Below are positions 1 through 40,257 of a stretch of DNA of 40,257 nucleotides, one piece after another; positions within the stretch are counted from its first letter, which is position 1, and each line of letters begins with the position of its first letter. Location: positions 1 to 40,257 of the forward strand of contig DAIDAX010000003.1 of NCBI GenBank assembly GCA_027310405.1, in the 5' to 3' direction. Origin of the DNA: a bacterium (lineage in GTDB: Archaea; Aenigmatarchaeota; Aenigmatarchaeia; CG10238-14; SCSR01). Below the pieces are notes generated by a model. The model was given only the letters and a program-made list of their open reading frames with translations, did no database searches and was not told where the DNA came from. The translations under genes and the position numbers were made by a program.

Positions 1-2
1 GC

Positions 3-395
3 AGAGGATTTAGCATTGGCAAGTATGGATTTTTTCACGGACATGCATGGCCGTCAAAAGAAACTCTATCATGTGATTATCTTTTCATGGGACATCTTCA
101 GCCCGGAATAGAATTTGTCGACGATTTTAGACACCGATTAATTGAACAGGTTTGGGTGAAAACAAATCTGAACCAAGAAAAAATAAAAAAGAAATTCGAA
201 TTGAAAAAAGCTGGAAAACTCGAAACAACAATAGTTCCTGCTTTCAATCCTCTTCTTGGTTGTGCGATACTCAACAAAATGACTCCCCAAGATTACGAAG
301 GGCCATTCTTGACAGATTCTGTAATCAATTTGAAAGAATCTGAAATTTATTTGTTAGATGGAACTTCGCTAGGAAAATTAAAAGAGATTAGGTAG
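3..395 (+). CDS. Calcineurin-like metallophosphoesterase, C-terminal part (5' truncated by window edge)
   Basis: The frame is open from base 3 (RGFSIGKYGFFHGHAWPSKETLSCDYLFMGHLQPGIEF...). HGHAWP and MGHLQP motifs resemble archaeal SbcD-related phosphoesterases. Confidence 0.7.
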   Translation, partial: RGFSIGKYGFFHGHAWPSKETLSCDYLFMGHLQPGIEFVDDFRHRLIEQVWVKTNLNQEKIKKKFELKKAGKLETTIVPAFNPLLGCAILNKMTPQDYEGPFLTDSVINLKESEIYLLDGTSLGKLKEIR

Positions 396-2096
396 CATTT
401 CTTTCTCGTCTTCGCCCAACTTGCTCCAGACTTCTTTCAGGATTTTTTTCATGTTGTCAGTTATAACTACCGACAGAGTGTCCCCTTCCTTAACCTGCCT
501 GCCGACTGTTACATTCTCCAAACTTATTGCAACTCTGTCACCCTTCTTCGCTTCCATGATGCTTTTGCTTTCCTTTTGAATTTCTTTAACCCTGTCAACA
601 GTTTTTTGTCCACGTTGCAAAGCTGCACCAGGTTTCAGAACTCCACGTAAAATTTCCACACCAAACACGGCCGGATTCGATTGTCTGAATACAGTTCCTT
701 TCAAAATTTTTAATTCGCAAGGTCTCGTGACAAGTTGCAATTTTTCTTCGAGTTCTCGTTCTCTTTCTTTCTCGACCCAAGTTTTGTACTCTTCAATCAG
801 TTGGTAAATAATTTCATTCCTGAAAATCTTTATTTTCAAATCCTTCGCAAGCGTTTCTATCTCTTCCGGAACCTTTACATTGAACGCGAGTACAACTTTT
901 CTAAAACGATCATTGACGTTTTGGGTTTCTACAACATCTTGCTTGTTGACAGTTCCAACCTCTGCAAATCTTATCGGTACATCATTTTCCTGTAAAATTT
1001 TTATCATCGCTTCTAAACTTCCGAGAGTATCAGCCTTGATTCCAACTCCGTCTTGAGATTTTTCGAACTGAAGTTCAGAAAGTTCAGTCTTCACCATTTC
1101 CTTGGCTTTTTCAATTTCATTTTCTTTCTGCACAAAAATTATCGGCGATCCAGCAACAATTTTTTCCAAATCTGGTGCAGAAATTTTAATTCCAGCGGCA
1201 GCAGAAACTTCATTTACTGCTTCAAACTGTTTTTCTATTCTGAGCTCCTGCAAATTTCTTGGACGGAGGAGTGCTTTTATTTTTGTTGCAATAATTTCAT
1301 TCCCACCAATGACAGCGAACCAGCCTTTACCTATTTTTCCGTCATAAAGAATTACATCAATTGTAGTTCCTAGACCCTTTACATCTTTAACTTCGAGAAC
1401 GCTACCTCTTGCAATGTTTGATATTGTTAATCTGTCTTTCAAAAATTGTTGTGCAAGTCCAGACAAAACCATCAACAAATCCGATACACCTTCACCACTA
1501 ACGCTAGAGATTGGAACAATTGCGATTTGTTTTGTGAAATTTTCTATCCTGTCGAACTGTTCTGCATTCAATCCACGTTCTGCAAGTTGATTGACAAGTT
1601 TGTAAACGAAATTTTCGACGTCTTCTTTTACATCGTCTCTCTGTTGCGCAAAAGAATCGATGAACGAAGCATTTGCAATTTGTCTCCAACCTTTAAGCTT
1701 GTCAATTTTAGTTGCAGCAACAACGAAGGGTGTTTTAAATTCGCGAAGTATGCTCAGACTTTCATCCGTCTGTTCTTGAAACCCCTCAGTTATATCGACG
1801 ACAAGGATTGCTAAATCGGAAACTGCACCACCGCGTCTGCGCATTCCAATAAACGCTTTGTGTCCAGGCGTATCAATGAATAGCAAACCGGGAACTTCCA
1901 ACTTTATATCAAATTTTTGTAATTGTTTTCCAGAAAATTTTTCAATCACCGACAATGGAACGTAGCTTGCTCCAGTGTGTTGCGTTAGTGCGCCAGGTTC
2001 TTGTTTGGTTACCGCCGTTCCTCGTATTCTGTCGAGTAACGAAGTCTTTCCGTGATCACTATGTCCAACTGTGACAATTATTGGTGAACGCAACAT
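378..2096 (-). CDS. infB: Translation initiation factor aIF5B (IF2-like GTPase)
   Basis: 572 aa with GTPase motifs GHSDHGKTSLLD, DTPGHKAF and ATKIDK, plus aIF5B-like C-terminal domains. Confidence 0.95.
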   Translation of the reverse strand: MLRSPIIVTVGHSDHGKTSLLDRIRGTAVTKQEPGALTQHTGASYVPLSVIEKFSGKQLQKFDIKLEVPGLLFIDTPGHKAFIGMRRRGGAVSDLAILVVDITEGFQEQTDESLSILREFKTPFVVAATKIDKLKGWRQIANASFIDSFAQQRDDVKEDVENFVYKLVNQLAERGLNAEQFDRIENFTKQIAIVPISSVSGEGVSDLLMVLSGLAQQFLKDRLTISNIARGSVLEVKDVKGLGTTIDVILYDGKIGKGWFAVIGGNEIIATKIKALLRPRNLQELRIEKQFEAVNEVSAAAGIKISAPDLEKIVAGSPIIFVQKENEIEKAKEMVKTELSELQFEKSQDGVGIKADTLGSLEAMIKILQENDVPIRFAEVGTVNKQDVVETQNVNDRFRKVVLAFNVKVPEEIETLAKDLKIKIFRNEIIYQLIEEYKTWVEKERERELEEKLQLVTRPCELKILKGTVFRQSNPAVFGVEILRGVLKPGAALQRGQKTVDRVKEIQKESKSIMEAKKGDRVAISLENVTVGRQVKEGDTLSVVITDNMKKILKEVWSKLGEDEKEMLPNLF

Positions 2097-2168
2097 ATAA
2101 TCAACCTATATTTTTTTCGGAAATGAACTTTAATAAGACTTTAATCTTTATCGTTTTAGTTTTTACAA

Positions 2169-3152
2169 ATGCAACTTATTATTGATGAATTTGGTACATT
2201 CATTGGCAAGAAGGAGAACAGATTCAAAATAATAATTAAGGAAAAGAAACAAGAATTCTCAGCAGATAAAGTAAGCCAAATTATAGTATCCTCGGCTTCT
2301 TCGATTTCCACAGATGCAATAAAATTAGCAATTGAAAATGGAATTGACATAGTATATATAAATTTCATTGGTAAACCCTATGCTCGCATTTACCCCTGTC
2401 AACTTGGTGGGACTACATTAACTCGGCGTATGCAAGCAAAAGAATATACTAGTCAGAGGGCAGCAGATGCAGTTAGAAGTATAGTTAAATCAAAAATAGT
2501 CAACCAAATTAATCTTTTGAAATACTTGAGTAAAGCTCGTAAAGATATAGATTTTGCAACAGAAATTCAAAAAATGAGTGATATGGTGGATAGCATAGAG
2601 TCCTTTGATGGGGATATAGATATTATCAGAGATAAGTTGCTTGGCGTTGAGGGTTATGCCGGAAATTTATACTTTTCCTGTCTAGCGAAGATTTTACCAT
2701 TCGAGAAGAGGGAACATGAAGCCAAAGATCCTTTCAATGTGATGCTAAATTACGGCTATGGAATTCTCTATTCTGAAATAGAAAAGGTCTGCGTACTTGC
2801 AGGTTTAGATCCTTATTTGGGATTTCTTCATACGGACAGATACGGCAAACCTTCGATGGTACTAGACTTGATTGAGGAGTTCCGCCAAGCTATTGTTGAT
2901 CGCGCAATAATAACAGTTTTTGCAAGGAAACAAGTTGAAGACAGTGATTTTGAAACTTCAGGCAATGAATTTTTGCTTAGTCCAAAGGGAAGGAAAAAAG
3001 TTATAGAAGCCGTTATGGAAAGATTGCATTCGAGAACAAAATATAAGAATCGTGAGTTGAGTCTACAAGGAATTATGTTGGAGCAAGCGAGGTTGTTTGC
3101 AAAAATGCTACTTGGGCAAGCAAAATATGACGCATTAGTTTACAAGTGGTAG
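2169..3152 (+). CDS. cas1: CRISPR-associated endonuclease Cas1
   Basis: 327 aa with Cas1 motifs GVEGYAGNLYF and GFLHTDRYGKPSMVLDLIEEFR. First gene of a cas1-cas2-cas4-effector run. Confidence 0.97.
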   Translation: MQLIIDEFGTFIGKKENRFKIIIKEKKQEFSADKVSQIIVSSASSISTDAIKLAIENGIDIVYINFIGKPYARIYPCQLGGTTLTRRMQAKEYTSQRAADAVRSIVKSKIVNQINLLKYLSKARKDIDFATEIQKMSDMVDSIESFDGDIDIIRDKLLGVEGYAGNLYFSCLAKILPFEKREHEAKDPFNVMLNYGYGILYSEIEKVCVLAGLDPYLGFLHTDRYGKPSMVLDLIEEFRQAIVDRAIITVFARKQVEDSDFETSGNEFLLSPKGRKKVIEAVMERLHSRTKYKNRELSLQGIMLEQARLFAKMLLGQAKYDALVYKW

Positions 3153-3154
3153 AT

Positions 3155-3475
3155 ATGTTGCATTGGATTATATACGACATAACAAGCAATAAGTTACGTT
3201 CGAAAGTTGCAAACAAATGCAAGAATTATGGAATGATACGTGTACAAAAGAGTGCTTTCCTCGGTGAGCTTACTCAAAACAAAGCTGAGATGCTTTCACT
3301 TGAAATTCATGAAGTTCTAGGAAAATCAAAAGATGCAGTTTTTATTTTTCCTTCATGTAAAGAATGTTTTGCAGATAAAATAATTGAAGGTTATTTAGAC
3401 GAAGAGTTTGTAAAGAAAAAAGATTTTCTAATAATTGGTGATGAGCATGGAAAAAAAGTACTTGACAGCAACTGA
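3155..3475 (+). CDS. cas2: CRISPR-associated endoribonuclease Cas2
   Basis: MLHWIIYDITSNKLRSKVANKCKNYGMIRVQKSAFLGEL is a Cas2 ferredoxin-like N-terminus. The ORF track starts at GTG 3146; ATG 3155 is the likely start. Confidence 0.95.
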   Translation: MLHWIIYDITSNKLRSKVANKCKNYGMIRVQKSAFLGELTQNKAEMLSLEIHEVLGKSKDAVFIFPSCKECFADKIIEGYLDEEFVKKKDFLIIGDEHGKKVLDSN

Positions 3476-4025
3476 TCTAATGAACTACAGCTACTGCCCT
3501 CGAATAATTTACTATACACAAGTCCTAAAAAAACCGCAGTTCACAACAAAAAAAGAATTTAAGGGGAGAGAAAAAGAAAGTGAGTTTAAAAGAAATGCAA
3601 ATAGAACAAAAGTTGTCAAGGATTATCCCAAACTTCCCAAAGTTTTTAAAGTTCACCTGGTCTCAGAAAAATTAGGGTTAAAGACTATTCTTGATTCCAT
3701 AATGATCGACAAAGAAAAGAATGAAGAATATCCTATACAGGCGAAATACAGTTTCAAGCCAAAGAAATTATTCAAGACACAAAGAGATCAATTGATGATG
3801 GAAGGTCTTCTGATAGAGGAGTGTCTTGGTTACAGAGTTCCATTTGGTTTTATAAAATTTTTAAAGTCTGGAGATTTGATTAAAGTCAATCTCGAAAATA
3901 AGTCGGAAGTGATTAATTTATTTAATAGAATATCAGAGATAATTAGAAACGAGAAGTTTCCAAAACCTACACCATATGGAAAAAGATGTGTAGACTGCTG
4001 CTATAAAAAAGATTGTTGGGGATAG
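3447..4025 (+). CDS. cas4: CRISPR-associated exonuclease Cas4-like
   Basis: N-terminal Cys (YSYCPRIIYY), LDSIM, QAKYSFKPKK and a C-terminal Cys cluster (RCVDCCYKKDC). Overlaps the cas2 end. The ORF track starts at TTG 3435; ATG 3441 or 3447 is likely. Confidence 0.9.
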   Translation: MEKKYLTATDLMNYSYCPRIIYYTQVLKKPQFTTKKEFKGREKESEFKRNANRTKVVKDYPKLPKVFKVHLVSEKLGLKTILDSIMIDKEKNEEYPIQAKYSFKPKKLFKTQRDQLMMEGLLIEECLGYRVPFGFIKFLKSGDLIKVNLENKSEVINLFNRISEIIRNEKFPKPTPYGKRCVDCCYKKDCWG

Positions 4026-4026
4026 A

Positions 4027-5655
4027 GTGAAAATAGTAACGAGAACATTGTCGCTTGGTATAATTAGACCCTATTATGGTAAAGAAGTAGAAGGAAGGAT
4101 AAAGGCTGAAAAAGATAATAGAGAGAAAGAATTTTTAGCAGCAAATAAAAATCTAATCTCTGATGAAAACGAACTGAAAAAGAAGGCTAAAGAAGCAAGA
4201 AAATTAGACCCAGCTTTTTGGTCTGCCCTTAAGAAAGAAAACCCAGAAATATTTACAATGAGAGAATTATCAGCCTTATTTTCACAACTGCAAAGACAAT
4301 ATGCACTTTTATACAATGAGACTATTAGTAAAATTTACGTTGAAGCACTTAAAACCAGAAAACTTAGTCGCGTGCAAAGTTTACTTAGTTCAATCGGCTA
4401 TAAGAAAGCTTATGAGGCATTCAAGGATTCTTCACTCGCATCTGGGTTAAGACAAAAATTACAAAGCAACTTCAATAAATCTAAATTTTATAATCTGATT
4501 AATGCAAGAATATCTTTACCCACAGCAACTTCTACAAATTTTCCTGTTTCTATATACAGGCAGACAAGCAGTGACAAATATGCAGGTTTTGAGATTCAGC
4601 CTAATAAGGAAGATTTCGTAATAAAGCTAACTTTGCCTGAATTCAAAATTAAGGAGAATGTTAATCCCAAAACTAAGAAAAAATTTCTTAGTTTTGAATT
4701 TTTAAAATCTCAGAAAAAGAAAGAAATATTTCTACTACTCTCAACAAAACGAAGAAGACAAAATGATAAACAATGGTTTGCTGATGAAGGTACAAGTGCT
4801 GAAATAAGAAAAGTAATTAATGGAGATCTAAAAAAAGAATGGGCAGAATATGCCAAAAGATTTGGAAAAGATAAAAATGAAAAAGACCAATTAAGAAATA
4901 AGTACAAAATTGGTTGGCTTGAAATAAGAAAGGGTAAAAAAATAGGCGAAAAATTTCGATGGTTTTTAAACTTAGTTATAGAACTGCCACCCAAAATGCA
5001 AAGATTAGATAAGAATATAGTTGGCGGAATAGACATCGGTGTCTCTAATCCAATCGTATGTGCTTTGAATAATTCTTTGAAAAGATATACAATAGGTAAT
5101 AACGATGTACTTTCATTTAATCGACATATGCAGGCTAGAAGGAGAATTCTTTTAAGAAAGAATCTCTTTAAAAGAAAAGGTCATGGGTCGAATAACAAAC
5201 TAGAGCCAATAACCTCTCTTACAGAAAAGAGCGAACGTTTTAGGAGTAAGATAATTGAGAGATGGGCAAAAGAGGTACAAAGATTCTTTTTACAAAATAG
5301 TTGTGGTATTGTTCAAATGGAAGATCTTAGTAACCTAAAAAATAAAGAAGATAATTTCTTTAATTTGTTTTTACGTGGTAAATGGCCATACGCAGAAATG
5401 CAAAATAACATAGAAAGAAAATTATCAGAAATTGGTATAGAAGTAAAAAAGATTTCTCCTAAATATACATCTCAGTTATGTTCAAACCCAAAATGTTTGA
5501 ACTGGAACAAGTGGTTTACATTTGCTTATAGAAAAGAAAATCGTTTTCCGTTATTTAAATGTGAGAAATGTAATTTAGAGGTTCCGGCTGACTACAATGC
5601 AGCTAAAAATATAGCTAATCCTAAAATAGAAAAAATAACAGAACGATTACGTTAG
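4027..5655 (+). CDS. cas12f: Compact type V-F effector nuclease, Cas14a/Cas12f1 family
   Basis: 542 aa, GTG start. RuvC-I GGIDIGVSNP (D336), RuvC-II VQMEDL (E432), zinc ribbon C-x4-C...C-x2-C, RuvC-III ADYNAAKN (D522). Shared blocks with Un1Cas12f1 from memory: ARRRILL-KN--KR-GHG, LTEKSERFR, LRG-WPYAEMQN-IE. Adjacent cas1/2/4, tracrRNA and array. Confidence 0.96.
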   Translation: MKIVTRTLSLGIIRPYYGKEVEGRIKAEKDNREKEFLAANKNLISDENELKKKAKEARKLDPAFWSALKKENPEIFTMRELSALFSQLQRQYALLYNETISKIYVEALKTRKLSRVQSLLSSIGYKKAYEAFKDSSLASGLRQKLQSNFNKSKFYNLINARISLPTATSTNFPVSIYRQTSSDKYAGFEIQPNKEDFVIKLTLPEFKIKENVNPKTKKKFLSFEFLKSQKKKEIFLLLSTKRRRQNDKQWFADEGTSAEIRKVINGDLKKEWAEYAKRFGKDKNEKDQLRNKYKIGWLEIRKGKKIGEKFRWFLNLVIELPPKMQRLDKNIVGGIDIGVSNPIVCALNNSLKRYTIGNNDVLSFNRHMQARRRILLRKNLFKRKGHGSNNKLEPITSLTEKSERFRSKIIERWAKEVQRFFLQNSCGIVQMEDLSNLKNKEDNFFNLFLRGKWPYAEMQNNIERKLSEIGIEVKKISPKYTSQLCSNPKCLNWNKWFTFAYRKENRFPLFKCEKCNLEVPADYNAAKNIANPKIEKITERLR

Positions 5656-5664
5656 ATTTATAAG
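5656..5664 (+). promoter_or_regulatory. Putative TATA box for the tracrRNA
   Basis: ATTTATAAG directly after the cas12f stop, about 26-30 nt upstream of the first conserved tracrRNA stem. Confidence 0.4.
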
Positions 5665-5687
5665 TAAGCTAAACAATGATTAAATTA

Positions 5688-5858
5688 TTCCTCTCTCTGG
5701 GAGTTAGATTTAGCATACAGCAGTATGCAGAGGCTAACTAAAGAGTCAGAGTGGGCAGCTTGCATCTGCCTAACATCGAGAAGTGCCTTCTATAGGTAAC
5801 CCTCGAAATACAAATTCAGTTCAAGAGTTACTGGAATTTCTTTATAAAGCATGTTGCA
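5688..5858 (+). ncRNA. tracrRNA of the type V-F system (ends approximate)
   Basis: GTGGGCAGCTTGCATCTGCCTAACATCGAGAAGTGCCTTCTATAGGTAACCCTCGAAATACAAATTCA closely matches the Cas14a1 tracrRNA core as remembered. Stems: AGTTAG/CTAACT (5702-5707/5734-5739), GCATAC/GTATGC (5713-5718/5723-5728), GGCAG/CTGCC (5754-5758/5766-5770), TCGAG/CTCGA (5776-5780/5802-5806). Anti-repeat GTTACTGGAAT at 5827-5837 plus AATTCA at 5813-5818. Confidence 0.92.
5841..5848 (+). promoter_or_regulatory. Putative TATA element for the CRISPR array leader
   Basis: TTTATAAA located 80 nt before the first repeat. Confidence 0.25.
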
Positions 5859-5927
5859 AAAACTAAATATTCAAAAAACTCATTTGAAAATAATTACAAT
5901 AAGCCGAACTGCGAACATTTACAGGCT

Positions 5928-6333
5928 ATTCCAGTAACTGAATTAATGAATTAAGAAATGCAACTTTCTCTCATAACAACAGATTGAACTTCTATATTTA
6001 AAATTCCAGTAACTGAATTAATGAATTAAGAAATGCAACCCGCAATAGCTTATATTTATGAGAAGGAAATCGAATATTCCAGTAACTGAATTAATGAATT
6101 AAGAAATGCAACTCTGGAATCTTTAAGTTGTAGAGTTTCATTATTTTTTATTCCAGTAACTGAATTAATGAATTAAGAAATGCAACAGCAAATTAATTTG
6201 CGGAACGAGAACGGTTGGGTAAATTCCAGTAACTGAATTAATGAATTAAGAAATGCAACTCCAAAAGAAATTGATGTCCCGCAGTCGAACTTAAAAATTC
6301 CAGTAACTGAATTAATGAATTAAGAAATGCAAC
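5928..6333 (+). CRISPR. CRISPR array, 6 identical 37-nt repeats and 5 spacers (38, 36, 37, 36, 37 nt)
   Basis: Repeat ATTCCAGTAACTGAATTAATGAATTAAGAAATGCAAC at 5928-5964, 6003-6039, 6076-6112, 6150-6186, 6223-6259 and 6297-6333. Confidence 0.99.
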
Positions 6334-6388
6334 TAAGAATTTACGCTTTAATTTACCTAATAAAATATAGATAACTGTGTCGCTGACA

Positions 6389-6814
6389 ATGGCCGATATC
6401 ACACCAGTTGGATTGTGCATAGCAACTCAAGAACTTTTTGACGCGAAAAGATACAGACAGAATTTTTGTGACAATGTTTTGCTGCGAATGAGAGACAGAA
6501 ACATCGAAGAAGTAATTGTTCCAGTCAAACGAGAATTAATTTCTGACATTGCTCATAAAAAATTTTTAGAAGGACACAAGATTGCAATTATAAGTAACTT
6601 AGATAAAATACTTTCTCTAACTGCACGTTATGTGAACATCAATGCAACTTCTGTCAACGCAATAATTAAAAATGGAAAAGAACTGATGATAAAAGTTCTT
6701 TTCTCTGACAACTTCGATCAGATTGCAAATCTCGAAGCGACATTCCGCACAAAAATCAGTTTGCCAGTCTACTCGTTGTTCCTAGAATATTCGAAGGAGC
6801 ACAAGTTGGTCTGA
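6389..6814 (+). CDS. Hypothetical protein
   Basis: ORF track 6377..6814; MADITPVGLCIATQELFDAKRY is a likely start. No recognised domain. Confidence 0.65.
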   Translation: MADITPVGLCIATQELFDAKRYRQNFCDNVLLRMRDRNIEEVIVPVKRELISDIAHKKFLEGHKIAIISNLDKILSLTARYVNINATSVNAIIKNGKELMIKVLFSDNFDQIANLEATFRTKISLPVYSLFLEYSKEHKLV

Positions 6815-6985
6815 ATGCAAAACGAGATTGATCTCGAGCTTGAAAGATTGCATGACAAGAAAATGGAACTTTCAGGAAGATTGAAAATCGTCAGAGATTC
6901 AAAAGAAAAGGAAGTAATCCGTTTGCAACTCGAAAGACTACAGAGTCAGATCGAAACTTTAGAACGCTTTAAGACAAAAACTTAG
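6815..6985 (+). CDS. Small coiled-coil protein (56 aa)
   Basis: Directly abuts the upstream ORF. MQNEIDLELERLHDKKMELSGRLKIVRDSKEKEVIRLQLERLQSQIETLERFKTKT. Confidence 0.5.
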   Translation: MQNEIDLELERLHDKKMELSGRLKIVRDSKEKEVIRLQLERLQSQIETLERFKTKT

Positions 6986-7352
6986 GGAATTTTTTGTTTT
7001 GAATTATGTTGTGTGCAACCAGTCCAGCCGCGACTGCAATTGCGTGAAAGTTTACAAGAACAGTTGTCACTCCGATGAGAGCCGTTGATGCAACTAAGAT
7101 AGCCGCTCCAACTACCCAGTGATGTAGATTGTACATTCTCTTTCCGATGTAAAGAATCGAACGAGAGTTATCGTATCTCAGTTTTTTCGTGAGCAGTTTG
7201 AGATTTCTCTTAGTTTTTTTCAATCCGACTTGAAAAGTTAGAACAGCCTGAATTTTTGTGCGAGTGTAAATCTCAGCAATCAGCATAGATAAACCAAATA
7301 GAGCTAAATCTACCGAACCGAATCCATATGCTAGAGTTGTCAAATCGAACAT
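6969..7352 (-). CDS. Hypothetical membrane protein
   Basis: 127 aa with hydrophobic segments VVGAAILVASTALIGVTTVLVNFHAIAVAAGLVA. Confidence 0.6.
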   Translation of the reverse strand: MFDLTTLAYGFGSVDLALFGLSMLIAEIYTRTKIQAVLTFQVGLKKTKRNLKLLTKKLRYDNSRSILYIGKRMYNLHHWVVGAAILVASTALIGVTTVLVNFHAIAVAAGLVAHNIIQNKKFPKFLS

Positions 7353-7396
7353 TTTCCAGCCCTTTAATTAAAAATTCGAGATAAGTACTTAAATAA

Positions 7397-7537
7397 CTAT
7401 TCTCCAGGAACCGGATGTGATGGAGTTTCTCCGCTGAAAAACTTAAAGTAAATCAAAATGAACGCAATGACAACGAGTATGATTCCAACTATTATCCATA
7501 CTGTCGGATCAGCAAAACTGATGTCCTGTATCGCCAT
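7397..7537 (-). CDS. Small single-pass membrane protein (46 aa)
   Basis: Reverse strand ORF MAIQDISFADPTVWIIVGIILVVIAFILIYFKFFSGETPSHPVPGE, one clear TM helix. Confidence 0.5.
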   Translation of the reverse strand: MAIQDISFADPTVWIIVGIILVVIAFILIYFKFFSGETPSHPVPGE

Positions 7538-7567
7538 TAAAAACAATTTGTAAGTTTTAAATATTAA

Positions 7568-7927
7568 ATGTCGTTCTATATACGTATGAAAACTATCTGC
7601 GAAGTCGTGATAACAAACTTCATGCCCGCAGTACGAGCGATGGTCACAAAGGAATTAACGGGAACTTACGGTCTTTCTCAAAGTGAAGTGGCGAAAAAAT
7701 TGCAGATAACGCAACCAGCAGTCTCTTACTATCAACGTGAACTGCGTGGAGCGAAGGTGAGACAACTTCAGAGCAATGAAAAAGTTGTGCAGTTTGTGAA
7801 AAATCTTTCTGCAGAAATTGCAAATGGAACTTTGAAGGTGATAGATTTGCATGGATTGTACAAAACGTTGAAGGAAGAAAAAATTCTGAATGGAGAATTT
7901 CTAGAGTGCAGTTGTTCTACTTCTTAG
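7568..7927 (+). CDS. HTH transcriptional regulator
   Basis: Helix-turn-helix segment GLSQSEVAKKLQITQPAVSYYQRELRG. Confidence 0.8.
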   Translation: MSFYIRMKTICEVVITNFMPAVRAMVTKELTGTYGLSQSEVAKKLQITQPAVSYYQRELRGAKVRQLQSNEKVVQFVKNLSAEIANGTLKVIDLHGLYKTLKEEKILNGEFLECSCSTS

Positions 7928-7939
7928 ATAAAAATTTTT

Positions 7940-10900
7940 TCAACTCACAGTTTCTTTCTTAGTTGGTGGAGATTTTGACGGCAAGAAAAGATAAACAACG
8001 AACAATCCTCCAAGAACTGCAGCAATAATTATTCCGTAGAGTAGATAATTCGGTGCTGGCGGTTGTGCTTGTTGTAGTGCCTGCTGCGTTGCAGAGATTA
8101 AACTTTGTATGTTCGAGAATAATTGTTGAGCTTGGAAGTAACCTTCGGGTGTGCCTTGTGCAATGTCGTTTTGTGCCTGTTGTATTTGTGTTTGCAAACT
8201 GGTGAACAATGGATCTACGTTTGTAAGATTGACTCCTGCAGCTTTCGATTGATTGTAAAGTTGCCAGACTTGAGTGTAGTTTGCAAGAATCTGTGTGAAG
8301 TTCGCTGTGATTAACGCTTGTGTCACATTAGTTGGCAGAACTCTAAGCGTGAAAGCTTGCGTCACTGTAGACAGACTGCTTACTGCTTGGAAGTTTGCAG
8401 AATAATCTTGCACAGATGCATTTGCAGGAATTGTGAATGTCGTAGTGTATGTTGCTTGTGCGCCTGGAGAAATTGTTTGCGCTGGTGTAACGCTTACCCA
8501 ACTCGAATTAATTCCAGTAACACTCAATGTAACTGTTTGAGTCGAGTTCGTATTTGTATTGCTCACAATAACGTTAGTTGAATTGCTTGATCCTTGCAAA
8601 ACTCGAATTAAACTCGGGTAAGAAACTATGCTCAAGTAAGTTGGAGTTGTTGTAGTTGTAGTAGTAGTCGTTGTTGTTGAAGTGTATGGAGAAGCTAGAT
8701 GGAATGTGACTGGCAGACTGTTAAACCAAATTCCAGTTGGAGTAGATCCAGTGATGTTCGTTGGACAATCTGTAGAATTTGTTGTTGTATTGCCCACAAC
8801 CCAGCTTACTATTGTGTTTGTCGAATAAGCTGCTGGTGATATTGTTGCCGGAGTTGGACCCGAAACTATACTCCATCCAGTGCAAGTTCCAAGAGACAAT
8901 GTATCGCCCGATCCAGCAAGTGGTCCAACGTTGGTCACGTTAACATAAACTGTAGTTGTCGTGCCTGTGCTCGGAATAGTTGCTATTGAAGAATTTCCTA
9001 CAGGAGTGCTGAGATAAAGACCTGTGTTGGTTACAGTCAAACTTTGATTGCTTAGACTTCCAGTGAACGTTCCATTGAAATCAGAGTTTGGCCCGATGTT
9101 TAATCTTGTATTTACAAAATAATTTCCACCAGAAGTATTTGCAGGAATCGTTGCATTTAGCCAATAACCCGAAGGATTGCCAGAAGGATTGTACAGTGGT
9201 CCAGTTGTGTTAACAAGATTTGACAATGTCACATTATCGCTGCTAGTAATTCCAAAAGATGTAGCATTACCTTCAGTAATCCAAACAGCAGAAAAGTTTG
9301 AAGGAGTGATCGAATAAGATCCTGTTGATGTTCCATTCAGATAAGTAATATTCATTTTCAACGAAATGTTTCCACCGGTCGATATGTTGTTAAATGTGTT
9401 CAGTCCAGTTGGTGTATCTAGTTCTACTAACTTTATGTTCAACAAGTTAGTCAAATTCAATTGAATTGTCAGATTAAGTGTTGATGATGGATGCGAAGCG
9501 AACGCTGTTGTAGTATTTGTTGCATTGAAGAAAATCCATCCTGTGTACAGACCAGTTGGCATAGACGAAGTGAACGTTGTGTTTATTTGAATTGGAATAC
9601 CACTGTTGGCTGAAATAAAGTTCGTTGGGTTATATGCAAGAGTTGCATTGTATCCCGCACAATTTCCAGATGTGCAAGTAAGGTTTGTAGAATTAAGAGT
9701 CATGTTGAGGAAAGCGCCGACACTTCCAGAATTGTTCACATAAATGTTCAGTGTTTTTGTCAACGTTGCTCCATAATCTTCATCGATTCTGATTGTTTGT
9801 GCATCAAAACTGTTATTGACAGACAAACTTGGCGCCGATACGTTGAAAATTATCGGAATTTGTAATCCAGCTCCATTCGGATCCAAATAATACAAATCAC
9901 CTTGGTACGATCCATCGAGAGATACATTTTGAGTCGTAAGATTGACTTGCACATTTGACGAATTGCCACTTATAAAACTCATGCTGCTATAATTCGTACT
10001 TATCCAACTCGATGCCGGATACATGAGTTTGACTGTTAAATTATAGCTTGGCAGTATAGTCGAACCGTTTACAACTTTAAAAGTTAGAACCTGAGAACTT
10101 GATGGAGGTGCGATATTGACAAATTCTTCTTCAGTTGTGCCAGAAACATTTGCATTTACAAATTTATTGACTGATGTGCCGAGTGTGTTTCCCAAATTGT
10201 CTAAAACAGTCAACGAATAATTTCCAGCTCCAGTTGCATTAGCCCAGTCCAATGTAACATTAACTGCATTGATTGTAGAGCTATTTGGCACAAGCATTGT
10301 GAAATTCTGTACGGAACTTCCCGTAAAAGATTTAACGTAATATAAATCTGAACTCTGCGTTATTGTGCTCAAATTTAATGGCCCTGGATTTGTTAGAATA
10401 ATGTTTGTCGTCTGAGATGCGGAAACGTTCAGTGTTCCAAAATTAATTTGTGTAATCTGTTGATTTGGTGTTGAAGAATTTGTTACATTCAGAGTCGTAA
10501 AGTATAAAGAACCGCTGTAGCTTATTTGTGAACTTGAATTTCCATAAACTCTTATTTCCCATACAGCCGAGGAAGTTGGTAAGAAGTTATATTGTAAAGT
10601 TTGACTGGTAGTTCCATTTTGTATAGATTTTGCTTTCAATGTTCCAGAACCATCCAATAAATATAAGCTAACATATTGCGAAGAATTCCCCCAGTTTATT
10701 GTGACAGTTGCTCCAGTTGCATTTGCTATTGTTGTTGCGTTATTTGTGTAAAAGTAAAATGACTGGTAAGCTGTTGCGTTTGGAGGCAATTTTCCATTAA
10801 ATGTTCCAATTCCACTTGAGCTGTTGAGTGTTGTGTTAGTTGTTATTGGTAAATCTAAAATACCATCGATAGTTACATTCTCGGATGTACTGCTTGGATT

Positions 10901-11374
10901 CGTAGAATTGCTTATGAGTAACTTATTTTGTAACGTGTATCTACCAGGCACACAGCTAGCTCCATTGATTACTGCTAAATTTGGTGAGAGCGTAAGAGTT
11001 GTGGAGTTTACGGTAGACGAATAATTTAAAGTTTCAGTTGTAGTTGTATAGCCTCCTGTTCTATTTTGAACAAGAACTAGAATTTGTGTGCAAGGTGCTT
11101 GAATAGACTGACTATAGTTTCCTATGAAGTAGGAAGAGTTTAGTACAATTATTGTTACATTAGTTGTGTTTAGACTCGTTACATTGTTCAGTGCTAGAGT
11201 TACGTTTGCAGTGTATTGTGGCGAAGTTGTCCAATTGAAATAAACAATTGATGGAGTAACGTTAAATTGCCCAGCTGGACTACTTGTATTTGTTGCAGAG
11301 AAACCAGAGACTACAGCAAGGACAAAAATAACTGCAAAAGCCAACAAACTAAGTACAGTTACTCGAAAATTCAT
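7940..11374 (-). CDS. Large secreted/membrane-anchored surface protein, probable glycoprotein
   Basis: 1144 aa with N-terminal signal-like segment, very many N-x-S/T sequons, Thr-rich run TSTTTTTTTTTTPTY, and C-terminal TM (LLYGIIIAAVLGGLFVVYLFLP) with a charged tail. Confidence 0.85.
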   Translation of the reverse strand: MNFRVTVLSLLAFAVIFVLAVVSGFSATNTSSPAGQFNVTPSIVYFNWTTSPQYTANVTLALNNVTSLNTTNVTIIVLNSSYFIGNYSQSIQAPCTQILVLVQNRTGGYTTTTETLNYSSTVNSTTLTLSPNLAVINGASCVPGRYTLQNKLLISNSTNPSSTSENVTIDGILDLPITTNTTLNSSSGIGTFNGKLPPNATAYQSFYFYTNNATTIANATGATVTINWGNSSQYVSLYLLDGSGTLKAKSIQNGTTSQTLQYNFLPTSSAVWEIRVYGNSSSQISYSGSLYFTTLNVTNSSTPNQQITQINFGTLNVSASQTTNIILTNPGPLNLSTITQSSDLYYVKSFTGSSVQNFTMLVPNSSTINAVNVTLDWANATGAGNYSLTVLDNLGNTLGTSVNKFVNANVSGTTEEEFVNIAPPSSSQVLTFKVVNGSTILPSYNLTVKLMYPASSWISTNYSSMSFISGNSSNVQVNLTTQNVSLDGSYQGDLYYLDPNGAGLQIPIIFNVSAPSLSVNNSFDAQTIRIDEDYGATLTKTLNIYVNNSGSVGAFLNMTLNSTNLTCTSGNCAGYNATLAYNPTNFISANSGIPIQINTTFTSSMPTGLYTGWIFFNATNTTTAFASHPSSTLNLTIQLNLTNLLNIKLVELDTPTGLNTFNNISTGGNISLKMNITYLNGTSTGSYSITPSNFSAVWITEGNATSFGITSSDNVTLSNLVNTTGPLYNPSGNPSGYWLNATIPANTSGGNYFVNTRLNIGPNSDFNGTFTGSLSNQSLTVTNTGLYLSTPVGNSSIATIPSTGTTTTVYVNVTNVGPLAGSGDTLSLGTCTGWSIVSGPTPATISPAAYSTNTIVSWVVGNTTTNSTDCPTNITGSTPTGIWFNSLPVTFHLASPYTSTTTTTTTTTTTPTYLSIVSYPSLIRVLQGSSNSTNVIVSNTNTNSTQTVTLSVTGINSSWVSVTPAQTISPGAQATYTTTFTIPANASVQDYSANFQAVSSLSTVTQAFTLRVLPTNVTQALITANFTQILANYTQVWQLYNQSKAAGVNLTNVDPLFTSLQTQIQQAQNDIAQGTPEGYFQAQQLFSNIQSLISATQQALQQAQPPAPNYLLYGIIIAAVLGGLFVVYLFLPSKSPPTKKETVS

Positions 11375-11506
11375 CTGTCTCTTTAAATTATTTGGTTAAC
11401 TATAAAATATATCTTAAAAATTCTCCAAACCGATGAAGATTGAAGGGCGGCATGACAAACGAATGAATACACCCTTAAGTGCAGATGGGGAGAAAAAAAA
11501 TTATTG

Positions 11507-11581
11507 GGGGCCAGGTGGGGTTTGAACCCACGACCTTCTCCTTAGGACGGAGCTGCTCTATCCAAGCTGAGCTACAGGCCC
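11507..11581 (-). tRNA. tRNA-Arg (anticodon CCT)
   Basis: Reverse complement GGGCCTGTAGCTCAGCTTGGATAGAGCAGCTCCGTCCTAAGGAGAAGGTCGTGGGTTCAAACCCCACCTGGCCCC folds as a cloverleaf. CCA not encoded. Confidence 0.92.
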
Positions 11582-11629
11582 AACAATCTACATTTACTTT
11601 CAAGTAGAATAAAAACAAATCTTAGAGTT

Positions 11630-12352
11630 ATGGGGTTAATCAAGAGCGAAAAAGAAATTCGATTTTTAAAAAAAGCTGCTGAAATAAGTAACTCTTGCAT
11701 TCCACTGATAGAAAAATCTCTGCATGAAAAAATTTCTGAAAAAGAACTTACGAGAAGAGTGAGAAAAAAAATTAATTCTCAGGGAGCAACTTTATCTTTC
11801 CAAACTCTCTGTGCATCTAGCGATAGAACTTCAATGATTCATCCAAAACCACATGCGACAGACAGAATTATTTCTGGAATTGGCTACATTGATTTTGGAG
11901 CGTCGTACAAAGGTTACAAAGCAGATGTGACAGTCCCATTCATCAAAGGAAAAATTAACAGAGAAGAAACGATAGTAGTGAAAAAAACTTTAGAAGCGTA
12001 CAAACTTTCTGTAAAATCTGTAAAAATCGGTGTTCCTTTTTGGAAAGTTCACGAAGCTACTGATAAATTTTTGAGAAAGAATGGATTCGAAATGAAACAT
12101 GCGCTTGGACACGGGCTCGGATTGAAAGTACACGATAGTCCTTTAATTCTAAAACCAAGAAAAAAATTGAAAGGGAAAAAGAAAAAACGTTGGGAAAGAA
12201 TTAAGAAAATAAATTTCCAACCAAAAATGGTTTTTACAATCGAACCAGGAATTTACACAAAGAAATTTGGATCGAGAATTGAAAATGATTTTTTGATAAC
12301 GAAAGAAGGAAAATTAAAACAGCTCACAAAATCGAGATTGATAAAAGTTTAG
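11630..12352 (+). CDS. M24 family metallopeptidase (Xaa-Pro aminopeptidase-like)
   Basis: 240 aa: YIDFGASYKGYKADVTVPF, HALGHGLGLKVHDSP, VFTIEPGIYT, SRIENDFLIT. Confidence 0.88.
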   Translation: MGLIKSEKEIRFLKKAAEISNSCIPLIEKSLHEKISEKELTRRVRKKINSQGATLSFQTLCASSDRTSMIHPKPHATDRIISGIGYIDFGASYKGYKADVTVPFIKGKINREETIVVKKTLEAYKLSVKSVKIGVPFWKVHEATDKFLRKNGFEMKHALGHGLGLKVHDSPLILKPRKKLKGKKKKRWERIKKINFQPKMVFTIEPGIYTKKFGSRIENDFLITKEGKLKQLTKSRLIKV

Positions 12353-14166
12353 ACAAGCACTTTAATTTTTGCTTTGCTTACAAGAGCTCTAACAATTTGT
12401 CTTCCGATATCAGAATCTTTCGAAACTTTTATGTTGGATTTTTTGCCAATCGTTGCAGAGAAAAGAAAATCAGAACCGATGTAAACGTTTGCCATTTTCC
12501 CAATGTATCTTTTGTCGAAGTCGAATGTTATGCTGTTGCCGGTTTCAGTCATTCCAAAATAAATTTCTTTTCCGAGCGAAGGAATTTTCGGTTCAACATC
12601 TATGCTTATTCCAAGTTTTTGCTCGAGAGCTTTTATCATGACTCCTTCTTTCCCAATTATTCTTGGTATGTATTCATTTGCAACTCGCACGACTACTTTG
12701 TTTTCGGAAACAACTTCTGCTTGAGCATTAAAGTCAAACTTTCGAATTTCTTGCAAGATTCTTTCTTGCGCAAGTCTTTTCAACGGAGATGCACTCGTTT
12801 TTGTTACAGGAACGATGACATTCTCTTCTCCGAACGTATAAATCTCGTAAACAAGTTCACCAGTTTCAAAATCTCTGACTTCAACAAGTGGTCTCGACAA
12901 ATCTGCTTCTGTCATTCCTGATGGAACTTTTACTGTCAAAGAAAGTTCGAAAACTTTTTTCACCTCGCCCTCTTTCACAAAAATCACTGTGTCGATTATG
13001 TGGGGAATTATTCCAAGTTCCACTCGTCCCATAAATCTCTGAATTGCATCGATCGCATCGCTCGCGTGTACGACTCCAATCATTCCTATTCCCGCTAAGC
13101 GCATGTCTGAGAAAATTTCAAAGTCCTTTGTCTTTCTCACTTCGTCGAAGATTGAATAATCTGGCCTGACAAGAAGCAAAATGTCCGCGGTCTTTTCAAA
13201 ATCTCCCTCGAGCGGTCCGTATTGAGTAATCTCCGGTCCGACTTGCAAATCTTTTGGAGATTCGAGAGTTTTAACAATTTTTCCCTGGTTTTTGTAAAAT
13301 TCTGCGAGCGATGAGGCGAGTGTCGTCTTTCCAGATCCAGGTGGGCCGGCAATGATTATTCCTTCAGCCTTTTCTCGCAAACGCAACATGAGTTTGTCAG
13401 AAAGTTTGTAATCTTCCAAAGAAAGTTTCACAATAGGTCTGACAATTGTTATTTCCAATCCATCTGAAAATGGTGGGCGTGCTATTGCAATTCTGTAATT
13501 GCCAAGTTGTAAAACAGTTGCACCTGAACGAATAATTTCTACAGAACCTTCCTCGCTTATTCTCGTTGCTTCTGTTATTTCTCGGATAAGATTTTCTAAA
13601 TCATTTGTCGACAAAGTTTCATCTTTAATTTTTACAAGTTCGAATCTTCCTGGTCCACCTTTCTTTGCAAGTGGTGGAACTCCTTCCTTAAGATGTACAG
13701 ATAATGTGTCTTCAGTAAAAAATTTTTCAAATGCTAATCCTTTTGTTTTTATTTCCGCTGGAAAATGTTGTATACTAACTCCCTCAGCTTCTCCAACAAG
13801 TGCCTGAACGAAATCAGCAGTGTAAAGAGTTGCATTTTCTTCTTTCGCTACATCACGAATTAATGCATCCATTCTTCCAGACTTTGCAAGTTTGATGTCG
13901 TCAATGCTTGGTCTAGTTCCTGTAAAACGAACTTTTATTTTACTTTTTTCAGCAAGTTCACGAATTTTTTTTAACTCTTCTAAACCAACAAAGCCAGGCT
14001 CTCTACCTTTTGACGCTTGTGCTTGCATCTCATCAAGAACCATTGCTGGAACAATTATCTCACTGACTTTCAATTTATTTTGCTCAAGCAGTTGTGAAAT
14101 TTTTCCGTCGATGATTATGCTCGTGTCGAGAACAATCTTGTCTGTGTTTTTCATTTTCATCTTCAC
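12349..14166 (-). CDS. PIN domain-ATPase-KH protein (archaeal PilT-N/VapC-ATPase family)
   Basis: N-terminal PIN domain (VLDTSIIIDGKI), Walker A AGPPGSGKTTLASSLAEF, C-terminal KH-like YIPRIIGKEGVMIKALEQKLGISIDV. Confidence 0.9.
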   Translation of the reverse strand: MKMKMKNTDKIVLDTSIIIDGKISQLLEQNKLKVSEIIVPAMVLDEMQAQASKGREPGFVGLEELKKIRELAEKSKIKVRFTGTRPSIDDIKLAKSGRMDALIRDVAKEENATLYTADFVQALVGEAEGVSIQHFPAEIKTKGLAFEKFFTEDTLSVHLKEGVPPLAKKGGPGRFELVKIKDETLSTNDLENLIREITEATRISEEGSVEIIRSGATVLQLGNYRIAIARPPFSDGLEITIVRPIVKLSLEDYKLSDKLMLRLREKAEGIIIAGPPGSGKTTLASSLAEFYKNQGKIVKTLESPKDLQVGPEITQYGPLEGDFEKTADILLLVRPDYSIFDEVRKTKDFEIFSDMRLAGIGMIGVVHASDAIDAIQRFMGRVELGIIPHIIDTVIFVKEGEVKKVFELSLTVKVPSGMTEADLSRPLVEVRDFETGELVYEIYTFGEENVIVPVTKTSASPLKRLAQERILQEIRKFDFNAQAEVVSENKVVVRVANEYIPRIIGKEGVMIKALEQKLGISIDVEPKIPSLGKEIYFGMTETGNSITFDFDKRYIGKMANVYIGSDFLFSATIGKKSNIKVSKDSDIGRQIVRALVSKAKIKVLV

Positions 14167-14288
14167 GCTAAAATTAAGTTTCTTTGCTTTTAAGCTTTAG
14201 TCGGAAAAACCTTTAAAAAAAATATTTTTTCAATTTTCTATGTTGCAGCGACAAAAAAGATTTTATTTATCTTTGCGTGCTAAGAATC

Positions 14289-14420
14289 GTGATAAAAATA
14301 AAACGCTGTCCTGAATGCAAGAACAAAAACATTTCATTGCACTCGGATGAATATATCTGCACCAAATGTGGACTCGTAATTGAACAAGAATTTCGTTCTG
14401 GTGTCAGAACTCTAGCATGA
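14289..14420 (+). CDS. Stand-alone TFIIB-like zinc-ribbon microprotein (43 aa)
   Basis: GTG start. VIKIKRCPECKNKNISLHSDEYICTKCGLVIEQEFRSGVRTLA has CPEC...CTKCGLVI as in TFB N-terminal zinc ribbons. Confidence 0.6.
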   Translation: MIKIKRCPECKNKNISLHSDEYICTKCGLVIEQEFRSGVRTLA

Positions 14421-14445
14421 AAACAAAAGAAGGACTAGCGTAGTC

Positions 14446-15714
14446 CTAACCACCCACTTCTACAAACTTTAATAGTTCATCACGCGTAACAATTTTTTCT
14501 GACTCAGCTTGCATGTCTCTCAATTTGTACTCATTTCTCTGCAATTCTTCTTTCCCAACAATCACAACAAATTTAGATTTTATTTTGTCAGCATACTCAA
14601 GTTGTTTCTTGAGATCTCTATCCATCAAATCAATTTGACAAGGTACACCGTTTTCTCTCAAAAATTTTACTAAATCCAAAGCCCGATTCTGCAAATCTTC
14701 GTTAACGCTTGCGACAAAAATTTTTGTTGTTTTCAAATTTTCTTTAAACATGTTTTTATTTTTCATGACTTCGAGAATCCTATCGATGCCCAACGAGATT
14801 CCAGTGGCAGGGATATCCTTCCCTCCAACTTTCTTCATGAGATTGTCATAGCGACCTCCCCCACCACAAGAAACTCCAGCACCAAGTTCTACTTCGAAGA
14901 CTAATCCAGTATAATATTCTAACCCACGTACGAGCGAGAGATCGATTTTTATTTTATCTTCGAATCCCAGAGTTTTTGCATAATCAATCAAAGAATCCAA
15001 TTCCTCAAGACCTTCGCTTCGTCCCTTTCGTCCAAAAGTTCGAATGATTTCTTCATTAGATCCAGAAATTTTAATTACATCAAAAACTTTATCTGGTATG
15101 ATTCCATTTTTCACAAGCTCTTTTCTTACACCAGCCTCACCAATTTTTCCCCACTTATCAATTGCTCGAAATGTGTCCACTAATTTGTCTTTAGTCACAA
15201 CTTTTTCCAACAATTTTTCCAAAAGCTGTCTGCTGTTCACACGAATTGAAAAATCTTTGAATCCAAGTTTCTGCATAATTTCGCAAACGCATGCAAGACA
15301 TTCCGCATCTGCGAGTACACTTTTGCTTCCGACAACATCTATATCCGCTTGCCAAAATTCTCTGTAACGCATTGCCTGTGGATTGTCGTATCTCCAAACT
15401 TTTTCTATCTGATAACGTTTGAAAGGAAGAGGAAAGTTGCTAGATGTTACAATTCTTGCAAGCGGCATTGTCAAATCAAATCTTAAACCAAGCTGACGTT
15501 TCGATTTGTCTTCAAAAAAATAAATTTCATCCTTCACACCTTCGCCGAGCCCACCTTTTGCAGAAAGTAGCTCAAAACTTTCGAATGCAGGAGTGAACAG
15601 CGGCTCGAAACCATATTTTTCAAAAACATTTCTTACAACGTCGATAATTTTTTGTAGCTTTATCGCGTCTTCAGCCGCTACATCTCTCGTTCCCTTTGGC
15701 GGTTGGAATTTCAT
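14446..15714 (-). CDS. hisS: Histidyl-tRNA synthetase
   Basis: MKFQPPKGTRDVAAEDAIKLQKI..., RFDLTMPLARIV, LVRGLEYYTGLVFE. The longer ORF to 15792 overlaps a tRNA, so start 15714 is preferred. Confidence 0.95.
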   Translation of the reverse strand: MKFQPPKGTRDVAAEDAIKLQKIIDVVRNVFEKYGFEPLFTPAFESFELLSAKGGLGEGVKDEIYFFEDKSKRQLGLRFDLTMPLARIVTSSNFPLPFKRYQIEKVWRYDNPQAMRYREFWQADIDVVGSKSVLADAECLACVCEIMQKLGFKDFSIRVNSRQLLEKLLEKVVTKDKLVDTFRAIDKWGKIGEAGVRKELVKNGIIPDKVFDVIKISGSNEEIIRTFGRKGRSEGLEELDSLIDYAKTLGFEDKIKIDLSLVRGLEYYTGLVFEVELGAGVSCGGGGRYDNLMKKVGGKDIPATGISLGIDRILEVMKNKNMFKENLKTTKIFVASVNEDLQNRALDLVKFLRENGVPCQIDLMDRDLKKQLEYADKIKSKFVVIVGKEELQRNEYKLRDMQAESEKIVTRDELLKFVEVGG

Positions 15715-15718
15715 ATAA

Positions 15719-15964
15719 TTAATTCCTCCTTTGAGAATATCTTTTTGTTTTGGGTCCAGAGCCGGGATTCGAACCCGATCTAGAAGATTCACAGTCTTCC
15801 GTGCGAGCTTCTACACTACTCTGGACATTTGGAGCAAGAGTCAAACAATTTCTTTTTAGAAATATTTTTACGCGAGAATTTTCAAACAACTTTAACTTTG
15901 CTCTTAATCGAACTGGAATTGAAACTCGTCCTTTGGAATCGATTTTAGAAAAAGCACTGCTCAA
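15719..15964 (-). CDS. SpoVT/AbrB-like DNA-binding protein ORF, C-terminus runs through the tRNA-His gene
   Basis: MSSAFSKIDSKGRVSIPVRLRAKLKLFENSRVKIFLKRNCLTLAP is AbrB-like. Residues after about 46 are encoded by tRNA-His sequence. Confidence 0.55.
   Translation of the reverse strand: MSSAFSKIDSKGRVSIPVRLRAKLKLFENSRVKIFLKRNCLTLAPNVQSSVEARTEDCESSRSGSNPGSGPKTKRYSQRRN
15751..15826 (-). tRNA. tRNA-His (anticodon GTG), with encoded G-1 and CCA
   Basis: Reverse complement G-TCCAGAGTAGTGTAGAAGCTCGCACGGAAGACTGTGAATCTTCTAGATCGGGTTCGAATCCCGGCTCTGGA-C-CCA. 7-bp acceptor stem, G-1:C73, anticodon loop CTGTGAA. Confidence 0.95.
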
Positions 15965-16062
15965 AGTGAACTAATTCACCTTTTGTGAAAACGTTCGCCT
16001 CTCATCCTTGTCACTTGAAAAGAAAATGTTTTTAGAGTATTTATATGTAAAGGTGGGAAAAA

Positions 16063-16224
16063 TCAAACTGGCTGTGCGAGCATCTGTCTATCCAAAACTT
16101 TTACTCCGTAGGAAACGCAACGATCGCAAACATCTATAATTGATCCTTCTATGTCTGCCTTATTCAGAAAAGGAACTTCCCTCCCACACAAATTGCACTC
16201 CATTCCAGCCCCATCCTGATACAT
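16063..16224 (-). CDS. Small zinc-ribbon protein resembling the N-terminus of archaeal MBF1 (53 aa)
   Basis: MYQDGAGMECNLCGREVPFLNKADIEGSIIDVCDRCVSYGVKVLDRQMLAQPV; CxxC...CxxC arrangement like aMBF1. No HTH domain follows. Confidence 0.6.
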   Translation of the reverse strand: MYQDGAGMECNLCGREVPFLNKADIEGSIIDVCDRCVSYGVKVLDRQMLAQPV

Positions 16225-16380
16225 ATACTGTAAGATATAGTTTATATAGTTGGCTAATTTTTATGAAGCTTCTTTAAATAGATATTTTTCGAATAATCTT
16301 CAGTGAAAAACGTGAGTGGTACACGGATTGTCGAATAATTCTTCTGAAATTTTATTTACTATAGACCACAAGGTGTTTCT

Positions 16381-19257
16381 ATGGGAGTGAAGGAACAGGA
16401 AGACAAAGTTATACAGTTCTGGAACAAGCAGAAAATATACGAAAAAGTAAAAAAGAAAAATCAAGGAAAGAAAAAATTTTATTTTTTGGATGGACCGCCT
16501 TACGCAACAGGCGCAATTCACATGGGAACTGCAATAAACAAAATTCTGAAAGATTTTTACATCAGATTTTACAGAATGAACGGCTTCGATGTGTGGGATC
16601 AACCAGGATTCGATACTCATGGAGTCCCGATTGAAAATAAAGTTGAAAAAAAATTTGGATTCAAGACAAAAAAAGATATAGAAAAATTTGGAGTAGAAAA
16701 ATTTATCAGCGAGTGCAAAAAATTTGCTACGGAATTTGTTGGGCTGAATTCAAAACAATTTGCAGATCTTGGAGTTTGGATGGACTGGAAAAATCCATAC
16801 CTCACACTAACAAACGAATACATCGAAGGTGCATGGTACACTTTCAAAAAAGCTTTTGAGAAAGGTTTCTTGTACAAAGGAGATTATTCGGTTCACGTTT
16901 GTCCACATTGTGAAACTGTTGTTGCTTACAACGAAATTGAATACGACAAGGCCGAAGATCCTTCAATCTACGTCAAGTTCAAAGTTGAGGGAAAGAAAAA
17001 CGAATTTCTCTTAATTTGGACGACTACTCCATGGACTTTGCCATCGAACACTGGTGTGATGGTGAATCCAGAAGCAGATTATGTTAGAGTTAGAGTTGGT
17101 GACGAGATTTGGTATGTCTCTCATCGTCTGCTTGAAAGTCTGATGAAAAAATTTGAAATCAGTAAGTATGAAATTGTCGAACGAATGAAAGGAAAAAGTT
17201 TAGAAGGACTACGTTACGAACATCCTCTGAAAGATTTGTTTGTATTTCAACAACATTTAAAAAATGCACATCGAATTGTTTTGTCAGAAAAATATGTGAG
17301 TTTGGAAGAAGGAACTGGACTTGTTCACACAGCACCTGGACATGGGCAAGAAGATTACAAAGTTGGAATTGAAAATAAGTTACCGATTGTGAATCCTCTA
17401 AAGCTTGATGGAACTTTTAATGAACAGAGTTCGATCGTTTCAGGAGTTTTTGCAAAAGATGCCGACAAAATAATTGTCGAAGAGTTAGAAAAAAGAAAGT
17501 TATTGGTGTACCGCGAAAAAGTTGTGCACGATTATCCATTTTGTTGGAGATGCAACAATCCTTTGTTGATGATGGCGGTTCCACAATGGTTTTTCAAAGT
17601 TACAGAAATTCGAAACAAACTTCTTGCCGAAAATAAAAAAGTTCACTGGATTCCGGATTGGGCTGGAGTAAGATTTGAAAATTGGCTAGAAAGTTTGGGA
17701 GACTGGCCAGTTTCGAGACAAAGGTATTGGGGCATACCATTGCCGATTTGGATTTGTGAAAACTGTGGCGAGACAAAAGTTGTAGGTTCGAGAAATGAAT
17801 TGCCAAAGATTCCAAAAGATTTTCACAGACCACAAATCGATTCTGTAACATTCGTTTGCAAAAAATGTAAAGAAACGATGCGAAGAGTACCTGATGTTCT
17901 CGACGTTTGGTTCGATGCTGGTGTGGCTTCGTGGGCAACCCTTGGATATCCTGGAAACAAAAAACTTTTCAAGAAATGGTGGCCAGCTGATTTTATTTTG
18001 GAAGGTCCAGACCAAATTCGTGGCTGGTGGAATTCACAAATGATAACTAGCATGATGACTTTCGACAGAAGACCGTTCAACGAAGTTCTCTTTCACGGAT
18101 TTGTTTTGGATGCTCATGGTATAAAAATGTCGAAGAGCGAGGGCAACATAATAGCTCCAGAAGATGTTGTTCAAAAACATGGAAGAGACACATTGCGATT
18201 TTTTGCACTTTCAAATTTACCATGGGAAGATTTCTATTTCAAATGGGAAGATGTTGATGACATAAGCAAAAAACTTGTAGTCGTTAGAAATACTTTCAAT
18301 TTTGTCAAAACATACGTATCAGATAAAGGACAGCCGAAAAATTTACAGAAAGAAGACAAGTGGATGCTTTCAAAACTGAATTCATTGCTACAATCAGTTT
18401 CACAATCAATTGAAAATAAACATGCTTACAAAGCTGCACAGGAAATATTGAATTTTATTTTGGAAGATTTGAGTAGATGGTACATAAAACTTGTGCGCGA
18501 TAGAACATGGGTTCTCTATAAAGGTTCAGACAAGAAGGCAGCATTTTATGTTTTGTATAATGTTGTTGAATCCACACTCAGACTTCTTGCTCCATTCACG
18601 CCATTTTTAACAGATGATGTTTATCAATCTTGTATAAAATATATTGATAAAAAATCTGCTCAGTCAGTTCATTTCCTTGAATGGCCGGAACCAAATAAAA
18701 AATTGATCGACAAAAAACTCGAAGAAGAAATGCAAGTTGCAAAAAGAATAGTTGAATACTCAAATGCGGCAAGACAGCTTGCAGATATAAAACTAAGATG
18801 GCCGGTTGGAAAAATTTTTGTGCAAACCAAAAACAAGAAAGCAATTGTAACTATAAAGAATTTACAAAAAGTTTTAACTAAAATGTGTAACTGCAAAAAA
18901 GTTGAAATAATTAAAGAAAGGCCTGACGGTGATTTTACCGAAGCCGTATTTGATTATGGAATCATCTATGTAAATAAAATTTTGGACGAGAAGCTCATGG
19001 AAGAAGCAATGCTCAAAGAACTTGTTCGCCACATTCAGGACATGAGAAAGAAAAATAAATTTGAAGTTAAAGAATTAATTTCGTTATCAATTGAATCGGA
19101 TAAAGATATTAGTGATACAATTCTTAAGAATAAAAAATTCTTGATGCAAGAAGTTGGCGCAAAAAAAATTACTATTGGCAAACTTTCTGGAAGTTATAAA
19201 TCTGAACTCGACTTTGAGGACAAAAAAATTTCTGTTGCATTTTCAAAAACTCACTAA
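16381..19257 (+). CDS. ileS: Isoleucyl-tRNA synthetase (archaeal type)
   Basis: 958 aa. DGPPYATGAIHMGTA (HIGH-like), WDQPGFDTHGVPIENKVEKKFG, KMSKSEGNII. Confidence 0.97.
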   Translation: MGVKEQEDKVIQFWNKQKIYEKVKKKNQGKKKFYFLDGPPYATGAIHMGTAINKILKDFYIRFYRMNGFDVWDQPGFDTHGVPIENKVEKKFGFKTKKDIEKFGVEKFISECKKFATEFVGLNSKQFADLGVWMDWKNPYLTLTNEYIEGAWYTFKKAFEKGFLYKGDYSVHVCPHCETVVAYNEIEYDKAEDPSIYVKFKVEGKKNEFLLIWTTTPWTLPSNTGVMVNPEADYVRVRVGDEIWYVSHRLLESLMKKFEISKYEIVERMKGKSLEGLRYEHPLKDLFVFQQHLKNAHRIVLSEKYVSLEEGTGLVHTAPGHGQEDYKVGIENKLPIVNPLKLDGTFNEQSSIVSGVFAKDADKIIVEELEKRKLLVYREKVVHDYPFCWRCNNPLLMMAVPQWFFKVTEIRNKLLAENKKVHWIPDWAGVRFENWLESLGDWPVSRQRYWGIPLPIWICENCGETKVVGSRNELPKIPKDFHRPQIDSVTFVCKKCKETMRRVPDVLDVWFDAGVASWATLGYPGNKKLFKKWWPADFILEGPDQIRGWWNSQMITSMMTFDRRPFNEVLFHGFVLDAHGIKMSKSEGNIIAPEDVVQKHGRDTLRFFALSNLPWEDFYFKWEDVDDISKKLVVVRNTFNFVKTYVSDKGQPKNLQKEDKWMLSKLNSLLQSVSQSIENKHAYKAAQEILNFILEDLSRWYIKLVRDRTWVLYKGSDKKAAFYVLYNVVESTLRLLAPFTPFLTDDVYQSCIKYIDKKSAQSVHFLEWPEPNKKLIDKKLEEEMQVAKRIVEYSNAARQLADIKLRWPVGKIFVQTKNKKAIVTIKNLQKVLTKMCNCKKVEIIKERPDGDFTEAVFDYGIIYVNKILDEKLMEEAMLKELVRHIQDMRKKNKFEVKELISLSIESDKDISDTILKNKKFLMQEVGAKKITIGKLSGSYKSELDFEDKKISVAFSKTH

Positions 19258-19312
19258 GTACCACTTTTAGTACTCCTAAAATTACTTAGAATAAAGTTTT
19301 CCAGTTCGTAAA

Positions 19313-19702
19313 GTGTTCACAATTAAGAAAAATCTTCAACTTGTATTATCGCTTTGTTCTTCAATTTTCGGAATTAGTTTGATATTTTTTGCTTCATTGT
19401 TTTCAGTTCCTCAGAAAATTTCAACTTCAGAATTAACATCAGGAATGGTTGGGAATACAGTTACAGTTTATGGCGAAATTTCTAAAAGAACACAAAGTAA
19501 TGCAGGACACATTTTTCTCACTCTTGATAAAAAAGTTCAAGTTCCAATATTTTCTCAGCTTGCAGAAAAATTAGATGAAAATGTTTTAGCTTCATTGAAA
19601 GTTGGACAAAAAATTTCTGTTTCTGGAACAGTCGATGAGTATCAAAGTAATTTACAGGTTGTGCCTCGTTCGCTTTCTGACATAGTCATCGGTGGTGATT
19701 GA
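19313..19702 (+). CDS. Membrane-anchored OB-fold-like protein
   Basis: N-terminal hydrophobic helix, then GMVGNTVTVYGEISKRTQSNAGHIFLTLDKKVQVPIFSQL...KISVSGTVDEYQ, OB-fold-like. Confidence 0.6.
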   Translation: MFTIKKNLQLVLSLCSSIFGISLIFFASLFSVPQKISTSELTSGMVGNTVTVYGEISKRTQSNAGHIFLTLDKKVQVPIFSQLAEKLDENVLASLKVGQKISVSGTVDEYQSNLQVVPRSLSDIVIGGD

Positions 19703-20941
19703 ATGTTTGAACTGATTCTGTTTATGATTCTTGGAATAGTTTTTGGTACGATCACAGGACTCATGCCAGGATTGCACATCAACAACATGATCCCACTGAT
19801 GTTCACAATACCGTTTCTAACTCAAGATCCAGAATTATTCTCAGTCTTCATTGTTTGCTTCGGTGTTTCTCAAATTTTTAGTAGTTTCATACCGTCCGTC
19901 TTTTTCGGTGCGCCAGATGAAGACACAGCGTTATCAGTTTTGCCTGGACATAAAATGTTGCACGAAGGCAGAGGACTTGAAGCGATAAAAATTATTTCGC
20001 TAGCCGGAGCTCTTTCACTATTCATTACAGTCACAACAGTTTTTGCTTTTTCTAGTCTGTTTAAAACATTTTATGAAGTTAGTAGACCATTCATGCACAT
20101 AGTACTCGCTGTTATCATTTTTGCTATGATAATTTCAGAGAAAAATTTTCGAAAAATGTTGTTCGCAGTTCTGATAATAATTTTATCTGGATTCCTAGGA
20201 TTTCTTGTGCTCGATGGAAGCTTTACAAACAAGACTTACATAATGTTTCCACTCTTGTCCGGATTTTTTGGATTGAGTACAATTGCATTGAGTATTTCAG
20301 AAAATACAAAAATTCCACAACAAAACACAGATAACGAACTTAAAATTTCTTTCAAAAAAATTTTGTTATCAACATTTTTAGGATCGTTAGCTGGAATAGC
20401 TGTAGGATTTTTACCAGCAATTGGAGTTTCACAAGCTGCAACATTCATGCAAGTAATTGCAAGAGTTGACGATCCACGAAATTTTTTAGCTACATTGTCA
20501 GGAATCAATATTGGAAATGAAATATTTTCTCTAAACTCGTTGTATCTTGTTGGGAATCCTAGAAGCGGTGCAAGCGTTGCAATTGAAAGAGCTCTCGGAA
20601 GTTTAACTTTTCAACAAATAATTTTGTTTTTTGGTGCAATAGCCTTTACAGTTGGTGTAAGTTCTTTTCTGAATTCCTTTATTGCTAAACACGTAACTAG
20701 ACTTCTTCAAAAAATAAATTACCAAAAATTATCTATAGGAGTTTTTATTTTCGTTAACACAATGATTTTTGTAACAACTGGATTTCCAGGATTACTTGTT
20801 GGATTTTCTTCGATGAGCATCGGAATTCTTTGTGCAAAACTGTCGGTAAGACGCAGCAATTGCATGGGTTCGTTACTTATACCAACTATGCTTTTCTTCG
20901 CTGGCTTGAATCCTTTAATTATTTCAATACTAAGAATTTAG
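19703..20941 (+). CDS. Polytopic membrane protein, TctA-like/DUF112-type archaeal family
   Basis: 412 aa with many TM segments and GTITGLMPGLHINNMIPLMF near the N-terminus. Confidence 0.7.
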   Translation: MFELILFMILGIVFGTITGLMPGLHINNMIPLMFTIPFLTQDPELFSVFIVCFGVSQIFSSFIPSVFFGAPDEDTALSVLPGHKMLHEGRGLEAIKIISLAGALSLFITVTTVFAFSSLFKTFYEVSRPFMHIVLAVIIFAMIISEKNFRKMLFAVLIIILSGFLGFLVLDGSFTNKTYIMFPLLSGFFGLSTIALSISENTKIPQQNTDNELKISFKKILLSTFLGSLAGIAVGFLPAIGVSQAATFMQVIARVDDPRNFLATLSGINIGNEIFSLNSLYLVGNPRSGASVAIERALGSLTFQQIILFFGAIAFTVGVSSFLNSFIAKHVTRLLQKINYQKLSIGVFIFVNTMIFVTTGFPGLLVGFSSMSIGILCAKLSVRRSNCMGSLLIPTMLFFAGLNPLIISILRI

Positions 20942-20959
20942 ATTAGAGACGATTCAAAT

Positions 20960-22735
20960 ATGGTTAAGATTGATGCAAAGAAATTAAAATCACTTTTTGT
21001 AAAATTCTTCGAACAGAAAGCTCACAAGAGTATACCAAATGTTTCGTTGATTCCGCATGAAGATCCTACAGTGCTTTTTACAACTGCAGGCATGCACCCA
21101 CTTGTTCCATTTCTGCTTGGTCAGCCACATCCACTTGGGAAGAGGTTAGTTAATGTACAGAAATGTTTGCGAACAGACGACATAGAATACGTTGGTGATA
21201 CAGCCCATCTTACATTTTTTGAGATGTTAGGTTACTGGTCATTGGGAGATTATTTCAAGAAAGAAGCGATAGAGATGAGTTTTGAATTTCTGACGAACAA
21301 AAAGTGGTTGGGTTTAGACAAAAAGAAAATATTTGTTACTGTTTTTGCCGGCGATAAAGATGCTCCAGCTGACGAGGAGAGTGCAAAGACATGGCAAAGT
21401 TTAGGAATACCGAAGAACAGAATTTTCTATCTGCCGAAGAAAGACAATTGGTGGGGACCTGCTGGTGAAACTGGTCCTTGCGGTCCTGATACAGAAATGT
21501 TCTATGATACAGGAAAAAAACCACACGGCAAAGATTGCAAACCAGGAGATTCATGTGGAAAATTTATTGAGATAGGCAACGATGTGTTCATGGAATACAA
21601 TAAAATAGCTGACGGAAAGTTTGAGAAACTAAAACAGAAGAATGTTGATTTTGGAATGGGACTTGAGAGAACCACAGCTGCTCTCGAAAACAAGGATAAT
21701 GTTTACGACATAGAAATTCTCAAACCAATTTTTGATAAAATAAAAAACATAGCAGACATTGACGAACCAACCGAGGATGAAAAAAGGTCAATTAGAATTA
21801 TAACCGATCACATGCGTGCAGCTACGTTTGTCTTGGCAGAAAACATTGAGCCCAGCAACAAATATCACGGCTACGTTCTTAGAAGATTAATTAGACGCAG
21901 CATCAGACATGGTAGACTTATCGGAATTCAGAAAAATTTCTTAGAACAAGTTGCAGAAGTTGTTGTAAAAATTTACAAAGACGAATATACGCATCTGCAA
22001 GAGAAGAAAAATTTTGTGATGGGGGAACTCAGGGAAGAGGAATTAAAATTCTCGAAAACTTTGTCCGAAGGTTTGAAAAAGTTCAACCAGATTGCAGTTC
22101 AAAAAAAATTTATTGACGGCAAGGACGCATTCTTACTGTTTCAGAGTTTTGGTTTCCCAATAGAGACAACGAAAGAACTTGCAAAAGAAAATGGCGTGAC
22201 TGTAGATGAAAAAGGATTCGAAGAAGAGTTTAGGAAGCATCAAGAACTTTCCAGAGTCGGTGCAGAAAAAAAATTCAAAGGCGGATTGGCAGACACATCT
22301 GAAAAAACAATCAGACTACACACAGCGACGCATCTTTTGAACGAAGCAATCCGAAGAGTATTGAAAAGGAAAGACATTGTTCAGAAAGGATCGAACATAA
22401 CTTCCGAGCGACTCAGATTTGATTTTAATTTTGAGAGAAAACTTACTGAAAAAGAAATAAAAGAAATTGAAAATCTTGTCAACGAACAGATCAGAAAAGG
22501 ATTGAAAGTTGAGAGACTCGACACGACATTTGGTGAAGCAAAGAAAATGGGGGCTCAGGCCGAGTTCGAACAAAAATATGGAGAAAAAGTTTCTGTTTAC
22601 AAAATCGGCAATTTCTCGATTGAAGTGTGTGGAGGACCGCATGTGAAAAATACGAATGAACTATCGAAGTTCAAAATAGTTAAGGAAGAGTCTGTAGCAG
22701 CTGGAATCAGAAGGATAAAGGCTATTCTAGAATAA
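20960..22735 (+). CDS. alaS: Alanyl-tRNA synthetase, short bacterial/CPR-like form
   Basis: 591 aa. DPTVLFTTAGMHPLVPFLLGQPHPLGKRLVNVQKCLRTDDIEYVGDTAHLTFFEMLGYWSLGDYFKKEAI, editing motif CGGPHV. Ends at SVAAGIRRIKAI without a C-Ala domain. Confidence 0.95.
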   Translation: MVKIDAKKLKSLFVKFFEQKAHKSIPNVSLIPHEDPTVLFTTAGMHPLVPFLLGQPHPLGKRLVNVQKCLRTDDIEYVGDTAHLTFFEMLGYWSLGDYFKKEAIEMSFEFLTNKKWLGLDKKKIFVTVFAGDKDAPADEESAKTWQSLGIPKNRIFYLPKKDNWWGPAGETGPCGPDTEMFYDTGKKPHGKDCKPGDSCGKFIEIGNDVFMEYNKIADGKFEKLKQKNVDFGMGLERTTAALENKDNVYDIEILKPIFDKIKNIADIDEPTEDEKRSIRIITDHMRAATFVLAENIEPSNKYHGYVLRRLIRRSIRHGRLIGIQKNFLEQVAEVVVKIYKDEYTHLQEKKNFVMGELREEELKFSKTLSEGLKKFNQIAVQKKFIDGKDAFLLFQSFGFPIETTKELAKENGVTVDEKGFEEEFRKHQELSRVGAEKKFKGGLADTSEKTIRLHTATHLLNEAIRRVLKRKDIVQKGSNITSERLRFDFNFERKLTEKEIKEIENLVNEQIRKGLKVERLDTTFGEAKKMGAQAEFEQKYGEKVSVYKIGNFSIEVCGGPHVKNTNELSKFKIVKEESVAAGIRRIKAILE

Positions 22736-22740
22736 AAAAC

Positions 22741-23334
22741 TTATGGCTTTGGTAGAATCATGAGACCTTCCTTTGGATCGCCTATAGCAAGATAATTTTT
22801 CTCGATAAAGAATTTTCCTACAAGTGCAGATGTTATAGCATCTAGTTCGTCATGTGTTATATCTTTCTTCTTCACATCACCATTGAATCCTAACTTTATC
22901 AGAGAACGTCTTAACTTTTCCAAACCAGCTTGCTTGCGTGGAATTTTCAAAATATCCTGAGCCGCTCCGGGAAAACTTTCTATAACTTTGTATCCCCTCA
23001 ATTCGAAAAAATTTTTCATTTTTATTCCACGTCCAGTAAGTTTTCTCATCGGTCCAAGCGTGATTGGGAAAAATTTTATTTTCATTCTTAAAAGTTCTTT
23101 GTCACATTCTCTTAGATGCGGTGGTCCTCTTTGCCTTAAACTTTTTCTTCCATTTGGTAGACAGAGCGGAGCATCAATGCTGATTACTTTCGGATTCGCT
23201 TTCAAAGTTTCGGAAATTATTTCTTCATCAGTGTGCAGCACTTTCGTTATCGAATTTAATTTTTTATCCAGTAAACAAAATCCAGTTGTCCTCTTTGGAC
23301 TGCCAGCCAAATCTATTCCAACTATTCTCATCAT
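22741..23334 (-). CDS. DUF429-like predicted RNase H-fold nuclease
   Basis: MRIVGIDLAGSPKRTTGFCLLD...VISIDAPLCLPNG...HDELDAITSALVG; start assigned near the internal MMRIVG. Confidence 0.75.
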   Translation of the reverse strand: MMRIVGIDLAGSPKRTTGFCLLDKKLNSITKVLHTDEEIISETLKANPKVISIDAPLCLPNGRKSLRQRGPPHLRECDKELLRMKIKFFPITLGPMRKLTGRGIKMKNFFELRGYKVIESFPGAAQDILKIPRKQAGLEKLRRSLIKLGFNGDVKKKDITHDELDAITSALVGKFFIEKNYLAIGDPKEGLMILPKP

Positions 23335-23792
23335 TTCACTTGTTGCAGTGCACAGAAAGTCGGTGGCTGTGAAACTATTTTGCACAAATCTTGAGTTATC
23401 ATATCTTGAGTTATATTAGTCAAAGTATCTTGTCCATAATTGCTCAGTATGGATAAACTTGGAGGGCTTTGTGTTCCAGAAAGTTCTTCTAAGAAAAGTT
23501 GAGAGCTGAATTGACTATTCGTCACAAAACTTTCAACCAAACTCTGTATTTGTGAACAATTGTTGCAGTTCGAAGGATACTGGAAAATCATCAAAGTTTT
23601 GTACTGTTGAAAAAGAACTGTTTTCTGAGCCGGAGACAAATCGTAATTTATTATATTCGTATTTGGAAGTTGTGTTTGTTGTTGATTCTGTTGAGGAAAA
23701 TAAATATATGACTGCAAAGAAATTGCGACTATCGAAGACAAAAACATTAGCGCGATAATTGCCAAGCCAACGTATTTGTAAATTTTTTTCAT
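23331..23792 (-). CDS. Membrane-anchored protein with possible thioredoxin-like CxxC
   Basis: N-terminal TM helix, then MIFQYPSNCNNCSQIQSLVESF. Confidence 0.55.
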   Translation of the reverse strand: MKKIYKYVGLAIIALMFLSSIVAISLQSYIYFPQQNQQQTQLPNTNIINYDLSPAQKTVLFQQYKTLMIFQYPSNCNNCSQIQSLVESFVTNSQFSSQLFLEELSGTQSPPSLSILSNYGQDTLTNITQDMITQDLCKIVSQPPTFCALQQVK

Positions 23793-23838
23793 AAACTCAA
23801 CTTATTATCTTTATTAGTTTAAATTTATTTTAGAGAAG

Positions 23839-24654
23839 ATGGTTCTTGAAAGACTAGTCTCAGTGAGAGATGCTGTACTTCACCCACAATGGATGTTCGT
23901 AATTGGTGGAGTAGTTTCTGTAATAAGTTTCTTTATCTCTTATCTTGTCTTTCCTTCGTCAATCGGCATGTTCGCAACTTTCTTAACAACTTTCGCCATC
24001 ACACCATTCATGGTGAACTTGATAACGTATGAGGAAGTTCAAGAGGAAGAGATGATTAAACATAATACTGGATTAAATTTTTTGACCAGACATAAAAAAA
24101 TTTTAGAAATCTACGCAGCATTTTTCGCTGGCATGATTTTATTTCTCGCAATTACCTTTCTACTTTTGCCGCAACAAGTTGTTCAACAATTATTCAACGA
24201 TCAGATAACCGAAATTCAATTGATTCGTGGTGATGTAGTCATCGCAGATACTTTTACAAGAATACTCGTCAACAATATTGGCGTTTTATCTTTGGCATTT
24301 ATTTTTTCGCTTTTGTTTGGAGCAGGTGCAGTTTTTATTTTATCTTGGAATGCCACAGTTCTTTCCTCGGCAATTGGATTGGCTGCACAGAATATTTCCG
24401 GAGCGCAAGGAGTTGCAACTTTAACAGCACTGCCTGCAGCAGTTTTGATTTTTCTTCCACACGGTTCTCTGGAAATTCTCGCATACTTTATTGGTGGAAT
24501 AGCAGGTGGAATACTTTCTACAGCAATTTCTAGAAGACAAACAATAATGTTTCGAAGTATCTTGATTGATAGTTTATCTTTACTAGTGGTTGCAGCATTG
24601 ATCTTAGTAATCGCTGCAGTTGTAGAAACTTCTCTGATTTCATTGGCGCAATAA
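23839..24654 (+). CDS. SpoIIM-like (stage II sporulation protein M family) membrane protein
   Basis: LSLAFIFSLLFGAGAVFILSWNATVLSSAIG...LPHGSLEILAYFIGGIAGG. Confidence 0.85.
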   Translation: MVLERLVSVRDAVLHPQWMFVIGGVVSVISFFISYLVFPSSIGMFATFLTTFAITPFMVNLITYEEVQEEEMIKHNTGLNFLTRHKKILEIYAAFFAGMILFLAITFLLLPQQVVQQLFNDQITEIQLIRGDVVIADTFTRILVNNIGVLSLAFIFSLLFGAGAVFILSWNATVLSSAIGLAAQNISGAQGVATLTALPAAVLIFLPHGSLEILAYFIGGIAGGILSTAISRRQTIMFRSILIDSLSLLVVAALILVIAAVVETSLISLAQ

Positions 24655-27495
24655 AATTGCAGGTTTCAAAACATCAGCTTGTTTCGCTTTTTCTTCTGTA
24701 GATTTTTCTGCTTCTTCAATTACAACTTTTGTTTTAAGTTGTTGTTCTAAAAATCTTTTTGCTTCTGTAAAAATTTTTAACTGAGTCTTACGATCTACAA
24801 ATTCTTTTGGAAGTTCATTTAATTTTTTAGAAATTGTTTGAATGAATTTTACAAGTTGTTGTTTGTCAACAGATTTTATTTTTTCCATACTATATTTTAT
24901 CATAGCTTCCATTGCAACAGATTTGTTCTTGATTATATGTTTGTACAATTCAAATTTCCATTTAGGAGCAACAAAAATAAGAACCTCTATAGGTTTAACT
25001 CCAGTTATTTTTTGAATTTGTCTTACATCCTGCAGCGTTTTTTCTAACAACTGTTCGGACAATTCTACATTCTTGTTGATAAGTTTTTTATTTGATTCTG
25101 GCCATTTTGCAAGAGCAACAAATTCTTTTTCTCCAAGCATTTCCCAAAACTCTTCAGCTATGTGAGGCAAAATTGGCGCATTTAATTTTATAAAACATGA
25201 AAGAACCTTTTTCAATATTTTCGAATTACAGTTGTCAACTCCTTCAGATCTATCGATGTACCATTTTAAATCATTCAATAGTTTATAGAATGAATGAGTA
25301 ATTGCCGATCTGAATTTTAATTCTTCATAATTTTTTGTTGCTAAGTCGATTATTGTCTGCAATCTACTTTTGAGATAAATATCTGTAGTGGAGGAATTAC
25401 TCCTAGAAGCTTTTCCAATATTGTTAATCATGTATTCAACAAAATCAAGTCTGCTTGTGAAAGACTCTATGTTTGAAGATTTCCAACCTGCATCGTTCAT
25501 GTCTTCGTTTGAACTAACTATATTCATTCTCACCATATCTGCACCGTAGTCTTCTACCAATTTTCTTAGAGGTATGATGTTCCCTTTTGATTTTGCCATC
25601 TTCTCTCCAGAAACTTGGACAAAACCATTTACAGAGAATGCTTTAGGCCAAAATTTCTGAGGCCAAATTGCAGTGTGGTGGAACAACATGAAAGTCAAAT
25701 GATTTGGGATAAGTTCTTTTGCGGAATTTCTTAAATCCACGGGATAAAAATATGTGAATTCTTTACGCATTTCTTGCAAAGTTTTTTTATTAATACCACT
25801 TTTCTTTGAAACTGAAGCAACAGTTCCCCTGTTCAAGAAAACTAAATCAAATATTTCGTCTGTCAATTGTTTGGCTGAAATTTTTCCCGAGTTTAGGAAA
25901 TGTGCTATTATGTAGAAAGCCATGTAGATTGTTGAATCGCTCAGAGTTTCAATTTTCCATTCTGGATCCCACGGTAAAGGTGTTCCCAATCCAGTTTTTC
26001 GTGTGCACGCCTTATCTTCCAGCCAGTCTATCGTGTTTTCAAACTGAATTCTTGATTCTTCAGGATAAAGTTTCATCTGAGACAAATTTTTCTTCACGAG
26101 CGATTTCCATTTATTGTCTGAAAATTTCAAGAACCATTGGTTCTCCAAAATTTTTACATGATTAGGAGTATTGCATCTACAAATTACTGGTCCAGTAAGT
26201 TCCCACATTGTTTCAGCAAAACCATTTCTTTCAAAATCTTTAACAATTTTTTCTTTGACATCAGAAACTTTTTGTCCAGCATATTTTCCAAAAATACTTT
26301 TTAAAAGTCCGGTGTGGAATTCTTTTTTGTAAAGTTCATTTGTGGCCTTGTCCAATTTGTCTATGTCTCCCTCACTTTCGATTTTCATTTTCTCAGAAAT
26401 ATCAACTGCTGGATTTTCACCAAATCCATCAACGTCAATAATCGATATAGGATGTAAGTTTTTCACAACCCCTTCCGGTACATTGTATTTCGTTGCTCTC
26501 TCAGGATGCAACTGAAGTTCTCTCAATCCAATCCAATCATACGGAGCATGAGCTGGAACTGACATAACAATCCCGGTTCCTGTTTTCGGATCTACGAAAT
26601 AAGCTGGAAGAATTGGAACTTTTACTTTCGTTGCAGGATTCTCTACGTATTCTCCGATTAATTTTTCTCCACTAATTCTATCAACGACTTCAATTTTTCT
26701 TAATTGATCCTTAAGTTTCTCTACTGCATCTTTACTTATGTACCAAATTTCTCCATTTACTTTAGCTTTGAAGTATGTGATGTCTGGATCTATCCAAATA
26801 TTTGTCACGCCGTAAATTGTTTCTGGTCGCAATGTTGCACATGGGATTACGTCACCGTTTTCAAGTCTGAATTTCAAAATTACAAATTCTATTGGACTTT
26901 CACCCTCACCAACTAATCTATCATGATCCCCAGTTGGAGACTGGTCATGAGGACACCATACGACTGGATGTGTTCCCTGTACAACATAATGTTTTTTACG
27001 CAAAGTGTTGTATTGCCAAGCGATGAACTTGTTGTACGCTGGTGTTATTGCAGTTACAAAACTTCTTCTCCAGTCAATCGAAAATCCCATCATTTTAAAA
27101 TTTTCAATCCATTTTTGCATCCAATATTTTGCTACAAACTCTGGTCCATTCTTTACAAAATTTTCTAAGTCTTCATCAGTTGCTCCGAAAAGTTTGAAAG
27201 TTTCAATTTGTGTTTGGTCATTTTGTTGTAATCGTTCTATCGTTCCAAGAATTGGTTCGCCAGTTGCATGGAATGCCTGTGGAAAGAGAACATTGTATCC
27301 TTGCATTCTCTTGAATCTCGCATAAACATCGCCGCGAGAAAAAGTGAAAGTATGCCCGACGTGCGGGCTTCCGTTCATGTAAGGAAATGGAATCGTGATG
27401 AAAAATTTTTTCTTTTTCTTGTTGATGTTAGCTTCGAAAACTTTCGCTTCAGCCCATCTATTTTGCCACTTCCGTTCGACAGCTCTAAAATCCAT
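24640..27495 (-). CDS. leuS: Leucyl-tRNA synthetase (archaeal type)
   Basis: PFPYMNGSPHVGHTFTFSRGDVYARFKRMQGYNVLFPQAFHATGEPI, EKMAKSKGN. ORF track extends to 27522; start at MDFRAVERKW preferred. Confidence 0.96.
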   Translation of the reverse strand: MDFRAVERKWQNRWAEAKVFEANINKKKKKFFITIPFPYMNGSPHVGHTFTFSRGDVYARFKRMQGYNVLFPQAFHATGEPILGTIERLQQNDQTQIETFKLFGATDEDLENFVKNGPEFVAKYWMQKWIENFKMMGFSIDWRRSFVTAITPAYNKFIAWQYNTLRKKHYVVQGTHPVVWCPHDQSPTGDHDRLVGEGESPIEFVILKFRLENGDVIPCATLRPETIYGVTNIWIDPDITYFKAKVNGEIWYISKDAVEKLKDQLRKIEVVDRISGEKLIGEYVENPATKVKVPILPAYFVDPKTGTGIVMSVPAHAPYDWIGLRELQLHPERATKYNVPEGVVKNLHPISIIDVDGFGENPAVDISEKMKIESEGDIDKLDKATNELYKKEFHTGLLKSIFGKYAGQKVSDVKEKIVKDFERNGFAETMWELTGPVICRCNTPNHVKILENQWFLKFSDNKWKSLVKKNLSQMKLYPEESRIQFENTIDWLEDKACTRKTGLGTPLPWDPEWKIETLSDSTIYMAFYIIAHFLNSGKISAKQLTDEIFDLVFLNRGTVASVSKKSGINKKTLQEMRKEFTYFYPVDLRNSAKELIPNHLTFMLFHHTAIWPQKFWPKAFSVNGFVQVSGEKMAKSKGNIIPLRKLVEDYGADMVRMNIVSSNEDMNDAGWKSSNIESFTSRLDFVEYMINNIGKASRSNSSTTDIYLKSRLQTIIDLATKNYEELKFRSAITHSFYKLLNDLKWYIDRSEGVDNCNSKILKKVLSCFIKLNAPILPHIAEEFWEMLGEKEFVALAKWPESNKKLINKNVELSEQLLEKTLQDVRQIQKITGVKPIEVLIFVAPKWKFELYKHIIKNKSVAMEAMIKYSMEKIKSVDKQQLVKFIQTISKKLNELPKEFVDRKTQLKIFTEAKRFLEQQLKTKVVIEEAEKSTEEKAKQADVLKPAILLRQ

Positions 27496-27538
27496 AACTA
27501 AGATATGCTTTTTTAAATTCAATTAATTAATTGTCTAA

Positions 27539-27613
27539 GCCCGCGTAGCTCAGTTTGGATAGAGCAGCTCCCTTCTAAGGAGAAGGTCGAGGGTTCAAAT
27601 CCCTCCGTGGGCA
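27539..27613 (+). tRNA. tRNA-Arg (anticodon TCT)
   Basis: GCCCGCGTAGCTCAGTTTGGATAGAGCAGCTCCCTTCTAAGGAGAAGGTCGAGGGTTCAAATCCCTCCGTGGGCA folds as a cloverleaf; anticodon loop CTTCTAA. Confidence 0.95.
27599..27613 (+). repeat. attL-like direct repeat (tRNA-Arg 3' end)
   Basis: ATCCCTCCGTGGGCA; 14/15 match to 32777-32791. Confidence 0.8.
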
Positions 27614-27670
27614 TAACGCTTACGGGTAAAAGTAGTGGGCTATTAATCTTTAATGAATTAACAAACTATC

Positions 27671-28723
27671 GTGTCTAACGGAAAAGATATTTCGACAGTT
27701 CAACAGAAAATTCGCGATTCTGAAATTCCGATAAAAAACAAAGAATTAATTTTAAAATTTTTGAACGAGGGTTTAGCAAACGGATTGAGCGAGAGTAGAT
27801 TAGTGAAGTATGGTTATTTGTTGCCGAAAATTTCAGAACTTCTCGGAAAAGAATTTGACGAAGCTACTCGCGACGATATTGTAAAATTAGTTGCAAAAGT
27901 CGAGCAAACCGATTACAGAGATTGGACGAAGCACGATTACAAAGCTATTGTAAAGCGTTTTTGGAAGTGGTTAAAGAAAACAGAACAATATCCCGTAGAA
28001 GTGTCGTGGTTAAAGACAACTGTAAAAAAGAATCACGAATTGCCGGATATCTTAACGGAAGAGGAAGTCGAAAAAATTGTTGCGTCAGCTGACAACTATC
28101 GGGATAAAGCGTTCATTACAGTTCTCTACGAATCCGGCTGTCGAATTAGCGAAGTATTAAATATGAAACTTCGCGACGTTCATTTTGACAAATATTCTCC
28201 GATAATAACTGTCAATGGTAAGACAGGCTCGAGACGAATCCGATTGATTGACAAAAATAATTTTTTGAAAATGCTATTGGATTCACACACGTTCAAAGAC
28301 AATCCGGAAGCTTATGTTTGGATTTCTCGAGCGAGAAATTCCGAAAATTCTCCGTTAAGTTATAGACACGCTTCAGAAATCATAAAGCGTTTGTCAAAAC
28401 TAGCTGGAATCAACAAAAAAATTTATTGTCATTTGTTTAGACATAGCCGAGCAACATTTTTAGCGAACAAACTTACTGAAAGTCAGCTGAAACAACTTTT
28501 CGGCTGGACGGCTGGAAGCGATATGCCGGCAACTTACGTTCATTTGAGCGGACGCGACATAGACGACGCTTTATTAAAATTAAATAGTGCTTTTGAAGAA
28601 AAGCGGGAAAAAGAAGCCAAATTAATTAATTCACTTGATGACGCTCTCGAATCCGATTCAGATTTCAGAAAGAAAATTGCTAGAATACTTTTGGAAAAAG
28701 GAATCAAAACTTCAAAATTTTGA
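27671..28723 (+). CDS. Tyrosine recombinase / integrase
   Basis: 350 aa, GTG start. Catalytic motifs ESGCRISEVLNM (R), HLFRHSRATF (HxxR), FGWTAGSDMPATYVHLSG (W...Y). Confidence 0.93.
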   Translation: MSNGKDISTVQQKIRDSEIPIKNKELILKFLNEGLANGLSESRLVKYGYLLPKISELLGKEFDEATRDDIVKLVAKVEQTDYRDWTKHDYKAIVKRFWKWLKKTEQYPVEVSWLKTTVKKNHELPDILTEEEVEKIVASADNYRDKAFITVLYESGCRISEVLNMKLRDVHFDKYSPIITVNGKTGSRRIRLIDKNNFLKMLLDSHTFKDNPEAYVWISRARNSENSPLSYRHASEIIKRLSKLAGINKKIYCHLFRHSRATFLANKLTESQLKQLFGWTAGSDMPATYVHLSGRDIDDALLKLNSAFEEKREKEAKLINSLDDALESDSDFRKKIARILLEKGIKTSKF

Positions 28724-29539
28724 TTATTCAAGTAAATTCTTTATTTCGTCATAACTCATACCGATAGCCGTCTCTAATTTTCTATATTTTTTGTTTTGCG
28801 ACAATCTTCTTCTGAAAGCGTCTCTATCAGAATCAAAATTCGCTAAGTCGTACTCGTGCATAGTTCCGAAAGAAAAGTTAGGATTCCACTCTAAAAGGCT
28901 CGTGTAAATAATTTTCAAAAATTCGTCTGGAACTTCCGCGGTTTGATTGTTTATGACGAAGTTTGAAAGAAAAATTCTTGTCTGTGTAATCAAGTCTTTT
29001 GGAACAGCATTATGGACGTAATAATTAAAAAACGAAGCCGGAGCTGTAATGTCTCCTTTCTCTACTTGCACTAGTTTGATTAGTACCGGTACTAAACATA
29101 ACATAACCGGCATTGTCTTGCTGTAAAATTGATAAATTTGTTTTCGTGTTAACTCAAACTGAGAACTAGTGAAAAGAATTTTCAATTCGTCAAGTTCAAA
29201 TATTTTTTTTAATCCGTTTGTAGAATAAAAATCTCGGATTAATTCAAAATTTTTGAAAAATGGTGGACAACGTTTCTCTGAAGCGTCTTTCAACATTTTC
29301 CAGAAAGCACTATCGTTTGTTTGGTAGATTTTTTCTGTTCTTTCAAAATTCCCGATTGATTTCTCTTCAACAACATTTAGTTTCTTCCCGCTAACCAGCT
29401 TTTCAATTACATTGGCTTTTTCGTAAAGGTAATTGCTTTCATATCCCAAAATTTTGGAAATTTGTTTCAAATTTTTTGGAGTTCGACACGCAATGAAAAC
29501 CAAAAATTCTAGTTCTTCTTCAATTCCGTTTTTTTCCAC
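28724..29539 (-). CDS. Hypothetical protein, possible winged-helix N-terminus
   Basis: 271 aa. PKNLKQISKILGYESNYLYEKANVIEKLV looks HTH-like. Confidence 0.55.
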   Translation of the reverse strand: MEKNGIEEELEFLVFIACRTPKNLKQISKILGYESNYLYEKANVIEKLVSGKKLNVVEEKSIGNFERTEKIYQTNDSAFWKMLKDASEKRCPPFFKNFELIRDFYSTNGLKKIFELDELKILFTSSQFELTRKQIYQFYSKTMPVMLCLVPVLIKLVQVEKGDITAPASFFNYYVHNAVPKDLITQTRIFLSNFVINNQTAEVPDEFLKIIYTSLLEWNPNFSFGTMHEYDLANFDSDRDAFRRRLSQNKKYRKLETAIGMSYDEIKNLLE

Positions 29540-29548
29540 GTACCGACA

Positions 29549-29731
29549 TTGGAAGTTAAAGGATATAAAATTGATAATCTCTCCGTGAGAAAAAATTTAC
29601 AGAAAATTAAGCCGTATTTTCTGCGATTAACTGAAAATGATTACGAAAAACTTAATCGAATTATGCAGAGCGGTAGATACCGTACTCGCATAGATTTTTT
29701 CCAACAAAAAATTCGAGATGAAAAATTATGA
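29549..29731 (+). CDS. Small hypothetical protein
   Basis: 60 aa basic protein; stop overlaps the next ATG. Confidence 0.5.
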   Translation: MEVKGYKIDNLSVRKNLQKIKPYFLRLTENDYEKLNRIMQSGRYRTRIDFFQQKIRDEKL

Positions 29732-29832
29732 ATAAGCGAGGTTTTTCTCTATTGCTTGAAGAAATGCAGAAACTCGAAGCGGAAGAAAAGAGCGAATCAT
29801 ATCTCGCTAATCAAAAGGAAGTGAAAGAATAA
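29728..29832 (+). CDS. Very small ORF (34 aa)
   Basis: ATGA overlap with the upstream ORF and TAATG overlap with the downstream one. MNKRGFSLLLEEMQKLEAEEKSESYLANQKEVKE. Confidence 0.4.
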   Translation: MNKRGFSLLLEEMQKLEAEEKSESYLANQKEVKE

Positions 29833-30017
29833 TGGTTTTTAAAATATTTGTATGCGATTCTAACGTCCTCGTCAAAAATGCTATGACTATCGAGTGTCCG
29901 CGTTGCAATTCCAAATTCAAGTATGCAATCGGTTCTTATTGTCCGAAATGTCTCCACGACGGAGTAGAATCTGAGCTTGTTATTGTTTTACCTGAGGAGA
30001 AGAGGCAAAATGTCTAG
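29832..30017 (+). CDS. Small zinc-ribbon protein
   Basis: CPRCNSKFKYAIGSYCPKC. Confidence 0.55.
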   Translation: MVFKIFVCDSNVLVKNAMTIECPRCNSKFKYAIGSYCPKCLHDGVESELVIVLPEEKRQNV

Positions 30018-30279
30018 CAAACAGACGGCTTCCCGCAATAAAAAAATTTCTCTGACTCGAGAATTAATTGCAATCGCTACAGATTCTCTGTTTCAAGAAA
30101 AAAACTGTTGGGACAGAATACACGCGAAGAAGTACGCTAAAAGTGTGCTATCGCTTGAAGCTCTTCTGAGAATCGTAAACCCGAATTTCACAGTAAGGAT
30201 AGAACGGGGAGTAATTCCCAAACAATCAAACCCACACGACATAGACTTTTCGAAGGACGCAAACTACACGCGAAAGTGA
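30010..30279 (+). CDS. Hypothetical protein
   Basis: MSSKQTASRNKKISLTRELIAIATDSLF...; overlaps the upstream stop. Confidence 0.5.
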   Translation: MSSKQTASRNKKISLTRELIAIATDSLFQEKNCWDRIHAKKYAKSVLSLEALLRIVNPNFTVRIERGVIPKQSNPHDIDFSKDANYTRK

Positions 30280-30283
30280 GAAT

Positions 30284-31726
30284 ATGGACGAAAATGAATC
30301 TAATGCAAAAATAAATTTTGATGGAAGTTCTTTTATTAAAATTAATCCGGCGATAGATTTTGTAAATGGTGTCGCGTATTTCGGATTAGTGCTTCCGGCT
30401 TATGTCTTGAAAGAGATTGAGAGTTCTATCGAGACAGTAGAAGAAAATTATCCTTTTCTTATTACCAGCAAACTTGAAAATTTTCCAGCTGACGCAAATT
30501 CCTTAGCAAAAAGAAAAATTATATTAATCGGAGATGTTTCAAACTTAGAAACACGCTGGAGTCTGAAATCAATAAAAGATTTTTTAAATAGTTGGAGTGA
30601 AATTTTAGATTTCGACGATGTTCTTACTGAAATTAAAGAAACTTTAGAAACTTTCATAGAGTTTCCTGAACCAGAGTGGGCAACAGTTGTCGCTCTGTAC
30701 ATAATCGCAACTTATTTTCACCAAATATTCGAAGCGTTTGGAATTTTGTATATCAGCGGGACGAAACGCTCTGGAAAATCGAAATTGGGAAACATAATTT
30801 CGAATCTAGGCTTTAACGGAATAAAATCCGGCTCGATTACTCCGTCAGCAATGTATAGAACTGTACAAAACCTAAGAGCTACGTTTGTAATTGACGAAGC
30901 CGAAAAGTTTGGGGAAGACACTGAGAAAGCTCAGCTTTTGAAAACAATTTTGCTTAACGGATACAAAAAAGGCTCGAGAGTACTTCGCTCAGCCGACAGC
31001 AAAAAGAATTTTGAATTGGAATTCTTTGAAACTTATTCACCAAAAGTAATTTGCAACATATCCGGTATTTCACTCGAACCGCTCGAAGATAGAACGATTA
31101 CTTTAACAATGCTGACGGGAACGAATCGCGAAATAATCAATCGAGAATTACCAGGAGAGAGCGAAAATGTTTGGGGAGATGTGAGAGACAAACTGTATAC
31201 CTTGACTATGCAAAAGTTCGAAGATGTAAAGGAATTATCCGGTATGATTGCCGTACCGGAATTTTTATCTGCGAGAGAATGGGAAAATTGGAAGCCGATA
31301 TTCGTCGTTGCAAGTTTATGTAAGAAAATAGATTTTGATAAATTCCAAGAATTTGTTAAACAGATTGTTGGTGTCAAAGCTACAGAACAGGAAAGCGAAA
31401 GTCTTGATGTTTCCGTACTGAAAGCCGTCGAAACATTTCTAATTGCCGGAGAGAAGGAATGGGTTTCGATAAAAGAGTTGACGGACACCACGAATGCGAT
31501 TGAAGGACGAGCCGAAAAGGAAAGTTATGGTACAAAAACGGTTGGAAGAGTCTTGAAGCGACTAGGTTTTGAAGGCAAAGATTACAAACGTCGAGTTAGT
31601 ACCGGACGGGAATACAGATTCCCGCTTAAAGATTTTCTCGATAGATGTCGCCGATTAAATGTGGAAGTAAGCTCGGAACTGACAGAAAAAATGAAGCAAG
31701 AACGTTTAGACGAGGTGAAAAAATAA
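30284..31726 (+). CDS. AAA+/SF3-like plasmid-type ATPase, putative replication helicase
   Basis: 480 aa with Walker A ISGTKRSGKSKL, Walker B FVIDEAEKFG, ICNISGISLEPLEDRTITLTM. Typical of phage/plasmid primase-helicase-like ATPases. Confidence 0.7.
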   Translation: MDENESNAKINFDGSSFIKINPAIDFVNGVAYFGLVLPAYVLKEIESSIETVEENYPFLITSKLENFPADANSLAKRKIILIGDVSNLETRWSLKSIKDFLNSWSEILDFDDVLTEIKETLETFIEFPEPEWATVVALYIIATYFHQIFEAFGILYISGTKRSGKSKLGNIISNLGFNGIKSGSITPSAMYRTVQNLRATFVIDEAEKFGEDTEKAQLLKTILLNGYKKGSRVLRSADSKKNFELEFFETYSPKVICNISGISLEPLEDRTITLTMLTGTNREIINRELPGESENVWGDVRDKLYTLTMQKFEDVKELSGMIAVPEFLSAREWENWKPIFVVASLCKKIDFDKFQEFVKQIVGVKATEQESESLDVSVLKAVETFLIAGEKEWVSIKELTDTTNAIEGRAEKESYGTKTVGRVLKRLGFEGKDYKRRVSTGREYRFPLKDFLDRCRRLNVEVSSELTEKMKQERLDEVKK

Positions 31727-32484
31727 TGTTTGGACACGGGAATAAAGAAACAAAGGAATATGAATTCAGATTGACACGGGAACAACTTGATAAAGTAAAA
31801 GACGACTTGAAGAGATTCAATGATGAAACTCTTGCGAAAATGTTTGTAGATTATCAAACACAAACAAATACGAAAATCGAATCAAAACTGAAAGAAACTC
31901 AAACTCTTGTTGAGAATCAGAACAAAGCTTTGAAAAACGCTTGTTTCAAATCTGATTTGAATAAAGTCGAAGCTAGAGCTGAGCAAACCATAACTGAGGG
32001 GTTGAAGGAGATTGATGACGCTCAGAAAAAGCTAGTTTCAGAATTGAACAAAGGAGAATGGACTTATCGCGAAGTCAACAGAGAGGCGATAACTCAAGAA
32101 GTGAGAACTCAGCTTTGGGAAGTTCAAAACGCTTTAAGCACTTCGATAAACGAAAAGGCAAAAGAAATTCAGAACGCTATCCTACAACACCTACCTTCGA
32201 CAGAAAAGCTATCGTTAGAAGTTTTGAACAAAGTTTTTCAGAAAATTAAAGAAATCTATCTCGAAGAGTATACTCGGCTTGAACAGAAAGCTTACCTTGA
32301 AATCAAAGAATTGATAGGAAAGAAAGTTGTCGAAATGATAGCCGAAGAGGAAAAGAAGATTGGAGAGATAAAGTTCGCTTTGTCCTCTGGACTAAAGGGA
32401 GAGCAATACAAACAAAAGCGTTATGAGTTGGACGTTGAGAAACAGAACCTTAACAAGATGAAACAAGTACAAGATAAAATCTAA
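31726..32484 (+). CDS. Coiled-coil hypothetical protein
   Basis: MFGHGNKETKEYEFRLTREQLDKVKDDLKRF..., extensive charged heptad-like sequence. TAATG overlap with the upstream stop. Confidence 0.6.
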   Translation: MFGHGNKETKEYEFRLTREQLDKVKDDLKRFNDETLAKMFVDYQTQTNTKIESKLKETQTLVENQNKALKNACFKSDLNKVEARAEQTITEGLKEIDDAQKKLVSELNKGEWTYREVNREAITQEVRTQLWEVQNALSTSINEKAKEIQNAILQHLPSTEKLSLEVLNKVFQKIKEIYLEEYTRLEQKAYLEIKELIGKKVVEMIAEEEKKIGEIKFALSSGLKGEQYKQKRYELDVEKQNLNKMKQVQDKI

Positions 32485-32517
32485 TTAATGATAGGTATAA
32501 TGAGAGTCTCCCGCGAA

Positions 32518-32540
32518 AATAAATAATATAATTATTTATT
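32518..32540. repeat. AT-only perfect inverted repeat (10-bp arms, 3-nt loop)
   Basis: AATAAATAAT-ATA-ATTATTTATT. Confidence 0.8.
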
Positions 32541-32590
32541 GAGTGGACAGGGGGAGGGGGGTACTGAAATTTTTTGATGTGTCAAAAACA

Positions 32591-32721
32591 AACGACATTA
32601 CGACACTAACGACACAAACGACACCTAAGAAGTGTCGTTCAAGTGTCGTTTTAGTGTCGTTTAATATAATTTATTCCGTTTTTAGTGTCGTTTCTTCTTA
32701 GTAAGTGTCGTTAGTGTCGTT
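32591..32721. repeat. Iteron-like cluster of GTGTCGTT / AACGACAC units
   Basis: Four left units (32591, 32599, 32608, 32617; first two 7/8) in AACGACAC orientation; six right units GTGTCGTT at 32632, 32643, 32654, 32685, 32705 and 32714. Confidence 0.9.
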
Positions 32722-32776
32722 TTTTCATTGTTAAAAAAATAGGATATATAAATCAAATTTTTACCCTAACTCACTT

Positions 32777-32791
32777 ATCACTCCGTGGGCA
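32777..32791 (+). repeat. attR-like direct repeat
   Basis: ATCACTCCGTGGGCA; 14/15 match to the tRNA-Arg(TCT) 3' end. Confidence 0.8.
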
Positions 32792-32826
32792 AACTCTTTT
32801 AATGTTCGAATTACAATTGTAGATTA

Positions 32827-33606
32827 ATGGCTACTCGTTTAATTTGTGTTACTAGTGGCAAGGGGGGAGTCGGAAAGACTACAGTCGTTTCAAATCTTGC
32901 TTCAGCTTTGACAGAACTTGGACAAAACGTTATTGCTGTTGACGCAAACTTAACAACTCCAAATCTTGGTCTGCATCTTGGATATCATCTAGCTGGAAAA
33001 ACTTTGCACGATGTTCTAAGAGGGAGAGCGAAACTAAATCAGGCAATCTATTCTCATCCGTATGGTTTCAAAATTTTACCAGCAAGCATGTCAGTAAATG
33101 ATTTGCAAAATGTTGATGTCGGACGTTTGCCATCTGCAGTTTTGGGTTTGATGGGTAAAGCCGATTATGTGTTGATGGACTCCGCAGCCGGACTCGGTAG
33201 AGAAGCTCTCTATGCTATGCAAGCATCGAATGAAATTTTAGTTGTGACAAATCCTGATTTACCGTCTGTTGCAGACGCTTTGAAAGTTGTGAAAATCGCT
33301 GAGAGAACCGACAAAAAAGTTTTGGGAGTTGTTGTCAATCGAGTGCAAAGAAAATGGCATGAACTTTCTGATTACGAAATTGAAAAAACTCTAGGACACA
33401 AAGTTCTTGTGACGATTCCAGAAGACAAAAACGTTGCAAAGGCAATAACTTTGAAAATGCCAGTTACGGAATTTGCTCCGACCACAGAATCTTCTCTTGC
33501 CATAAAACAACTTGCACACAATTTAGTTGGGAGAGAATTTCATTATCCGAAAATTACGACTGCAAAAAATTTGATCGAAAGATTAGCTTCGTGGATGACA
33601 GGTTAG
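32827..33606 (+). CDS. minD: MinD/ParA-family ATPase
   Basis: Deviant Walker A SGKGGVGKTTVVSNLASAL; VLMDSAAGLG. Confidence 0.9.
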   Translation: MATRLICVTSGKGGVGKTTVVSNLASALTELGQNVIAVDANLTTPNLGLHLGYHLAGKTLHDVLRGRAKLNQAIYSHPYGFKILPASMSVNDLQNVDVGRLPSAVLGLMGKADYVLMDSAAGLGREALYAMQASNEILVVTNPDLPSVADALKVVKIAERTDKKVLGVVVNRVQRKWHELSDYEIEKTLGHKVLVTIPEDKNVAKAITLKMPVTEFAPTTESSLAIKQLAHNLVGREFHYPKITTAKNLIERLASWMTG

Positions 33607-35237
33607 ATATCCTCAACAAAAAGTTCAAAACTTGCAACTGGAACTTCTATTTCCCAATTTTCTAAAACTTGTGGATGAACTTCACCAAAGCTTCCAATAA
33701 TTTTTTTATTTGAAATTATACGAGCTGCTCTTCCATTTATGTAACAATTTTCCTGATAAGGTTGGAGTGAATAGTTGATTCCAAAATTCTTCAGAAATGT
33801 ATCAACAACTCCTTTTGCTTCTGCAAAGTTTGATTTGCTATGTGCAATCACTCCACAAACTTTTCTTAAACTTTTCGTTCTAGTTTCTTCTTCAGGAGAA
33901 ATCAAAACAACATCTCCAACCTCGAAAATATTTTGTGGATATGCAACATGTTTGTTCACCGAAAGTATTTTCATCAAACTCGGCAACATCCAAGATCGTA
34001 GACATGTGTAATTTTCAGAAACCGGATTTTGTATTTCTACAACTTTCTCTCTTGAAACATTCATTTTGTCAAACTGTTCAAGAGGATTACTCATAACAAA
34101 GTTGATTGTTTCTTGAAATCCCATTCCAATTAACAAGTGTCGAATTTTTTCGCAAGTTCTTTCAAGTTCCAAAGCCTTTCCGTAAGTTGCAACATTTGGT
34201 AACTGCGGTGTTAAGTTATTTAGTCCATAAGCATATGCAACATCTTCGATAACATCTACTTGATGAAGAATATCAGCACGATATGGTGGAATGACAACTT
34301 CTATTTTTTCACCGTTTATCACAGAACTGTAGCCCATTCTTTGCAACAACTGTATAATGTCTTTTTTTGAAAGTGATACACCAATCATTTTCTCGAGATA
34401 TGGATAATCAACTTCGATAACAGTTTCCTGTAGGTTTGGTGTAATCTCAGATTTTTTTCCGAGTTTCAATTTCAGATACTCGATTTTGCATCCACGTTCT
34501 GCTAGATTTGTAACTAAGATATTCAATGCTTGATTTATCGCAGCTTTATCTAAGCCAGTTACATCAATGAAAAGATTTTTCGTTTTTTCTGTAACTCTTG
34601 TTCTTTCTGAATTTATCACAGGTGGAAAACTGAAAATTCCTTGAGCGTCTTCAAAGACTGGCCAAAGTTTTGCAGAAGAAATTAAATTTCCATACATTTT
34701 TCCTTTTGGTGAATTTTCTAAAACTTCTCGCAGGGTCATCACGTTTTCAAAATCAAGCGGAATCATTTTAGAATCTCGTGAAACTCCAGAATATGAAATT
34801 GGCGGAATAATTTTATCAAAGTCATGAACTCCTATAGCAACCTTTCTTCTATTCCTACCAATCGTTGCGTGCAGAACTTCTTGTATATTCATCAAACTTT
34901 TTATTACATCATCAGTCAACGAAACATTTCTCACAATAGCCGCTGCTATGAATGGTCTTATTGGTACACTATCAACTTTTATTTCAAGAGTTGAATTCGT
35001 TGACAAGAATTTTTGCAAATTATTTTTAATCTCAAGATAATTACGAATCGCACGTGCGAGTCCTTCTACTCCAAATAAGTCGGGTCGGTCTGGAGTAACT
35101 TCCAATTTTATTTCGGAATCCGTCTGCTCTTCAACTCCAGGCTTTATCAAGGAGACAACTTCTTCCAGCTGCTCATTGCCAAGTTTCTTCCCGACAAGTT
35201 TTTGCAAATCTTTTTTGTTGTAAGTTATTAACGGCAT
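33603..35237 (-). CDS. pheT: Phenylalanyl-tRNA synthetase beta subunit
   Basis: MPLITYNKKDLQKLVGKKLGNEQLEEVVSLIK...VTPDRPDLFGVEGLARAIRNYL. Start adjusted from 35267. Confidence 0.95.
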   Translation of the reverse strand: MPLITYNKKDLQKLVGKKLGNEQLEEVVSLIKPGVEEQTDSEIKLEVTPDRPDLFGVEGLARAIRNYLEIKNNLQKFLSTNSTLEIKVDSVPIRPFIAAAIVRNVSLTDDVIKSLMNIQEVLHATIGRNRRKVAIGVHDFDKIIPPISYSGVSRDSKMIPLDFENVMTLREVLENSPKGKMYGNLISSAKLWPVFEDAQGIFSFPPVINSERTRVTEKTKNLFIDVTGLDKAAINQALNILVTNLAERGCKIEYLKLKLGKKSEITPNLQETVIEVDYPYLEKMIGVSLSKKDIIQLLQRMGYSSVINGEKIEVVIPPYRADILHQVDVIEDVAYAYGLNNLTPQLPNVATYGKALELERTCEKIRHLLIGMGFQETINFVMSNPLEQFDKMNVSREKVVEIQNPVSENYTCLRSWMLPSLMKILSVNKHVAYPQNIFEVGDVVLISPEEETRTKSLRKVCGVIAHSKSNFAEAKGVVDTFLKNFGINYSLQPYQENCYINGRAARIISNKKIIGSFGEVHPQVLENWEIEVPVASFELFVEDI

Positions 35238-36499
35238 TATTTCACCAAAGATTTTTCTCGAAGCCACTTCAAATTATCGGAATATAAATATCGGATGTCA
35301 TTTACTCCAAGTTTGATCATCGCAAGCCTTCCAATACCGAGTCCCCACGCTAAAACTGGAACTTCTATTCCAAGTGGTAGAGTGACTTCAGGTCTGAAAA
35401 TTCCAGAGCCACCAATCTCAACCCAACCAAGTTCAGGATGATATGCAAGTCCTTCCACAGAAGGTTCTGTGAATGGGAAATACGAAGGCTTGAATCTAAC
35501 TTTTTCCGCACCAGTAACAGCTATTACAATTTCTTTCAAGTAGCCGAGTAAATTTTTCAAATTCAACCCTTCACCAACAACAATTCCTTCGCACTGATCA
35601 AATTCTGCAAGATGTTTAGCATCAATAACATCGGAACGAAAAACTCTATCGATCATAAACATTTTGTGCGGAATATCTTCTTTCTTTAATTTACTCAATG
35701 TTCTTGCTGATAATGCAGTTCCCTGACTCCTCAAGAGTAATTTCTTTGCAAATGAAAAATCCCAACTCCCCCATCCTCTACTCCCAGTTATCCAACCATT
35801 TTCATGCGTGGCTTCGACTCGTCCCCACAACTGTTTGTCTAAAACTTTTCCATCTTGGGAATTTTTCACATTAAGCACATCATGTATTCCTCTGGCTGGA
35901 TGATCTGATGGCATGAATAGAGCATCGAAATTCCAAAAGTTCATTTCAACAAGTGGCCCACGTGCTTCAACAAAACCAAGTCCAATTAGTTTTTTACGAA
36001 TATCGTCAATAACTTGCCTGTAAGGATGTGATTTTCCTACAGAAACAATTTTTTGCGGTGCAACATTTATGTTAATTGGTGCAAGTTTTGCTTTTTTCCA
36101 CAAACCAGTTTTTAACATTATTGGTGTGAGTTCACTTACTTTCTTTTTCTCCAATTGTTTCGAAAGTTTTTCAACTTCCTCGTAAATTCTTTGTACAAGT
36201 TTTCGTTGAAACAAAACTTCCAAAATATCGGGGTTTACAGTTTCTCCTTTTGAAATTTTTTCAAGTGCATCTTGTTCTGGAAATTCCATTTTTTTGGATA
36301 CGAGAAAAATTTCTCCATTCTTTTCTTGAATAATCTTCTTTTTTTTCAGCCAGAGAAGTGCAATGTCAGCGTGCTTCATTTTTTTCTGGATGTTGTTTAC
36401 AGACAATTGATCTTTTTGTAAAAGCTCGAAAAGATTTTTTTCCGGTAAACCATTTTTTCGATATTCTTCTCCTTCTTTAGTTAGTCTGTAATTTGTCAT
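35237..36499 (-). CDS. pheS: Phenylalanyl-tRNA synthetase alpha subunit
   Basis: GFVEARGPLVEMNFWNFDALFMPSDHPARGIHDV, FRSDVIDAKHLAEFDQCEG, GLGIGRLAMI. Confidence 0.96.
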   Translation of the reverse strand: MTNYRLTKEGEEYRKNGLPEKNLFELLQKDQLSVNNIQKKMKHADIALLWLKKKKIIQEKNGEIFLVSKKMEFPEQDALEKISKGETVNPDILEVLFQRKLVQRIYEEVEKLSKQLEKKKVSELTPIMLKTGLWKKAKLAPININVAPQKIVSVGKSHPYRQVIDDIRKKLIGLGFVEARGPLVEMNFWNFDALFMPSDHPARGIHDVLNVKNSQDGKVLDKQLWGRVEATHENGWITGSRGWGSWDFSFAKKLLLRSQGTALSARTLSKLKKEDIPHKMFMIDRVFRSDVIDAKHLAEFDQCEGIVVGEGLNLKNLLGYLKEIVIAVTGAEKVRFKPSYFPFTEPSVEGLAYHPELGWVEIGGSGIFRPEVTLPLGIEVPVLAWGLGIGRLAMIKLGVNDIRYLYSDNLKWLREKSLVK

Positions 36500-36532
36500 T
36501 GTTCTCTTCTTTAAGATTAATTTTTAATAAAC

Positions 36533-37243
36533 TTACCTTATTACTTCGTAGTCCGAACGTCTAAATTTCTTGCCATTAATCAGATGTTGTAAGTAAAATT
36601 TGAGATAATTTTTCATAGATTTTACGATTCCCCATTTCTGAAAACGGCGCGTGGAAGTGAACACAGCTGTATTCTCGTCAAAAACAACCTTTCCAAACTT
36701 CGATATTTTTTCAGAAAGGATAAAATCTTCAAGTGCATGTGTTGTTTCATCAAATCCACCAGCTTTTAAAAAAGCACCACGTCGATAACCAACACAAATA
36801 CCAGCAATTTGTGGCTTTTTTGTTTTTAGGCTCAAAACAGTATTCAAATTATACACAGCATACAATAAGGAATTTTTTGAATTATATTCAAGAGGAAGAA
36901 TTGGGCAAGTAGCACAAACAACGTTCTTTGTTTTAAACGAATTTCCAAATTTGGAAATTAAATTTGGCATGGGTATTGTATCACCGTCTATGAAAATCAA
37001 AATATTCCCCTTAGCAACATTTGCACCAACATTTCTTGCTCTACCCACACCTCTTTTTTTCATGCGTACAACTTTATCTGCAAAATTTCTTGCGATTGAG
37101 ACTGTTTTGTCTTTGCTTTCACTATCGACAACAATTATTTCAAATTTTTTTTCATAATCCTGATGTTTTAAAGCAAGCAATGTTCGTTTAATATATTTCT
37201 CTTCATTGAGTGTTGGAACAATTACAGAAATGAAATCCTTCAT
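36533..37243 (-). CDS. Family 2 glycosyltransferase
   Basis: ISVIVPTLNEEKYIKRTL...EIIVVDSESKDKTV...ILIFIDGDTIP. Confidence 0.92.
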   Translation of the reverse strand: MKDFISVIVPTLNEEKYIKRTLLALKHQDYEKKFEIIVVDSESKDKTVSIARNFADKVVRMKKRGVGRARNVGANVAKGNILIFIDGDTIPMPNLISKFGNSFKTKNVVCATCPILPLEYNSKNSLLYAVYNLNTVLSLKTKKPQIAGICVGYRRGAFLKAGGFDETTHALEDFILSEKISKFGKVVFDENTAVFTSTRRFQKWGIVKSMKNYLKFYLQHLINGKKFRRSDYEVIR

Positions 37244-37244
37244 T

Positions 37245-38354
37245 TCATTTACCCAGAACTATTTTTTCTGCTTTAGATAAAAGTTTTTTCTTTTTCTTTT
37301 GATGTTTTTCCAAGAATTTGATAATTATTTCAGTTATTTCATTTTTCATTTCTCCATCAAGCAATTTTCCGGATTTATACAGATTGTAAACTTTCTCAAC
37401 TTTTTTATCGTCTTCTACAAAATGATATTTGTAAAGTTCAAAAACTACACTTTGTTCAGGATTCGCACCAAATTTTCTTTGTTCTTCAACAGTTTTCTGA
37501 CCGCCGGTAAGAGCCTTCGAAACTTTTCTCTTTACATCCTCTGGCTTGTCGTTCAAAGTTATCATCGAATCTGGATTACGTTTACTCATCTTAGTCTCAC
37601 CATTAAGTGCTCTGAAAAACTTGTGGAATATACTGGCTGGTCTTGTAAAATTAAATTCCGGAAATCTGTCAACAATATCTCGCGACAAGAAAATATGTGG
37701 GGCCTGATCTAAACCCACAGGAACTAAAACTGTTTTATGCGAGCCACCTTCTTTTGTTTCTGGAAACAGAATATCTCCAGATTGCGTGAAGGCTGCAAAG
37801 TACAAACCAAATGGGCGTTTGCCATACAAATTCTCCATGTGATTATTCGTAATTTTTCTGCTGAACAAATAACCAAGATTCATTACATGTTTTTCTTGCG
37901 ACTGTCTGTAGATGTAAGCATTTTTTGGATTCAGTCCTAAAGCAAGCAGGTCTGCAACATTATCTACAGCGATTTCGGCTTGTTTGTCGAGTGGTAGTCC
38001 GTTGTCCACCATTCCTTCCAAATCTGCAATTGCGTAGAAAACTTTCGTGCCAAATTCTTTCTGGAAATAAATTATTTCTTCTGCAGTTATTTTGCTGCCG
38101 AGATGAAATTCATTCGTAGGTTTTATTCCTGTCATTATTGCAACTTTTTCTTTGCGTTTGACAGCATCCAAAAATTTATCAAAATCGATGTGTGCAAAAT
38201 CTATTCCACGACGTAAAAATATGTTCGGATTTTTTATTCTTCGCAGAATTGATTCGTCTATTTTTTTCAAATGCATGTCCTGAATGATTTTTTCATAATC
38301 GGTTATTACAGAATTTCCAAACGGATCCAATGTGTTGTCAACCATAATCATCAC
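37245..38354 (-). CDS. trpS: Tryptophanyl-tRNA synthetase
   Basis: IMTGIKPTNEFHLGSK, GLDQAPHIFLSRDI, KMSKRNPDSMITL; archaeal type. Confidence 0.93.
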   Translation of the reverse strand: MMIMVDNTLDPFGNSVITDYEKIIQDMHLKKIDESILRRIKNPNIFLRRGIDFAHIDFDKFLDAVKRKEKVAIMTGIKPTNEFHLGSKITAEEIIYFQKEFGTKVFYAIADLEGMVDNGLPLDKQAEIAVDNVADLLALGLNPKNAYIYRQSQEKHVMNLGYLFSRKITNNHMENLYGKRPFGLYFAAFTQSGDILFPETKEGGSHKTVLVPVGLDQAPHIFLSRDIVDRFPEFNFTRPASIFHKFFRALNGETKMSKRNPDSMITLNDKPEDVKRKVSKALTGGQKTVEEQRKFGANPEQSVVFELYKYHFVEDDKKVEKVYNLYKSGKLLDGEMKNEITEIIIKFLEKHQKKKKKLLSKAEKIVLGK

Positions 38355-38492
38355 TTTGTTTTTGTTTTAAAAGAAGTTTAGAATAATCGCTAAGCAAAGA
38401 ATTCAAATTCAGAGTGTAATCCATTGGAACATACCACTCAAAGAAAAGTTTGCAGAGAATCTATTTAAACATTAAACAGACAAAATTGTGTC

Positions 38493-38885
38493 ATGGTAAA
38501 TTTCAAATTTGTAATTAACGAACCAGAGACAAAAAAATCTTTCAATGCAGAATTTGATCAATCGAAAGCCGCAACATTCTTGGGAAAGAAGATTGGTGAC
38601 GAAGTTGATGCAAGTTCTCTGGGTTTGAACGGTTATACGCTGAAAATAACTGGTGGAACAGATAAAGATGGATTTCCTATGCACTCTTCTTTGCATGGTT
38701 CTGTAAAAAAGAAAGTACTTTTGAGCGGACCTCCTGGATTTCATCCAAAATTAAAGGGACAAAGGAAAAGAAAAACTGTACGTGGAGACACAATTTCACA
38801 AGACACGATTCAGATTAACGCAAAAGTTGTGAAGAAAGGAGAAAAATCATTGCAAGAAATTTCCCAGCTAAAGAAAAGTCTGTAG
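38493..38885 (+). CDS. rps6e: Ribosomal protein S6e
   Basis: NFKFVINEPETKKSF...GLNGYTLKITGGTDKDGFPMHSSLHG...RKRKTVRGDTISQDTIQINAKVVKKG. Confidence 0.95.
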   Translation: MVNFKFVINEPETKKSFNAEFDQSKAATFLGKKIGDEVDASSLGLNGYTLKITGGTDKDGFPMHSSLHGSVKKKVLLSGPPGFHPKLKGQRKRKTVRGDTISQDTIQINAKVVKKGEKSLQEISQLKKSL

Positions 38886-38969
38886 AAAAACCGGCAGAAC
38901 ACATTGAAAAGAAAGAAGAGAAGAAAGAACAGCCGAAGGCAGAAGCTCCGAAAGAAGTGAAGAAGGAAG

Positions 38970-40208
38970 GTGGAGAAGTTCCAGAAGCAAAAGGCTGAAT
39001 TGAATGAGAAACTCATACCAGAAGCAAACATCGGAATGGTCGGACACGTTGCACACGGAAAGACAACACTTACTGAAGCACTTACGGGAAAACTGACGCT
39101 AACTCATTCTGAGGAACTCAAGCGCGGAATAACGATTCGTCTGGGTTATGCTGACGTTTCAATTTACAAAGACATGAACGGACACTACTTCAGTTCTGAA
39201 AAATGCCCAATCTGTTTTTCTGATGGAGAAATTTTGCGCACTGTTAGTTTTATCGATGTTCCCGGACACGAAACTCTGATGGCAACTGTTTTGACTGGAG
39301 CTAGTTTGATGGACGGCGCGATTCTTGTTATATCTGCAACAGAAAAATGTCCGCAACCTCAAACCCGCGAGCATTTGACTGCATTGGAAGTTGTCGGAAT
39401 AAAAAATGTTGTCATTGTTCAAAACAAAATTGATCTTGTCACTCCAGAACGAGCGCGAGAAAGCTACAGGGAAATAAAAAATTTCATCAAAGACAGCGTA
39501 ATAGAAAATGCTCCAATAATTCCTGTCTCCGCACAAAAAAGAATAAACATCGATGCAGTTTTCTCAGCGATTGAAGAAAAAATTCCAACTCCGAAAAGAG
39601 ACGAAACTAAAAATGCGAAGATGTTGATCGCGAGAAGTTTTGACATAAATCGTCCAGGCACAGAAGTTAGTAAACTTTCTGGCGGAATTGTTGGAGGATC
39701 TGTTATCCAAGGAAAAATTAGAATCGGCGATGAAATAGAAATTCAACCTGGAACAAGAATTGGAGAAAAATACACTCCACTTACTTCGAAAATTATCGGA
39801 CTGAAGAAAGGACATCTAGAACTTCAAGAAGCTGGAGCAGGAGGTTTGGTAGGATTGATGACTGAGTTAGATCCGTTCTTGACGAAATCGGACTCTCTTG
39901 TCGGAAATGTTGTCGGTCTGAGAGGACAGTTACCTCCCCTATATAATAAACTCAATCTGCAGTTGCATCTTTTACAACGTGCAGTTGGCACCGAAGATTT
40001 TTCAGACGTTAAACCGATAAAAACCGGGGAGAGTCTTTTGATAAACATTGGCACTGCTCGTTCTCTTGGTAACGTTACAGCCGTGAAGAAAGATTTTGTC
40101 GAAATTGAACTCAAAATTCCAATTATTGCAGATTCGGACGAACGCGTTGTTATCTCAAGACAAATTTCAGGACGCTGGAGACTAATTGGATACGGGACGC
40201 TAAGTTAA
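38970..40208 (+). CDS. eif2g: Translation initiation factor 2 subunit gamma
   Basis: ANIGMVGHVAHGKTTLTEALTGK, HSEELKRGITIRLGYADV, DVPGHETLMATVLTGASLMDGAILVISATEKCPQPQTREHL, QNKIDLV. Confidence 0.95.
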   Translation: MEKFQKQKAELNEKLIPEANIGMVGHVAHGKTTLTEALTGKLTLTHSEELKRGITIRLGYADVSIYKDMNGHYFSSEKCPICFSDGEILRTVSFIDVPGHETLMATVLTGASLMDGAILVISATEKCPQPQTREHLTALEVVGIKNVVIVQNKIDLVTPERARESYREIKNFIKDSVIENAPIIPVSAQKRINIDAVFSAIEEKIPTPKRDETKNAKMLIARSFDINRPGTEVSKLSGGIVGGSVIQGKIRIGDEIEIQPGTRIGEKYTPLTSKIIGLKKGHLELQEAGAGGLVGLMTELDPFLTKSDSLVGNVVGLRGQLPPLYNKLNLQLHLLQRAVGTEDFSDVKPIKTGESLLINIGTARSLGNVTAVKKDFVEIELKIPIIADSDERVVISRQISGRWRLIGYGTLS

Positions 40209-40257
40209 GTGAAGAATTAGAAAAAAATCAAGTTTAGCTGGAGCAGTAAATTGTTCC

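What the first reader, a model, noticed from the sequence alone, without database searches (positions are those of the whole stretch)
5688..5858. tracrRNA directly visible between effector and array, with conserved Cas14a-type core and a compensatory swap
The stretch GTGGGCAGCTTGCATCTGCCTAACATCGAGAAGTGC...GGTAACCCTCGAAATACAAATTCA parallels the Un1Cas12f1 tracrRNA as I remember it (GTGGGCTGCTTGCATCAGCCTAATGTCGAGAAGTGC...AGTAACCCTCGAAACAAATTCA). The hairpin GGCTG/CAGCC becomes GGCAG/CTGCC, a pair-preserving change that argues for selection on structure. The 5' part is different in sequence but forms a nested stem AGTTAG[..GCATAC-agca-GTATGC..]CTAACT. The inner hairpin below TCGAG/CTCGA is reduced to CCT/AGG.
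Basis: partly seen in the sequence, partly recalled or inferred. Interest (0 to 1): 0.85.

Follow-up and report, generated by a model that had tools for sequence, protein, structure and literature searches.

The report
tracrRNA of a Un1Cas12f1-like CRISPR locus
Between a miniature CRISPR nuclease gene and its CRISPR array, this archaeal genome encodes the guide-RNA partner (tracrRNA) of that nuclease; it has the architecture of the well-studied Un1Cas12f1 guide, so it is a genuine but ordinary new natural example with some informative differences in its outer parts.

Summary
Observation confirmed. The genome record carrying the Un1Cas12f1 gene was found (L002, Woesearchaeota UBA12027), so the recalled sequence could be checked. 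A covariance model built from Un1 alone, with stems set from the published structure, hits window 5752-5807 at 63.6 bits (E 1.7e-14) and hits nothing else in the host genome.

The upstream gene is a Cas12f1 50% identical to Un1Cas12f1. RuvC residues, cysteines and the base-specific PAM residues are conserved. cas1-cas2-cas4 lie before it and a 6-repeat array after it.

The RNA keeps the elements reported to matter: stem 2, stem 3 with a UUGCAU loop matching the crRNA's AUGCAA, stem 4, and an anti-repeat. A third locus (G383) shares the core. Over three loci, 5 of 19 core pairs change on both sides. Anti-repeats follow their own repeats. Core-like matches also lie beside Cas12f-like genes on bacterial plasmids and a viral contig.

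No transcript was tested. New member of a known kind.

The parts
2169..3152 (+). cas1
   Evidence: Pfam PF01867 E 1.8e-78, TIGR00287 above cut-off; the only Cas1 in the host genome
3155..3475 (+). cas2
   Evidence: PF09827 E 4.8e-18
3435..4025 (+). cas4 (start codon uncertain)
   Evidence: TIGR00372 83.7 bits, above cut-off 65
4027..5655 (+). Cas12f1 (Cas14a-type) effector, 542 aa, GTG start
   Evidence: phmmer E 6e-136 to Un1Cas12f1 7c7l; 50% identity; D336/E432/D522 and C485/C490/C512/C515 conserved
5657..5664 (+). candidate archaeal TATA box (TTTATAAG) for the tracrRNA
   Evidence: sequence; comparable TTTATA at 6579 in L002 just after the effector; inference, such motifs are common in AT-rich DNA
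5689..5840 (+). tracrRNA (ends inferred)
   Evidence: covariance model, fold and anti-repeat
5691..5751 (+). stem 2 counterpart: outer 8-pair helix 5691-5698 with 5742-5745 and 5748-5751, inner stems 5702-5707/5734-5739 and 5713-5718/5723-5728
   Evidence: fold -20.6 kcal/mol; unrelated-sequence helices abut the same site in L002 and L009
5752..5772 (+). stem 3; loop UUGCAU 5760-5765 complementary to crRNA AUGCAA (AR:R1)
   Evidence: conserved in L002 and L009; role from PMC8053092
5776..5806 (+). stem 4: UCGAG/CUCGA with inner UGCCU/AGGUA and conserved AAG / ACC internal loop
   Evidence: z -3.7
5813..5818 (+). AR:R2 anti-repeat AAUUCA pairing with repeat UGAAUU
5826..5837 (+). distal anti-repeat AGUUACUGGAAU, 12 perfect pairs with the repeat 5' part
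5841..5848 (+). candidate TATA box (TTTATAAA) for the array; similar motif at this place in L002 and L009
   Evidence: inference
5928..6333 (+). CRISPR array, six identical 37-nt repeats ending GAAATGCAAC, five spacers of 36-38 nt

Best explanation
The region encodes the tracrRNA of a type V-F1 CRISPR-Cas12f1 system closely related in design to Un1Cas12f1. The RNA, about 150 nt from near 5689 to near 5840, pairs with each 37-nt repeat of the array through a bipartite anti-repeat: AAUUCA:UGAAUU plus AGUUACUGGAAU:AUUCCAGUAACU. A third contact runs from the stem 3 loop (UUGCAU) to the crRNA's terminal AUGCAA. Stems 2-4 dock an asymmetric Cas12f1 dimer. The loaded complex would cut DNA next to a T-rich (TTTA/TTTR) PAM. 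Shown here: homology, architecture, covariation and complementarity. Inferred from Un1Cas12f1: dimer binding, cutting, PAM. Not shown: transcription, ends, activity.
For: Un1-only covariance model with stems taken from the published structure scores 63.6 bits, E 1.7e-14, at 5752-5807, the sole hit in the host genome. Leave-one-out model (window+Un1) finds the third locus at its effector-array gap, E 7e-4 over 174 kb. Three-locus covariation 5/19 pairs, percent paired 89.5 versus 80.2 shuffled, 0/500. Anti-repeat complements its own repeat: 1 to 5 of 300 shuffled repeats do as well; L009's anti-repeat pairs 16 nt with its own different repeat. Effector 50% identical to Un1Cas12f1, with PAM residues S142, Y146, R163, Q197, Y202 kept. 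Roles of stems 2-4, AR:R1 and AR:R2 from PMC8053092 section 15. The three-locus model (R2) also gives hits beside Cas12f-like genes in L017, L041 and L038.
Against: No transcript data. The anti-repeat alone is not the best match in the window, because the repeat is AT-rich and chance matches score as high. The Un1-only model scores G383 weakly (15.8 bits, E 0.034), and scores in the bacterial and viral loci are low (9.7-16.1 bits). Xiao et al. found that no stem deletion they tested completely abolishes Un1 activity, so conservation of one element is not proof of need.
Confidence: 0.95

Rival explanations
1. The region is a decayed or silent tracrRNA of a degraded locus: the sequence is a remnant but the system no longer works.
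For: No spacer has a convincing target in the collections searched; the array is short; none of the other 159 genomes of the phylum searched has the effector.
Against: Effector open with an intact catalytic triad, intact cas1/2/4, six identical repeats, compensated stems and a matching anti-repeat.
Confidence: 0.04
2. The conserved stretch is conserved for another reason, such as a 3' UTR or regulatory element of the effector mRNA or an omega-RNA-like guide of a TnpB transposon, rather than a tracrRNA acting in trans.
For: It begins right after the effector stop codon and the effector belongs to the TnpB-like superfamily.
Against: It lies next to a real array whose repeats it complements, with the same arrangement in three loci whose repeats differ; Un1's equivalent is an experimentally used tracrRNA. 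No transposon end was noted after it.
Confidence: 0.01

Closest known systems
Un1Cas12f1 (Cas14a1) tracrRNA, L002 6654-6814
   Same: Order and spacing of stem 2, stem 3 with UUGCAU loop, stem 4 with AAG/ACC internal loop, AR:R2, bipartite anti-repeat; most core columns identical
   Different: No stem 1; stem 2 unrelated in sequence and longer (61 versus 48 nt) with a regular inner hairpin; stem 4 inner helix 5 instead of 7 pairs; distal anti-repeat 12 perfect pairs against a weaker one in Un1
G383 locus (L009), effector 42% identical
   Same: cas1-cas2-cas4-cas12f1-tracr-repeat order, stem 3/4 core, UUGCAU loop and repeat end GGAAUGCAAC
   Different: Stem 3 loop carries an insertion; stem 2 is longer and different; PAM residues not all conserved; only one repeat before the contig ends
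Bacterial and viral Cas12f-like guide cores (L038 Brevibacillus plasmid, L041 Bacillus plasmid, L017 viral contig)
   Same: Core-like match beside the Cas12f-like gene; stem 3 and stem 4 both fold in L038 and L017
   Different: Smaller effectors; core diverged (9.7-16.1 bits); in L041 the minimum-energy fold does not show the two stems; in L017 the core lies before the effector gene

Membership tests
Type V-F1 Cas12f1 (Cas14a) system | Effector closest to characterised Cas12f1 | tested here: met
   Un1Cas12f1 best by far: 457 bits versus 133 for the next solved Cas12f; Cas12f2 model far below cut-off (82.6 versus 450)
Type V-F1 Cas12f1 (Cas14a) system | RuvC D/E/D and zinc-binding cysteines | tested here: met
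   D336, E432, D522; C485, C490, C512, C515
Type V-F1 Cas12f1 (Cas14a) system | Adjacent CRISPR array and adaptation genes | tested here: met
Type V-F1 Cas12f1 (Cas14a) system | T-rich PAM, dimeric RNA-guided DNA cutting | not testable with these tools
   PAM residues conserved but no confirmed protospacer
Un1Cas12f1-type tracrRNA | Stem 2 abutting stem 3 | tested here: met
   5691-5751; helix length alone not significant (p about 0.2)
Un1Cas12f1-type tracrRNA | Stem 3 with loop pairing to the crRNA 3' handle (AR:R1) | tested here: met
   UUGCAU 5760-5765 versus AUGCAA at repeat end
Un1Cas12f1-type tracrRNA | Stem 4 | tested here: met
Un1Cas12f1-type tracrRNA | AR:R2 anti-repeat | tested here: met
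Un1Cas12f1-type tracrRNA | Stem 1 | tested here: not met
   5656-5690 forms no helix. Stem 1 deletion leaves Un1 activity comparable, so it is a variable part, not a defining one
Un1Cas12f1-type tracrRNA | Expressed RNA with defined ends | not testable with these tools
   no RNA data

The most novel reading that the evidence does not exclude
This is a naturally different guide scaffold on the Un1 plan: no stem 1, a regular stem 2, a shortened stem 4 and a near-continuous repeat:anti-repeat duplex. It goes with an effector that lacks the N-terminal zinc-finger motif and the full dimer patch of Un1Cas12f1, which would mean guide and effector co-evolved in stem 4 and the dimer contacts.
Probability: 0.3. 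Interest if true: 0.45.

Novelty: new member of a known kind. Interest (0 to 1): 0.3.

Why it matters
Un1Cas12f1 is a widely engineered mini-nuclease whose natural guide was trimmed by trial (PMC8763643). A sister at 50% identity with its own array and a divergent guide shows which parts nature keeps (stem 3, stem 4, AR:R1) and which it varies or drops (stem 1, stem 2 sequence). That agrees with the cryo-EM and engineering results and gives a natural alternative scaffold to test.

Tried and rejected
Rfam gathering scan: no family covers it. DNA similarity to plasmids and phages: chance-level matches only. Spacer targets: spacer 5 has a 22-nt exact match in viral contig L016, but only 25/37 overall with 5' flank AGGCGT, in a repeat-rich phage gene; judged chance. 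Other spacers: none. Exact tracr core pattern in viral contigs: none. Anti-repeat uniqueness in the window: failed, the AT-rich repeat gives stronger chance matches, including one at the cas4 start. Stem 2 helix length as a statistic: not significant by itself. Wider search for close homologues: only three loci in roughly 1,500 genome look-ups in the groups sampled, which overlap. Whether this effector equals one of the other Cas14a proteins (a2-a6) described in 2018 could not be checked, because their sequences are not in the tools used.

Full report
Observation. The stretch lies between the stop of a 542-codon ORF (4027-5655) and an array of six identical 37-nt repeats (5928-6333). cas1, cas2 and cas4 precede the ORF. 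The ORF product is 50% identical to Un1Cas12f1 (Cas14a1), its best match among solved structures by more than 300 bits. RuvC residues and cysteines are kept, and so are S142, Y146, R163, Q197 and Y202 of the Un1 PAM site (PMC8053092); H139 and K196 are S and R.

Checking the remembered sequence. A genome scan returned L002, a Woesearchaeota contig (DUHN01000005.1) that carries the Un1Cas12f1 gene itself. Numbering it from L002 6654 reproduces the stem intervals given by Xiao et al. 2021 (PMC8053092 section 15), so the published structure can be laid on the letters.

Independent test. A covariance model built from the Un1 core alone, with the stems assigned from that paper's intervals, finds window 5752-5807 at 63.6 bits, E 1.7e-14, and nothing else in the 0.54 Mb host genome. 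E-values from these models are rough, but the margin is large.

Third locus. G383 (L009) has the same gene order, an effector 42% identical and a related core. A model from window plus Un1 finds it at the right place with E 7e-4 over 174 kb that included control loci. Over the three, 5 of 19 pairs change on both sides, 89.5% of cells pair against 80.2% in shuffles (0/500), and sliding the partner destroys it.

Architecture. Folding 5688-5840 gives stems 2, 3 and 4 without constraints, z -2.7. Stem 2 ends immediately before the UGGG of stem 3, as in Un1 and G383, but its sequence differs in all three; helix length alone is not significant. Stem 3's loop UUGCAU is complementary to AUGCAA at the end of the repeat, the AR:R1 contact. 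The anti-repeat is AAUUCA (5813-5818) plus AGUUACUGGAAU (5826-5837). G383 and Un1 have different anti-repeats that fit their own repeats, which is co-variation between two RNAs; the Un1 repeat beyond its first 22 nt, which are in L002, was taken from memory. No stem 1 is present. TATA-like boxes at 5657 and 5841 would fit separate promoters for tracrRNA and array; this is inference.

Wider family. The three-locus model also gave matches beside Cas12f-like genes: downstream of them on Bacillus cereus and Brevibacillus plasmids (L041, L038), and upstream of one in a viral contig next to three repeats (L017). Scores are 9.7-16.1 bits; both stems fold in L038 and L017, while L041's minimum-energy fold does not show them. 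The core may therefore be a general Cas12f1 module.

Effector differences. The window protein lacks the cysteines of the Un1 N-terminal zinc-finger region, has about 25 extra residues near 268-292, and keeps only Y121 and L182 of the five dimer-patch residues (residues). Stem 4, which contacts both subunits in Un1, is two pairs shorter. Whether these go together is untested.

Verdict. It is a new natural member of a known kind. Transcription and activity remain to be shown.

Noticed in passing
L018 5163-5465 and upstream (IMGVR_UViG_3300001373_000001): A 118-kb viral contig with a Cas12f/TnpB-like gene (33% identity, residues 216-532) next to a CRISPR array with repeat GTTTGCAAACAACAATTGTTATGTTGAAAC.
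   Followed up: no
L017 3067-3354 and 3458-4732 (IMGVR_UViG_3300035532_000062): Viral contig with a 424-aa Cas12f-like gene preceded by a Cas12f1-type tracr core and three repeats, an inverted gene order.
   Followed up: partly
L039 2202-2372 and 2437-3780 (Alicyclobacillus phage MMB025): Phage record with a gene annotated transposase, Cas12f-like, beside an annotated CRISPR.
   Followed up: no
L041 3830-3903 and L038 3823-3900: Cas12f1-like core just downstream of genes annotated TnpB or transposase on Bacillus cereus and Brevibacillus plasmids, so these may be misannotated Cas12f1.
   Followed up: partly
window 3448-3507: The start of cas4 resembles the CRISPR repeat (CAGCAACTGATCTAATGAACTA); the strongest match in the anti-repeat scan. 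Probably coincidence.
   Followed up: no
window 4828-4905 (effector residues about 268-293): Insertion of about 25 residues relative to Un1Cas12f1; much longer in G383.
   Followed up: no
window 5853-5858: GUUGCA is complementary to the last six bases of the repeat (UGCAAC) and could compete with stem 3 in a longer precursor.
   Followed up: partly
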